Assembly (NCBI GenBank): GCA_028291405.1
Contig: JAQGID010000025.1
Span: forward strand, 1 to 55,166
Direction: 5' to 3'
DNA length: 55,166 nucleotides
From: Rhodospirillales bacterium
GTDB lineage: Bacteria > Pseudomonadota > Alphaproteobacteria > ATCC43930 > CGMCC-115725
Shown here: piece by piece, positions 1 through 55,166 of the stretch
How the letters are laid out: each line of letters begins with the position of its first letter
Position numbering within the stretch: the first letter of the stretch is position 1
Translations under genes and position numbers: made by a program
The notes under the pieces: model-generated
The model's input: only the letters and a program-made list of their open reading frames with translations
What the model was told of the DNA's origin: nothing
Databases searched by the model: none

Positions 1-695
1 TCGCCGGGCTCGACCTCGCGCAGGAAATCGGCGCCGATGATGTCGAGCGCGCAGCTTTCCGAGGAGATGATCCACGCGTCGCCGAGCCGGCCGAGGACGA
101 GCGGCCTGACGCCGAGCGGATCGCGGACGCCGATCAGACAATCCTGCGACAGCGCACCCAGCGAATAGGCACCCTCGACCTGGCGGAGCGCGTCGATGAC
201 GCGCTCGCCGACGTTGGATTTCAGGCTCGTCGCGATGAGGTGGATGATGACCTCGGTATCGCTGGTCGACTGGAACAGGCTGCCGCGGCGCACGAGCTGG
301 CGGCGCAGATGGTAGGAGTTGGTGAGAGTGCCGTTGTGGCAGATGGCGAGGCCGCCGAACTCGAAATCGGCGAAGAGCGGCTGCACGTTGCGCAGCGCCA
401 CCTCGCCGGTCGTCGCATAGCGCACGTGACCCAGCGCCGAATAGCCCGGCAGCCGGGAGATGACCTCCTTGGAACCGAAATTGTCGCTGACGTGGCCGAG
501 GCCGCGATGCGCGTGGAACTGCTCGCCGTCGTAGGCGACGATACCCGCCGCCTCCTGGCCGCGATGCTGCAGCGCGTGCAGGCCGAGCGCGACCAGCGCC
601 GTGGCATCGGCGTGACCATAGACCCCGAAGACGCCGCATTCCTCGCGGAGATGGTCGTCATCGGAGGCATTTGTTGTGAGCATCGCTGCAGTCAT
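1..695 (-). CDS. purF: Amidophosphoribosyltransferase, N-terminal part (truncated by window edge)
   Basis: Glutamine PRPP amidotransferase, first committed step of purine synthesis. Read downwards from 695, the frame is still open at base 1, so only about 231 N-terminal residues are present. The protein starts MTAAML and reaches EECGVFG at about residue 18. Cys20 there would be the N-terminal nucleophile of the glutaminase domain, exposed once a short propeptide is removed. GHVRYATTG, CHNGTL and STSDTEVI are further class II amidotransferase signatures. A second in-frame ATG lies at 683, so the propeptide could be 15 rather than 19 residues. cvpA lies 145 bp upstream on the same strand, a very common bacterial neighbour of purF. 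Confidence 0.96.
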   Translation of the reverse strand, partial: MTAAMLTTNASDDDHLREECGVFGVYGHADATALVALGLHALQHRGQEAAGIVAYDGEQFHAHRGLGHVSDNFGSKEVISRLPGYSALGHVRYATTGEVALRNVQPLFADFEFGGLAICHNGTLTNSYHLRRQLVRRGSLFQSTSDTEVIIHLIATSLKSNVGERVIDALRQVEGAYSLGALSQDCLIGVRDPLGVRPLVLGRLGDAWIISSESCALDIIGADFLREVEPG

Positions 696-840
696 CGACA
701 CCGTCCGAAAGTTGCCGGTACCGTCATGAAATGGTTATCGGCGTCGTGATATGCGAGAGGTGCGTCGCGGTTCTTTCTACACGGAACCGGCGTCGATTGC
801 ATCCGATTACAGGCGCGATTCGACCGAGATCTGACGGCGC

Positions 841-1506
841 CTACTGCGCCCCTTGGATCGCTCGGTCCATCTCCCTGCGCTCGCTCGGCTTGTAAGCCGG
901 CACCGGAGCCGGCGTGCCGCCGCCGACGGCCTGTCCCTTCGGGTTGAGCAGCGGCTGCATCAGCTTTTGCGCCTCCTGCATCTGCTCGAAGTTGCGCTGC
1001 GTCTCGGCGGCGGCCTCGGCGCCGCGGGCGCGGGTCTGGGCAGGGACGAGGGATTTGAGATAGTCGGCGCCGTTCGAGAGATAGGGCCGCGTCTTCGAGT
1101 CGCGCATCCAGCCCGGCCAATCGGGTTCCGGAATCGTCCACGTGATGACGAGGACGCCGAGGCAGGCGAGGACGATGCCGCGCGCCGCCCCGAACAGAAA
1201 ACCCAATGAGCGGTCGAGCGCCGACAGCGAGCTGCTCTTGACCTGGCGGGCGATCGCCGAGGTGACGATCGAGATCACGATCAGGCTGACGACGAAGATC
1301 GCGATCGACGCCGCGGCGCCGGCGATCATCGGCGAGCTGATCAGCTGATCGGCGTATGGCCGCACATAGCGCAGACCGTAGACCGTCGCAGCCGCTGCGC
1401 CGACCCAGCTCAAGATCGAAAGCGCCTCCTTGACGAAGCCGCGCGCGAAAGCGAGCAGGGCCGAAAGCGCGATGACGACGATGACGATGATGTCGAGAAC
1501 GTTCAT
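841..1506 (-). CDS. cvpA: CvpA family inner-membrane protein
   Basis: CvpA (colicin V production) family membrane protein of 221 residues. I take ATG 1506 (MNVLDIIVIVV), because family members begin with a short polar cap and then a membrane helix. The same frame is open to 1563 and would add 19 residues of unlikely sequence. About four hydrophobic segments fall in the first 140 residues; the family signature ARGFVKEALSILSW follows helix 1 and SALDRSLGFLFGAARG lies before the last helix. The last 70 residues are polar, Gln/Ala/Pro-rich and probably disordered. In the family the molecular role is poorly understood (envelope homeostasis, colicin export, purF expression by polarity). It precedes purF on the same strand. 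Confidence 0.9.
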   Translation of the reverse strand: MNVLDIIVIVVIALSALLAFARGFVKEALSILSWVGAAAATVYGLRYVRPYADQLISSPMIAGAAASIAIFVVSLIVISIVTSAIARQVKSSSLSALDRSLGFLFGAARGIVLACLGVLVITWTIPEPDWPGWMRDSKTRPYLSNGADYLKSLVPAQTRARGAEAAAETQRNFEQMQEAQKLMQPLLNPKGQAVGGGTPAPVPAYKPSERREMDRAIQGAQ

Positions 1507-1692
1507 GGCACGAAGGTGCGGTCGCTTCATCCTGATGATGACGATGCCGGCGACGCCGGTCATCGGGCGCGGGGACTGGAGCGCGCCCCCAAACGCGCCT
1601 CGGCTACAGTGTAACTTAATCGCGCCCTGGAATAATGGAAATCGATCGGGATCGCTGCGCGCCGCGATTTTTTCCGTCGCTGCGGGTTCGGG

Positions 1693-3810
1693 TCATGCGC
1701 GTTTGCGAGACGAGACCCGGGTCCGCGACGGCGGCAGCACGATCGAGACCGTCGTGCCTTCGTTCGGCCGGCTGTTGATGAAGAGCTCGCCGCCGTGCAG
1801 CTCGGCGAGCCGCTGCGTGATCGGAAGGCCGAGTCCGGTGCCGCCATAGGTATTCGTCGTCGACGCATGCGCCTGGCCGAAGGGCTGGCGGGCGCGCACG
1901 ATTTGCTCCGTCGTCATGCCGATGCCGTTGTCGGCGACCTGGATCAGTACGCCGCCTTGCGCATTGAGGCCGCTGCTGACAGTCACGGCGCCGCCGTCGC
2001 GGGAGAATTTGACGGCATTCGACAAAAGATTGAGCAGAATCTGCTTCATCGCGCGCTGATCGGCCCATAGCAGCACGGCGCCTCCAGCCGAATCGGCGGC
2101 GATTCGGATCCGGCGTTCGCGGGCACGTTCGCGCACCATGGTGAGGCAGGAGGTGACGAGCTCGGCGACGACGACCTCCTCCTCGAAGAGCTCGAATTTG
2201 CCGGCCTCGATCTTCGACATGTCGAGGACGTCGTTGATGAGGTCGAGCAGATGAATGCCGCTGGTATGGATGTCGACGGCGTATTCGAGGTACTTCGCGT
2301 TGCCGACCTCGCCGAACTTCTGGCTCTGGATGATGTCCGAGAAGCCGATGATCGCATTGAGCGGCGTGCGCAGCTCGTGACTCATGTTGGCGAGGAACTC
2401 GCTCTTGCTGCGGTTGGCGATCTCGGCCTGGTTGCGCGCGCTCACCATCTGTCGTTCGGCGCGCTTGCGCTCGGTGATGTCGGAAAAGAGCATGACGAAA
2501 CCGCCATAAGGCATCCGCCGCCGGCGGATCTCGAGTGTCCGGCCGCTTGTCGTCGTCCGCTCGGTCGTGTCGATCTCCCCAAGATGGATATGCTCGAGCT
2601 GCTCGTGAACCTCGTCCTCGATGTCGACCACCGGCCCGAAGTCGCCGCGCCGCGCCTGCAGGCGGAGGATGTCCTGCATCCGCGTGCCGACGCCGACGCC
2701 GGCGGGCAGGCCGAGCAGCGAGATGAACCGATCGTTCCAGGCGAGCAAGCGGTAGTCGCGATCGAAGACGCAGAGCCCTTCGCCCATATGCTCGAGGGTG
2801 CTCTGCAGGAGGGCCGATTGCTCTGCGAGCTTCGCCTCGTTGCGGTGGAGCGTGTCGAGATGGTGCTGCCGTCGATCGAGGAGCCGGACGAAGCCCCAGG
2901 TCAGCGCGCAGATACTCACCGCGATGACGAAGAAGATCGCCATCTGCTCGCGTCGTTCGCCGCGCCAGCTGCTCAGCAACTCGCTCTTGTCGACCGCCGC
3001 GGCGACCAGCATCGGCTCGCCGGCAACGGGACGCGAGCTGATGATCGCGACGCCCGTCGCGATGCTCGCCTCGAAGCTTTGCTCGACGGCCTCCGCGTGC
3101 CGCGCCAGCAAGGCGCCCGCGAGCGCATCCCGGCGGCCGATGTCCTCGTCGTCGGGCGGCTCGCTGGCGAGCAGGGTCCCGGTGCTCGACAGCAGCGCGA
3201 TCCTGATGCCTTTCAGGTTGCCGATCGAAGCGAAGAACTCGCGCAAGCTGGCGATCGGCAGCTCGGCAGCGACTGAGCCGCGGCGCCCATCGGGAAAGAC
3301 CAGATCGCGACTGAGGAGAAGCGACGAGTCGCGCCCGCTTGGACCAGCTGCGGGCAGGCCGATCGTGAGGCCCGAGGCCGTTCCCGTGGCGGAAGCCTCG
3401 ACGAAGTCCCGCTCCGTGAACTGGCGTCCATCGGGCAACGAAGCGCTGGCCGAATTCACGGCGTGCCCGGTCTCGTCGAAAATCACGAGGTCACGCACCA
3501 GCAGGCTTTGGTCGGTCAGCTGTCGCAGCAAGCCACGGAACGCGGGACCGTCGACCGGCGTATCGCGATAGAATCCGGCAAGCGCTTTGGCGACGCTCTG
3601 CAAGACGGCATCGGTCGACAAGATCGTCCGTTCGGTGGTGATTTCCGCGGCGAGCACGATGCGTTCCGCGGAACTCACGGAATCGGCGACGATCTGCTTT
3701 CCGGTGCGGTACGAGGAATGAAGCAGTATGCCGCCGAAGGCGACGATGAGCAGTGCGCAAAAGACGATGACGGCGTGTTTCAAACCGATCAGGGCCCGCA
3801 GCTGTGCCAT
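1693..3810 (-). CDS. Membrane sensor histidine kinase (extracytoplasmic sensor, PAS, HisKA, HATPase)
   Basis: Sensor histidine kinase of 705 residues. TM1 is about residues 14-31, followed by a periplasmic domain to about 285 with a Cache-like layout, and TM2 about 291-310. A PAS domain covers about 335-450 and ends in the typical FSDITERKRAE linker. HisKA contains SHELRTPLN with phospho-acceptor His478. The HATPase domain shows an N box around NAVKF, then DNGIGM and GGTGLGLPI. No receiver domain and no response-regulator gene is visible on either side, so it is an orphan in this window. The ligand cannot be read from sequence. Its ATG lies right after the end of an unexplained open frame (see 3811-4110). 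Confidence 0.93.
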   Translation of the reverse strand: MAQLRALIGLKHAVIVFCALLIVAFGGILLHSSYRTGKQIVADSVSSAERIVLAAEITTERTILSTDAVLQSVAKALAGFYRDTPVDGPAFRGLLRQLTDQSLLVRDLVIFDETGHAVNSASASLPDGRQFTERDFVEASATGTASGLTIGLPAAGPSGRDSSLLLSRDLVFPDGRRGSVAAELPIASLREFFASIGNLKGIRIALLSSTGTLLASEPPDDEDIGRRDALAGALLARHAEAVEQSFEASIATGVAIISSRPVAGEPMLVAAAVDKSELLSSWRGERREQMAIFFVIAVSICALTWGFVRLLDRRQHHLDTLHRNEAKLAEQSALLQSTLEHMGEGLCVFDRDYRLLAWNDRFISLLGLPAGVGVGTRMQDILRLQARRGDFGPVVDIEDEVHEQLEHIHLGEIDTTERTTTSGRTLEIRRRRMPYGGFVMLFSDITERKRAERQMVSARNQAEIANRSKSEFLANMSHELRTPLNAIIGFSDIIQSQKFGEVGNAKYLEYAVDIHTSGIHLLDLINDVLDMSKIEAGKFELFEEEVVVAELVTSCLTMVRERARERRIRIAADSAGGAVLLWADQRAMKQILLNLLSNAVKFSRDGGAVTVSSGLNAQGGVLIQVADNGIGMTTEQIVRARQPFGQAHASTTNTYGGTGLGLPITQRLAELHGGELFINSRPNEGTTVSIVLPPSRTRVSSRKRA

Positions 3811-4110
3811 CGCATCAGCCCGCGAGCGCCAGTACGGCCGCGGGTAGGGCGACGGACGCGGCGAGCCCGTATTCGACCTTCAATCCCATGCGTTCGGCGA
3901 TCCCCTCAGCCGTTTCATCTTCGAATGGATCGAGCGACCAAGAGTTACCGCGTGCTGGAGAACTCCTGAACCGCGATACCAGAAAGACCGACCGCTCACA
4001 ACGTCAAACGCGCACCAATCGGCGCAAAAATCCCTTTTACGTTCATTGCTTAGCGAGGTTTGACGGGGGAGGATGGTTAATGCGGCGGCATGCGATCGGC
4101 ATCGGCCGCG
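3811..4110. other. Intergenic stretch with a start-less open frame
   Basis: There is no confident gene here. On the minus strand an open frame of about 60 codons (about 3995 down to a TGA at 3814-3816) has plausible codon use and ends in MGLKVEYGLAASVALPAAVL, a membrane-helix-like tail. Its only in-frame ATG would give just 24 residues, though a GAGGGG sits about 12 nt before that ATG. The stop lies within a few bases of the histidine-kinase ATG, as in translational coupling. It could be the tail of a decayed gene or a very small membrane peptide. Nothing else stands out apart from likely promoter space for the kinase. Confidence 0.25.
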
Positions 4111-4428
4111 TCACGCGGCGGTGCGACTGGCCTTTGCAGCGATCTCGGTACGGCGCTTGCCGACCAGCCGTACTCGTGGCCGGCGCGTAAAGCTGGCTTC
4201 GCTCCGTCGCACCAGGAGACGAGCGCCGGCCATTAGGACGACCCCGGCCACGGCGATGCCGGCCGGTAGCACCAGACTGTCGGCATTGAATTCAAGGCTC
4301 GTTCCGCGGAAGCACAGCAGCATGACCGCGACGAGAAAAGCGACCGCGCCGATGAAACCGGTCCAGGTTGCGAGGCGAGCCGACGCCACACGCCGACGCA
4401 CATCGTTCGCTGTCTTGCCCTCGGTCAT
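4111..4428 (-). CDS. Small two-helix membrane protein, unknown function
   Basis: Hypothetical protein of 105 residues. I chose ATG 4428 (MTEGKTANDV) because AAGGGCTGG precedes it. The open frame runs on to 4665, but the extra residues look non-coding. Two hydrophobic segments, about residues 21-42 and 51-72, are separated by a short polar loop. The C-terminus is rich in Arg and Lys (RRPRVRLVGKRR), consistent with a cytoplasmic tail after the second helix. I do not recognise the family. It is divergent from the secreted protein gene at 4621, so the 190-bp space between them presumably holds both promoters. Confidence 0.6.
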   Translation of the reverse strand: MTEGKTANDVRRRVASARLATWTGFIGAVAFLVAVMLLCFRGTSLEFNADSLVLPAGIAVAGVVLMAGARLLVRRSEASFTRRPRVRLVGKRRTEIAAKASRTAA

Positions 4429-4620
4429 CGTCCAGCCCTTCGAGTGAGACGCCTTTGACGCGTCGATACCGTGACTTCCGTCACCGCTACGGGGCAGCAA
4501 ATGCGATTGGATAGCACGGGAAGGATTAAGATCTAATTGTGCTACAACTTCTACGGTGATTTTTGCATTGCTGAGCCGCGAGGCGATTACTACAGGACGC
4601 AGAGTGAGATTGGCACGCCG

Positions 4621-5457
4621 ATGAGACTGAAGATCGCGCTGTTCTGTCTGCTGCTGTTCGCGCATTCCGCCGCTGCGGCTCAGCCGGAAGTGCGCATCTT
4701 CAACCTGCGAGGAATTCCGCTCGGCATGCCCCTGGCGCGGTTCCGTGCGATGCCCTTTCCGGATCGAGACGCGTTCCCGACGGTTCGAACGTTCTGCTCA
4801 GACGATCCGGGCGCCGGCAGTTACGAGAGCCTGCGGGTGGATTCGACCTTGCTGCAGGCGGGGATCGTCAAATGCGGATATTTCCTCCCCGAGAAATCGC
4901 CGGGCCCCACCGAAACGCACCTGGTCACCGCCCAGCTCGACGTCTTCGGCGAGGCGGTGACGCCGCTCTTTCTGTTCTACCGGCCGGACGGTTCTGACGA
5001 TCACTCACTGGCGCAGATCACCTTCGGATTGCCCAACCAAAACGCCTCGGCGCTGATTGTGCTGTTTCGCCGGGCGTACGGCGCGCCGACCTCCTTCGAC
5101 GTCTCGACCTTGCGGACCGGCTATGGGCTCGAGTTCGCGAATATCAGCTATGTCTGGGCCGGCGAACGGTCGAGCATCAAGGTCGACACGATATCCTTCG
5201 TCCTCAATCAGATGAGCGTCGTCTTCATGGACAATCGTCTGTGGGGCGATCTTCACGAACGTCTGCTGTCGATCGAGAGCGTCAGTCACCTGATTGCCGA
5301 AGATCAGAAGCGACGACGCTCCGCGTCGGGAAGCGGCGACCCGTCGGGCGATGATTCGAACGAGCGGCCGGGCCTCCTGCCGGGCGTCGCCGACCCGGAT
5401 GCCGATCCCGATTTCGACGCGAATTCGGACGGCGGCTCCGACCCAGGCGCGCATTAG
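4621..5457 (+). CDS. Secreted protein with Asp-rich C-terminal tail, unknown function
   Basis: Hypothetical exported protein of 278 residues. The start at 4621 (MRLKIALFCLLLF) gives a clean Sec signal peptide ending near AHSAAAAQP; the frame is open upstream to 4537 without signal-like sequence. The mature part has several Cys (TFCSDDPG, VKCGYF) that could form disulfides, and an alpha/beta-looking core of about 200 residues with motifs such as GIPLGMPLARFRAMPFP. The last 50 residues are disordered and acidic, including DPDADPDFDANSDGGSDP, which resembles calcium-binding Asp-rich linkers, although no canonical repeat is present. I do not recognise the family. The neighbours, folD downstream and a small membrane protein upstream, give no functional hint. 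Confidence 0.72.
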   Translation: MRLKIALFCLLLFAHSAAAAQPEVRIFNLRGIPLGMPLARFRAMPFPDRDAFPTVRTFCSDDPGAGSYESLRVDSTLLQAGIVKCGYFLPEKSPGPTETHLVTAQLDVFGEAVTPLFLFYRPDGSDDHSLAQITFGLPNQNASALIVLFRRAYGAPTSFDVSTLRTGYGLEFANISYVWAGERSSIKVDTISFVLNQMSVVFMDNRLWGDLHERLLSIESVSHLIAEDQKRRRSASGSGDPSGDDSNERPGLLPGVADPDADPDFDANSDGGSDPGAH

Positions 5458-5613
5458 GGCTCGCGGCGGCGCGGCGGATGTGATGACTTCGATGTTGCCA
5501 AGGCGTCGACCACGGTGCAAAACCCGGTCGCGCAACGTCCGAGCCTCGGGCGCCCGCCAGGGCGTGCCCGGAGGCCCTGAAGATCGCCACCAAGGTAGGG
5601 GAGCGGAAACAGG

Positions 5614-6510
5614 ATGCCACAATCGACTGCCGGCGCGCAGCGCATCGACGGGACGGTGATCGCGAGCGAGATCCGACAGCAGGTCCGCCGCCAGGTCGGC
5701 GCGCTGCAGGCCGGGCACGGCCTCACGCCGGTCCTCACCGTCGTTCTGGTCGGCGACGATCCGGCGAGCGAGATCTATGTCCGCAACAAGCTGAAGCACG
5801 CCCACGAGGCCGGCATCGAATCGCGCGACATCAGGCTGCCGGCGAGCACCACCCAGGCGACGCTGCTCGACACCATCGCCAAGCTCAACGCGGATCCCAA
5901 TGTCGACGGCATCCTGGTGCAGATGCCTCTGCCATCCCAGATCGATCAGGACGCCATTACCAAGGCGCTCGATCCCGACAAGGACGTCGACGGTCTGCAT
6001 CCGCTGAACGCCGGCCGGCTCGTTGCCGGCCAGCCCGGCCTCGTGCCGTGCACGCCGAGCGGCTGCCTCATCATGCTCCGTCGCACGATCGGCGACATCG
6101 CCGGCTTGAACGCGCTGGTGATCGGCCGCTCGATCCTGGTCGGCAAGCCTGTCGCGCTGCTGCTGCTGCAGGCGAATTGCACGGTCACGATCGCGCACTC
6201 GAAGACGCGCGATCTCGCTGAAATCTGTCGCCGCGCCGACATCGTCGTCGCGGCCCTCGGTCGTCCCGAGTTCGTGCGCGGCAATTGGCTGAAGCCGGGG
6301 GCGACGGTCATCGACGTCGGCATCAGCCGCATCGAGCGCGACGGCAAGAAGCGGATCGTCGGCGACGTCGCCTACGACGAGGCGCTGTCCGTCGCCGGCG
6401 CCGTCACGCCGGTGCCGGGCGGAGTCGGACCGATGACGATCGCCTGCCTGCTGGAGAATACCGTGCGGGCGGCATGCCTGCGGCGCGGCATCGCCTTTCC
6501 CGACGCCTGA
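5614..6510 (+). CDS. folD: Bifunctional methylenetetrahydrofolate dehydrogenase / cyclohydrolase
   Basis: FolD interconverts 5,10-methylene-, methenyl- and 10-formyl-tetrahydrofolate in the cytosol. The protein is 298 residues, the usual length. Diagnostic stretches are YVRNKLKHA near residue 55, containing the catalytic Lys, QMPLPSQID near 110, the NADP-binding GRSILVGKP near 170 and the C-terminal signature VPGGVGPMT near 268. The ATG at 5614 is preceded by GGGGAGCGG. It stands upstream of thiC but is separated from it by a promoter and a riboswitch, so it is probably transcribed independently. Confidence 0.97.
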
Positions 6511-6547
6511 CCGTCGGCCACGCGGCGAGCGCCGGGCGTCGTCGTCC

Positions 6548-6576
6548 TTGACGTTCGCCGCGCTTGTCCGAATACT
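6548..6576 (+). promoter_or_regulatory. Candidate sigma-70 promoter for thiC
   Basis: TTGACG at 6548-6553 and AATACT at 6571-6576 are separated by exactly 17 bp. Transcription would start near 6583, immediately before the TPP aptamer. This is the layout expected for a riboswitch-controlled thiC transcript. It is inferred from sequence match and position only. Confidence 0.55.
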
Positions 6577-6587
6577 GTCACCGATCC

Positions 6588-8593
<2,006 letters not shown>

Positions 8594-9025
8594 TTGAGCC
8601 GGCACTACCCCGACCGCCCGCTCGTCGGCGTCCTCGGGGTCGTCCGGCGGCAGAGCCGCATCCTCCTGGTGCAGCGGGCGAAGCCGCCGTTCACCGGCAG
8701 CTGGGGCTTCCCGGGCGGCGGCCAGGAACTCGGCGAGACGCTGTTCGAGGCGGTCGCGCGCGAACTACTCGAGGAGACCCGGCTCGTTGTCGAGCCGGTC
8801 GCCATGCTGACCGTGCTCGACACCATCGTCCGCGACGACGAGGGCCGCATCCGCACCCATTGGGCGCTGATCGCGATCCTCGCAGAAAGCCCCGCCGGCG
8901 AGATCGTGCTCGACGACGAGGCGCTCGACTACGGCTGGTTCACGACGTCGGAAATTGTGGCGGCCGGCCTGTCGACGATGCGCTCGGTCGAGGCGATCGT
9001 CGCGCAGGCGCTGTCCCATCCGTAA
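8594..9025 (+). CDS. Nudix hydrolase
   Basis: Nudix-fold pyrophosphohydrolase of 143 residues. The Nudix box runs from GGGQELGETLFEAVARE into LLEETRL, about residues 42-65, with the full GX5EX7REUXEEXGU pattern except that the final Gly-position residue is Arg (EETRL). The apparent start is TTG 8594, directly after the thiC stop at 8591-8593, so translation is likely coupled to thiC. A later start would remove the first beta strand (LVGVLGVV). It could clear damaged thiamin-pathway or ADP-ribose-type nucleotides, but the substrate cannot be assigned. In other genomes Nudix proteins beside thi genes hydrolyse thiamin precursors; that role is inference here. Confidence 0.88.
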   Translation: MSRHYPDRPLVGVLGVVRRQSRILLVQRAKPPFTGSWGFPGGGQELGETLFEAVARELLEETRLVVEPVAMLTVLDTIVRDDEGRIRTHWALIAILAESPAGEIVLDDEALDYGWFTTSEIVAAGLSTMRSVEAIVAQALSHP

Positions 9026-9035
9026 TGGGCGCGGC

Positions 9036-9617
9036 CTAACGGCCGAACTGCACCACCGTGCCGGCGATGCGCAGCACGTGCTCGCGCACGCCGTCGAAGA
9101 AGGCATCCTTCTTGAGACCGGGGGCGAGGGCGCCGGGATCGAGGTCCGTCGCATAGACGATGATCACGTAGTGATGCGGCTTCTCGCCGGGCGGCGGGCA
9201 AGGGCCGAGATAGACGGTCTGGCCGCGCTGATTGGTACCGCCGGTCATCTTGTCCGACGCCTTGCTGCCCTCGCCGGCCGCGAGTGAGGTCGTCGTCGGC
9301 GCGATGCCATAGGCGACCCAATGCGCGACGCCGGTCCCCTTGGCGCCTTCCGCATCGTACATGAAGACGGCGAAGCTCTTGGTCCCCGCTGGCGCGTTCG
9401 ACCATTGCAGCGGCGGCGACAGATCCTTGCCGGTCCCGCCGGGCGCGCCGCACGACATGTCGTGCGGCAGGATGGCGCCGTCGGCGATGTCCGGTGTCGA
9501 TACGGTGAACTGCGCCGATTGCGCCGCCGCCTCACCGACAGTCGCGGTCGATATGGCGATTGTGGCGGCCGCTGCGACGAGCGAAACCGCAACCGCGTGA
9601 ATTCGACCAAATCGCAT
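9036..9617 (-). CDS. Exported YbhB/YbcL (PEBP-like, Raf kinase inhibitor-like) protein
   Basis: Phosphatidylethanolamine-binding-protein-like fold, bacterial YbhB/YbcL branch, 193 residues. Start ATG 9617 (MRFGRIHAVAVS) follows a GGGGGGCGAC Shine-Dalgarno; earlier in-frame ATGs at 9635 and 9695 are less well placed. Residues 1-35 form a Sec signal peptide ending near GEAAAQS, so the mature protein is periplasmic. Family blocks are DLSPPLQWSNAPAGTKSFAV, AHWVAYGI and YLGPCPPPGEKPHHYVI. Two Cys (MSCGAPGG, GPCPPPG) may be linked. Function in bacteria is not established. It is convergent with the Nudix gene, with only 10 bp between stops. Confidence 0.88.
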   Translation of the reverse strand: MRFGRIHAVAVSLVAAAATIAISTATVGEAAAQSAQFTVSTPDIADGAILPHDMSCGAPGGTGKDLSPPLQWSNAPAGTKSFAVFMYDAEGAKGTGVAHWVAYGIAPTTTSLAAGEGSKASDKMTGGTNQRGQTVYLGPCPPPGEKPHHYVIIVYATDLDPGALAPGLKKDAFFDGVREHVLRIAGTVVQFGR

Positions 9618-9762
9618 GTCGCCCCCCGACTTCATCGCCGCTTTTTCTCGATCGTCGTACGACGTTCGCAACGGCCCATCTATCCATTGTAACATTCCGA
9701 CATGCGCAACTCAACGATGCGTTGCGTTCCGGTCGGACACATCGGCGTGAGTGGGCGGCGCT

Positions 9763-10578
9763 TTAGCCGGTCGCCTGGCGCCGCGTCGGTACCAGATTGG
9801 TCGCGGCATAGAGGGCGCTCGCCGCGACGACGATCGACGGACCTGTCGGGGTGTCCCAGCGCAGCGATGCGGCGATGCCGAACGAGACGGCGAGGGCGCC
9901 GGAGAGAGCGGCCAGTACGCCCATCTGCTCCGGCGTGCGCGCGAAGCGGCGCGCCGCCGCGGCCGGCAGGATGAGCAGCGAGGTGATCAGCAGCACGCCG
10001 ACTAGCTTCATCGAGACCGCGATGACGAGGGCGACGAGCAGCATGAAGGCAGTGCGGACCGCGGTGACGTTGACGCCTTCGACGCGGGCCAGCTCCTCGT
10101 GCACCGTCATCGCGAGCAGCGGTCGCCAGATATACGCCAGCACCGCGAGTGCCACTGTGCCGCCGCCATAGATCCACAGGATGTCGCGGGTCGTCACGGC
10201 GAGGATGTCGCCGAAGAGATAGCCCATGAGATCGACGCGCACGCTCTCCATGAACGAGATGGCGAGCAGCCCGATCGAGAGCGAGGCATGCGCCATGATG
10301 CCGAGCAGCGTGTCGCTCGCGAGGCGCTGCTGATGCTGCAGCGCCACGATGATCAGCGCGAGCGCGAGGCAGAGGGCGATGATCGTCAGGTTGAGATTGA
10401 CGCCGAGCAGGATGCCGAGCGCGACGCCGAGCAAGGCCGAGTGCGACAGGGCGTCGCCGAAATATGCCATGCGGCGCCAGACGATGAAGGCGCCGAGGGG
10501 CCCTGCGACCGCCGCGACGCCGATGCCGGCAACCAGGGCGCGGAGGACGAAATCGTCCATGGAGATCAGTCCCGGCAT
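9763..10578 (-). CDS. znuB: Zinc ABC transporter permease
   Basis: ZnuB, the membrane permease of the high-affinity zinc importer, 271 residues with about eight hydrophobic helices. Conserved blocks are FIVWRRMAYFGDALSHSALLGVALG, quoted here only in part as WRRMAYFGDALSHS, and LVGVLLITSLLILPAA near residue 205. I favour ATG 10578 (MPGLIS), two bases after the znuC stop and preceded by AGGACTGAGG inside znuC; ATG 10560 (MDDFVLRALVAG) matches typical family starts but lacks a ribosome site. It is the last gene of zur-znuC-znuB and would be derepressed when zinc is scarce. Confidence 0.95.
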   Translation of the reverse strand: MPGLISMDDFVLRALVAGIGVAAVAGPLGAFIVWRRMAYFGDALSHSALLGVALGILLGVNLNLTIIALCLALALIIVALQHQQRLASDTLLGIMAHASLSIGLLAISFMESVRVDLMGYLFGDILAVTTRDILWIYGGGTVALAVLAYIWRPLLAMTVHEELARVEGVNVTAVRTAFMLLVALVIAVSMKLVGVLLITSLLILPAAAARRFARTPEQMGVLAALSGALAVSFGIAASLRWDTPTGPSIVVAASALYAATNLVPTRRQATG

Positions 10579-10580
10579 CC

Positions 10581-11372
10581 TCAGTCCTGGCCGCTCGGCT
10601 CGGCGATTTCCTCGCCGTGCGCATCGTGCCTGTGGTCGTGGTGATGCGCATAGATCGCCAGCGCGTCGGCGGCGGTCCCGAACAGCGCGCGATAGGCCGG
10701 ATCGCGCGTCACCGCCTCGGGATGGCCGCTGCAGCAAATGTGATGGTTGAGGCAGACGACGTTGTCGGTCGCCGCCATCACGAGATGGAGGTCGTGCGAG
10801 ACGAGGAGGATGCCGCAGTGCCGCCGGTCGCGGATCCGTCGGATCAGCGCGAAGAGCTCGGCCTGGCCATTGATGTCGACGCCCTGCGCCGGCTCGTCGA
10901 GGACCAGGAGATCGGGGGCGCGGAGGAGGGCGCGCGCGACGAGTACGCGTTGCAGCTCGCCGCCCGAGAGCCCTTGCACCGGCGCGTCGATCAGGCCGGC
11001 GGCGCCGACTTCGATGAGGGCCGCTTGGGGGTCGCCTGGTGCGGCGCGGTCGATCGCCAGCGAGAGGAAGCGGCGCACCGTCAGCGGCAGGGTCTCGTCG
11101 ATCGCGACGCGCTGCGGTACGTAGCCGATGCGGAGTCCGGGACGCAGCCTGACGCTGCCGCTGCTCGGCGGTAGCAGACCGAGCAGGATCCGCAAGAGCG
11201 TCGACTTGCCGGCGCCGTTGGGTCCGATGACGGTGACGATCTCGCCGCGGCGGACGCTCAGCGAAACCTGGGCCAGCGCGACCGTGCGCCCAAAGCGCAT
11301 GCCGACCGCGTCGAGCTCGGCCAGGATCTGCGAATTCTCCGGCACTGCCTCGGTCATCTCTGCCAGCGCCAT
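10581..11372 (-). CDS. znuC: Zinc ABC transporter ATP-binding protein
   Basis: ZnuC ATPase of the zinc importer, 263 residues. Walker A is GPNGAGKST near residue 48, the ABC signature is LSGGELQRV, Walker B is [12 protein letters not shown], and the H-loop is LLVSHDLH. The C-terminal tail carries the His-rich stretch [14 protein letters not shown], a feature often seen on metal-import ATPases, possibly for zinc sensing or storage. The ATG at 11372 is two bases after the zur stop, and the gene ends two bases before znuB, so all three are translationally coupled. Confidence 0.96.
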
Positions 11373-11374
11373 CG

Positions 11375-11899
11375 CTATGCCGCCTTCCGGCAGGATGGGC
11401 AGATGCCGCGCACCTCGATCGTCTGCCGCTCGACCGTGAAGCCGAGCTCGGCCGCCCGCCGCATGACGGCCGCGGCAATCTTCGCATCGTCGAGCTCGGC
11501 GGCGCCGCCGCAGCTCTGGCAGATCAGGAACTGGCTGACGTGCGCCTGCTCGGGATGGCTGCAGCCGACATAGGCGTTCAGCGATTCGATGCGGTGCACG
11601 AGCCCGTGCTCGATCAGGAACTCGAGGGCGCGGTAGACCGTCGGCGGCGCCGCGCGGCGCTTGCCCTCCTGCAGCTCGCCGAGGATGGCGTAGGCGCCGA
11701 CCGGCGCGTGGCCGCGCCAAACCAGCTCGAGGACCAGACGGCGCAGCGCGGTCAGCCTTGCGCCGCGCTCCTCGCACAGCGCGGAGGCGCGGTCGAGCGC
11801 GTCGTCGATGCAGGCGGCGTGGTCGTGGCGCGCGCTGTGGAAGGGGTCGATGCGTGTCGCAGGCGTCACGCCCATCGTTGGGTCCTCGCGGCTCGTCAT
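11375..11899 (-). CDS. zur: Fur-family zinc uptake regulator
   Basis: Zur, zinc-responsive repressor of the Fur family, 174 residues. An N-terminal winged helix ([19 protein letters not shown] to [12 protein letters not shown]) is followed by a dimerisation domain with CQSCGG and CPSC, the two CXXC pairs of the structural zinc site, and a His-containing [10 protein letters not shown] sensor segment. Placement at the head of znuCB and opposite znuA supports Zur rather than Fur. ATG at 11899 is used; a second ATG nine codons later is possible. It probably represses its own operon and znuA from the operator at 11938-11956. Confidence 0.94.
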
Positions 11900-11937
11900 A
11901 GGGAAGCGGTTGACACTGGGCTAAGTGCGGCAACAAC

Positions 11938-11956
11938 GATATAACATACCAATATC
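11938..11956. promoter_or_regulatory. Candidate Zur operator
   Basis: GATATAACATACCAATATC is a partly palindromic AT-rich 19-mer with arms GATAT and ATATC, in otherwise GC-rich sequence between the divergent zur and znuA starts. It lies 24 bp before the znuA ATG and 39 bp before the zur ATG. It resembles known alphaproteobacterial Zur sites in containing a TATAACAT-type core, as far as I can judge by eye. One site could control both directions. Confidence 0.6.
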
Positions 11957-11979
11957 AGCCTTGCCGCCGGAGTCCAATT

Positions 11980-12948
11980 ATGATCGTCCTTTGCGGCCGT
12001 CACATCCGCGCCGCGGCCACAGCCTTCGTCCTCGTGCTTGCGCTCGCTGCGCCGACGCGGGCCGAGCCGCCGCGCGTCGCCGTCAGCATCAAGCCGATCC
12101 ATTCGCTCGTCGCCAGCGTCATGGCGGGAGTGGGAACGCCCGATCTCATCGTCCGCGGCGCCGCTTCGGAACATGGCTACACGCTGCGCCCCTCCGATGC
12201 CAAGCGTCTCAGCGAGGCGCAGCTCGTCTTCTGGATCGGCCCCCTCCTGGAGAACTATCTGGTGCAGCCGCTGGCGTCGCTTGCCGGCCAAGCGACGGTG
12301 GTCGAGATCGCGACGGCGCCGGGCGTCCTCCTCCTGCCGGCGCGCGGCGGCGGCGCCTGGGAACCGGATGCGGACGACGAGCACGCCGTGGCTGCGGACG
12401 GAAACAAGGCGCTCAGCAGCAAGGATCCGCATCTCTGGCTGGACCCAGCCAATGCGATCGCCATCGCCCGGGTCGTCGCCGACCGGCTCGCGGCGTTCGA
12501 CCCGGCCAATGCGCCGCGCTACTCCGCCAACGAGGCCGCCCTGGAAAAGCGTCTGCTCGCCCTCGACGCGCAGCTCAAGAGCCGTCTCGCGCCGTTGCGC
12601 GACCGCCGCTTCGTCGTCTTCCACGATGCCTATCAGTACTTCGACCGGCACTACGGGCTGAGCGCGATCGGCTCGATCATGATCGACCCCGAGCATCAAC
12701 CCGGGGCGCGACGGTTGCACGAGGTGCACGAGAAGATCGTCGCCACCGGCGCGCGCTGTGTCTTCCGCGAGCCGCAATTCGAGCCCGCCTTGATCGCTAT
12801 CGTGACCGAGGGCACCGCGGCGCACAGCGCCACGCTCGATCCGCTCGGCGCCGAGCTGCCGGAGGGACCGGATCTCTATCAGAAGCTGCTGGAGGACCTC
12901 GCCGGCAATCTCGCCTCGTGCCTGCGCCCGTCGAACGAGGCGCGGTGA
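11980..12948 (+). CDS. znuA: Zinc ABC transporter periplasmic binding protein
   Basis: ZnuA captures zinc in the periplasm and delivers it to ZnuBC; 322 residues. A Sec signal peptide covers residues 1-28 (AAATAFVLVLALAAPTRAE). The mature protein has the cluster A-I fold: SIKPIHSLVASVM contains the first zinc His, DPHLWLDPANA the second, and FHDAYQYFDRHYGL the third. The acidic/His loop typical of ZnuA is short here (EPDADDEHAVAADG, about residues 128-141). AFEA-like C-terminal FREPQFEPALI is conserved. Divergent from zur with a probable shared Zur box. Confidence 0.95.
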   Translation: MIVLCGRHIRAAATAFVLVLALAAPTRAEPPRVAVSIKPIHSLVASVMAGVGTPDLIVRGAASEHGYTLRPSDAKRLSEAQLVFWIGPLLENYLVQPLASLAGQATVVEIATAPGVLLLPARGGGAWEPDADDEHAVAADGNKALSSKDPHLWLDPANAIAIARVVADRLAAFDPANAPRYSANEAALEKRLLALDAQLKSRLAPLRDRRFVVFHDAYQYFDRHYGLSAIGSIMIDPEHQPGARRLHEVHEKIVATGARCVFREPQFEPALIAIVTEGTAAHSATLDPLGAELPEGPDLYQKLLEDLAGNLASCLRPSNEAR

Positions 12949-13001
12949 GGCGGACGAAAATCGGCATCGGAGCGCCGCCGACGCCCGTATATAGTGTCGC
13001 G

Positions 13002-14243
13002 ATGGCGAGCGAGGCTGACGCGATGCGCCCCGTCGCATTCATCGAACCGCCGGGGTGGATGACCGAGCCGGCAACGGCCGTGGTGCTGGCGGCTCTGGGC
13101 GCGCGTGGCGCCACGATCCGTTTCGTCGGCGGCTGCGTCCGCGACGTGCTGCTCGGACGGACGATCAAGGATGTCGACATCGCGACGCCGGACCCGCCCG
13201 ATCGCGTCGTCGAACTGCTCGACGCGGCGGCGATCAAGGCGGTCCCGACCGGGCTGGCGCACGGCACGATCACCGCGGTCATGCCGCCGCGGCATTTCGA
13301 GATCACGACCCTGCGGCGCGACGTTGAGACCTTCGGACGGCATGCAAGGGTCGCCTTCACCGACGACTGGGCAGCGGATGCGGCCCGCCGCGACTTCACG
13401 ATCAACGCACTTTTTCTCGATGCAGCGGGGCAGGTCTTCGATCCGGTCGGCGGTCTCGCCGATCTGAAGGCCGGCCGGGTTCGTTTCGTCGGCGACCCAG
13501 CGACGCGGATCCGCGAGGACGTGCTGCGCCTCCTGCGCTTCTACCGCTTTCACGCGTACTACGGCCGCGGCCCAGCCGACGTGGCGGCACGGGCCGCCTG
13601 TAAAGCGCTGGCCGATCGTCTGCCCGGGCTTTCCGGGGAGCGGATCGCCGGCGAGGTGCTTAAGCTGCTGCTGGCGCCCGATCCGATGCCGGCGATCGAC
13701 ATGATGGCGGAAGACGGTGCGCTGGCCGTGCTCTTCCCCGCCGGCGTCGAACGCGACCGCCTCGCCGAGCTGATAGCGATCGAGGCGGCGCCGGACGCGG
13801 TGCGCCGGCTCGCGGCGCTGCTCCCGAGCCGCGCCGACGTCGTCGAAGAGGTGGCGGCGCGGCTGCGGCTTTCGAATGCCGAGCGCGATCGGCTCCTGCT
13901 GTTGGCGGACCCACCGTGCGCGGTGGACCTCGATGCAGATGAGCGGACTCAGCGCCGCGGCTTGCGTCGCCTGGGACTCGCGGCCTATGCCGATCTCGTG
14001 CTGCTGCGCGCCGCGGAGACGGGGCGGGGGGCCGATGCGCAATCGCTGATCGATGCGGCGCCACGCCGCCTGCCGCCGCCGCTGCCGGTCCGCGGCCGCG
14101 ACGTGACGCGGCTCGGGATTCCGCCGGGGCCGCAGATCGGGGCATTGTTGGGGCAAGTCGAAGCCTGGTGGGAGGCAGCAGACTTTCAGCCCGACCGCGC
14201 CGCATGCCTGGCGCGTCTCGCGGAGCTTGCAGCCGCGAGGTGA
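13002..14243 (+). CDS. cca: CCA tRNA nucleotidyltransferase / poly(A) polymerase family
   Basis: Class II nucleotidyltransferase that adds or repairs the 3' CCA of tRNA, about 413 residues from ATG 13002; ATG 13023 (MRPVAF) is an equally plausible start and is preceded by GAGG. The nucleotidyltransferase head shows VGGCVRDVLLG and the metal-binding KDVDIAT, then the RRDFTINAL template-like motif and the RIREDVLRLLRFYRF block. The C-terminal part is helical, shorter than in E. coli and lacks an HD phosphohydrolase motif. Alphaproteobacteria usually have a single such enzyme. In this genome tRNA-Lys at 34046 already encodes CCA, so the role may be repair. Confidence 0.94.
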   Translation: MASEADAMRPVAFIEPPGWMTEPATAVVLAALGARGATIRFVGGCVRDVLLGRTIKDVDIATPDPPDRVVELLDAAAIKAVPTGLAHGTITAVMPPRHFEITTLRRDVETFGRHARVAFTDDWAADAARRDFTINALFLDAAGQVFDPVGGLADLKAGRVRFVGDPATRIREDVLRLLRFYRFHAYYGRGPADVAARAACKALADRLPGLSGERIAGEVLKLLLAPDPMPAIDMMAEDGALAVLFPAGVERDRLAELIAIEAAPDAVRRLAALLPSRADVVEEVAARLRLSNAERDRLLLLADPPCAVDLDADERTQRRGLRRLGLAAYADLVLLRAAETGRGADAQSLIDAAPRRLPPPLPVRGRDVTRLGIPPGPQIGALLGQVEAWWEAADFQPDRAACLARLAELAAAR

Positions 14244-14276
14244 TCCGAGCGTTAGTGTCGACCGGAGGAGGCAGCC

Positions 14277-15601
14277 ATGACGATCATCGGCTCGGCGGTG
14301 GCGGTTCCGACGCGGCGCTGGCGGATCGGCGTGCTCCTGGGCGTTGGGGTGCTGGTCAATTACATCGATCGCATCAATCTGTCGGTGGCGGCGCCGCAGC
14401 TTCAGCAGGAGTTCGGCCTCCAAGCCTGGCACCTCGGCCTGTTGTTCAGCGCCTTCTTCTGGCCCTACGCGCTGCTTCAGATTCCCGCCGGTCTCATTCT
14501 CGACCGCTTCGGTGTCACCCGGGTCGGACGCTGGGGCGCCTTTCTGTGGTCGCTCGCTTCCGCGATCATCGCCTTCACCAGCGGCTTCGCCGGCATCTTC
14601 ATCGCACGCATGCTGCTCGGCATCGCCGAGGCGCCCGGCTTTCCCGCCAGCTCGAAGGCCACGGGGTACTGGTTCCCGCGCAAGGAGCGGGCCTTGGCGA
14701 CCGCCATCTTCGACGCCGCCGCCAAATTCTCCAATGTCATCGGCGTGCCGCTGGTGGCGCTCGCGGTCGTCAATTTCGGCTGGCGCTGGGGTTTCGGGAT
14801 TACGGCGCTGCTGAGTTTCGCCTATTTCTCGCCTTCTGGGCCATCTACCGCGACCCGAGCGAGGACCGGCAACTGAGTCCGGCGGAGCGCGACTACATCA
14901 TGGCTGGCGGCGCCACGGTCGAGGGCCCTCCGCAGGGCGGCACCGCCGCGCTCCTGGCCTATCTGCTCGCCAATCGCAAGGTCTGGGGTCTGACCATCGG
15001 ATTTGCCGCCTATGGCTACTCCTTTTACCTGTTCCTCACCTGGCTGCCCGGCTATCTGGTGCAGACGATGCAGATGAGCATTCTGGAGTCTGCCGGCTTC
15101 GCCGCGATTCCCTGGATCTGCGCGACAGTCTCCGACCTGATCGTCGGCGGCTGGCTGGTCGACCATCTGATCGCGCGCGGCCGTGACGAGACGGTGGTGC
15201 GAAAGACCGTGCTGGTCGGCGGCATGCTGCTGGGTCTCGCGGTGTTCGGCGCGACGCTGACCAGCGATCCCGTCTGGGCGATCGCCTGGATCTCGATCGC
15301 GCTGAGCGGGCTCGCCGCCTCTGCGCCGGTCGGCTGGTCGATCCCGTCGCTGATCGCGCCCCGCGGCGGTACGGCGACCATCGGCGGCATCATGAATTTC
15401 GCGAACAACATGATGGGCGTGGTGGCGCCGATCGCTACGGGATTCATCGTCGGGGCGACCCAGTCCTTCGCCACAGCGTTCCTCGTCGCTGGCATCGTGC
15501 TGCTGGTCGGCATCGCGGCCTATGTCGTCGTGCTGGGACCCATCGAGGCGATCCCGGAACCGCCGGCACGCCGATTCGAGCCGATGGGAGCTGGAAATTG
15601 A
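14277..15601 (+). pseudogene. MFS transporter (sugar-acid type), disrupted by a one-base frameshift
   Basis: Major facilitator of the anion:cation symporter type. The first part reads in one frame from ATG 14277 (AGGAGGCAGCC before it) through NYIDRINLSVAAPQL, the classic family motif, to about 14828; the rest reads in the next frame from about 14829 to 15601. The junction TATTTCTCGCC lacks one base relative to the expected TATTTCCTCGCC, which would restore AYFLAFWAIYRDPSE. Repaired, the protein has about 441 residues and 12 helices, normal for the family. It is coupled to gluconokinase, so gluconate or a related sugar acid is the likely substrate (inference). Either a real loss of function or a consensus error. 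Confidence 0.88.
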
Positions 15602-16149
15602 GCGGCATCGAGCCGCCGGCCGCAGTCGTCGTGATGGGCGTCTCCGGCTCCGGGAAATCCACCGTCGCGGCGATGCTGGCGACGCGGCTGGGCTGGCAGT
15701 TCGCCGAGGGCGATACGCTGCATCCGCTGGAGAACGTCGAGAAGATGCGGCAGGGAATCCCGCTGGATGACGCCGACCGCCGGCCCTGGCTGGCCTTGAT
15801 CGTCGCGCTGATCGACGACTGGCGCCGTGCCGGGACGCATGGCATCGTGACCTGCTCGGCGCTCAAGCGCGCCTATCGCGAGACCATCGCGGCCGGCAGG
15901 GGCGATGTGCGCTTCGTCTATTTGAAGGGCGACCGCAAGCTGATCGCCGGCCGCCTGTCGCAGCGTCTGAACCATTTCATGCCACCGGGTCTGCTCGACA
16001 GTCAATTCGCCGTGCTCGAGGAGCCCGGCGCCGACGAGCCTTCGGTCACGGTCGAGGTCGGCCCGGCGCCCGAGATCATCGCCGAGCAGGTCTTGGCCGC
16101 GCTCCGGCTGGCGCCCGTGCCGCAGCGGCAGCCGGATGTTCTTCCGTGA
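15598..16149 (+). CDS. gntK: Gluconokinase
   Basis: Gluconokinase phosphorylates D-gluconate to 6-phosphogluconate, feeding the Entner-Doudoroff or pentose phosphate routes. The protein is 183 residues with Walker A GVSGSGKST near residue 14, EGDTLHP, NVEKMRQGIPLDDADRRPWL and CSALKRAYR, all typical of the GntK/IdnK family. The start appears to be TTG 15598, overlapping the TGA of the transporter at 15599-15601. Translation is therefore coupled to the transporter gene, and a real frameshift there could reduce its expression. The C-terminal residues overlap the next gene. Confidence 0.93.
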   Translation: MSGIEPPAAVVVMGVSGSGKSTVAAMLATRLGWQFAEGDTLHPLENVEKMRQGIPLDDADRRPWLALIVALIDDWRRAGTHGIVTCSALKRAYRETIAAGRGDVRFVYLKGDRKLIAGRLSQRLNHFMPPGLLDSQFAVLEEPGADEPSVTVEVGPAPEIIAEQVLAALRLAPVPQRQPDVLP

Positions 16150-16891
16150 CATGGCGGCGAGTTGCTGGCAGAACCGCCGAACGGACACCACAGGTCACCG
16201 GGTAGTCGATCCCTTGCGCCATCGTCCTTCGACAATTCTCCGCATCGCGCTCGTCGTCGTCCTGGCGGCCGGCATCGTCGCCTCGCTGGCGTGGCTGCGC
16301 ACCGCACATCCCGAGCTGCGGATGCAGACGCTCAAGGATCTCATCGGGACGAGCGCCTGGGCGCCGGTCCTCTTCATCCTGGTCAGCATCGTCGCCAGCC
16401 TCGCCTTCGTGCCGCGGACCATCCTCGCCGCCGCTGCCGGGCTGCTTTTCGGTCTTTGGTGGGGTTTGCTGTGGGCGGTGATCGGCAGCATCACCGGCTC
16501 GGTCGCCGGTTTCCTGCTGGCGCGCTATCTCAGCGTCGGTCTCGTCGACGAGTCGCGTTGGCCGCGTTTCGCGCCGCTGCTGCGCGCCGCCGAGCGCGGC
16601 GGCTGGCGCACCGTCGCCGTGATCAGGCTGATCCCCGTCCTGCCAAACACGCCGGTCAACTACGCCTTCGGCGTCACCGGCCTGTCGCTCTCCAGCTACA
16701 CGATCGGCACGGCGGTCGGCCAGCTGCCGATGACCTATGTCTGGACGCAACTCGGTACCAGCGGCAATTATGCCTTGAGCGGCGGCCAATGGGTGATGCC
16801 GACGCTGCTCAGCCTTGCCCTGCTCGTGGTCTCGATGATCCTGCCGCGACTGCCGGTCGTGCGGCGCAGCCTCCGCCACGGCGTCGAGTAG
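16136..16891 (+). CDS. TVP38/TMEM64 (VTT domain) membrane protein
   Basis: Integral membrane protein of up to 251 residues of the TVP38/TMEM64 (DedA-related, SNARE-associated) family. After a polar N-terminus and one helix (residues about 36-54), the VTT core contains LAAAAGLLFGLWWGLL, GSVAGFLLARYL and the signature VIRLIPVLPNTPVNYAFG near residue 165. Such proteins are implicated in lipid scrambling or transport, but the substrate here is unknown. ATG 16136 overlaps gntK by 14 bases; ATG 16151 is an alternative. A second reading of the N-terminus starting near RPSTILRIAL would suit the family length better. It is convergent with hemF. Confidence 0.85.
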   Translation: MFFRDMAASCWQNRRTDTTGHRVVDPLRHRPSTILRIALVVVLAAGIVASLAWLRTAHPELRMQTLKDLIGTSAWAPVLFILVSIVASLAFVPRTILAAAAGLLFGLWWGLLWAVIGSITGSVAGFLLARYLSVGLVDESRWPRFAPLLRAAERGGWRTVAVIRLIPVLPNTPVNYAFGVTGLSLSSYTIGTAVGQLPMTYVWTQLGTSGNYALSGGQWVMPTLLSLALLVVSMILPRLPVVRRSLRHGVE

Positions 16892-16906
16892 CCGGCACGT
16901 CCGGCC

Positions 16907-17776
16907 TTACGGCCAGGCGACCTCCGGCGGCAGGGACATCAGGATCGCCTCGACGTTGCCGCCGGTCTTGAGTCCGAACAGCGTGCCGCGGTCGTAGATC
17001 AGGTTGAACTCGACATAGCGGCCGCGGCGAATCAGCTGGTGCTGGCGCTGCGCCCCGGTCCACGGCGCCAGCATGTGGCTGCGCACGATCTTCGGATAGA
17101 TCGCGAGGAACGCCTCGCCGACGTCACGGGTGAAGGCGAATTCCTTCTCCCAGCCGCCGCCCTCGAGATAATCGTAGAAGATGCCGCCGACGCCACGCGG
17201 CTCGTTGCGGTGCTTGAGGAAGAAATACTCGTCGCACCAGGCCTTGAAACGCGGGTAATAGGCTGGGTCGTGCGCATCGCAGGCCGCCTTGAAGGCGGCG
17301 TGGAAGTCGCGCGTATCGGCATCGTCGGGCACCATCGGCGTCAGATCGGCGCCGCCGCCGAACCAGGATTTCGTCGTGACGATGTGCCGCGTGTTCATAT
17401 GCACTGCCGGCACGAGCGGCGAGCGCAGATGCGCGACCAGCGAGACGCCGCTTGCCCAGAACCGCGGGTCCTCGGCGGCGCCCGGGATCTGGCCGCGGAA
17501 CTCGGGGCTGAACTCGCCGAAGACGGTCGAGATATTGACCCCGACCTTCTCGAAGACCTGGCCGTGCATCAGCGAGATGATGCCGCCGCCGCCCTCCGGC
17601 CGGTCCCAGGGCTTGCGTTCGAAGCGGCCCGCCGGCCCGGCATCCGGCCGTTGCGCCACGAACTCGTCCTCGATCGCCTCGAACGCGGCACAAATGCGGT
17701 CGCGCAGGGCGGCGAACCAGGCGGCGGCCTCGGCCTTGCGGTCCGCGACGGTTCCGGCGGCGGTAACCACGGTCAT
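16907..17776 (-). CDS. hemF: Oxygen-dependent coproporphyrinogen III oxidase
   Basis: HemF carries out the oxygen-dependent double decarboxylation of coproporphyrinogen III to protoporphyrinogen IX in heme synthesis. 289 residues, normal length. Conserved blocks are [58 protein letters not shown] and [18 protein letters not shown]. The ATG overlaps the trmL stop as ATGA, so the two genes are coupled. The neighbouring divergent bc1 operon needs heme, but a regulatory link is only suggested by proximity. Confidence 0.97.
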
Positions 17777-18240
17777 TCATGCACTCCCGGAAACTGCGCC
17801 GTCTGGCGCAGCGATTCGCCTACTACCATCGCGGCGGCGAGCGCAACATTGATCGAGCGCAGGCCTGGCAGCATGGGAATGACGAGCCGGGCGGCGCTGG
17901 CGCGATGGACGTCTTCGGGCACGCCGGCGCTCTCGCTGCCGACGAGCAGCACGTCATCGGGCGCAAAGGCGAATCGCTGGTAGGGCGTCTCGCCGCGCGT
18001 CGTCAGCAGCACGATGCGGCGCGGCGAGCGCTGCGCTGCCGCGAAATCCTGCCATGAGGCATGACGCGTCAGATCGACGCCCGCAAGGTAGTCCATTCCC
18101 GCGCGGCGCAACCTGCGGTCGTCGAGCACGAAGCCGCAGGGCTCGATGATGTCGACCGCGACGCCGAGACAAGCGCTGAGGCGCAGCAGCGTTCCCGCGT
18201 TCTGCGGTATGTCCGGCTGAAACAGGGCGAGGCGGATCAT
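17773..18240 (-). CDS. trmL: tRNA (cytidine(34)-2'-O)-methyltransferase
   Basis: SPOUT-class 2'-O-methyltransferase that modifies the wobble base of tRNA-Leu isoacceptors; 155 residues, the compact TrmL length. Motif 1 is [15 protein letters not shown] at the N-terminus, followed by the cofactor-knot segments [14 protein letters not shown] and [19 protein letters not shown] near the C-terminus. It overlaps hemF by four bases, and this gene pair opposite petABC recurs in Alphaproteobacteria. Confidence 0.93.
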
Positions 18241-18292
18241 CGTCGCGGCGGAACCCTCCAGGCGGGTGATACTGCGGCGGCGATCTCATCCT

Positions 18293-18320
18293 TTGCAATA
18301 TGAGGCGAATCGATTATACC
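18293..18320 (+). promoter_or_regulatory. Possible promoter for petABC
   Basis: TTGCAA (18293-18298) and TATACC (18315-18320) are spaced by 16 bp and point toward petA. This would give a leader of about 170 bases that includes the palindrome at 18403-18429. The match is moderate and other starts are possible. Confidence 0.35.
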
Positions 18321-18402
18321 GCTCGCGCAGTCGTTTGGCCGATAGACGCGAGGCAAAACTCGGCGCTCGGACAGGCAGATCTGCGAAGCGTCTTGGCAAC
18401 AA

Positions 18403-18429
18403 GGCTATGCGGCAGGATGCCGCATAGCC
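18403..18429. repeat. Perfect 27-bp palindrome in the pet leader
   Basis: GGCTATGCGGCA and its exact reverse complement TGCCGCATAGCC flank a GGA loop, 70 bp before the petA ATG. No T run follows, and the flanking genes are divergent, so this is not an ordinary terminator. A weaker outer pair, ACAGGCA (18371-18377) and TGCCTGT (18431-18437), surrounds it. It could be a dimeric regulator operator or an RNA hairpin in the petABC leader. Confidence 0.85.
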
Positions 18430-18498
18430 GTGCCTGTTCAACTCTGTAGCTTGCGCGGCGGCCGGCCGCCGGGCTGGCCGCGAGAGAGGGGTAATACG

Positions 18499-19056
18499 AT
18501 GTCCGATACTGCGCACCCGGCGGGGGGCGGTGCTCACGGCGCCGACCCGTCGCGACGCGATTTCCTGACCCTGACCGCCGCGGCTCTCGGCGCGGTCGGC
18601 CTCGGTTCGGTCGCCTGGCCCTTCATCGACAGCATGAACCCGGCGAAGGACACGCTGGCATTGTCGACGACCGAGGTCGACCTCAGCCCGGTTGCGGTCG
18701 GGCAGCGCGTCACCGTCGTCTGGCGCGGCAAGCCGGTCTTCATCGATCATCGTCCGCCGGAGGAGATCAAGAAGGCCGAGGAGGTCGACCTGGGCGAGTT
18801 GCGCGACCCGCAAAAGGATTCCGATCGCGTCAAGAAGGCGGAGTGGCTCGTCGTCGTCGGCGTCTGCACGCATCTCGGCTGCATCCCGCTGGGACAGAAG
18901 GACACTGATGACCGCGGCCCGTTCGGCGGCTGGTTCTGCCCCTGCCACGGCTCGATCTACGACACCTCCGGACGCATCCGCCAGGGACCTGCGCCGGCCA
19001 ATCTCGCCGTGCCGCCTTACGCGTTCGGCAGCGACACAACGATCAAGATCGGCTAG
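18499..19056 (+). CDS. petA: Ubiquinol-cytochrome c reductase, Rieske iron-sulfur subunit
   Basis: Rieske 2Fe-2S subunit of the cytochrome bc1 complex, 185 residues. ATG 18499 is preceded by GAGAGGGG; upstream in-frame ATG-like starts add nonsense. A twin-arginine signal-anchor [20 protein letters not shown] begins near residue 20. Cluster ligands lie in CTHLGC and CPCHGS near residues 130-155, with the connecting Cys pair forming the usual disulfide. First gene of petABC, moving electrons from ubiquinol to cytochrome c1. Confidence 0.97.
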
Positions 19057-19065
19057 AGGCGCGCC

Positions 19066-20325
19066 ATGGCAGCAGCACCCGCAAAACAAAAGAGCAAGCT
19101 CGTCGGCTGGATCGACCATCGCCTGCCGATCTTCAGCTTCATGGAACATGAGCTGAACGAGTATCCGACGCCGCGCAACCTGAACTACTGGTGGAACTAC
19201 GGCTCGCTGGCCGGGATCATGCTGGTGATCATGATCGCCAGCGGCATCTTCCTGGCGATGGCGTATACGCCGCACAAGGACATGGCCTTCGATTCGGTCG
19301 AGCGCATCATGCGCGACGTCAATTATGGGTGGCTTCTCCGCTACATCCATATGAACGGCGCCTCGATGTTCTTCGTGGTGACCTACATCCACATCTTCCG
19401 CGGCCTCTACTTCGGCTCCTACAAGGAGCCGCGCGAGCTGCTGTGGATCATCGGCGTCGTCATCCTGCTGACCATGATGGCGACCGCCTTCATGGGCTAT
19501 GTGCTGCCCTGGGGGCAGATGAGCTACTGGGGCGCCACGGTCATCACCAACCTCTTCTCGGCGATACCGCTGGTCGGCGACTGGATCGTGACGCTGCTAT
19601 GGGGCGGCTTCACGGTCGACAATCCGACCCTCAATCGGTTCTTCTCGCTGCATTACCTGCTGCCGTTCGTCATCGTCGGCATCGTCGTCCTGCATTTGAT
19701 CGCGCTGCATCAGCACGGCTCGAACAACCCGCTCGGCATCGATCGCAAGGGGCCGCAGGACTCGATCCCATTCCACCCGTACTACACGGTGAAGGACCTC
19801 TTCGGCCTCTGCGTCTTCCTGCTGGTCTACGCCGCCTTCGTGTTCTACGCGCCGAATCTATTGGGCGACCCGGCCAACTACATTCCGGCGAACCCGTTGC
19901 AGACCCCGGCCGAGATCGTTCCGGAGTGGTACTTCCTGCCGTTCTACGCAATCCTGCGCTCGGTCCCGAACATCCTCTTCATTCCGGCAAAGCTCGCCGG
20001 CGTGCTTGCGATGTTCGGCGCCATCGGCGTCCTCTTCATCCTGCCATGGCTCGACCGCTCGCGGGTCCGCAGCGCGACCTTCCGGCCGCTCTACAAATGG
20101 TTCTTCTGGGTGCTCGTGCTCGACTGCCTAGTGCTCGGCTATGTAGGGGCGAACAGGCCCGAGGGGATGTTCCTCGTGCTCGGCCGCATCGCGACGCTCT
20201 GGTACTTCTTCCACTTTCTCATTCTCGTTCCCCTGCTGGGCGTCTTCGAACGTCCGCGCCCACTGCCGACCAGCATCAGCAGCGCAGTCCTCAAGGGCGC
20301 CGCCGCCCCGGCGATGGAGAAGTGA
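19066..20325 (+). CDS. petB: Cytochrome b of the bc1 complex
   Basis: Cytochrome b, the membrane core of the bc1 complex, 419 residues with eight helices. Heme ligand histidines lie in [24 protein letters not shown] and [13 protein letters not shown]. The Qo-site PEWY motif is present in [16 protein letters not shown] near residue 285. The gene starts 9 bp after petA and ends 2 bp before petC. It is not fused to cytochrome c1, unlike fbcH of Bradyrhizobium. Confidence 0.98.
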
Positions 20326-20327
20326 TC

Positions 20328-21101
20328 ATGCGTAAGTTCGCTCTCGCCCTCGCAGGCGCCGCCGCCCTGACCGTCGGCGCCGCCCAGGCGGCCGACGAGC
20401 CGTCCCTGCCCAAGGTAACGTGGCCGAACGACGGCGTCTTCGGGACCTTCGATCGCGCCTCGCTGCAGCGCGGCTTCCAGATCTACAAGGAGGTCTGCTC
20501 GAACTGCCACGCATTGCAGCACCTGCATTACCGCGACCTCGGCCCGGGCGGTCCGGGCGGCGGCATCGGGTTCACCGACGAGGAGGTCAAGGCCCTCGCC
20601 GAGCAGGCGCAGGTCACCGACGGCCCCAACGACCAGGGCGAGATGTTCCAGCGGCCGGGTCGTCCCTATGACCCGATCGCGCGGCCGTTCCCGAACGAGC
20701 AGGCGGCGCGCGCCGCCAACAACGGCGCGCTGCCGCCGGATCTGTCGCTCATTACCAAGGCTCGCGAGGGTGGGGCGCGCTACGTCTTCGCGCTGCTGCA
20801 GGGCTACACCGACCCGCCGCCCGACATGAAGATGGGCACTGGGATGAACTATAATCTCTATTTCCCCGGTCATCAGATCGCGATGCCGCAGCCGCTTAGC
20901 GACGGTCAGGTGACCTTCTCCGACGGCACGCCGAACACCCTCACGCAGGAAGCTTACGACATCGCGGCATTCCTGACCTGGGCGGCCGAGCCGACGCTCG
21001 AGGTGCGGCATCGGATGGGAACGAAGGTGTTCCTCTTCCTGCTGGTGCTGACCGGCCTCTTCTATGTCGTCAAGCGGAAGGTCTGGGCCGAGGTTCACTA
21101 A
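20328..21101 (+). CDS. petC: Cytochrome c1 of the bc1 complex
   Basis: Cytochrome c1, 257 residues, periplasmic heme subunit anchored by a C-terminal helix (FLFLLVLTGLFYVVKRKVW). A Sec signal peptide covers residues 1-22. The heme is attached at CSNCH near residue 57, and the distal Met ligand lies in the GHQIAMPQPL region near residue 188. ATG at 20328 follows the petB stop by two bases. It ends the operon at the terminator downstream. Confidence 0.97.
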   Translation: MRKFALALAGAAALTVGAAQAADEPSLPKVTWPNDGVFGTFDRASLQRGFQIYKEVCSNCHALQHLHYRDLGPGGPGGGIGFTDEEVKALAEQAQVTDGPNDQGEMFQRPGRPYDPIARPFPNEQAARAANNGALPPDLSLITKAREGGARYVFALLQGYTDPPPDMKMGTGMNYNLYFPGHQIAMPQPLSDGQVTFSDGTPNTLTQEAYDIAAFLTWAAEPTLEVRHRMGTKVFLFLLVLTGLFYVVKRKVWAEVH

Positions 21102-21132
21102 GTCCGCCAGTAATATTCGCCATCGCTTCGTC

Positions 21133-21182
21133 GAGCAGCCTCGACATTCCCATGCAGGGGATGAGAGGCTGCTCTGGTTTTT
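21133..21182 (+). terminator. Rho-independent terminator of petABC
   Basis: GAGCAGCCTC (21133-21142) pairs perfectly with GAGGCTGCTC (21165-21174). The loop holds a further TCCC/GGGA stem. TGGTTTTT follows directly. It stands 31 bp after the petC stop and 25 bp before mtnP, separating the two units. Confidence 0.85.
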
Positions 21183-21199
21183 GAGGAGAGCATGTCGCC

Positions 21200-22081
21200 A
21201 TGACGTCCAACGCTCCAGTCATCGGCATCCTCGGCGGCAGCGGACTCTATGAGATCGAGGGCCTGACCGACATCGAGTGGCGACACGTCGCCTCGCCGTT
21301 CGGTACGCCGTCCGATGCGCTCTGCTTCGGCCGCCTCGATGGCGTCCAGGTCGTCTTCCTGCCGCGCCACGGCCGCGGTCATCCGCATTCGCCGACCGAC
21401 ATCAACTACCGCGCCAACATCGATGCGCTGAAGCGCAGCGGCGTCACGGACATCATCTCGCTGTCGGCGGTCGGCAGCCTGAAGGAGGAGATGGCACCCG
21501 GCGATTTCGTCATCGTCGACCAGTTCATCGACCGCACTTTCGCCCGCGAGAAGAGCTTCTTCGGGACCGGCTGCGCGGCGCATGTCTCGATGGCCCAGCC
21601 GGTCTGCGGGCGGCTCGGCGAAGCGCTCCGCAAGGCGGCGCTCAGCATCCGCATCGAGCCCTGGCACGGCGGCACCTACATCGTGATGGAGGGACCGCAG
21701 TTCTCCACCATGGCGGAGAGCAGGCTCTATCGCAGCTGGGGCTGCGACGTCATCGGCATGACCAACATGCCGGAGGCGAAGCTCGCCCGCGAGGCCGAGA
21801 TCTGCTACGCGACGGTCGCCATGGTGACGGATTACGACTGCTGGCATTCCGACCATGGCAATGTCTCGGTCGAGATGGTCCTGCGGACGCTCGGCGAGAA
21901 TGCCGCGAACGCGCGCGCGCTGGTGAAGGCCGTGGTGCCGCAGTTGAAGAGCCACACGGAGACCTGTCGCTTCGGCTGCCAGACGGCGCTCGATCACGCG
22001 CTGATCACCGCGCCGGATGCGCGGGACCCGTCAGCGCTGGCAAGGCTCGACGCGGTGGCCGGGCGCCTCCTCGGCCGTTGA
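21200..22081 (+). CDS. mtnP: S-methyl-5'-thioadenosine phosphorylase
   Basis: MTA phosphorylase splits 5'-methylthioadenosine, the by-product of polyamine and homoserine-lactone synthesis, into adenine and methylthioribose 1-phosphate. 293 residues. Family blocks are GGSGLYEIEGL at the N-terminus, FLPRHGRGHPHSP, INYRANIDALK, EGPQFSTMAESRLYR and the nucleoside-site GMTNMPEAKLAREAEICYA (near residue 190). Phosphate is gripped by the GSG and RH residues. mtnA is 1.4 kb downstream on the same strand, giving the first two steps of MTA salvage. Confidence 0.95.
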   Translation: MTSNAPVIGILGGSGLYEIEGLTDIEWRHVASPFGTPSDALCFGRLDGVQVVFLPRHGRGHPHSPTDINYRANIDALKRSGVTDIISLSAVGSLKEEMAPGDFVIVDQFIDRTFAREKSFFGTGCAAHVSMAQPVCGRLGEALRKAALSIRIEPWHGGTYIVMEGPQFSTMAESRLYRSWGCDVIGMTNMPEAKLAREAEICYATVAMVTDYDCWHSDHGNVSVEMVLRTLGENAANARALVKAVVPQLKSHTETCRFGCQTALDHALITAPDARDPSALARLDAVAGRLLGR

Positions 22082-22193
22082 CCGGCGGGCGACATCGATA
22101 TTACCGTGCGTTGCCCTAATAAATGCAAATGCGCTCACTGGTCGTTTGCCTCACAGTCTGCCGTAAAGGCGAATAGCGCCACGGGAGACGACC

Positions 22194-22394
22194 ATGGAAT
22201 ACAAACTCTATTTGCTCAACTCGACGGGCGCGATCCAGGCGCAGCACAACGTCGAGTTCCAAGATGACGAAGCCGCCTTCGCCGCCGCGATAAAGCTGTT
22301 CCGCGGCTATCGCTTCGAGGTCTGGCAGCGCGAGCGCCAAGTCGCTGCCGGTCCTGCCGTCACGAACGCCGCCGGTCGCGCCCAGTCGACATAG
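22194..22394 (+). CDS. Small conserved-looking hypothetical protein
   Basis: A 66-residue protein with a good ribosome site (GGGAGACGACC before the ATG). It starts MEYKLYLLNSTGAIQ and includes DDEAAFAAAIKLFRGYRFEVWQ. Short proteins of this kind, with a GxI.....F.....DD.AA....L.....EVWQ pattern, are common in Alphaproteobacteria, but I know of no assigned role. It is monocistronic in appearance, lying between mtnP and an MDR oxidoreductase. Confidence 0.7.
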   Translation: MEYKLYLLNSTGAIQAQHNVEFQDDEAAFAAAIKLFRGYRFEVWQRERQVAAGPAVTNAAGRAQST

Positions 22395-22481
22395 CCGGTA
22401 GCAGTTCGAGGGTGCTGCGGCGTCGGGCGCGATTGACAGCGCCGGGCGAACGCGCGAGCGTCGGCAGCGGGCGCGATCACC

Positions 22482-23486
22482 ATGGCAGCGACGATGAACC
22501 GTCAGATTCTCCTGAAGAGCCGACCGGCCGGTGAGCCGAGCGCAGCGAATTTCGAGCTGGTCGGACGACCGGTGCCGCGCCCCGACGAAGGGCAGGTGCT
22601 GCTCCGCACGCTTTATCTCTCGCTCGATCCCTATATGCGTGGTCGGATGAGCGCGGGTGCTTCCTACGCGGCGTCGGCCGAGCTCGGCCGGCCGATGGTC
22701 GGCGGCACGGTCAGCGAGGTCGCCGAGTCCCGCAACCCGGGCTTCGCAGTCGGCGACGTCGTGCTCTCCTATGCCGGCTGGCAAGACTACGCCCTCTCGA
22801 CGGGTGGCGGGCTGCGCAAGCTCGATCCGAAGGCGGCGCCGTTGCAGGCCTATCTCGGCGTCCTCGGCATGCCGGGCACGACCGCCTATTGCGGGTTGCT
22901 CGAGATCGGCCAGCCGCAGCCGGGCGAGACGGTCGTGGTCGCGGCTGCTTCGGGCGCGGTCGGCTCGGTCGTCGGCCAGATCGCCAAGATCAAGGGCTGC
23001 CGCGCCGTCGGGGTCGCCGGCGGCGCGGCGAAGTGCAAATTCGTCGTCGAGGAGCTCGGCTTCGATGCCTGCGTCGATCATCGCGCGCCCGACTTTGCGC
23101 AGCAACTCGCGGCCGCCTGCCCAAGCGGCATCGACGTCTATTTCGAGAATGTCGGCGGCGTGGTGCAGCAGGCGGTCTGGCCACTCCTCAACAATTTCGC
23201 GCGGGTGCCGCTCTGCGGGCTTATCGGGCAGTACAACGGCGGCGCGCCGACGCCTGGTCCCGACATGCGCTCGATCCTCAGCCGCCGCCTGACAGTGCGC
23301 GGCTTCATCGTCTCCGATCTCGCGCCGAAGCATCCCGAGGCGGCCGAGCAGCTCGCCGAATGGTATCGCAGCGGCCGTATCAAATATCGCGAGGACGTCG
23401 TCGCTGGGCTGGAGAAGGCGCCGGAATCCTTCCTCGGCATGCTGCACGGGAAGAATTTCGGCAAGCTCGTCATCAAAGTCGCCTGA
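22482..23486 (+). CDS. NADP-dependent MDR oxidoreductase (prostaglandin/curcumin reductase type)
   Basis: Zinc-free medium-chain dehydrogenase/reductase of the leukotriene B4 12-hydroxydehydrogenase/CurA type, 334 residues. It reduces C=C bonds of enones with NADPH in characterised relatives. The N-terminal domain has [12 protein letters not shown]; the Rossmann segment shows [20 protein letters not shown] (near residue 150), and YFENVGG is the conserved acidic-Asn loop. The start could be ATG 22482 or ATG 22494 (MNRQILL, the more typical start). It sits 13 bp before mtnA and may be co-transcribed; a role in MTA salvage is not established. Confidence 0.92.
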
Positions 23487-23499
23487 TCCGGGAAGCACG

Positions 23500-24612
23500 A
23501 TGAAGGTCAATGGCAAGGGGATGCGCTCGATCTGGCTGGAGCCGGACGGCTGGTCCGTCGGCATCATCGACCAAACGCTTCTGCCGCACGCGCTCGTCAC
23601 GACGCGGCTGACCACCCTGGCCGAGGCGGCCGCAGCGATCAGCACCATGCAGGTCCGCGGCGCGCCGCTGATCGGCTCCGCCGCCGCCTATGGACTTTGC
23701 CTCGCGCTGCGCGCGGATCGCTCGGACGCCGCCCTCGACGACGCCTGCCGCATCCTTGCGGCGACGCGGCCGACCGCGATCAACCTGCGCTGGGCCCTCG
23801 AGGAGATGCGCGACCGGCTGCACGCCGTGCCGCCGGCGGAGCGCGTTTCCGAAGCCTACCGCCAGGCAGCGGCAATCTGCGAGGCGGATGTCGCGACCAA
23901 CCGCGCGATCGCCGAGCACGGCGCGACGTTGCTGCGCGAGGCCTGGAACCGCAAGGGCGGGCAGGGGCGCCTCAACGTGCTGACGCATTGCAACGCCGGC
24001 TGGCTCGCGACCGTCGACTGGGGCACGGCGCTGGCGCCGATCTTCAAAGCTCACGACGCCGGGCTGCCGGTACATGTCTGGGTCGACGAGACGCGGCCGC
24101 GCAACCAGGGCGCCAGCCTGACGGCGTGGGAGCTGCTCCAGCACGGCGTGCCGCATACCGTCATCGTCGACAACGTCGGCGGCCATCTGATGCAGCACGG
24201 CGAGGTCGATCTCTGCATCACCGGCACCGACCGCACGACTTCGCGCGGCGACGTTGCCAACAAGATCGGCACCTACCTGAAGGCGCTCGCGGCCAAGGAC
24301 AACGGCGTCGCCTTTTATGTCGCGCTGCCGTCCTCGACGATCGACTGGACGATCGCCGACGGTGTCGCCGAGATCCCGATCGAGCAGCGCGACGGCACAG
24401 AGGTCAGCGAGATCACCGGCCGGCTGATGAACGGCGAGATTGCGACCGTGCGCATCGTGCCGGAGGGCAGCGCCGTCGCCAATTACGCCTTCGACGTGAC
24501 TCCGGCGCGGCTGGTCACGGCGCTGATCACCGAGCGCGGCGTCTGCCCGGCGTCGTCCGAGGGGCTTCTCGCGCTGTTCCCCGAGCGCCGCGGCAACGAG
24601 GGGCGGGGATAA
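23500..24612 (+). CDS. mtnA: S-methyl-5-thioribose-1-phosphate isomerase
   Basis: MtnA isomerises methylthioribose 1-phosphate to methylthioribulose 1-phosphate. 370 residues. The catalytic Cys is in [18 protein letters not shown] (near residue 165), the catalytic Asp in [18 protein letters not shown] (near residue 246); [10 protein letters not shown] near residue 47 binds phosphate. The stop TAA shares its last base with the ATG of the next gene (TAATG). No mtnB, mtnC, mtnD or class II aldolase gene is in the window, so the downstream route of methylthioribulose phosphate is open. Confidence 0.95.
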
Positions 24613-25421
24613 TGCGGCTCGGCGTCACCGGCATCCACCACATCCGCCTGACGGTCGGCGACCTCGAACAGTCGCGCCAGGGATGGACGCGGCTCGGCTT
24701 CGCGTTGTCGCCGCGCGGGGCGTATCCGGGTGGCGGGACGCCCGAGGACGCGATCCTCTTGCGCCAAGGGGCGTTGCGCTTTTTGCGCGAGAACCCTCGA
24801 GGCGGCGAGGTCATGTGGGCGGTTGCCGATATCCTTGCCGCCGAAGCGGCCTTTCGCGAGCTCGGCCTGCCCTTCGCGACGCACCGCGAGGTCGCGCGGC
24901 AGTCGGAACTCCCCGAGCAAACCGTCGTCGAGCGCTTCGATGTCCTTAGCTTGCCGCCGGCTGCGACTCCGGGATTGCATGGCGAATTATGGTGCGGCGT
25001 GCCGCCGGCGTTGCCGGTACGACCGGAATGGCTTGCTCACCCGAATGGCGTCAGCAGCCTGATCGGCGCGACCGTGATCGTGCCGGATACCGCGCCGCTT
25101 CAGGAAAGCTACGAGCGTCTGTTCGGCCCGGCCAACGTGCATACGACCGATAAGGTGATCTCGGTCCGCAGCGGCCGCCAGCGCCTGCTCATCGCGAGCC
25201 GCGACGATTTCGCCGCGATGCACCCCGAGGTCGAGCCCGACGATTCGGCGGGCGATAATTTCATCGCCCTGGTAACTCTCGGCGTCGCCGATCTGAACCA
25301 GACGACCGATCATCTGGTGAATTGGCATATCGAGCACGAGGCGCCGGGGACCGGCCGCCTCGTAGTCCCGCCGACCGAGGCGAGCGGCGTCATCCTGGAA
25401 TTCGTCCGCGAACGCCGCTGA
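24612..25421 (+). CDS. VOC-superfamily (glyoxalase-like) protein coupled to mtnA
   Basis: Glyoxalase/bleomycin-resistance fold protein of 269 residues. It begins GVTGIHHIRLTVGDLEQSRQ, the classical first beta strand with a metal-ligand His in a glyoxalase_3-like layout, and has a second domain starting near VSSLIGATVIVPDTAPLQES. The ATG overlaps the mtnA stop by one base, so both are made from one message. Homologues in other genomes act on short acyl or keto compounds, but no substrate can be named here. Coupling to mtnA makes it a candidate for a missing salvage step or for detoxifying a by-product. Confidence 0.82.
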   Translation: MRLGVTGIHHIRLTVGDLEQSRQGWTRLGFALSPRGAYPGGGTPEDAILLRQGALRFLRENPRGGEVMWAVADILAAEAAFRELGLPFATHREVARQSELPEQTVVERFDVLSLPPAATPGLHGELWCGVPPALPVRPEWLAHPNGVSSLIGATVIVPDTAPLQESYERLFGPANVHTTDKVISVRSGRQRLLIASRDDFAAMHPEVEPDDSAGDNFIALVTLGVADLNQTTDHLVNWHIEHEAPGTGRLVVPPTEASGVILEFVRERR

Positions 25422-25427
25422 GCGCTT

Positions 25428-25459
25428 GCGTCGGCGGCGGTCGATCCCGCCGCCGACGC
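25428..25459. terminator. Strong bidirectional hairpin between convergent genes
   Basis: GCGTCGGCGGCGG (25428-25440) and its perfect reverse complement CCGCCGCCGACGC (25447-25459) flank a six-base loop. It fills the 45-bp gap between the VOC gene and the dienelactone hydrolase, which converge. A U tract is lacking, so termination efficiency is uncertain, but the location and 13-bp GC stem fit a shared terminator. Confidence 0.7.
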
Positions 25460-25466
25460 TGCGGGC

Positions 25467-26135
25467 CTATTTCAGGTGCTGGCCGAGGAAGTCGAGAGTA
25501 CGGCCGAGCGCGAGCTTCGCGCTCTCGGGCTCGAAGCTGCCGCGCTCGTCGCAGCTGAAGCCGTGGCCGGCGTGATAGACGTGAATTGGAATCTCGGGAT
25601 GCGCCGCGCGGATCTTGTCGACGTCAGTAAGGGGAATGCCCTGATCGGCATCGCCGAAGTGCAGCATCACCGGCACCTTGGTCGTCTCATTCGCCGTGGC
25701 AGCGATCCCGCCGCCGTAGTAGCCGACCGCGGCGGCGATGCCGTTCAGCCGAGTCGCGGAGAGATATGCGACGGTGCCGCCCAGGCAATAGCCGACGACC
25801 GCGACCTTGCCGGCCCCGGCGACGGCATCGATCGCCGCTTGGGTGTCCTTCATCATGTCCTCGTCTTTGACCTTGCCGCGCATCTCGCGGCCCTTCGCGA
25901 TGCTGTCGGCGTCGTAGCCGACCTCGAAGCCGCGCTGGGCGCGGTCGAACAGCGCCGGGGCGATGGCGACGTAACCCTCGGCGGCGAATTTGTCCGTAAC
26001 GTTGCGGATGTGATGGTTGACGCCGAAGATTTCCTGGATGACGACGATCGCGCCCTTCGGGGTGCCGCTCGGATCGGCGCGGTAGGCGGAGACCTTGAAT
26101 CCGTCCGCGGCGGTCAAATCGAGTGTTTTTCCCAT
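25467..26135 (-). CDS. Dienelactone hydrolase family protein
   Basis: Alpha/beta hydrolase of the dienelactone hydrolase family, 222 residues from ATG 26135 (GAGGAGAAGAACC before it); the frame is open to 26165. The Cys nucleophile is Cys117 in VVGYCLGGTVAY. The catalytic Asp is in LHFGDADQGIP and the His in YHAGHGFSCDERG; Glu36 in IQEIFG matches the family switch residue. Such enzymes hydrolyse dienelactones in chlorocatechol pathways, but many homologues have other ester or lactone substrates. It is convergent with the VOC gene. Confidence 0.92.
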   Translation of the reverse strand: MGKTLDLTAADGFKVSAYRADPSGTPKGAIVVIQEIFGVNHHIRNVTDKFAAEGYVAIAPALFDRAQRGFEVGYDADSIAKGREMRGKVKDEDMMKDTQAAIDAVAGAGKVAVVGYCLGGTVAYLSATRLNGIAAAVGYYGGGIAATANETTKVPVMLHFGDADQGIPLTDVDKIRAAHPEIPIHVYHAGHGFSCDERGSFEPESAKLALGRTLDFLGQHLK

Positions 26136-26165
26136 CGGTTCTTCTCCTCGTTGGTGTGTGGCCAT

Positions 26166-26587
26166 CGGGTCGGATCATAGGCGATGGAGAGGGCGAGGGA
26201 AACCACGTCGGCGCCCGCCGAGAGGCCCCCCGCCAAGCCATAGGTTTTGAGAGAAAACTTGCGGTTCCGCGGCGAAACGGTCTAGAGATGGTGGTGTTGG
26301 CGATCGGCGCGGCGGCTGTTGCCTTCGATGCGTTAAGTAAAAATTTAACCATTACCGCCGAAACTTCGGGCTGCACCGGCGCAGGGCCGGTTCCGATAGG
26401 GTTCTGGTCATGAACGATCCGGTGGCACAATGGAGCGGAAGGACGGAAAAGCATCGTCCTATCGTCGCCTTTGTGCGCCCGGTCTTTACTACCCGCAATG
26501 GATGGTAAGGCGCTGCGACTTAGCGGCTCCTGAGCGTCATGGTCGCGCCGCGATCGGTCCTCGGGGGGCTCGCCAGCGGGCGACACC
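26166..26587 (+). other. leuA upstream region with a possible leader ORF
   Basis: About 420 bp without a recognised gene. An ATG at 26410 opens a 32-codon frame ending TGG TAA at 26506-26508; the peptide runs MNDPVAQWSGRTEKHR to RPVFTTRNGW. It is weakly supported by AGGG before the ATG. It has no Leu run, so it is not a classical leucine attenuator, but its place 104 bp before leuA suits a leader peptide. The rest includes an AT-rich patch (26331-26353, around GTTAAGTAAAAATTTAACC, an inverted repeat GTTAA/TTAAC) that could be promoter DNA. Confidence 0.35.
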
Positions 26588-26611
26588 ATGTTCTGCAGAG
26601 GATTCGCGCCG

Positions 26612-28225
26612 ATGAGCGGCAGCATTTCTAAGTCCAAGTCCCCCGCCGAAAAGTCTCCAGGCCGCGCCGCCAAGGCAAGCCAGGTCGCCTCGAACCGCGT
26701 CGTCATCTTCGACACGACGCTGCGCGACGGCGAGCAGTCGCCGGGCGCCTCGATGAATCTCGAGGAGAAGATCCGCATCGCCGGCCTGCTCGAGGAGATG
26801 GGCGTGGACGTGATCGAGGCCGGTTTCCCGATCGCCTCGAACGGCGATTTCGAGGCCGTCCGCGAGATTGCCAAGCTCGTCAAAACCGCCAGCGTCTGCG
26901 GCCTCGCCCGCGCCGGGCGGATGGACATCGACCGCGCCTGGGAGGCGCTGCAGCACGCCGCACGGCCGCGTATCCACACCTTTCTGTCGACCTCCGCGCT
27001 GCACATGAAATACAAGCTGCAGATGACGCCGGAGGCGGTGCATCAGGCGGTGATCGACAGCGTCTCCTATGCCCGCAATTTGTGCGACGACGTCGAATGG
27101 TCCCCTGAGGACGGCTCGCGCACCGACCACGATTTCCTCTGCCGCACCGTCGAGAGCGCGATCAAGTCCGGCGCCGGCACGATCAACATCCCGGATACCG
27201 TCGGCTACGCCGTGCCCGAGGAGTTCGCCGCGCTGATCCGCATGCTGGTCGAGCGCGTGCCGAACATTGACAAGGCGATCATCTCGGTGCATTGCCACAA
27301 CGACCTGGGCCTCGCCGTCGCCAACTCGCTGGCCGCGGTCGGCGCCGGCGCGCGGCAGGTCGAGTGCACGATCAACGGGCTCGGCGAGCGGGCCGGCAAC
27401 TGCGCCATGGAGGAAATCGTTATGGCGCTGAAGACGCGCCAGGACGCGATGCCCTACGTCACCGGCGTCAAGACCGACTACATCACCCGCGCCTCGCGCC
27501 TCGTCTCGACGATCACCGGTTTCGTCGTGCAGCCGAACAAAGCGATCGTCGGCGCCAACGCCTTCGCGCACGAGAGCGGCATTCATCAGGACGGCATGCT
27601 CAAGCACGCCGGGACCTACGAGATCATGACGCCCGAATCGGTCGGGCTGAACCGCTCGACCCTCGTCATGGGCAAGCATTCCGGCCGGCACGCCTTCAAG
27701 ATGAAGCTGCAGGAGCTCGGCTTCGATCTCGGCGACAACGCGCTCGCCGACACCTTCCGGCGCTTCAAGGATCTCGCCGACCGCAAAAAGGAGATCTTCG
27801 ACGAGGACATCACCGCCCTGGTCGACGACGAGGTGACGCGGGCGCATCAGCGCGTCAAATTCGTCTCGCTGCAAGTGGTGGCCGGCTCGAAGGGGCCGCA
27901 GACCGCCGAGCTCGAGCTCGATATCGACGGCGAACTGCACCATACCAAGACGACCGGCAACGGGCCGGTCGACGCCACCTTCAACGCGATCCACGCACTC
28001 GTCCCGCACGATGCCCGGCTGCAGCTCTACCAGGTGCATGCCGTGACCGAGGGAACCGACGCGCAGGCCGAGGTCACCGTGCGCCTCGAGGAGATGGGCA
28101 AGTCGGTCAACGGCCAAGGCGCCGATCCTGATACGCTGGTCGCTTCGGCGCGCGCCTATCTGCATGCTTTGAACAAGCTTTTCACCAAGAGGGCGAAGAC
28201 GGCACCCAAAGCGATGTCCGCCTGA
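26612..28225 (+). CDS. leuA: 2-isopropylmalate synthase
   Basis: LeuA condenses acetyl-CoA with 2-ketoisovalerate, the first step of leucine synthesis. 537 residues from ATG 26612, preceded by AGAGG; ATG 26588 would add eight residues with no ribosome site. The TIM-barrel domain has [16 protein letters not shown] near residue 30, [18 protein letters not shown] near 225 and [14 protein letters not shown] near 255. The linker and C-terminal LeuA dimer domain, from about residue 400, provide leucine feedback. No other leu genes are nearby; the gene precedes mreB. Confidence 0.97.
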
Positions 28226-29371
<1,146 letters not shown>

Positions 29372-29469
29372 GTCTGGATTGGCACCCGCGGCTTGCGATA
29401 TATTCTTGCATTAAGAACCGGTTGCTGCGGATTCGCTGAATTCGCCAGCGCTGACCGGCAGGAGTGGTG

Positions 29470-30342
29470 ATGCGGCTTGCGGTGCCCATCAAAGTCGTCG
29501 GCCAGCGTTTTGGCCTCCCCATCCTGGTGCTCGCATCGGTCGCGATGATCGTGCTCGGCAAGGCCGACACGCTGTTGTTCGAACGGATGCGCTCCGGCTT
29601 CGCCGATTCCGCCGCTCCGGTCCTGCGGATTATCTCCGAGCCCGTCGCCGCCATCGACTCGGTGGTCGGCGATTTTCGCGATCTCTTTGCCCTTCGCTCG
29701 GAGAATGCCAGGCTGCGCGTCGACAATGAGCGGCTGCTGCGCTGGCAGCAGGTGGCGCAGGGGCTCGAGGTCGAGAACGGTCGGCTGCGCGAGCTCCTCA
29801 AGCTGACCCCGGATCCCAGCGCCTCGTTCGTCACCGGCCGGGTCATCGCCAATTCCGGCGGCGCCTTCGTGCGAAGCGTCCTGATCGATGCCGGCAATGG
29901 CGCCGGCGTCGTGCGCGGCCAGGCGGCGATCACCGGCGAAGGCCTGGTCGGACGGGTCACCGAGGTCGGCGAGCGCGCCGCGCGGATCCTGCTGGTGACC
30001 GACCTCAACTCGCGCATCCCGGTGGCGGTCGACGGGTCGCGCGAGCGCGCCGTCCTCGCCGGCGACAATTCCGACGAGCCGCGCCTGGTCTACCTGCCGC
30101 CGCGCAGCGCGCTCAAGGTCGGCGACCGGCTGGTGACATCCGGCAACGGCGGCATCTTCCCGCCCGGCCTGCCGGTCGGTGTCGTCTCCGGCATCACCGA
30201 CGGCATCATCCGGGTGCAGCCCTATGCCGAGCTGTCGCGGCTCGACTTTCTTCGAATCGTCGATTACGGACTGAACGGCGTGCTGCCGCAAGCCGTCGCG
30301 CCGCGCCCGCCGAAACCCGCCCGCGGCGGGCGGGCAGGCTAG
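29470..30342 (+). CDS. mreC: Rod shape-determining protein MreC
   Basis: Periplasmic scaffold of the elongasome, 290 residues, with one N-terminal membrane helix, a coiled coil around residues 65-100 (RSENARLRVDNERLLRWQQV) and a beta-barrel core (TGRVIANSGGAFVRSVLIDAG; SGNGGIFPPGLPVGVV). I use ATG 29470 with GGAG five bases before; GTG 29464 lies inside that ribosome site. A 98-bp gap after mreB may hold a second promoter. Confidence 0.95.
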   Translation: MRLAVPIKVVGQRFGLPILVLASVAMIVLGKADTLLFERMRSGFADSAAPVLRIISEPVAAIDSVVGDFRDLFALRSENARLRVDNERLLRWQQVAQGLEVENGRLRELLKLTPDPSASFVTGRVIANSGGAFVRSVLIDAGNGAGVVRGQAAITGEGLVGRVTEVGERAARILLVTDLNSRIPVAVDGSRERAVLAGDNSDEPRLVYLPPRSALKVGDRLVTSGNGGIFPPGLPVGVVSGITDGIIRVQPYAELSRLDFLRIVDYGLNGVLPQAVAPRPPKPARGGRAG

Positions 30343-30359
30343 CGGCCGAGGCAAGTCGA

Positions 30360-30875
30360 ATGCGAGCCATGGTGGCGAGACGCAGCGAATGGAGCCCGGT
30401 TCGGCTGGTGCCGACGGTGACGCTCGTCATCCTCGCGGTCCTCACCGTCCTGCCCCTGCATGTCCCCGATTATGCCTCGGTGGCGCCGCTGCTCGCGCTG
30501 GCCGGGGTCTATTACTGGACCATCTATCGTCCCGATTTCGCGCCGCCGCTCGCGGTCTTCGCCTGCGGCATCGTGCTCGACCTCCTCGACGGCGGACCGC
30601 TTGGCGTCGGGGCGCTCCTCTTGCTGCTCGCGCGGGCGGCGGTGCTGCCGCAGCGGCGTTTCTTCGTAAACCGGCTCTTCCCCTTCGTGTGGATGGGATT
30701 CACGATGATCGCGGCAGGCGCGATCCTGTTCCTCTGGCTGCTGGGCAGCGGCATCGAGGGCGCCTGGCTCGACCTGCGCGCGGCGATGCTGCAATGGGTG
30801 CTGACGGTCGCCACGTTTCCGGCAGTCGCCTATTTCCTGATGCGAGTGCAGCGCGCCTGCGTCCCGCCGGAATAG
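30360..30875 (+). CDS. mreD: Rod shape-determining protein MreD
   Basis: Small hydrophobic inner-membrane protein of the elongasome, 171 residues with about five helices (VTLVILAVLTVLPL, APLLALAGVYYWTIYRPD, FACGIVLDLLDGGPLGVGAL and others). The YYWTIYRPDFAPPLAVF and LDLLDGGPLG motifs are typical of MreD, which is poorly conserved otherwise. It stands between mreC and mrdA on the same strand with short spacers. Confidence 0.93.
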   Translation: MRAMVARRSEWSPVRLVPTVTLVILAVLTVLPLHVPDYASVAPLLALAGVYYWTIYRPDFAPPLAVFACGIVLDLLDGGPLGVGALLLLLARAAVLPQRRFFVNRLFPFVWMGFTMIAAGAILFLWLLGSGIEGAWLDLRAAMLQWVLTVATFPAVAYFLMRVQRACVPPE

Positions 30876-30885
30876 AGGCGTGGCG

Positions 30886-32811
30886 ATGCAGCGCGAGAAC
30901 CAGCGATCGAAGCTCTTCACCCGCCGCGCGCTCCTGCTCGCCGGCGGCCAGACGGCGCTGCTCGCGGCGCTGGCCGGGCGGATGTACTACCTGCAGGTGA
31001 CGCAGTCCGACCGCTACACCGTGCTGGCAGACGAGAACCGCATCAATTTGCGGCTTCTGGCGCCGCCGCGCGGCCGCATCATCGACCGCTTCGGCCTGCC
31101 GCTCGCGACCAATACGCCGAACTACCGCGTCGTCCTCGTCGCCGAACAGGCCGGCGAGATCGACGTGACGCTCGATGCGATCGACCAATTGATCGGCCTC
31201 ACCGAAGCCGACCGCCGCCGCGTGCAGCGCGACATCAAGCGCAAGCACTCTTTCGTGCCGGTCGTCGTCCGCGCCAATCTGACCTGGGACGAGATGGCAC
31301 GGATCGAGGTCAACGTGCCGGAGCTGCCCGGCGTCATGATCGAGGAGGGGCTGAGCCGAACCTATCCCTTCGCCGAGACGGCGGCGCATGTCCTGGGCTA
31401 TGTCGCGCCGGTCTCCGAGAAGGAGCTCAACGGCGACCCGCTGCTCGAATTGCCGGACTTCCGCATCGGCAAGTCCGGCATCGAGAAGCAGCATGATCTC
31501 GAGCTGCGCGGCAAGGCCGGCACCAGCCAGATCGAGACCAACGCCTATGGCCGCGTCGTGCGCGAGTTGGCGCGCGTCGAGGGGACGCCGGGCAAGGAGA
31601 TGGTGCTCACCCTCGACATGGCGCTGCAGGATCTCGCGGCGCGGCGCTGCGCCGCCGAGCAGAGCGCCTCCTGCGTCGTGCTCGACGCCTTCACGGGCGA
31701 CGTGCTGGCGCTGGTCTCGAGCCCCGGGTTCGACCCCATCGCCTTCGGCGCCGGCCTCACCGCCGTGATGTGGCGTGATCTCACAACAAATATTCGCAAC
31801 CCATTGAGTAACAAGGCGATTTCCGGAACGTACTCGCCCGGCTCGACGTTCAAGCCGATGGTCGCGCTCGCCGGTCTCGAATCCGGCCTCATCACCCCCG
31901 AGACCGTTGTCTCATGTCCCGGCTCCTTCTTCCTCGGCAACACCGTCTTCCATTGCTGGCGGCACGGCGGCCACGGCGGGATGAATCTGCGCAACGCGAT
32001 CAAGAACTCCTGCGACGTCTTCTTCTACGAGACGGCGCGTCGCCTCGGCATCGATCGCATCGCCGCGATGGCCAAACGCTTCGGCCTCGGCAGCAAGCTC
32101 GATTTCGACCTGCCGGGCGAGCGGCCGGGCAACATCCCGACGCGCGACTGGAACCTCGCGACCTACGGCGTCGCCTGGCAGCTCGGCGAGACGATCAGCG
32201 CCGGTATCGGCCAGAGCAAGGTGACCACGACGCCGTTGCAGCTCGCGACGATGGCGGCGCGGCTCATCACAAATCGGGCCGTCGTGCCACGGCTGACTCG
32301 GCGCGAGGGCGTCATGCAGCCGGTCGGCCTGCAGACCGCCCCCGACCATCCGGAATCGCTCTTTCCGTCGCTCGGCATCCCGCCCGCCAATCTCAAGCTG
32401 GTCGTCGACGGGATGACGGCGGTCGTCAACGAGCAGGGCGGTACCGCCTATGGCGCCCGCATCCGCGAGGCCGGACTCGAAATGGGCGGCAAGTCGGGTA
32501 CCTCGCAGGTCCGCCATATCTCGGCCGCCGAACGCGAGCACGGGGTCCGCAAGACCAAGGACGTGCCGTGGAAGGAGCGCGACCACGCGCTGTTCATCTC
32601 CTTCGCGCCGGTGTCGTCGCCGCGCTATGTCTGCGCCGTCGTCGTCGAGCACGGCGGCGAATCGGCGGGTGGCGGCTCTGCCGTCGCGGCGCCGATCTGC
32701 CGCGATGTGCTGCGCGAGGCGCAGCTGCGCGACCCTGGCCGCCGCGTCCCCGATGCGGAATTCGTCGCCACGCGCGACGACCCCGCCGGGCCGTCGGCCC
32801 GGCGCAGCTGA
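30886..32811 (+). CDS. mrdA: Penicillin-binding protein 2 (elongasome transpeptidase)
   Basis: PBP2, class B transpeptidase that crosslinks peptidoglycan during elongation, 641 residues. ATG 30886 has AGAGG seven bases upstream; GTG 30880 is unlikely. One N-terminal helix (LLLAGGQTALLAALAGRMYYL) is followed by the pedestal domain (APPRGRIIDRFGLPLATNTPNY). In the transpeptidase domain the active-site Ser is in SGTYSPGSTFKPM (SxxK), SCD in KNSCDVFFYE is the second motif, and KSGTSQV the third. It precedes rodA, its SEDS partner. Confidence 0.97.
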   Translation: MQRENQRSKLFTRRALLLAGGQTALLAALAGRMYYLQVTQSDRYTVLADENRINLRLLAPPRGRIIDRFGLPLATNTPNYRVVLVAEQAGEIDVTLDAIDQLIGLTEADRRRVQRDIKRKHSFVPVVVRANLTWDEMARIEVNVPELPGVMIEEGLSRTYPFAETAAHVLGYVAPVSEKELNGDPLLELPDFRIGKSGIEKQHDLELRGKAGTSQIETNAYGRVVRELARVEGTPGKEMVLTLDMALQDLAARRCAAEQSASCVVLDAFTGDVLALVSSPGFDPIAFGAGLTAVMWRDLTTNIRNPLSNKAISGTYSPGSTFKPMVALAGLESGLITPETVVSCPGSFFLGNTVFHCWRHGGHGGMNLRNAIKNSCDVFFYETARRLGIDRIAAMAKRFGLGSKLDFDLPGERPGNIPTRDWNLATYGVAWQLGETISAGIGQSKVTTTPLQLATMAARLITNRAVVPRLTRREGVMQPVGLQTAPDHPESLFPSLGIPPANLKLVVDGMTAVVNEQGGTAYGARIREAGLEMGGKSGTSQVRHISAAEREHGVRKTKDVPWKERDHALFISFAPVSSPRYVCAVVVEHGGESAGGGSAVAAPICRDVLREAQLRDPGRRVPDAEFVATRDDPAGPSARRS

Positions 32812-32822
32812 GGGCAGGGTCG

Positions 32823-33974
32823 ATGGCCAGCATCGGCGCGATCGATTCCGGCTCCCCGCGGCTCTCCTTCGCCGAGAAGCTGTGGGGCATCAACTGGGGC
32901 CTGATCCTGCTGCTCACCGTCATCGCCTGCTTCGGCTTCGCGATGCTCTACTCGGCGGCGAACGGCGCGCTGCAGCCCTGGGCGGGGAAGCAGATGCTGC
33001 GCTACGCCGTGTCGCTGGCCCTGATGCTGATCGTCGCGATCGTCGACATCCGCTTTTGGCTGCGCGCCGCCTATGTCGTCTTCGCGATCGGCTTCGTGCT
33101 GCTCGTCGCCGTCGAGGTGCGCGGCGCGATCGGCATGGGAGCGCAGCGCTGGATCGACCTCGGGATCATCCAGCTGCAGCCGTCCGAGCTGATGAAGGTG
33201 GCGCTGGTCCTCGCGCTGGCGCGCTATTTCCACGGGCTGACGATCGAGGAGGTCGGCAAGCCGTTGCGCCTCATCATGCCGGCGCTGCTCATCCTGACGC
33301 CCGCGGTGCTGGTCCTCAAGCAGCCCGATCTCGGCACCGCGATGATGCTGCTGATGTCGGGCGGCGTCGTCTTCTTCCTGGCCGGCGTCCGGCTATGGAA
33401 GTTCGGCCTCGTGATCGGCGCCGGCGCGGCGGCGATGCCGTTCGTCTGGGCCCATATGAAGGGCTACCAGCGCAACCGCATCCTGACCTTCCTAGACCCG
33501 GAGAACGATCCGCAAGGGGCCGGCTACCACATCCTGCAATCGAAGATCGCGCTCGGCTCCGGCGGCGTCTTCGGCAAGGGCTTCCTCCTCGGGACGCAGA
33601 GCCATCTCAACTTCCTGCCCGAGAAGCAGACCGATTTCATCTTCACGATGCTGGCCGAGGAGCTCGGGCTGATCGGCGGCCTCGCGCTGCTCACCCTCTA
33701 TACCCTCGTCTTCATCTACGGCTTCGCCATCGCGCTGCGTTCGCACAATCATTTCGGCCGCCTGCTCGGGCTCGGCATCACCGTCAATTTCTTCCTCTAT
33801 GTCTTCATCAACACAGCGATGGTGATGGGCCTCATCCCGGTCGTCGGCGTGCCGCTCCCGCTGATCTCCTACGGCGGCACCTCGATGCTGACGGTGATGT
33901 TCGGCTTCGGCCTGCTGATGAGCGCCTATATCCACCGCGACGTTCGCATCGGCCGCTTCGGCGAAAGCGACTGA
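32823..33974 (+). CDS. rodA: Rod shape-determining peptidoglycan glycosyltransferase RodA
   Basis: SEDS-family glycosyltransferase that polymerises lipid II with PBP2, 383 residues and about ten helices. Signature segments are GAQRWIDLGIIQLQPSELMKVA near residue 105, QPDLGTAMMLL, NRILTFLDPENDPQGAGYH near residue 220, EKQTDFIFTMLAEELGLIGG and PLPLISYGGTSM near residue 345. The ATG follows the mrdA stop by 11 bp. Last gene of the cluster, with tRNA-Lys 71 bp downstream. Confidence 0.97.
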   Translation: MASIGAIDSGSPRLSFAEKLWGINWGLILLLTVIACFGFAMLYSAANGALQPWAGKQMLRYAVSLALMLIVAIVDIRFWLRAAYVVFAIGFVLLVAVEVRGAIGMGAQRWIDLGIIQLQPSELMKVALVLALARYFHGLTIEEVGKPLRLIMPALLILTPAVLVLKQPDLGTAMMLLMSGGVVFFLAGVRLWKFGLVIGAGAAAMPFVWAHMKGYQRNRILTFLDPENDPQGAGYHILQSKIALGSGGVFGKGFLLGTQSHLNFLPEKQTDFIFTMLAEELGLIGGLALLTLYTLVFIYGFAIALRSHNHFGRLLGLGITVNFFLYVFINTAMVMGLIPVVGVPLPLISYGGTSMLTVMFGFGLLMSAYIHRDVRIGRFGESD

Positions 33975-34000
33975 GCTCGCGGCGAGCGTCTGCTGATTCC

Positions 34001-34029
34001 CTCGACAAGCCGGGATCGCTTTGTTATAC
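34001..34029 (+). promoter_or_regulatory. Candidate promoter for tRNA-Lys
   Basis: CTCGAC (34001-34006) and TTATAC (34024-34029) with a 17-bp spacer stand 16 bp before the tRNA gene. CTTGAC is the usual alphaproteobacterial -35 form. Position and spacing fit, so a separate tRNA promoter is likely. Confidence 0.5.
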
Positions 34030-34045
34030 AGCGCGCCTTCGCGGA

Positions 34046-34121
<76 letters not shown>

Positions 34122-34376
34122 GCGAATTCAACGATTTAGCCACGTGTTTTTGGGTGGAGCGACAGGGTCGTTCTTCCGCGTGATCTCGTTCCGGCAAGCG
34201 TATGCGAGCCACGGTACGGGCATTTCAACACGTCGGTAAAGAGTGCGAGATGGATACGTTCGAATCCAGCCACGGACGCATTTCCTGCAATCTGATCTCG
34301 GATTCTCTGGCGTGCGAACAACGATAACGGTCGGTATGCGTTACCTCCCTTTGGGCGGAAGCGCACGTGTATGGAC

Positions 34377-34571
34377 TCAGGATTGTTCGATCGAAATGAG
34401 GACGTGTGCCAAGGCTTTGATCAATTCGTGCGTGGCCACGCTGAGCTGTTCATTGGCGGAAGGCGTCTCCCCCGCAAGCGCCAATTCATATGCTTCCTCG
34501 AAGGCGTCGATGGCAGCCGCGACCTTCGATCGGACATCATCGAGCGAATTAAAATTCTGAGCGGCCGCCAT
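34377..34571 (-). CDS. Family A small protein, copy 1 (unknown function)
   Basis: A 64-residue protein starting at ATG 34571 with GGAGGCTTC before it, ending VLISIEQS. It aligns without gaps to the product at 35754-35951: 14 of 41 residues are identical over the C-terminal part, including the shared LxxATxxLxxxLAxVLIxxE end. It looks all-helical, with no Cys, signal or membrane helix. It is divergent from the family B gene at 34870, as its paralogue is from B copy 2. I do not recognise the family. A recent tandem origin is unlikely given 34% identity. Confidence 0.6.
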   Translation of the reverse strand: MAAAQNFNSLDDVRSKVAAAIDAFEEAYELALAGETPSANEQLSVATHELIKALAHVLISIEQS

Positions 34572-34698
34572 GAAGCCTCCGGCTGCGGTAGAGATAGAAA
34601 ATTTCGGCTCAACGTTCGGTTTTGAATAATTTGCTTCTGAGAACTCTTATGGGGCGATTTAATCACGCGAAAGTGAGATTAAGCCAAGGCGCTGATCT

Positions 34699-34745
34699 AT
34701 ACCATATGTGGGAATACTGCGCTGGAACAATACCATATTTGGTAT
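34699..34745. repeat. Repeated operator-like sequence in the A1-B1 intergenic space
   Basis: ATACCATAT occurs at 34699-34707 and again at 34730-34738, 31 bp apart or about three helical turns. The second copy is part of a palindrome, ATACCA-TATT-TGGTAT (34730-34745). The surroundings are AT-rich compared with the rest of the window. This could be a regulator binding region for the divergent pair. No equivalent is visible in the A2-B2 space. Confidence 0.5.
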
Positions 34746-34869
34746 GCAGCGAAGGCCATGAAATGCACATTTCCCTTCAGGAGACCAATCCTCTATAAAC
34801 TTTCAGTTAACATCGCTGGCGGCGAACGAACTTTATATCGTCTGTTCCTCGTACTTGGTAGGGGGTCTT

Positions 34870-35106
34870 ATGGCGAGCAAGGAAGCTTTGATCCTTCGTG
34901 CCTCGCGACTGCGCTCATCGATGGCTCTGATGGATGATCCGCTCGGACGGTTCGTCTTGAAGGCTCTCGTCGAAGCGCTCGATGAGGCTGTTGCAGAAAA
35001 AGATTCGAGCGCTGACTTCGAACGACCACAGCGCGCAGCGACCTTGCGGCACGCGTCTGCTCGCAAGTCGCGACGGCACGGCCAGCCCGCGCTCATTAAG
35101 TCGTAA
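34870..35106 (+). CDS. Family B small protein, copy 1 (unknown function)
   Basis: A 78-residue protein from ATG 34870, preceded by GTAGGGGG. The first 45 residues align without gaps to the product at 36178-36336 with 21 identities; shared features are R.R......DPL.R.VL.AL..ALDEA.AE. The predicted fold is two helices. The last 33 residues (basic, RRAATLRHASARKSRRHG-like) are absent from copy 2, giving a positively charged tail. No domain is recognised. It is divergent from family A copy 1. Confidence 0.6.
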   Translation: MASKEALILRASRLRSSMALMDDPLGRFVLKALVEALDEAVAEKDSSADFERPQRAATLRHASARKSRRHGQPALIKS

Positions 35107-35753
35107 GACAGGCCGTTTTCGCGGGACTATTGGCGCGTTGACATGCGCATGGTGAGGCTCGACCCCTCGACGTCGCACGTGCCGACCTGAGCTGTCGGGT
35201 GGCGGATGCTTTAACTGTCCAGCATATTGACGTCCGTCAATGCCGGCGGTTGCTCGTCCGTGCGAAAGATCGCGATCTCGTACCCGGACTCTGAATCGCG
35301 CCATGTGATCAGCGTTCCACGCGCGAAGGATCGCCGATGTACGTCACCATCTGCCGTCTCTATGAAACCAATCCCGAGGCCATGCAGATGTTTGAAGCGC
35401 TGGCCCGAGAGGAGGGGGAAGACGACATGGCAGCTCGTCGCCAAGTCGAGGCCGGACAGCGATACAGGAGCGCGAAAGTCGACTACGCTAGCGCTGCCCG
35501 AACGTCGAGTGCTACCGGCTCCCGTCCGACCGCGAGGTTCGGATCACGGACGACCCGGCAAGAATAATCTCGTCAAGGTGTCCCATACGGCTTTATGAGA
35601 CCGCCCTCTCGGCTGAGGGCTAGCGTCGGCCGAGGGGACTGCGACCGCACTCCGCGGAGCCCCGTGGATCTCTCCGCTCAAGAGGGCGATCGACAAATGA
35701 GGACGAAGGCCGGATCGATCGAGGCCGCCAGAGTTTTCGTGGCGTGATCTCGA
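35107..35753. other. Spacer between the two small-gene pairs, only doubtful ORFs
   Basis: About 650 bp with no secure gene. The best candidate is on the minus strand, 35211-35444 (77 codons), whose C-terminal half GIGFIETADGDVHRRSFA..GTLITWRDSESG looks protein-like and beta-rich. Its N-terminal part is less convincing. A plus-strand frame at 35337-35567 (MYVTICRLYETNPEAMQMF) overlaps it antisense, and both cannot easily be real. A short hairpin, GCCCTC/GAGGGC around 35603-35620, is also present. I leave both frames as uncertain. Confidence 0.3.
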
Positions 35754-35951
35754 TCACTCCAACTGAATCAGCACCCGTGCTAAGACACTCATCAAGGCGA
35801 CGGTCGCGGTATGCAGCCGCGTCCTTTCGGCTGGCGTCCCCTGACCGATCCATTCCCCAAGAGCGGTATTGAACTCGTTCGTTGCCGCAGCGGCCTTCGT
35901 TCGAAGGGCGGCGCCGCGGCGGCCTCGCTCCCCGGTTCGGTAGGTGTCCAC
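35754..35951 (-). CDS. Family A small protein, copy 2 (unknown function)
   Basis: A 65-residue protein if it starts at GTG 35951, which has GGAGAG six bases before and gives the same length as copy 1; TTG 35978 is an alternative nine codons longer. It aligns with the product of 34377-34571 across TKAAAA....F..A to LMSVLARVLIQLE. The N-terminus is Arg-rich (RTGERGRRG). It is divergent from family B copy 2 at 36178. Function unknown. Confidence 0.55.
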   Translation of the reverse strand: MDTYRTGERGRRGAALRTKAAAATNEFNTALGEWIGQGTPAERTRLHTATVALMSVLARVLIQLE

Positions 35952-36177
35952 AAGACTCTCCGTGCTTCGGCTGATCAATATATTCGAAGGCGAGGACGTT
36001 GGTCCACGATATGTTGTGTTTGAATGCCAAGGCCTCGAAACTACTTCAACTTAAGATAATGTGAATTAACCTTGTCAACTGACGTGCTGTTTTTGCCGGA
36101 TCAAAAATCCCCGTTTGGTTGTTTAATAATAACGAAATGCAACTTTGGAATGGCGCTTTCATCTGACAGGGGATGAT

Positions 36178-36336
36178 GTGAGTAGGAAACAGCTCTATGC
36201 AGACCGAGCGTTTCGGGTCCGTGCCGCGCTGGAGCACCTGAAGGACCCTTTGGCGCGGATAGTTCTTGCGGCACTCGCGGATGCGTTGGATGAGGCTGCC
36301 GCGGAGGACCTCCAATTTGCCGAGCAGGAGGAATAG
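36178..36336 (+). CDS. Family B small protein, copy 2 (unknown function)
   Basis: A 52-residue protein starting at GTG 36178 behind ACAGGGG; the frame is open to TTG 36145, but the added residues do not match copy 1. The body FRVRAALEHLKDPLARIVLA continues into ALADALDEAAAEDL and matches family B copy 1. It ends FAEQEE, with no basic tail. The upstream 200 bp are AT-rich (36040-36165). Together with 35754-35951 it forms the second divergent pair. Confidence 0.55.
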   Translation: MSRKQLYADRAFRVRAALEHLKDPLARIVLAALADALDEAAAEDLQFAEQEE

Positions 36337-36933
36337 AGGAGACTCGCTGCAGCCATACCCGCTCCTGTGCGCCGCCGTTTCCTCGGAGCGGTCGCCGCGG
36401 GAGCGCCGTTGAGCGGTTCAGGGGCGGAAGCGACATACATGCTGGGGATCTGGTTGGCCACGATCCTCGCGATCTTTCCTCGCAGGCTGTGCCGCGCAAC
36501 CTGCGCCTCATGATCCCGCAATGTGGCGCCACGTCGACGTTCGGCCCGGCGCGGCCGGAGCATTCGCAAACGCCGCAACCGCGTGCCGCGGCGCAACGCG
36601 GCACAAGTTCGCCGGCGCGCCAATGCACAATTCATCAGGCAACCCGGTATATCGTCCCGGCGGTGAGGGGCCGAGAATGAGGCGTTGAAAATCCGAGCGC
36701 CGAATACTCGATCGAGTCGCCGATGTGGACGCCCCGCCAATCCCCCTCGAAGACTGCCTCAACGACTGCGGGGTTGGTCCGCGTTCAACCCCGTGGAGAA
36801 CTGACTGTTGGGCGAGGTGACCGATCAGGAGGAAATCGCCGACAACCAGGGACGGCGTCCGTCTGGTGGTGTTGGCACTCGTGAGGCTTCGGGACGGTAA
36901 CGAATCCTCGGTTCTCGATCGAGGAGCCTGGCC
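36337..36933. other. 600-bp gap, no secure gene
   Basis: No convincing gene. A GTG at 36367 opens 48 codons to a TGA at 36511-36513, reading VRRRFLGAVAAGAPLSGSGA and then a hydrophobic YMLGIWLATILAIF. This resembles an Arg-rich signal peptide plus a membrane helix, but it lacks a good ribosome site and may be a decayed export signal. The remainder has weak codon bias in all frames and looks like degraded or intergenic DNA. Confidence 0.3.
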
Positions 36934-37260
36934 ATGAGGTTAGAGGCGGTTTTGATCATAGGCGGCGCGACGCTCGCGGCCGTATCGGCGGGTACTCTTG
37001 CGCAAAGCACGAAGCCGTCGGAGACAGGAGAAAAACCTGCCGCCGCTCAGGGAGGCCAGGATCGAGGAGATCAGAGACGAGAACCCGACAAGGTTGGAAC
37101 CGAGGGCCATGCTCAATCGCAGGAGTCTATCGGTCCGCTCGAGACGCAATCCGGCGGTGCGTCGGCAGCGAGTCCGCAGGGTGGGACGCCGCCGGGAATG
37201 CAGGTGATACCGCAAGGCTCGCCTGAGCAACGTGTGCCTAGCGGTCAAGGCGCGCACTGA
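36934..37260 (+). CDS. Small exported hydrophilic protein, unknown function
   Basis: A 108-residue protein with ATG 36934 preceded by GAGGAGCCTGGCC. Residues 1-24 (LIIGGATLAAVSAGTLAQ) form a signal peptide with an A-Q cleavage site. The mature part is disordered, rich in Gly, Gln, Ser, Glu and Pro, with QGGQDRGDQRREP and GGTPPGMQVIPQGSPEQRV. No Cys and no known domain. This is typical of small periplasmic stress-related proteins, but a specific role cannot be given. Confidence 0.6.
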   Translation: MRLEAVLIIGGATLAAVSAGTLAQSTKPSETGEKPAAAQGGQDRGDQRREPDKVGTEGHAQSQESIGPLETQSGGASAASPQGGTPPGMQVIPQGSPEQRVPSGQGAH

Positions 37261-37266
37261 CGTCGT

Positions 37267-37400
37267 CTACTTGGATTTCTCCTCGGGCTTCGCCTGACCG
37301 CCGGCCGGCTTGTCGCCCATGTGCTTCAGCTTCTCGTCGGCGGGGTGCTCGCCGAACTTCTCCTTATCCTCAAGTACGCTCTTGGCTCCCGTCCGCCCTC
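37267..37400 (-). other. Possible C-terminal gene fragment, Lys/Glu-rich
   Basis: The minus-strand frame ending at a TAG at 37267-37269 reads EDKEKFGEHPADEKLKHMGD and then a Lys/Glu-rich tail, which looks like real hydrophilic coding sequence. Upstream it degenerates into Arg-rich sequence with no usable start codon near the good part. It may be the end of a decayed gene or of one hidden by a frameshift. Low confidence. Confidence 0.3.
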
Positions 37401-37583
37401 GGCTCTGCCTTGTCCTTCGACCACCTGCGTTTCCGACAGTGAAGAGGGTCGATCGTTCGCCCGGTTCGGGGAATCTCGCCTTTTGGCGTTCGGACCAACA
37501 TTTGCGAGAGACAAAGGCGAGCGCAGGCCCGTTGCTGTCTTGCCGCCCAGGCCGGGCGATTCCGTCAACTCTTCCGAAAGCCG

Positions 37584-37778
37584 ATGTTCGACATCCAGTC
37601 CGATCAAATTCGCAATCTCGTGACGCTGACCATCGAAAAGCACGGGATCCGCGCGCCTTCCGCGGCGCAGCACGAGGCGCTGAAAGCGCGGCGGTCGGGC
37701 GACGACAAGCGCGCCGCGACCTGGGAAGAGGTCGCAATCCTTGCCGAGGCCGCGCTCGGCGCCGACCCCGGCGGCTGA
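37584..37778 (+). CDS. Small hypothetical protein
   Basis: A 64-residue protein starting at ATG 37584 (MFDIQSDQIRNLVTLTIEKH), with GAAAG as a weak ribosome site. It looks helical and acidic/basic mixed, including ARRSGDDKRAATWEEVAILA. No signal, Cys or recognised domain. It is convergent with the dehydrogenase-like gene at 37810-39142, 31 bp away. Composition supports a real gene more than the start does. Confidence 0.55.
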   Translation: MFDIQSDQIRNLVTLTIEKHGIRAPSAAQHEALKARRSGDDKRAATWEEVAILAEAALGADPGG

Positions 37779-37809
37779 GGAGACCGTCGGCGGCGCGTTT
37801 CGCGAAGCT

Positions 37810-39142
37810 TCAAGGGTGCGATCCTGCAGCCGCGACGACGCGCCACACGGTATTTCCGACATCGTCGGCGACCAGCAGCGCGCCTTGCCGGTCCATCGCG
37901 ACGCCGACTGGACGGCCTCGCGCATTGCCTTCGTCGTCGAGGAACTCGGTCAAGATTTCGACCGGTTGCCCGGCCGGTCGGCCGGCGGCGAAGGGGACGA
38001 AGACGACCTCGTAGCCGCTGCGGGGCGAGCGGTTCCACGAACCGTGCTGCCCAATGAAGGCGCCCTCGGTGAAAGGCGCCGGAAGATTGCCTGGCTTCGA
38101 GAAGGTGAGGCCGAGCGAGGCGGTGTGAGGGCCCAGCGCGTAGTCCGGCACGACCGCCGTGGCGACGAGGTCGAGACGCTGCGGCTTCACCCGCTTGTCG
38201 ATGTGCTGGCCGTAGTAGCTATACGGCCAGCCATAAAATACGCCGTCCTTTACGGCCGTCATGTAGTCCGGCACGAGGTCGCTGCCGAGTTCATCGCGTT
38301 CATTTGACGGCCGTCCACAACGCGCCGCAGGCCGGCTGCCAGGCGAGACCATTGGGATTGCGCAGCCCCGATGCGAAGATCCGGTGGCGGCCGGTCGCGA
38401 CCTCGATCTCCCAGATTGCGGCGCGCCCTGCCTCGGCCGCGATGCCATTCTCGGCAGCGTTGCTGTTCGAGCCGACGGTGACGTAGAGACGCTTGCCGTC
38501 GGGGCTGGCGATGACGTTCTTGGTCCAATGATGGTTGATCGGGCCGGCCGGCAGATCGACGATTTTGGTACGAGACGCGGTGATCCGCGTGTCGCCGTCC
38601 TTGTAGGGGAAGTGCAGGAGCGCGTCGGTGTCGGCGACGTAGAAATCGTCGCCGATCAGCGCCATGCCGAACGGCGAATTCAGACCTTCGACGAAGACCG
38701 TGCGCATCGTAGCGACACCTTTGCCTTCGATGTCCCGAAGCAGCGTGATGCGGTTGGCGCTCGGCACCTCGGCGCCGGCCCGCCGCATCACCTGCCGCAT
38801 GATCCAGCCGGTAATGCCTTTGGCGTCCTCGGGCTTGGGCGGCGCATTCGTCTCGGCGACGAGCACGTCGCCATTGGGCAAAACGTACAGCCAGCGAGGA
38901 TGGTCGAGCCCTTGCGCGAAGGCGACGACCGCCAAGCCGGGCGCGGCGACGGGCATACGTCCGGGCTCCCACCCTTTCGCCGGCGCGATATTCACCGTCG
39001 GGATCAACGTTTCATGCGGCGGCGGCAGCAACGGTGCCGGGCCGGTGCCGGCAATCACCGGCAAGGTTGCGGTATCGCCGCAGCCGGACAGCAGGGTCGC
39101 CAGCGCGGTCGCGAGGATAGCGGCGAGCAGTCGCTTGCGCAT
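37810..39142 (-). pseudogene. Sorbosone/glucose-dehydrogenase-like beta-propeller lipoprotein, one-base frameshift
   Basis: Read from ATG 39142: a lipoprotein signal (LATALATLLSGCGDT, lipobox Cys21) and a six-bladed propeller of the GDH/sorbosone dehydrogenase (YliI/PQQ-type) family. Signatures include [50 protein letters not shown] and [13 protein letters not shown]. The frame ends early at 38300, but the next frame continues [20 protein letters not shown] through [20 protein letters not shown] to 37810. Removing one A from the AAA at 38303-38305 restores VNERDEL and a 443-residue protein. Family members oxidise aldoses with PQQ in the periplasm. Either a real pseudogene or a homopolymer error. 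Confidence 0.88.
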
Positions 39143-39346
39143 GCGGCACAGTCCCGGCGAGGATAGGATACCGCTGACAAACAGCGCCTCGGTTCCGCTG
39201 TTCCTTGCGCGGGACCACCAGATCTAGGGGAGTGGCCCCAGAGGTAAGCCTAAGCCTTAATCGGCGATGCCTCGCGCCGACGACGCTGTTATCATGCTCG
39301 CCGCTGCCGAAAATCGCCGCCGCGACGGCGGGAGGGAGAGGAAACG

Positions 39347-40546
39347 ATGAACGAGATGACGCGATCGAACTCGCTCCGCGACGAGGGCACCGCCTATGGG
39401 CGCGCGAAGCCGCATTCCAACAAGCTGCTGACCGAGATCGGGCCGCGCACGCCGTGCGGCGAGCTGATGCGGCGCTATTGGCACCCCGTCGCAATCGCCG
39501 AGGAGGTGACGGCGACGCCGCGCAAGCTGCGCATCCTCGGCGAGGATCTCGTCCTCTTCCGCGACCGCAAGGGCCGGCCGGGCCTGCTCTATCCGCGCTG
39601 CATGCATCGCGGCACGACGCTCTACTACGGCAAGGTCGAGGACGAGGGGATCCGCTGCTGCTATCACGGCTGGCTGTTCGACGTCGAAGGCCATTGCCTG
39701 GAGCAGCCCTGCGAGCCCGACGGCGGCGTCCATCGCGACAAGGTGCGGCAGCCCTGGTATCCGGTGGAGGAACGCTACGGCTTGCTCTTCGCCTATATGG
39801 GCCCGCCGGCGAAGCGTCCGGTGCTGCCGCGCTATGACCATCTCGAGGACCTCGAGCCGGGCGAGCGGCTGATCGCGACGATCGGCGGTTTCGGCGCCAC
39901 CGGCGATGCCAGCTTCGACGTGCTGCCCTACAGCTGGCTGCACATGAACGACAACATCATGGATCCCTTCCACGTCCAGGTGCTGCACTCGACCTTCAGC
40001 GGCGCGCAGTTCGCGCCGGACTTCCGGCTGATGCCGAAGGTCGATTTTTTCTATACCGAGTCCGGTGTCTGCTACACGGCGGTGCGTGAGCTCGAGGATG
40101 GGCAGGAAGTCGACCGCATCTCCTCGTGGCTGATGCCAAACATCATGAGTGTGCCGAGCATTCACCTGGCGCCCGGCCGCTCACGCGGCATCTCCTGGGT
40201 CGTGCCGGTCGACGACGACAAATATTATCAGGTGATGATCGCCAAGGCCTCGCAGGACGGTGGCCGCTTCGAGCTCAAGATCAACGGCACGACCTGGGGC
40301 GAGAAGAGCGAGGAAGAGCGCCAGCGCTTTCCCAGCGACTTCGAGGCGCAGGTCGGGCAGGGTCCGATCTCGCTGCATTCCGAGGAGCATCTCGCGACCA
40401 GCGACCGCGGTATCGCCATGCAGCGCCGCATGCTGGAGCAGCAGATCGCCATCGTCGCGCAGGGCGGCGATCCGCTCGGCGTCGCCTTCGACGAGGACAA
40501 GGCGACGGTCGCGGTGCGCAGCGGGAATTTCTACCGCCGGATTTGA
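39347..40546 (+). CDS. Rieske non-heme iron oxygenase, catalytic subunit (1)
   Basis: Rieske oxygenase of 399 residues related to phthalate-4,5-dioxygenase-type and O-demethylase catalytic subunits. Rieske ligands are Cys85/His87 (CMHRGT) and Cys104/His107 (CYHGW). The mononuclear iron site follows the NDNIMDPFHVQVLH pattern with His209 and His214. ATG 39347 is preceded by GGGAGAGGAAACG. No ferredoxin or reductase gene is nearby, so electrons must come from partners elsewhere. It is paralogous to the oxygenase at 51494-52885 (both share GP.TP.GE..RR.WHP near residue 32). Substrate unknown. Confidence 0.93.
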   Translation: MNEMTRSNSLRDEGTAYGRAKPHSNKLLTEIGPRTPCGELMRRYWHPVAIAEEVTATPRKLRILGEDLVLFRDRKGRPGLLYPRCMHRGTTLYYGKVEDEGIRCCYHGWLFDVEGHCLEQPCEPDGGVHRDKVRQPWYPVEERYGLLFAYMGPPAKRPVLPRYDHLEDLEPGERLIATIGGFGATGDASFDVLPYSWLHMNDNIMDPFHVQVLHSTFSGAQFAPDFRLMPKVDFFYTESGVCYTAVRELEDGQEVDRISSWLMPNIMSVPSIHLAPGRSRGISWVVPVDDDKYYQVMIAKASQDGGRFELKINGTTWGEKSEEERQRFPSDFEAQVGQGPISLHSEEHLATSDRGIAMQRRMLEQQIAIVAQGGDPLGVAFDEDKATVAVRSGNFYRRI

Positions 40547-40555
40547 ACGAGGGGC

Positions 40556-41302
40556 TCAGACGCTGGCACGCAGGACGAGGTCGGCGCCGAGGCAGAGCAG
40601 GCCGGTGGAGAAGATGAGGCGGAAGGTCTCCGGCTGGACGCGGAACCGGATCCACTGGCCGATCGCCATGCCGGCAAGCGCGGGAAGCGTATCGATGATC
40701 GATGCGGCCGCCGCCGTCATTGCGAAGGCGCCATGCGCCGCGAGACCGGCGGCGAGCGCGATCGTCGAGACGGTGAACGACAGGCCGAGCGCCTGCACGA
40801 GTTCCTCCTTCTCGAGATCGAGCGCTTGGAGGTAGGGAACCGCCGGCAAGACGAAGACGCCGGTGGCGCCGGTTACAAGCCCGGTCGCGATGCCGACCAG
40901 CGGCGACAGGACCGGCTCGGCGCGAGGCGAGACTGACAGGCCTCGCTTCGCGAGCCCGACGATCGCGTAGGCGACGAGGGCGATCCCGAGAGCACCGGTG
41001 GCGGCCCGCGTGTCGGCGCCGGTCAGGAAACCGGCGGCGGCCGAGGTCGCGATGCCGATCGCGACCAGCATCGTCCCCATCCGCCGCAGCAGGCGACGCC
41101 GATGCGGCCCCGCGACGAATTGCCAGACGTTCGTCACCAACGACGGAACGATGAGCAGCGAGGCCGCCTGGGCGGGGGTCATCATGAGGCCGAGGATTCC
41201 CATCGCGACGGTCGGCAGCCCCATGCCGCTGACGCCCTTGACGACGCCGGCGAGGACGAAGGCCAGGGCGATCGCGATGAGGGACGGATCGATGTCGGGC
41301 AT
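40556..41302 (-). CDS. TauE/SafE-family permease
   Basis: Membrane protein of the TauE/SafE (sulfite or organosulfur exporter) family, 248 residues with about eight helices. Signature segments are FVLAGVVKGVSGMGLPTVAM at the N-terminus and IATGLVTGATGVFVLPAVPYLQAL in the second half, the internal repeat of the family. It may export an anion produced by the neighbouring pathway. It ends 10 bp from the Rieske gene and is divergent from the LysR gene, its probable regulator. Confidence 0.92.
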   Translation of the reverse strand: MPDIDPSLIAIALAFVLAGVVKGVSGMGLPTVAMGILGLMMTPAQAASLLIVPSLVTNVWQFVAGPHRRRLLRRMGTMLVAIGIATSAAAGFLTGADTRAATGALGIALVAYAIVGLAKRGLSVSPRAEPVLSPLVGIATGLVTGATGVFVLPAVPYLQALDLEKEELVQALGLSFTVSTIALAAGLAAHGAFAMTAAAASIIDTLPALAGMAIGQWIRFRVQPETFRLIFSTGLLCLGADLVLRASV

Positions 41303-41355
41303 GCCGAAACCTTGATCGAACGGATCCCAGGTGACAATTTGGCATCGGATGAGCC

Positions 41356-41378
41356 AGGCTTCGGATCGTCCGAAGCCT
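41356..41378. promoter_or_regulatory. Palindromic operator candidate between TauE and LysR genes
   Basis: AGGCTTCGGA and TCCGAAGCCT form perfect 10-base arms around TCG. Inside it TCGGATCGTCCGA fits the T-N11-A LysR box. The site is 13 bp before the LysR ATG at 41392 and 54 bp before the TauE start, so it is well placed for autoregulation and activation of the divergent permease. Confidence 0.7.
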
Positions 41379-41391
41379 GCGAGGATCAGCG

Positions 41392-42297
41392 ATGCGCTTC
41401 GATCTCGTCGACCTGCGCCTGTTCCTCCACGTCGGCGACGCCGCCAGCATCACGCACGGCGCCGCGCGGGCCAATCTTTCCCTCCCCGCGGCGAGCGAGC
41501 GGATCCGGGCCATGGAGGAGGTGCTGGGCGTCACGCTGCTCGAGCGCGGCCGCCGCGGCGTCGGGCTCACGCCGGCCGGCCGCTCCCTCGCGCATCATGC
41601 ACGCCTCGTCCTGCAGCAGGTCGAGCGAATGCGCGGCGAGCTTTCGGCCTATGCACAGGGGCTGAAGGGTTTCGTCCGGCTGCTGGCGAACACATCCGCC
41701 ATGACCGAGTTTCTGCCGGAGGTCCTCAGCGAGTTCCTCGCCGCGCATCCCAATATCGACGTCGATCTCGAGGAGCGCCCGAGCTTCGACATCGTTCGTT
41801 CGGTCGCGGAAGGAATTGCCGATGCCGGGATCGTCGCCGATATCGTCGACTTCGGCGCGCTCGAAGCCTTCCCGTTCGCGACCGACCGTCTGGTCGCGGT
41901 CATGGCGCGCGAGCATCCCCTCGCGTCGTGCCGCAGCCTGCGGTTCCGCGAGTTGCTCGACGATCCGTTCGTCGGTCTCGGCGGCGCGAGCGCGTTGCAG
42001 CATCATCTCGCGCAGCATGCCACGCAGGCCGGTCGTCCGCTCAAGCTGCGGGTCCGGCTGAGCAACTTCGAGGCGATCTGCCGGATGGTCGAACGCGGCG
42101 TCGGTGTCGCGGTCATTCCCGAGACCGCCGCCCGCAGAAGCCGCAAGCTCACCGCGATTCGACTCGTCCGCCTCGCCGATCCTTGGTCGCTGCGCCAGTT
42201 GACATTGTGCGTCCGCCGCCTGAACGAACTGCCGATGCCGGCGCAGTTGCTTGTCGCACATTTGAGACGGCAGCCATCCGAAGCTGCGTCCGGCTGA
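41392..42297 (+). CDS. LysR-family transcriptional regulator
   Basis: LysR-type regulator of 301 residues. The N-terminal winged helix covers residues 1-60 (LRLFLHVGDAASITHGAARA, then LSLPAASERIRAMEEVLG), followed by the linker helix and two-lobed co-inducer domain. It begins MRFDLVDL, typical for the family. The divergent TauE/SafE gene and the palindrome between them are probable targets. The inducer is likely a metabolite or anion exported or degraded by neighbours, but it cannot be named. Confidence 0.93.
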   Translation: MRFDLVDLRLFLHVGDAASITHGAARANLSLPAASERIRAMEEVLGVTLLERGRRGVGLTPAGRSLAHHARLVLQQVERMRGELSAYAQGLKGFVRLLANTSAMTEFLPEVLSEFLAAHPNIDVDLEERPSFDIVRSVAEGIADAGIVADIVDFGALEAFPFATDRLVAVMAREHPLASCRSLRFRELLDDPFVGLGGASALQHHLAQHATQAGRPLKLRVRLSNFEAICRMVERGVGVAVIPETAARRSRKLTAIRLVRLADPWSLRQLTLCVRRLNELPMPAQLLVAHLRRQPSEAASG

Positions 42298-42420
42298 GAC
42301 GGAATGCCGGTCGCCCATTTTGGGCTGAGCCAGACTGCCGTCCGACGTCATACTCGGATCATGCGGGACGGCGCGACCGGGCTGCCATGCGGCTGCCCCC
42401 CTCCCGGCTGGAGACGACAG

Positions 42421-43338
42421 ATGTTACGCATTTTGTTGGGCGTTCTCGGGGCGCTCGCGGCCGCGTTGCCAGCCGCCGCACAGGTGAAGCCGTTCCCCAC
42501 CGGCTTCCGCATCCAGGAGATCCAGACCACCGGCCCGACCATTCATACCCGGGTCGGCGGCAAGGGACCCGCCGTCGTGCTGCTGCACGGCTACGGCGAG
42601 ACCGGCGACATGTGGGCGCCGCTGGCGGCGGAGTTGGCGCGCGATCATACCGTGGTCGTCCCCGACCTGCGTGGGATGGGCCTCTCGTCGCGCCCCGCCG
42701 GCGGCTACGACAAAAAGACGCAAGGCAAGGACATCGCCGACGTCCTCGACGCGCTGAAGATCGGCAAGACCGACCTCGTCACCCACGACATCGGCAACAT
42801 GGTCGGCTACGCCTTCGCGGCGGAATACCCGGGCCGAGTGATCCGCTTCGTCCTGATGGATGCGCCGCTGCCCGGAGTCGGGCCGTGGGACGAGATCGTC
42901 CGCAGCAAGGCCCTCTGGCACTTCTCGTTCCAGGGGCCGGATGCCGAGCGGCTCGTGGCAGGCCGCGAGCGGATCTATCTGGACCGTTTCTGGAACGAGT
43001 TCTCGGCCGATCCGAGATCCTTCAGCGAGGCGTCGCGCCGGCACTATGCCCGGCTCTACGCGCAGCCGGGCGCCATGCATGCCGGCTTCAACCAGTTCGC
43101 CGCCTTCGATCAGGATGCGATCGACAACAAGGCATTCGTCGCCAAGGGCAAGCTGACGATGCCGGTGCTCGCGGTCGGCGGCGAAAAATCCTTCGGCCCG
43201 ACGATGGCGGTCGTGATGCGTGCCGTCGCGACCGACGTCACCGAGGTGGTGATCCCGAGTTCCGGCCATTGGCTGATGGAGGAGCAGCCGCGCGCCACGA
43301 TCGCCGCCATTCGTACCTTCCTGGACAGTAAGCGCTGA
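42421..43338 (+). CDS. Exported alpha/beta hydrolase (epoxide-hydrolase/dehalogenase-like)
   Basis: Alpha/beta hydrolase of 305 residues with a signal peptide (LLGVLGALAAALPAAAQ); ATG 42421 chosen for this, whereas the frame extends to 42304. The oxyanion motif LLHGYGETGDMW is near residue 54. The nucleophile elbow reads VTHDIGNMVGYAF with Asp123 in place of Ser, as in epoxide hydrolases and haloalkane/haloacetate dehalogenases. The catalytic His is in SSGHWLMEEQP. Substrate not readable. It follows the LysR gene and converges on the acyl-CoA-dehydrogenase-like gene. Confidence 0.9.
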   Translation: MLRILLGVLGALAAALPAAAQVKPFPTGFRIQEIQTTGPTIHTRVGGKGPAVVLLHGYGETGDMWAPLAAELARDHTVVVPDLRGMGLSSRPAGGYDKKTQGKDIADVLDALKIGKTDLVTHDIGNMVGYAFAAEYPGRVIRFVLMDAPLPGVGPWDEIVRSKALWHFSFQGPDAERLVAGRERIYLDRFWNEFSADPRSFSEASRRHYARLYAQPGAMHAGFNQFAAFDQDAIDNKAFVAKGKLTMPVLAVGGEKSFGPTMAVVMRAVATDVTEVVIPSSGHWLMEEQPRATIAAIRTFLDSKR

Positions 43339-43341
43339 TCG

Positions 43342-44541
43342 TCAGGCGACGCTGAGGTCGGCCGGCAGGCCGAGGAGGTATTGCCCGACCGTCTCGAAAT
43401 GGGCGGCGCGCGCCTGGATCTGCTGCAGCACGGTATGAATGTCGCGGAAGCGGCGCTCGAGCTTGCCGCTGCTGAAGATCGCGATCGCGCCGCCGGCGTG
43501 ATAGGCGATGTCCGCGACCTCCTTCGCCTGGTGCGTCGCGAAGGTCGCCGCGAGGCGGATCTGCATCCGCTGGTCGACCGTTACGGTGCCGGAGGCCGCG
43601 GCAGAGTCCGCGATTTCGCGCAGCGTGTGCAGCAGGAAGAGGCGCGAGGCCTGCAGCTTCGCCTCGGCTTGGCCGACCTGGCTCTGGATCACGGCGTTGT
43701 CGCGCTGCGCCTTCACGTGATGTCGCGGCACGCGGTCCCTGGCGCTCGCGACGAAGACGTCGAGCATGCGCCGGGCGATGCCGAGCGCGACGGCGGCGAA
43801 GGCGACGGCATAGACCGCGGTGATCGGAAAGCGGTAGAGCACGCCTGGCTGCGACGGATCGGGCGAACCGTTGTAGACGTAGCTGTGGCGCTCCGGCACG
43901 AACAGCCGCTCGACCGCGTAATTGTCGCTGCCGGTGCCGCGCAGCCCCATGACGTGCCAGATGTCGGTGATCCGTGCCGCGTGCAGCGGGAAGATCACGG
44001 TCTGCAGCAGCGCCTCGCCGTCGGGCAGAAGCTCCGGCGTTCCGTCGCCGGCGACCACCGGCATGTGGCCGCCGAGGAATTGTGCCTGACGGCTGCCGCT
44101 CGCGAACATCCAGGTCCCGGTGATCTCGAAGCCGCCGGCGACGCGGATCGCGCTGCCGCTGCTCAGCGATCCCCAGGCGAGGATCGCGCCGGGGTCGGCG
44201 AAGATCTCCCGCGCGCCTTGCGGCGGCAGATGCCCCGCCGCCATGGCGCAGCCGCCGCACTGCCCGAGGCACCAGGCAGTGCTGGCATCGGCGCCGGCGA
44301 CGATCTCGATGAACTCGGCAAAGGCGGCGGGGTCGAGTTCGGCGCCGTCGAGCGAGCGCGGCAGCAGCAGCCGATAGGAGCCCGCGCCGATCAGCGTCTC
44401 GACGAGCGCCGGCGGCAGCTCGCGCTTCGCCTCGATCTCCGCCGCGGCGGCTTCGATCACCGGGGCGAGACGGCGGGCGAGGGCGAGATGGTCGCCTTCG
44501 TCGGTCGACGGTGCGGCCGGGCGGGTAGCGGACGGGTGCAT
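43342..44541 (-). CDS. Acyl-CoA-dehydrogenase-fold flavoprotein (monooxygenase or dehydrogenase)
   Basis: Flavoprotein of 399 residues with the acyl-CoA dehydrogenase fold, closest in feel to FMNH2-dependent monooxygenases (HsaA/DszC type) rather than true dehydrogenases: ALVETLIGAGSYRLLLPRS, DASTAWCLGQCGG, ITGTWMFASGSRQA, DIWHVMGLRGTGSDN and a helical C-terminus ending ETVGQYLLGLPADLSVA. Start ATG 44541 has GGGAGGGAG seven bases upstream; an ATG at 44547 abuts that site. No flavin reductase is adjacent. Divergent from the enoyl-CoA hydratase gene. Confidence 0.86.
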   Translation of the reverse strand: MHPSATRPAAPSTDEGDHLALARRLAPVIEAAAAEIEAKRELPPALVETLIGAGSYRLLLPRSLDGAELDPAAFAEFIEIVAGADASTAWCLGQCGGCAMAAGHLPPQGAREIFADPGAILAWGSLSSGSAIRVAGGFEITGTWMFASGSRQAQFLGGHMPVVAGDGTPELLPDGEALLQTVIFPLHAARITDIWHVMGLRGTGSDNYAVERLFVPERHSYVYNGSPDPSQPGVLYRFPITAVYAVAFAAVALGIARRMLDVFVASARDRVPRHHVKAQRDNAVIQSQVGQAEAKLQASRLFLLHTLREIADSAAASGTVTVDQRMQIRLAATFATHQAKEVADIAYHAGGAIAIFSSGKLERRFRDIHTVLQQIQARAAHFETVGQYLLGLPADLSVA

Positions 44542-44722
44542 CAACATCTCCCTCCCTCTGGTTCCGGTGTACTGGCTGTGCGATCGAGAAATCGCGTGCT
44601 TCGATCTTCCGGGCACGACAAATAGAGCAGCCTGGACCCAGCCGGGCAAGCATGGCGACGGGCAGGTAATGTGGTAGAGCAAAGGTTCTGACCGGCGGCG
44701 CGCCGAACGACTGGAGACAGCG

Positions 44723-45511
44723 ATGACCGAAATCCTCATCGAATCGATCGACCGTGGCGTCGCGACGCTGACGCTCAACCGGCCGGACAGCATGAACGCG
44801 CTGTCTCGCGAGCTCTACGACGCGTTGCTCGAGGCGCTGCCGCGGCTCGCCGGTGATGCGAGCGTCGGCGCGGTGGTCCTGACCGGGGCGGGACGGGCGT
44901 TCTGCGCCGGCAGCGACGTCAAGTCGATGATCGCCACGGCAGAGATGACGCTCGAGGCGAGGGCGCAGGACCTGCGGCGGCGAACCGAGATCGTGCGCTG
45001 GCTGCACGAGATGCCGGTCCCGACCATCGCGATGGTCAACGGCGCGGCGAGCGGGGCGGGGCTATCGCTCGCTCTCGCCTGCGATCTGCGGATCGCCGGC
45101 GAGGCGGCGCGGTTCGCCACCGCCTTCGCGCGCGTCGGATTACCCGGGGATTTCGGCGTCACCTGGTTCCTGACGCAAATCGTCGGTCCGGCCAAGGCGC
45201 GCGAACTGCTGCTCCTAGCCGACCCGCTCGATGCCGCTGCGGCGCTGGCTCTCGGCATGGTCAACCGGGTGGTGGCCGACGGCGATCTCACCGCCGCGAC
45301 GGTCGCCCTGGCGCAGCGTCTCGCGGACGGCCCGCGCGTCGCGCATCGCTACATGAAGGCCAATTTCAACGCCGCGCTACGCGGCATCACCTTGAGCGAG
45401 ACGCTGGAGCTCGAAGCTTTCGCCACCGCCCGCGCCCGCGCGACCGAGGATCACCAGGAGGCGACGCGCGCCTTCGTCGAGAAGCGAAAGCCGGTGTTCA
45501 AGGGGCGGTAA
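44723..45511 (+). CDS. Enoyl-CoA hydratase/isomerase family protein
   Basis: Crotonase-fold protein of 262 residues. N-terminal LTLNRPDSMNALSRELYD; oxyanion segments GRAFCAGSDVKSM near residue 58 and NGAASGAGLSLALACDLRIA near residue 105; catalytic-region FARVGLPGDFGVTWFL near residue 135, where an Asp replaces the usual Glu at the position after the GL.P.FG pattern, so chemistry may differ from standard hydration. C-terminal EDHQEATRAFVEKRKPVFKG is typical. It probably acts on a CoA thioester in the local catabolic route. Confidence 0.92.
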   Translation: MTEILIESIDRGVATLTLNRPDSMNALSRELYDALLEALPRLAGDASVGAVVLTGAGRAFCAGSDVKSMIATAEMTLEARAQDLRRRTEIVRWLHEMPVPTIAMVNGAASGAGLSLALACDLRIAGEAARFATAFARVGLPGDFGVTWFLTQIVGPAKARELLLLADPLDAAAALALGMVNRVVADGDLTAATVALAQRLADGPRVAHRYMKANFNAALRGITLSETLELEAFATARARATEDHQEATRAFVEKRKPVFKGR

Positions 45512-45551
45512 AAGCCCTCTCCCGCCCAAGAGCGGACGAGGGGTTCGTCTC

Positions 45552-46229
45552 TCAGTCCTTCGCTCCCAGCAGCTCGCCCAGCACTTCCTCCGTCGTCCTG
45601 ACGTCGCCGAAGCTCTGGTAGAACGAGGTCAGCCCGGCCATGTGGTCGTCCTCGTAGCGCGCCCCGTTCGCGTCGGCGACCATCACGACGCGATAGTCGA
45701 GCATCATCGCGTCCCGCGCCGTCGTGTCGCAGCACATGTTCGTCGCCGTGCCGGTGACGATGAGATTCTCGATGCCGCGCGGCCGCAGCACCTCCTCGAT
45801 GTTCGAGGCGCCCTGGATGAAGGCGCTGAACCGCGATTTGTAGACGATCGCATCGCCCTCGTTGATGTCGAGGTCGCAGTGGAATTCGTGACCATTATGC
45901 CCCGGGGAGAGCTGGTCGCGATGGTTGGCGCCGCGCGCTTCGGTGAAAAAATTGCTGTGATAGACCGGCCAGCGGCTGATGCCGCCGGCGCCCGCCGTCA
46001 TGCCGAGCCAGACGACCAGCCCGCCCGTCTCGCGCAGCCGCGCCGCGAGCCGGTTGATGTTCGGAATAATCCCGAGCACCGAGGGGATCTCGCCGACGTA
46101 GAAATTCTGCATGTCGACGACGAGCAGCGCCGTGGTCGCCGCGTCGAAACGATCGTAGACCGGCAGCCTCCCGCGCTTCGCCATGACGCGGTCGATGACG
46201 TATTGCGGCATCCCGTACGGTGGTGCCAT
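45552..46229 (-). CDS. Isochorismatase-family cysteine hydrolase
   Basis: Cysteine hydrolase of the isochorismatase/ureidoacrylate-amidohydrolase family, 225 residues. The triad is Asp39 (LLVVDMQNFYV), Lys131 (YKSRFSAF) and Cys166 (GTATNMCCDTT). It probably cleaves an amide or imide. The gene ends where the CocE gene upstream begins another ester/amide step (3 bp after the CocE stop, same strand), so they may act in sequence. Confidence 0.93.
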   Translation of the reverse strand: MAPPYGMPQYVIDRVMAKRGRLPVYDRFDAATTALLVVDMQNFYVGEIPSVLGIIPNINRLAARLRETGGLVVWLGMTAGAGGISRWPVYHSNFFTEARGANHRDQLSPGHNGHEFHCDLDINEGDAIVYKSRFSAFIQGASNIEEVLRPRGIENLIVTGTATNMCCDTTARDAMMLDYRVVMVADANGARYEDDHMAGLTSFYQSFGDVRTTEEVLGELLGAKD

Positions 46230-46232
46230 CGC

Positions 46233-47885
46233 CTACGCCCCCTCCATAACCGGCAGCACCAGCACCGATTTGAACTCGGCCGAGTGAAGGATCGTATCGG
46301 TGCCGATCTTGTCCGGCGCGTAGTAATGCGTCCACAGCATGTCGGTGACGGCGGAGTCGCCGTTGACGATCTCGAGCCGGATGCGGTTGCCCGCCTTGAA
46401 GCGATGCGCCATCGGCTCGACGCTGATGTCGAGCCGGTAAATCTCGCCGGATACGATCGGCTGCGGATCGGTGTGGGTGTGATAGGGCTCCATTTCGGTG
46501 CTTTTCACCGGATCCAGCGCGCGGTGCGAGGCGCGCAGCCAGCCTTTGGTGATGATATAGGACGCCGGGTTCAGCCCCTTGGCGCGATCCTCCGGCGACT
46601 GCGGCATCTGCTCCGACAGCTTGACGAAGAAATCCATGTCGTGCCGCGTCGACGAGGCATGCAGCACCAGCTTGATCGGCCCGGCGATCTCGAGGTCCTG
46701 CGTCAATGGCGGCGTCGTGAAGGTCAGGACGCGCCGAGCCGCGTCCGGCTGCATCGCCGGCCCCGGCCCGATGACGCCCATCATCCAGCCGGGATTGGGG
46801 TAATCGTAGGCGGTCTGCGCCTCGCCGGCGGGTGCCTCGCGCGTCAGGCTGCCATCGTTCAGCGAGGTGACGCTGCCGCTCTTCGCCGCCCCGAGATGCC
46901 ACTCGACATAGCGCACGCCTTGCGGCGGCCAGGCGTCGGCGGTGCGGAAAGTCTCGGCGCCGCGCACGAAATATTCGACCGCCGGCCGCTCTTCCCAGCC
47001 GGTCGCCTTGCCCTTGAGATACTGATCGTAGAAAGGCAACAGCAGCTCGCGGTGCATCTCGACGCTGTTGAACTGTGCGTTGGCGACGAAGGCGTTGATC
47101 GGGCCATTCATCCGCAGCTTCTTCGGCCCGCCGGCGCGGCGATAGCCGTCGATGTTGCCGCGGGTGTGGAGATCGACCTTGCCCCAGATGCCGACCGAGT
47201 AGACCGGCACCTCGATCTCGTGCAGCCGCTCGGCGGCGCAGCGCTCGCGCCAGAAATCGTCGTATGTCGGATGTTGCTGCACCAGCAGGTTCAGATCGCA
47301 GCTCTGCTCGCGCGGCTCCTGCCCATTGGCCGGGAAGCGGTTGATGATGCGGTTCTGGTTCCACCAATAGCTGCCGAAGAAATCGCCGAGCATGCCGCCC
47401 TGATAGACCGAGGCGCGATAGGGATCGTTCAGCCCGTCGAAGGCTGCGATGCAGGCGAGGGACGGCGGCTTCTGGATCGCCATCCACCACTGCGACATGC
47501 AGAAATACGACTGGCCCATGCCACCGACCTTGCCGTTCGACCAGGGTTGATGGCCGAGGTATTCGATGACGTCGTAAAGGTCCTTCTGCTCGCTGCGGTC
47601 GAGTAGGCGGAACTCGCCGCCCGACTTGCCGCAGCCGCGCACGTCCATGTTGGCGTAGACGTAGCCCTGCGCGAGGTAGAAGCCGATCGGCCCGGTCTCG
47701 CGCCAGAGGAACTGCGGGCTCGGTGGCAGGATGTTGTTGTCGTAGCGATAGGGCGATGCCGCGAGCAGCACCGGAAACGGCCCGTCGCCCTCCGGCATGT
47801 AGAGAGCGACGGCGATCTCGACGCCGTCACGGACGCGGATCTTGATCTCGCGCGGTGCCGGCAGCGCCACTGTGATCTCGCCCAT
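46233..47885 (-). CDS. CocE/NonD-family hydrolase
   Basis: X-prolyl dipeptidyl aminopeptidase-like serine hydrolase, 550 residues, no signal peptide. N-terminal ALYMPEGDGPFPVLLAASPYRYDN; the nucleophile elbow GMGQSYFCMSQ gives Ser126; a C-terminal jelly-roll domain (LEIAGPIKLVLHASSTRHDMDF) is typical. Characterised relatives hydrolyse esters (cocaine esterase) or acyl amides. It is separated by 3 bp from the isochorismatase-like gene, and both are probably in one operon. Confidence 0.92.
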   Translation of the reverse strand: MGEITVALPAPREIKIRVRDGVEIAVALYMPEGDGPFPVLLAASPYRYDNNILPPSPQFLWRETGPIGFYLAQGYVYANMDVRGCGKSGGEFRLLDRSEQKDLYDVIEYLGHQPWSNGKVGGMGQSYFCMSQWWMAIQKPPSLACIAAFDGLNDPYRASVYQGGMLGDFFGSYWWNQNRIINRFPANGQEPREQSCDLNLLVQQHPTYDDFWRERCAAERLHEIEVPVYSVGIWGKVDLHTRGNIDGYRRAGGPKKLRMNGPINAFVANAQFNSVEMHRELLLPFYDQYLKGKATGWEERPAVEYFVRGAETFRTADAWPPQGVRYVEWHLGAAKSGSVTSLNDGSLTREAPAGEAQTAYDYPNPGWMMGVIGPGPAMQPDAARRVLTFTTPPLTQDLEIAGPIKLVLHASSTRHDMDFFVKLSEQMPQSPEDRAKGLNPASYIITKGWLRASHRALDPVKSTEMEPYHTHTDPQPIVSGEIYRLDISVEPMAHRFKAGNRIRLEIVNGDSAVTDMLWTHYYAPDKIGTDTILHSAEFKSVLVLPVMEGA

Positions 47886-47937
47886 CTGCGTTCCTCCTCT
47901 CGCTTTTTAGTCTTGCGGCACGACCGGCGGCCCAGGG

Positions 47938-48189
47938 TTATTTCTCCGGCGCCAGGGTGTGGTAATAAGGCTCGACCTTACCGGTCATCTTGATGGTGAG
48001 CGGTCTTCCGTGGCGGTCGACGGTCTTGCCGACCGCCATGCGGGCCCAGCCCTCGCTGACGCAATATTCCTCGACCGTATGTTTCTCGACGCCGTTGAAG
48101 CGGATGCCGATGCCGCGCTCGAGGGCGGCGGCGTCGTAATGTGGGCTCTTGGGGTCGTTGGAGAGGCGGTCGGGCGGAGTATCGGTCAT
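47938..48189 (-). CDS. DUF3297-type small protein
   Basis: An 83-residue protein starting at ATG 48189 (MTDTPPDRLSNDPKSPHYDA); an upstream in-frame ATG at 48216 is less typical. ALERGIGIRFNGVEK and VEEYCVSEGWARMAVGK match what I know of DUF3297 proteins, whose function is not known. It sits 52 bp upstream of the CocE gene on the same strand, but orthologues elsewhere have varied neighbours, so a link to catabolism is doubtful. Confidence 0.82.
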   Translation of the reverse strand: MTDTPPDRLSNDPKSPHYDAAALERGIGIRFNGVEKHTVEEYCVSEGWARMAVGKTVDRHGRPLTIKMTGKVEPYYHTLAPEK

Positions 48190-48352
48190 CGGGTCAGCCT
48201 TCGGGACGTGGGGCAATTACCATGCGGTGGGTCCCGTATAGCGACCTGCGGCGCAAATTCCAATCGGCCTCTGGCTCGGCTAGAGTGGGCGGCGAGTGCG
48301 ACGGGGGAATGAGCCACGCTTCGTCGAGCGCCATTGGGAGGACAGTCCGGCC

Positions 48353-49219
48353 ATGAAACTCTGCCGCTTCAACGAGAACCGCATCGGCGTCGTCCGCGGC
48401 GATGCGATCCACGACGTCACGGGGATTCTCGAGTCGCTGCCGCCGGTGCGCTATCCGGCGCCGGTCGGCGATCTCTTGATCACCCACCTCGAGCGGCTGC
48501 GTCCCGAAATGGAGCGTCTCGCCGACCAGGCGCCGCCGCTCCCGGTCGCCGGGCAGCGCTTGCTGAGCCCGGTCGCCAACCCGAGCAAGATCATCGGCAC
48601 GCCGGCCAATTACTCGGCCCATGCCGCCGAGGCGCGCGCCGACAAGGAGATCGCAGTCTATCACGGCGGCAAGATCCGCTCGATCGAGGAGCAGGGGCTG
48701 TTCCTCAAGGCGGCGAGCGCGCTGGTCGGTTCCTCCGAGGGCGTCGCGGTGCGCTTTCCCGATCGCCGCACCGATCACGAGGCCGAGCTTGGCCTGGTGA
48801 TCGGCCGTACCGCCGCGAATGTCTCCGAGGCCGATGCGCTGTCCTATGTCGCCGGCTATGCGATCGCGCTCGACATGGTGGTTCGCGGCTCCGAGGACCG
48901 CAGCTTCCGCAAGTCGATCGACACCTACGCGGTGCTCGGCCCCTGGCTGATCACCGCCGACGAGTTGGGCGACCCGACCGCGCTCGATTTCGCCCTGTCG
49001 GTCAACGGCGAGAACCGCCAGACGGCCAATACCAAGGACATGATCGTCAGCATCCGGCGCCAGATCGCCTGGGCATCGGAATGGTACACGCTGCATCCCG
49101 GCGACATCATCATGACCGGGACGCCGGCGGGCGTCGGCCGCGTTCAGCCGGGCGACATGATGACGGTCCGCTTCGAGCGGATCGGCACGATGACGGTGCC
49201 GGTACGCGCCGCCGACTGA
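48353..49219 (+). CDS. Fumarylacetoacetate hydrolase family protein
   Basis: FAH-fold hydrolase/decarboxylase of 288 residues from ATG 48353 (CCGGCC before it). The metal-binding core shows PSKIIGTPANYSAHAAE, DHEAELGLVIGR near residue 141, GYAIALDMVVRGSED and IIMTGTPAGVGRV near residue 257. Relatives include fumarylpyruvate hydrolase and 2-hydroxyhepta-2,4-diene-1,7-dioate isomerase of aromatic ring-cleavage pathways. It is followed on the same strand by the LLM oxygenase 120 bp on. Exact substrate unknown. Confidence 0.93.
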   Translation: MKLCRFNENRIGVVRGDAIHDVTGILESLPPVRYPAPVGDLLITHLERLRPEMERLADQAPPLPVAGQRLLSPVANPSKIIGTPANYSAHAAEARADKEIAVYHGGKIRSIEEQGLFLKAASALVGSSEGVAVRFPDRRTDHEAELGLVIGRTAANVSEADALSYVAGYAIALDMVVRGSEDRSFRKSIDTYAVLGPWLITADELGDPTALDFALSVNGENRQTANTKDMIVSIRRQIAWASEWYTLHPGDIIMTGTPAGVGRVQPGDMMTVRFERIGTMTVPVRAAD

Positions 49220-49338
49220 TCCGCCCGTTCCCGCCCGTCTCGACGTCGCGCTTTTAAGAGGTGCGGCGGCGCAGCCCGATCGGTATTCTCCCGCGCCTTG
49301 AAGGCGCCGGCGTCGGCGCGCCCATTCTGGAGGAATCA

Positions 49339-50382
49339 ATGAAAGTCGGACTCTTCGACCACGTCGAGCGCGCGGACCGCCCGTTGGCGACGCTTTACGA
49401 GGAGCGACTGAATTTCGTCGCGGCCGCCGACGAGGCCGGCTTCTATTGCTATCACATCGCCGAGCATCATTGCTCGCCGCTGAACATGGTGCCGGTGCCG
49501 GGCGTCTATCTCGGCGCCGTCGCGGCGCGTACCAAGCGCATCCATCTCGGGCCGCTGGTCTATCTTTTGCCGCTCTACTCGCCGCTGCGGCTGATCGAGG
49601 AGATCTGCATGCTCGATCATCTCAGCGGCGGTCGGCTCGAGGTCGGCGTCGGCCGCGGCGTCTCGCCCTTCGAGCTCAATTTCCACAAGGTCGACCACGG
49701 CGAGTCGCGCGAGATCTTCATCGACGCCTTCAAATGCATCAGCGCCGGCCTCGCGGCCGACAAGTTCAGCTACGCCGGCAAGTACTTCAACTATTCCGAC
49801 GTGCCGATGCCGATGCGGCCGCTGCAGCAGCCGAACCCGGCCTTCTGGTACGGCTCGTCGAACGCGACCGGCTCGACCTGGGCCGGCGAGCACGGCATGC
49901 ATTTCACCGCGAACGGCCCGACCGCGCTGGCGAAGAGCAACATCGCGACGTTCAAGGCGGCGCTGGAGGAGCGCGGCGGGCCGGCTGCGCCGAAAGCTGA
50001 GTTCCGCGGCGGAACCGCGATCGGCGTCCTGCGCCACATCGTCGTCGCCGATACCGACGCCGCGGCGATGCGGATTGCGAAACCGGCCTTCGAGGCGCAT
50101 CTCGGCAGCCTGAACTACCTGCGCAACACGCAGGGCTCTTCGGAGTTCACCAAGCGGCTCGACATCCACCGCGATCAGAGTTTCGAGAGCTGCGTCCGCG
50201 ACGGCATGCTGATCGTCGGCACGCCGGACACCGTCCTGGCGGCGATCGAGCGTCAGACCGAAGAGCTCGGCATCAATTATCTGCTGACCTATCTGCTCTT
50301 CGGCACGATGCCGTTGAGCGACGCGCAGCGCTCGCTGAACCTCTTCAGCACGGAGGTGATGCCGAAGCTCGCCGCACTTTAG
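49339..50382 (+). CDS. LLM-class flavin-dependent oxidoreductase
   Basis: Luciferase-like monooxygenase family protein of 347 residues. ATG 49339 follows CTGGAGGAATC. Features are FYCYHIAEHHCSPLNMVPVP near residue 42, the flavin-site LEVGVGRGVSPFEL near residue 108 and WYGSSNATGSTWAGEHGMHF near residue 172. These enzymes hydroxylate or cleave with FMNH2 and O2, needing a separate flavin reductase that is not visible here. It converges on the Crp/Fnr gene, and the two stops overlap by four bases. Confidence 0.92.
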   Translation: MKVGLFDHVERADRPLATLYEERLNFVAAADEAGFYCYHIAEHHCSPLNMVPVPGVYLGAVAARTKRIHLGPLVYLLPLYSPLRLIEEICMLDHLSGGRLEVGVGRGVSPFELNFHKVDHGESREIFIDAFKCISAGLAADKFSYAGKYFNYSDVPMPMRPLQQPNPAFWYGSSNATGSTWAGEHGMHFTANGPTALAKSNIATFKAALEERGGPAAPKAEFRGGTAIGVLRHIVVADTDAAAMRIAKPAFEAHLGSLNYLRNTQGSSEFTKRLDIHRDQSFESCVRDGMLIVGTPDTVLAAIERQTEELGINYLLTYLLFGTMPLSDAQRSLNLFSTEVMPKLAAL

Positions 50383-51212
50383 TGGGACTCGTCATCGCTC
50401 GGGGCGATGAAGGCTGCGAGGCGCGTGGCATCGCGAATATGGATGTTCGAGCCGCTGGTCTCGATGCCGTGCGCCCGCAGCCCGGCGAAGCAGCGCGACA
50501 GGTTCTCCGGCGTCGTCCCGAGCTGCGATGCCAGGAACTGCTTGCTCATCGGCAGCCGGATCTGCTTCGGATACCCCTGCTCGCGGGCCAGCGCGACGAT
50601 GTAGCTGCCGAGCCGCTGCGCCGCCGAGCGGACCTTCATGTCTCTCACGGAGACATAGAGGCTGCGGTTCATCTGCGACAGCCGGGAGATCATCGCCATG
50701 CCGAACTCGGCATCGACGCGGCTGAGGTCGCGCAGCTCGGCGGCCGGGATGCGGAGCAGCCGCGCCGCGGCAAGCACCTTGATGCCGCCGAGCAGCGGCG
50801 TGTTCGTCAGGCAGGACGCCAGCGGGAACGCCTCCGGCGGACTGACGACGTCGACGATGGCAAATTTCCCGTCCGGAGTCGCCGCGCTGAAACCGACCTG
50901 ACCGCGCAACAGAACGTAGAGGGCGCGCGGCACCTCGGATTGACTGAACAGCATCGACGAGCTCGGGTGCTCCTCAAACACGGCCTGGGCCGCGAGTCGC
51001 TGAATGATCGGCGGCGACAGGCCCGCGAAAACCGGGGCTTTGGTGAGGAGAGTGATCTTGTCGTCGTCCTCGTAACCGTTACTTCTCGGCAAAGTCTCAG
51101 CCTTCTCCTCAATGTGGTTGCACCATAGGCCACATGCGACAGCGGCGAAAAGGGACCCGAAAGTGCTAGCCGAGAGATGACCATTTTTTGACGCCGTTGC
51201 TCGCCGGCGCAT
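50379..51212 (-). CDS. Crp/Fnr-family transcriptional regulator
   Basis: Crp/Fnr regulator, up to 277 residues from ATG 51212; TTG 51092 behind AAGG would give 237 residues and is nearer the family length. The cyclic-nucleotide-like barrel covers about residues 50-165 (LYVLLRGQVGFSAA; VVSPPEAFPLASCLT) and the winged helix the C-terminal 80, with LPMSKQFLASQLGTTPENLSRCF as the recognition region. It has no N-terminal CX2-3C cluster of Fnr type apart from two isolated Cys in the dubious N-terminus. It probably controls the divergent Rieske operon or the adjacent LLM gene. Confidence 0.88.
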   Translation of the reverse strand: MRRRATASKNGHLSASTFGSLFAAVACGLWCNHIEEKAETLPRSNGYEDDDKITLLTKAPVFAGLSPPIIQRLAAQAVFEEHPSSSMLFSQSEVPRALYVLLRGQVGFSAATPDGKFAIVDVVSPPEAFPLASCLTNTPLLGGIKVLAAARLLRIPAAELRDLSRVDAEFGMAMISRLSQMNRSLYVSVRDMKVRSAAQRLGSYIVALAREQGYPKQIRLPMSKQFLASQLGTTPENLSRCFAGLRAHGIETSGSNIHIRDATRLAAFIAPSDDESH

Positions 51213-51432
51213 AACGCGACGCTAGGGTCCTATGCGATGAATTCTCCGCCGGCCCGGACGCCTTGCGGGTGGCGAACTCAGGGCTTTTCGGCGAGCTCCT
51301 TGCCGCCCGCTCATCGACTTCCCCGCGAACGCGCGGACCCATTCGTCCGAGAGCGCGATGTCGGCACGGTGGATCCCCGCGTTCGCGAGGAAGTCGAACC
51401 CGGTGGTACTCTCCTCAAAACGCCGCGGCGGA

Positions 51433-51462
51433 TTGACAGAAGTTTCCCGCGCTCGCTACGAT
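51433..51462 (+). promoter_or_regulatory. Strong sigma-70-like promoter for the Rieske operon
   Basis: Perfect TTGACA at 51433-51438 and TACGAT at 51457-51462, 18 bp apart. The predicted start near 51469 is 25 bp before the oxygenase ATG. The divergent Crp/Fnr gene lies about 220 bp away, allowing a regulator site between. Confidence 0.6.
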
Positions 51463-51493
51463 TCGCGGACAGGTGAGGAGAGAGGCCGAAGCG

Positions 51494-52885
51494 ATGACCG
51501 ATCATCCGGGCAACAAGGCCTATAGCGGCTATTACAACCGCCCGGCTCCCGCGGAGCCGCAGCCGCTGACCGAGACTGGGCCGGGGACGCCCGGCGGCGA
51601 GTATCTGCGCCGCTTCTGGCACCCGTTCCTGATGTCGGAGGAGCTCGGCGATACGCCGAAGCTCGTGCGCCTGCTCGGCGAGGATCTCGTCCTGTTCCGC
51701 GACGGCAGCGGCCGGCTCGGCCTGCTGCACAGGCCCTGCGTCCATCGCGGCACCTCGCTCGAATACGGCATCCCGGCCGAGCGCGGCATCCGCTGCTGCT
51801 ATCACGGCTGGCTCTTCGACGTCGACGGTACGATCCTCGAGACTCCGGCCGAGCCGGCGTCGAGCCGCATCCACGTCAATTTCTGCCAGGGCGCCTATCC
51901 GGTACGCGAGTACCACGGGCTGATCTTCGCCTATATGGGCCCGCCGGAGTTGACGCCGGAGTTCCCGCTCTACGATTGCTTCACCTACCCGTCGAACAAC
52001 CGCCTCGTGCCGTTCAGCCTCAGCATGCCGTGCAACTGGGTGCAGATCGTCGAGAACGCCTCCGACCCGATCCACAACGTCTTCCTGCACGTCATTGTCA
52101 GCGGCGCGCAATTCGCGCCGCATTTCGCCGTCCCGCCGGCGCTCGAGTTCGTCGATACGCCGTTGGGCTTCCTGTGCAGCGCCGTGCGCCGCGTCAAGGA
52201 CAGCGTCTTCATTCGCGCCGGCGAGATCATCATGCCGAACGTCGCGCAATTCATCGGCGGCGGCGCGATGCGCGACGAGGACGAACTCGCCGTTGCCGGC
52301 TTTTTGACGCGCTGGGCGACGCCGCTCGATGACGAGAACTCGCTCTATATCGGCTACATCCATTTCAACGACATCAACGGCCAGACGGCGAACTGCGACG
52401 AGGGCAAGGTCGGCCTCGGCCGGCTCAATCTGATCGGGCAGACCGCCGATCGGCCCTATGTCGAGCGCCAGCGCGAGCCCGGCGACTATGACGCCGTCGG
52501 GAGCCAGGGCGCGATCGCCAACCGCAAGACCGAGCATCTCGGGACCACCGACCGCGGCGTCGTGCTTTTTCGCCGCCTGCTGATGCGGGGCATCAAGGCG
52601 ATCGCCGACGGCGAGACGCCGGCGCTGCCGCGGATTTATCCCGCGGGGCCCGTCCGCTCCTATGCCCATACGATGACGATGCGAGCGCCGGCGGGGGCGA
52701 CGCTCGGACAGGGCGAGACCAAGCTTCTGGGCGAGTTCGGCCGCCGCGTCGCCAAGATCGTCGTCGAGACCGACACGCTGCCGCCGGAAGAGCGCGAGCG
52801 CGTCGCGCGGCAACGGGTTCGTGAATTGCTCGACACGACCGGTGAGAAGGCGACGACCGGCGAGGTTGCCGCCGCCCCGGCCTGA
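51494..52885 (+). CDS. Rieske non-heme iron oxygenase, catalytic subunit (2)
   Basis: Rieske oxygenase of 463 residues, ATG 51494 behind GAGGAGAGAGGCC. Rieske ligands are Cys82/His84 (CVHRGT) and Cys101/His104 (CYHGW). The iron-site motif VENASDPIHNVFLH supplies His194 and His199. It is paralogous to the product of 39347-40546 but has a longer C-terminus ending EKATTGEVAAAPA. The downstream genes read in the same direction with little spacing, so it heads the last operon. No reductase or ferredoxin is seen nearby. Substrate unknown. Confidence 0.93.
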   Translation: MTDHPGNKAYSGYYNRPAPAEPQPLTETGPGTPGGEYLRRFWHPFLMSEELGDTPKLVRLLGEDLVLFRDGSGRLGLLHRPCVHRGTSLEYGIPAERGIRCCYHGWLFDVDGTILETPAEPASSRIHVNFCQGAYPVREYHGLIFAYMGPPELTPEFPLYDCFTYPSNNRLVPFSLSMPCNWVQIVENASDPIHNVFLHVIVSGAQFAPHFAVPPALEFVDTPLGFLCSAVRRVKDSVFIRAGEIIMPNVAQFIGGGAMRDEDELAVAGFLTRWATPLDDENSLYIGYIHFNDINGQTANCDEGKVGLGRLNLIGQTADRPYVERQREPGDYDAVGSQGAIANRKTEHLGTTDRGVVLFRRLLMRGIKAIADGETPALPRIYPAGPVRSYAHTMTMRAPAGATLGQGETKLLGEFGRRVAKIVVETDTLPPEERERVARQRVRELLDTTGEKATTGEVAAAPA

Positions 52886-52996
52886 CCGCGACGGGGCCGC
52901 CAACCAAGTTGCAAAATCAACGATCGGTCGCATCGTGGCGCTGGCCGGCCGGACGATCTTTCGTCACAATCGGCACGAACTCAGGGGAGACATTGC

Positions 52997-53311
52997 ATGG
53001 ACGGCAAGCTGGGCCTCATCGTCGATTTCGAGATCCATCCCGACAAGATCGACGAATTCATGGCGCTCATCACGACGAACGCCAAGGCGAGCATGGGCGA
53101 GCCCGGCTGCAAGCAATTCGACATCCTGCGCGTCAACGAGCAGCCGAACCGCGTGGTCCTCTACGAGATCTACGACGACGGCGAGGCGCTCAAGGCCCAC
53201 GGAACGATGCCGCATGTCGCGACCTTCTTCGCCGCCGCCAAGCCGCTGATCGCCAAGCAGTCGGTGATCCGGATGGAGCGGCTGCTGCAGGCGGAGAAGC
53301 CGGCGAAGTGA
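52997..53311 (+). CDS. Antibiotic biosynthesis monooxygenase (ABM)-domain protein
   Basis: Dimeric ferredoxin-like ABM-fold protein of 104 residues. MDGKLGLIVDFEIHPDKIDE, then SMGEPGCKQFDILRVNEQPN and VVLYEIYDDGEALKAH, are the family pattern seen in quinol monooxygenase YgiN. It has no cofactor motif. The TGA overlaps the GTG of the next gene (GTGA), so it is coupled to RraA. It may act on a hydroquinone made by the Rieske enzyme, which is inference. Confidence 0.9.
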   Translation: MDGKLGLIVDFEIHPDKIDEFMALITTNAKASMGEPGCKQFDILRVNEQPNRVVLYEIYDDGEALKAHGTMPHVATFFAAAKPLIAKQSVIRMERLLQAEKPAK

Positions 53312-54051
53312 CCGAGGGCGACGACATCCTGCGGCGCAAGCTGGCGACGATCCCGACGAGCTTCGCCGCCGATCTGCTGCGCAAGCACGGCGCCGACCGG
53401 CTGCTGATGCGGGACGTGCGGCCGATGCAGGGCGTCACCGGCTCGGTCGCCGGGCCGGCGCGGACGCTGCGCTTCCTGCCGTCGCGCAGCGACGTCACCG
53501 CAAGCCCCGCGGGCAATGTCCGGATGAAGCTGATCGATTCGGCACGGCCGGGCGAGGTGCTCGTCTTTGATACGATGGCTGGCGGCGGGCCGGTGTTCGG
53601 CGACATGGTGGCGCTGCGCGCCGTCAAGAACGGCGTCGCGGCGCTGGTCACCGACGGCAAGGTGCGCGACGTCGCGGCGGTCGCCGAGCTCGGCCTGCCG
53701 CTCTTCGCCGCGGGCACCGCGCCGGCGCCGAGCGGCGCGCCGATGATCGCCTGGGAGGCCGACGGGCCGATCCAATGCGGCGGCGTGCTGGTGATGCCCG
53801 GCGACTGGATCCTCGCCGACGGCGACGGCGTCATGGCGATACCGCGCGGCCTCGTCGCCGACATGGTCGCGCGCGCCGGCGCCCTGGTCGATGAGGAGGT
53901 CTTCTGCCAGCAGCTGCTGCACCGGGGCCACGCTCTCGTCGAGGTGTTTCCGATCCCGGCCGGGCTGCGGCCGCTGTACGAGCGCTACCTCGGCGACGGC
54001 AAGCTGCCTTCCGAGGCGGAGGTCCGCGCGGCTTCGGGGCGGAGCGGCTGA
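53308..54051 (+). CDS. RraA-family protein (4-hydroxy-4-methyl-2-oxoglutarate aldolase-like)
   Basis: RraA/HMG-CHA aldolase fold, 247 residues. Start GTG 53308 overlaps the ABM stop. Characteristic segments are GSVAGPARTLRF near residue 47, ALVTDGKVRDVAAVAELGLP near residue 112 and PGDWILADGDGVMAIPRG near residue 167, the metal and substrate loops of the aldolase branch. In protocatechuate 4,5-cleavage pathways such enzymes split HMG or CHA into pyruvate plus oxaloacetate/pyruvate. The context supports an aldolase more than the ribonuclease-regulator role of E. coli RraA. Confidence 0.88.
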   Translation: MTEGDDILRRKLATIPTSFAADLLRKHGADRLLMRDVRPMQGVTGSVAGPARTLRFLPSRSDVTASPAGNVRMKLIDSARPGEVLVFDTMAGGGPVFGDMVALRAVKNGVAALVTDGKVRDVAAVAELGLPLFAAGTAPAPSGAPMIAWEADGPIQCGGVLVMPGDWILADGDGVMAIPRGLVADMVARAGALVDEEVFCQQLLHRGHALVEVFPIPAGLRPLYERYLGDGKLPSEAEVRAASGRSG

Positions 54052-54960
54052 ATGTCCGAGGTGACTCAGCGGATCGGCTTCATCGGCCTCGGTAACATGG
54101 GGACGCCGATGGTGCGGCGCCTGCTCGCCGCCGGCCACGATGTCGTCATCTGGAACCGCAGCGCCGAGCGACTGGCGCCCCTTGTCGCCGAAGGCGCGAC
54201 CGCGGCCGGCTCGCCGCTCGCGGTGGCGCAAGCGGCGGATCTCGTCGGGCTCTGCCTAACCGACCATCGCGCGGTCGAAGCGGTCGTCGCCGGGCCGCAG
54301 GGGCTTGCCGCGATCGGTGCTGCCGGCGCCGGCAAGGTCTTCGTCGACTTCTCGACCATCGGTCCCGAGGTGACGGTCCGTCTCGCCGGCGCGCTGCGCG
54401 AGGCGACCGGCGCCGGCTGGGTCGATGCGCCGGTCTCGGGCGGCGTGCCCGGCGCCGAGACCGGGACCCTCATCGTCTTCGCCGGCGGCGATCCCGCCGA
54501 TATCGCGCGGGCGCAGCCGCTCTTCGCCTGCGTCGCGTCGCGCGTCACCGCGATGGGCCCCTCTGGCGCCGGGCAGACGACCAAGATCTGCAACCAGATG
54601 ATCGTCGCGGTGAACGTGCTGACGATCGCCGAGACCTTCGCCTTCGCGCGCCGCGCCGGTGTTGCCGTCGAGAATCTGACAGCGGCGCTGGCCGGCGGCT
54701 TCGCCGATTCGAAGCCGCTGCAGATCTTCGGACCGCGGATGGCGTCCCGCCGCTTCACGCCGCGCCAGAGTGGCATCGAGCTGATGGGCAAGGATCTCGG
54801 CCTCTCGCAGGCTCTGGCCGGCAAGCTCGGCGCCGCGACGCCGGTCGCCGCCTTGTGCGCCGCGCTCTATCAGACGATCCGGCAGCGGGCCGACATCGAT
54901 TATTCGGCCGATGTCTCGGAGCTGGTCAGGGTCTACGAGGCGGATCCACCGAAAACGTGA
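54052..54960 (+). CDS. 3-hydroxyisobutyrate-dehydrogenase family oxidoreductase
   Basis: Beta-hydroxyacid dehydrogenase, 302 residues, starting right after the RraA stop. The N-terminal Rossmann motif FIGLGNMGTPMVRRLLAAGH is followed by WNRSAERL, FVDFSTIGPEV (near residue 103), DAPVSGGVPGAETGTLIVFAGG and the catalytic Lys segment GAGQTTKICNQM near residue 180. It may oxidise or reduce a hydroxy acid formed after ring cleavage, such as a hydroxy-methylglutarate; the specific substrate is not identifiable. Confidence 0.93.
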   Translation: MSEVTQRIGFIGLGNMGTPMVRRLLAAGHDVVIWNRSAERLAPLVAEGATAAGSPLAVAQAADLVGLCLTDHRAVEAVVAGPQGLAAIGAAGAGKVFVDFSTIGPEVTVRLAGALREATGAGWVDAPVSGGVPGAETGTLIVFAGGDPADIARAQPLFACVASRVTAMGPSGAGQTTKICNQMIVAVNVLTIAETFAFARRAGVAVENLTAALAGGFADSKPLQIFGPRMASRRFTPRQSGIELMGKDLGLSQALAGKLGAATPVAALCAALYQTIRQRADIDYSADVSELVRVYEADPPKT

Positions 54961-54975
54961 ACATGTTCGATTTTT

Positions 54976-54990
54976 GAGCCAGCTTGGCTC
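54976..54990. repeat. Short perfect hairpin before fumarylacetoacetase
   Basis: GAGCCA and TGGCTC are perfect complements around GCT. A T5 run lies upstream, not downstream, so this is not a plus-strand terminator, and read on the minus strand it would be followed by A5. It may be incidental or a ribosome-site modulator of the gene starting at 55018. Confidence 0.4.
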
Positions 54991-55017
54991 GAACGAATTT
55001 CTGGGAGGAACGGGATG

Positions 55018-55166
55018 ATGCGGCTCAACGATACGCATGATCCGGCGCGGCGCAGCTGGGTCGAGAGCGCGAATTCGCCGGACAGCGACTTTCCCATTCA
55101 GAATCTGCCGTTCGGGGTTTTCAGCCACGGCAACGTGCCGCCGCGCGGCGGCGTCGCGATCGGCGA
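55018..55166 (+). CDS. Fumarylacetoacetase, N-terminal fragment (runs off the window)
   Basis: Only about 49 residues are present: MRLNDTHDPARRSWVESAN, SDFPIQNLPFGVFS and RGGVAIGD are the classic N-terminus of fumarylacetoacetase (FahA), which splits fumarylacetoacetate in tyrosine/homogentisate breakdown. GGGAGGAACGGGATG precedes the start; ATG 55015 is an alternative one codon earlier. It is in line with the operon beginning at 51494 and suggests homogentisate-type ring catabolism continues beyond the window. Confidence 0.9.
   Translation, partial: MRLNDTHDPARRSWVESANSPDSDFPIQNLPFGVFSHGNVPPRGGVAIG

Follow-up and report, generated by a model that had tools for sequence, protein, structure and literature searches.

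Two small genes, here called A and B, form a dispersed family in which A usually lies head to head with B across an AT-rich region, and which has been found so far in one genome, that of the Rhodospirillales bacterium from which the window (the whole 55,166-nucleotide stretch that was analysed) was taken. The paired arrangement noted in the window by the preliminary description holds and is larger than first noted, being repeated through the genome. A and B are thus a real multicopy paired gene family with traceable origins, less mysterious than first described. The window carries two of the pairs:

34377-34571, minus strand: A1, 64-aa helical-hairpin protein with homology to the C-terminal part of proteobacterial helix-turn-helix (HTH) proteins
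34572-34869, no strand: A1-B1 intergenic region, divergent and AT-rich, 298 bp
34870-35106, plus strand: B1, 78 aa, two-helix B family; its basic C-terminal tail is absent in the other 11 aligned copies
35754-35951, minus strand: A2, helical-hairpin protein of 65 aa starting at GTG (or perhaps at TTG, 35978)
35952-36177, no strand: A2-B2 intergenic region, divergent and AT-rich, 226 bp
36178-36336, plus strand: B2, two-helix protein of 52 aa starting at GTG (or perhaps at TTG, 36145)

Each of the four frames is open as claimed, and the likeness within each couple is confirmed, A1 and A2 being 38% identical over 50 aa (E about 2e-5) and B1 and B2 43% identical over 51 aa (E about 3e-8), with both E values referring to a small set of loci. 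The AT-rich nature of the divergent gaps is likewise borne out by a G+C content of 46% and 50% in the 330 bp upstream of B1 and B2, respectively; that of the whole window is 66.5%. Two details require correction. Of the 12 B proteins aligned, only B1 has the basic tail said to have been lost in B2, so the tail looks gained in B1, and the "Arg-rich start" of A2 (VDTYR...) is not peculiar to this copy, since those on contigs C84, C312, and C93 start similarly. Between the window pairs lie two overlapping frames on opposite strands (35211-35444, minus, and 35337-35567, plus), for which no match of meaningful score was found in Pfam or NCBIfam. Elsewhere in the window, a TPP riboswitch is present at 6579-6705 on the plus strand (66.7 bits).

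Compared with the whole 6.48 Mb genome, B1 matched nine places besides itself and B2 (E 2.2e-6). Searches with the B1 and B2 queries, followed by a 12-row B profile, gave 15 places, the two in the window included, which represent 14 distinct loci because contigs C93 and C27 have 127 identical bases at their ends and carry one split B locus. A1 as a lone query found only itself at E 0.001; a seven-row A profile, with A1 and A2 among its rows, recovered both and gave 10 places in the genome, namely seven A genes, two pieces of the A gene on C312, and an HTH protein on C90. With the C312 gene counted once despite its broken frame, the genome has eight A genes. Seven of them are divergent from B (both window copies and those on C84, C312, C48, C93, and C179), with a start-to-start spacing of 210-332 bp in the seven pairs, that of C48, where the A start is not fixed, being taken from the frame edge. 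The eighth, on C176, is tail-to-tail with B, 36 bp separating the stops, and on C108 the same position is occupied by the short remains of an A-like gene (E 0.002). A divergent A is missing at seven of the 14 B loci, which besides these two are those on C131 (526 bp upstream covered), C270, C461, C391, and C398.

The order A-B-A-B in the window, together with the tail-to-tail loci and the B loci without a divergent A, fits tandem duplication followed by loss. Several copies appear decayed, notably that on C312, where the A frame is broken (which could alternatively be an assembly error), and that on C108, where the usual B start is not seen; in the C398 copy, the start position is not fixed. 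The C84 and C312 loci share 71% DNA identity over 627 columns, a match that takes in the intergenic part and is bounded nearly exactly by the stop codons of A and B, and a second, separate match of 163 bp lies nearby. The suggestion that the pair was duplicated as a unit is therefore upheld by its recurrence at other loci of the genome and by the extent of the C84/C312 homology, and copying of A-B pairs as a unit and in tandem is supported.

Both A and B frames look to be under selection as proteins, judging from ratios of nonsynonymous to synonymous differences (pN/pS). The preliminary description had associated a ratio near 1 with non-coding frames; the in-frame mean is 0.55 for B (lowest value 0.18; 66 pairs from 12 copies, a set without C108 and C398) and 0.58 for A (21 pairs of seven copies, C312 left out), below the shifted sense frames of B (1.12 and 1.54) and A (1.12 and 1.42). 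The antisense frames gave 1.15, 0.65, and 1.89 for B and 1.01, 0.63, and 1.41 for A, so that with one antisense frame nearly as low as the true one pN/pS alone cannot settle the strand, least of all for A; the strand is settled by profile matches to proteins elsewhere. Synonymous differences are high, at least 0.42 in every pair printed, and the true ratios are thus probably lower.

The earlier view that no family fits these proteins stands with respect to catalogued families, but not with respect to relatives. For the four window proteins, no model in Pfam, NCBIfam, PHROG, or PADLOC matched above the cut-off or at a meaningful E value; the matches in the first three collections are at E 0.03 or worse, whereas PADLOC gave none at E 1, so no catalogued toxin-antitoxin or defence model was matched. 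No relative of solved structure was found by sequence below E 0.2. A likeness of the predicted A2 or B2 model to ferritin, the MIT domain, Tsi2, or Aqs1 was rejected, no PDB fold matching at E 0.001, and mutual paralogy of A and B is ruled out by an hhalign probability of 1.5%. Among the matches listed by a literature word search, no title concerned the A or B genes. Nevertheless, A is related to the C-terminal part of HTH proteins and B, remotely, to a small helical family.

The A profile matched 19 of 61 genomes (the own genome included) at 33 places, of which 23 are foreign (best foreign E 8.4e-14). In 17 of the 18 foreign genomes, and at 21 of the 23 foreign places, the match covers the C-terminal portion of a longer frame, which carries an HTH-like segment at its N-terminus. 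The exceptions are a 66-aa stand-alone A-like gene in the relative G015, beside which no B was recognised in the 3.2 kb examined, and a frame in G019 cut by the contig end. Pfam HTH matches were weak in the five long relatives tested (at best HTH_7, 5.1e-5, at the cut-off; HTH_28, 6.1e-5, below it). The HTH segment, scanned against named genomes, yielded 29 loci, and the HTH and hairpin profiles fall in one frame in all 21 loci with longer matches; in the remaining eight, the match is limited to 20-30 residues of the HTH. Nineteen of the 21 two-profile loci are titled as Alphaproteobacteria or members of that class (e.g., Azospirillum doebereinerae and a Reyranella MAG) and two only as Proteobacteria; these loci are not independent, since several are contigs already present in the 61-genome search and one gave a query row. 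A broader hairpin profile, applied to a class sample of 385 genomes, was matched in five, namely three members of the same family besides the own genome and, weakly, one genome outside that family. Six Azospirillum plasmid records label the HTH-hairpin relatives "hypothetical protein", one of them covering at least 80% of the query.

The HTH-plus-hairpin proteins of Azospirillum and Reyranella have frames of 168-425 aa, and most of A can be aligned with their C-terminal hairpin; in contrast, A has 64-66 aa (where the start is clear) and lacks the HTH segment and the linker. A2 is predicted to fold as a two-helix hairpin (helices 2-37 and 40-64, pLDDT 90.7). The HTH profile had no match at the A genes, whose frames are too short for the HTH segment. 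A thus corresponds to the C-terminal helical hairpin of the proteins of an uncatalogued HTH family, occurring on its own and lacking the HTH. The own genome has one full-length HTH-hairpin protein by the HTH profile at E 1e-5, on C90. In a tree of 22 hairpins, a weakly supported branch (53/72) sets the seven A rows apart and the C90 protein is not with them, so it may not be their partner. On the same contig (L079; 1350-1784, plus, and 3357-3881, minus), a hairpin frame with a weak likeness to B (17.2 bits) is present some 1.6 kb away from the HTH-hairpin gene. In another genome (G006, C1, 37133-38586), two HTH-hairpin proteins of 168- and 169-aa frames are encoded on the same strand with their hairpins about 1.1 kb apart.

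B was not convincingly found outside the own genome among 61 relatives, 385 genomes of the class, and 398 of the phylum. Its profile matched the own genome alone of the 61 and three genomes in each of the two larger samples, which partly overlap and both include the own genome. The four matches in foreign genomes have weak E values (7.7e-5 to 9.2e-4); three fall inside long frames of 355-897 aa, and the sole nearly full-length one (G618) resembles a small two-helix protein of the type described by a profile (A3) of six proteins of the own genome and found in seven of 142 genomes of the class, the own one among them. The number of candidates scored per genome was at most 16 to 49 in the class and phylum samples versus up to 104 in the relatives, and the absences of B there are thus weaker than those among the 61 relatives. 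Since B was not convincingly found elsewhere, the check proposed earlier, a search for A-B adjacency in other Alphaproteobacteria, produced no case beyond the own genome.

Comparison of the A3 and B profiles by hhalign gave a probability of 85.5% (E 5.7e-6), collinear over 42 columns, with a score of 30.3 versus a maximum of 20.0 in 60 column-shuffled controls. The A3 profile also recovers several B copies, at best at E 2.8e-4 and otherwise more weakly; the similarity is remote rather than close. These two results place B as a branch of that family, and it is best seen as a divergent, locally amplified branch of small two-helix alphaproteobacterial proteins with the pattern KAAxCRRLAxxAxDDxxRxxLLALAEEFExRA, for which no database name was found. 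B aligns with them in one register over the 42 columns, but differs in its own DDPLAR signature, in its 14 loci in one genome, and in the frequent divergent A. The B2 model is predicted to consist of two helices (3-18 and 24-51, pLDDT 88.1). Three B-like two-helix genes are clustered on C126 of the own genome (1815-3179), two on the plus and one on the minus strand.

The regions between the divergent genes contain candidate operators in pair 1, as follows:

34699-34711, plus strand: first copy of direct repeat ATACCATATNTGG, candidate operator peculiar to pair 1
34730-34745, plus strand: second copy, 31 bp beyond the first, inside palindrome ATACCATATTTGGTAT

The ATACCATATNTGG pattern has three matches in the window (at most two mismatches) versus 0.43 expected, and none of 100 shuffles had as many; the pattern was picked after viewing the sequence, and two of the three matches are both strands of one palindrome. 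Exact copies of the repeat occur in 12 of 173 fetched loci, every one on the window contig, and could represent a copy-specific candidate operator. No motif common to the B upstream regions rose above shuffled sequences in a Gibbs search of the last 260 bp of 12 of the 14 regions, one of each near-duplicate pair being left out (three widths, eight shuffled sets each). A stretch GTTGTTTAAT is clear in three close copies only.

The genes sampled beside the family show no single theme. We scanned by Pfam 20 proteins encoded in 13 stretches at the 12 non-window loci (one or two frames per stretch, chosen by G+C pattern), and found chemotaxis, Crp-type, methionine-synthase-like, transport, PTS, FAA-hydrolase, DNA-ligase, Rieske, and other proteins, one of the 20 being without a match. 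A chemotaxis-receptor gene is common to C84 and C398. An all-against-all comparison revealed related Crp-type regulators 1.3-3.5 kb from the A/B genes at C84, C312, and C27/C93, and a further one is encoded on C90, 0.6 kb away from the HTH gene. All four are confirmed by Pfam:

L023, 1516-2280, plus strand: Crp-type regulator
L024, 3170-3985, plus strand: Crp-type regulator
L030, 3560-4333, minus strand: Crp-type regulator
L079, 1745-2734, minus strand: Crp-type regulator

Such genes are absent from the stretches of the other nine non-window loci (tblastn, E 1e-4), the nearest match in the window is weak (50412-50951), and the recurrence at three loci may be due to chance.

The site following tRNA-Lys in the window is variable. 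The tRNA closely follows rodA in four of six relatives fetched (window 33402-34121; L154-L159), lies about 5.5 kb from rodA in G001, of the same genus, and is missing from 7 kb in G005; the window frames after tRNA-Lys up to 48000 have one weak match among the relatives (30.6%, G001). A tRNA-linked island was rejected, as the last 20 bases of the upstream tRNA-Lys are not repeated between 34122 and 44000 (up to five mismatches), and no tRNA was found in 14 fetched stretches (the other B loci and C90). Similarly, a plasmid origin was rejected because B1 is unmatched in the plasmid collection, and a prophage origin because no B relative was confirmed in viral contigs (8 and 368 pattern-matching stretches in two scans).

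The proposal that A and B work together is plausible, although their divergence is only weakly correlated (r = 0.17, exact permutation P = 0.21; seven pairs, comprising six divergent ones and the tail-to-tail C176 pair, C312 left out) and half of the B loci lack a divergent A. As A lacks the HTH and an HTH-bearing relative is present in the same genome, domain make-up points to competition for oligomerisation of this relative. The HTH protein, presumably a regulator in view of its HTH, would oligomerise via its C-terminal hairpin; A, a hairpin without the DNA-binding part, would pair with the full-length protein, found in a single copy on C90, and lower or redirect its DNA binding. B, taken as a partner because of the kept A-B arrangement, would be co-regulated from the shared AT-rich region, bind A or that hairpin, and so set the amount of free A, and amplification of the diverging pairs would provide many graded versions of this control. 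The microProteins of plants and animals are described as short proteins of one domain, by which larger proteins are sequestered in non-functional complexes (PMC4807768). A likewise consists of a single domain, common to it and a larger, probable regulator whose DNA-binding part A lacks, but is bacterial, multicopy, and paired with an unrelated gene, and its sequestering role is conjectural. The anatomy of the A-B pairs is firm; a microprotein-type mechanism, with A blunting the full-length HTH protein and B as its co-regulated partner, is a tentative possibility, against which stand the weak A/B correlation, the lack of a shared operator, the B loci without A, and the place of the C90 protein in the tree. 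An accompanying history, in which the oligomerisation hairpin of an HTH regulator was detached in one lineage and placed head to head with a second hairpin gene, the pair then being amplified into many diverging copies that tune the parent, is unlikely as a whole.

Two other explanations are doubtful, but each retains some likelihood. A and B may form a two-protein complex of their own in which the HTH protein is not involved, for example an antagonistic pair that diversifies like toxin-antitoxin or immunity families; the pairing of two small genes, their many diverged copies, and the decay of the A frame on C312 and of the B start on C108 would suit such a pair, whereas the head-to-head rather than operonic order, the absence of a PADLOC match and of any meaningful PHROG or Pfam match, the frequent B without A, and the uncorrelated divergence would not. 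Alternatively, the unit may be a repeat that spreads selfishly or passively, its short segment being copied by recombination or by a mobile element that escaped notice, and its proteins being only slightly useful to the host. Dispersal of B to 14 loci with mostly unlike neighbours, the tandem and tail-to-tail arrangements, the decayed copies, the want of a convincing B in the other genomes searched, and a C84/C312 homology that stops at the gene ends are all consistent with this; yet most copies differ at about half of their residues while their frames are still constrained, no recombinase family is present among the 20 flanking proteins scanned, and the viral contigs yielded no B relative. 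Finally, A as a relic domain and B as a stand-alone small helical protein could act separately and share only a promoter, as the seven B loci without divergent A, the stand-alone A-like gene in G015, next to which no B could be recognised, and the weak mirror-tree result might suggest, but this is improbable given that seven of eight A genes have kept a divergent B at a similar distance.

These observations tie an unnamed, repeated family of small genes to an uncharacterised HTH protein family and name a concrete candidate partner. If true, the microprotein reading would provide a clear bacterial case of control by detached regulator domains that both originated and multiplied within one lineage; if false, the family would still represent a well-defined amplification of two small genes in one genome.
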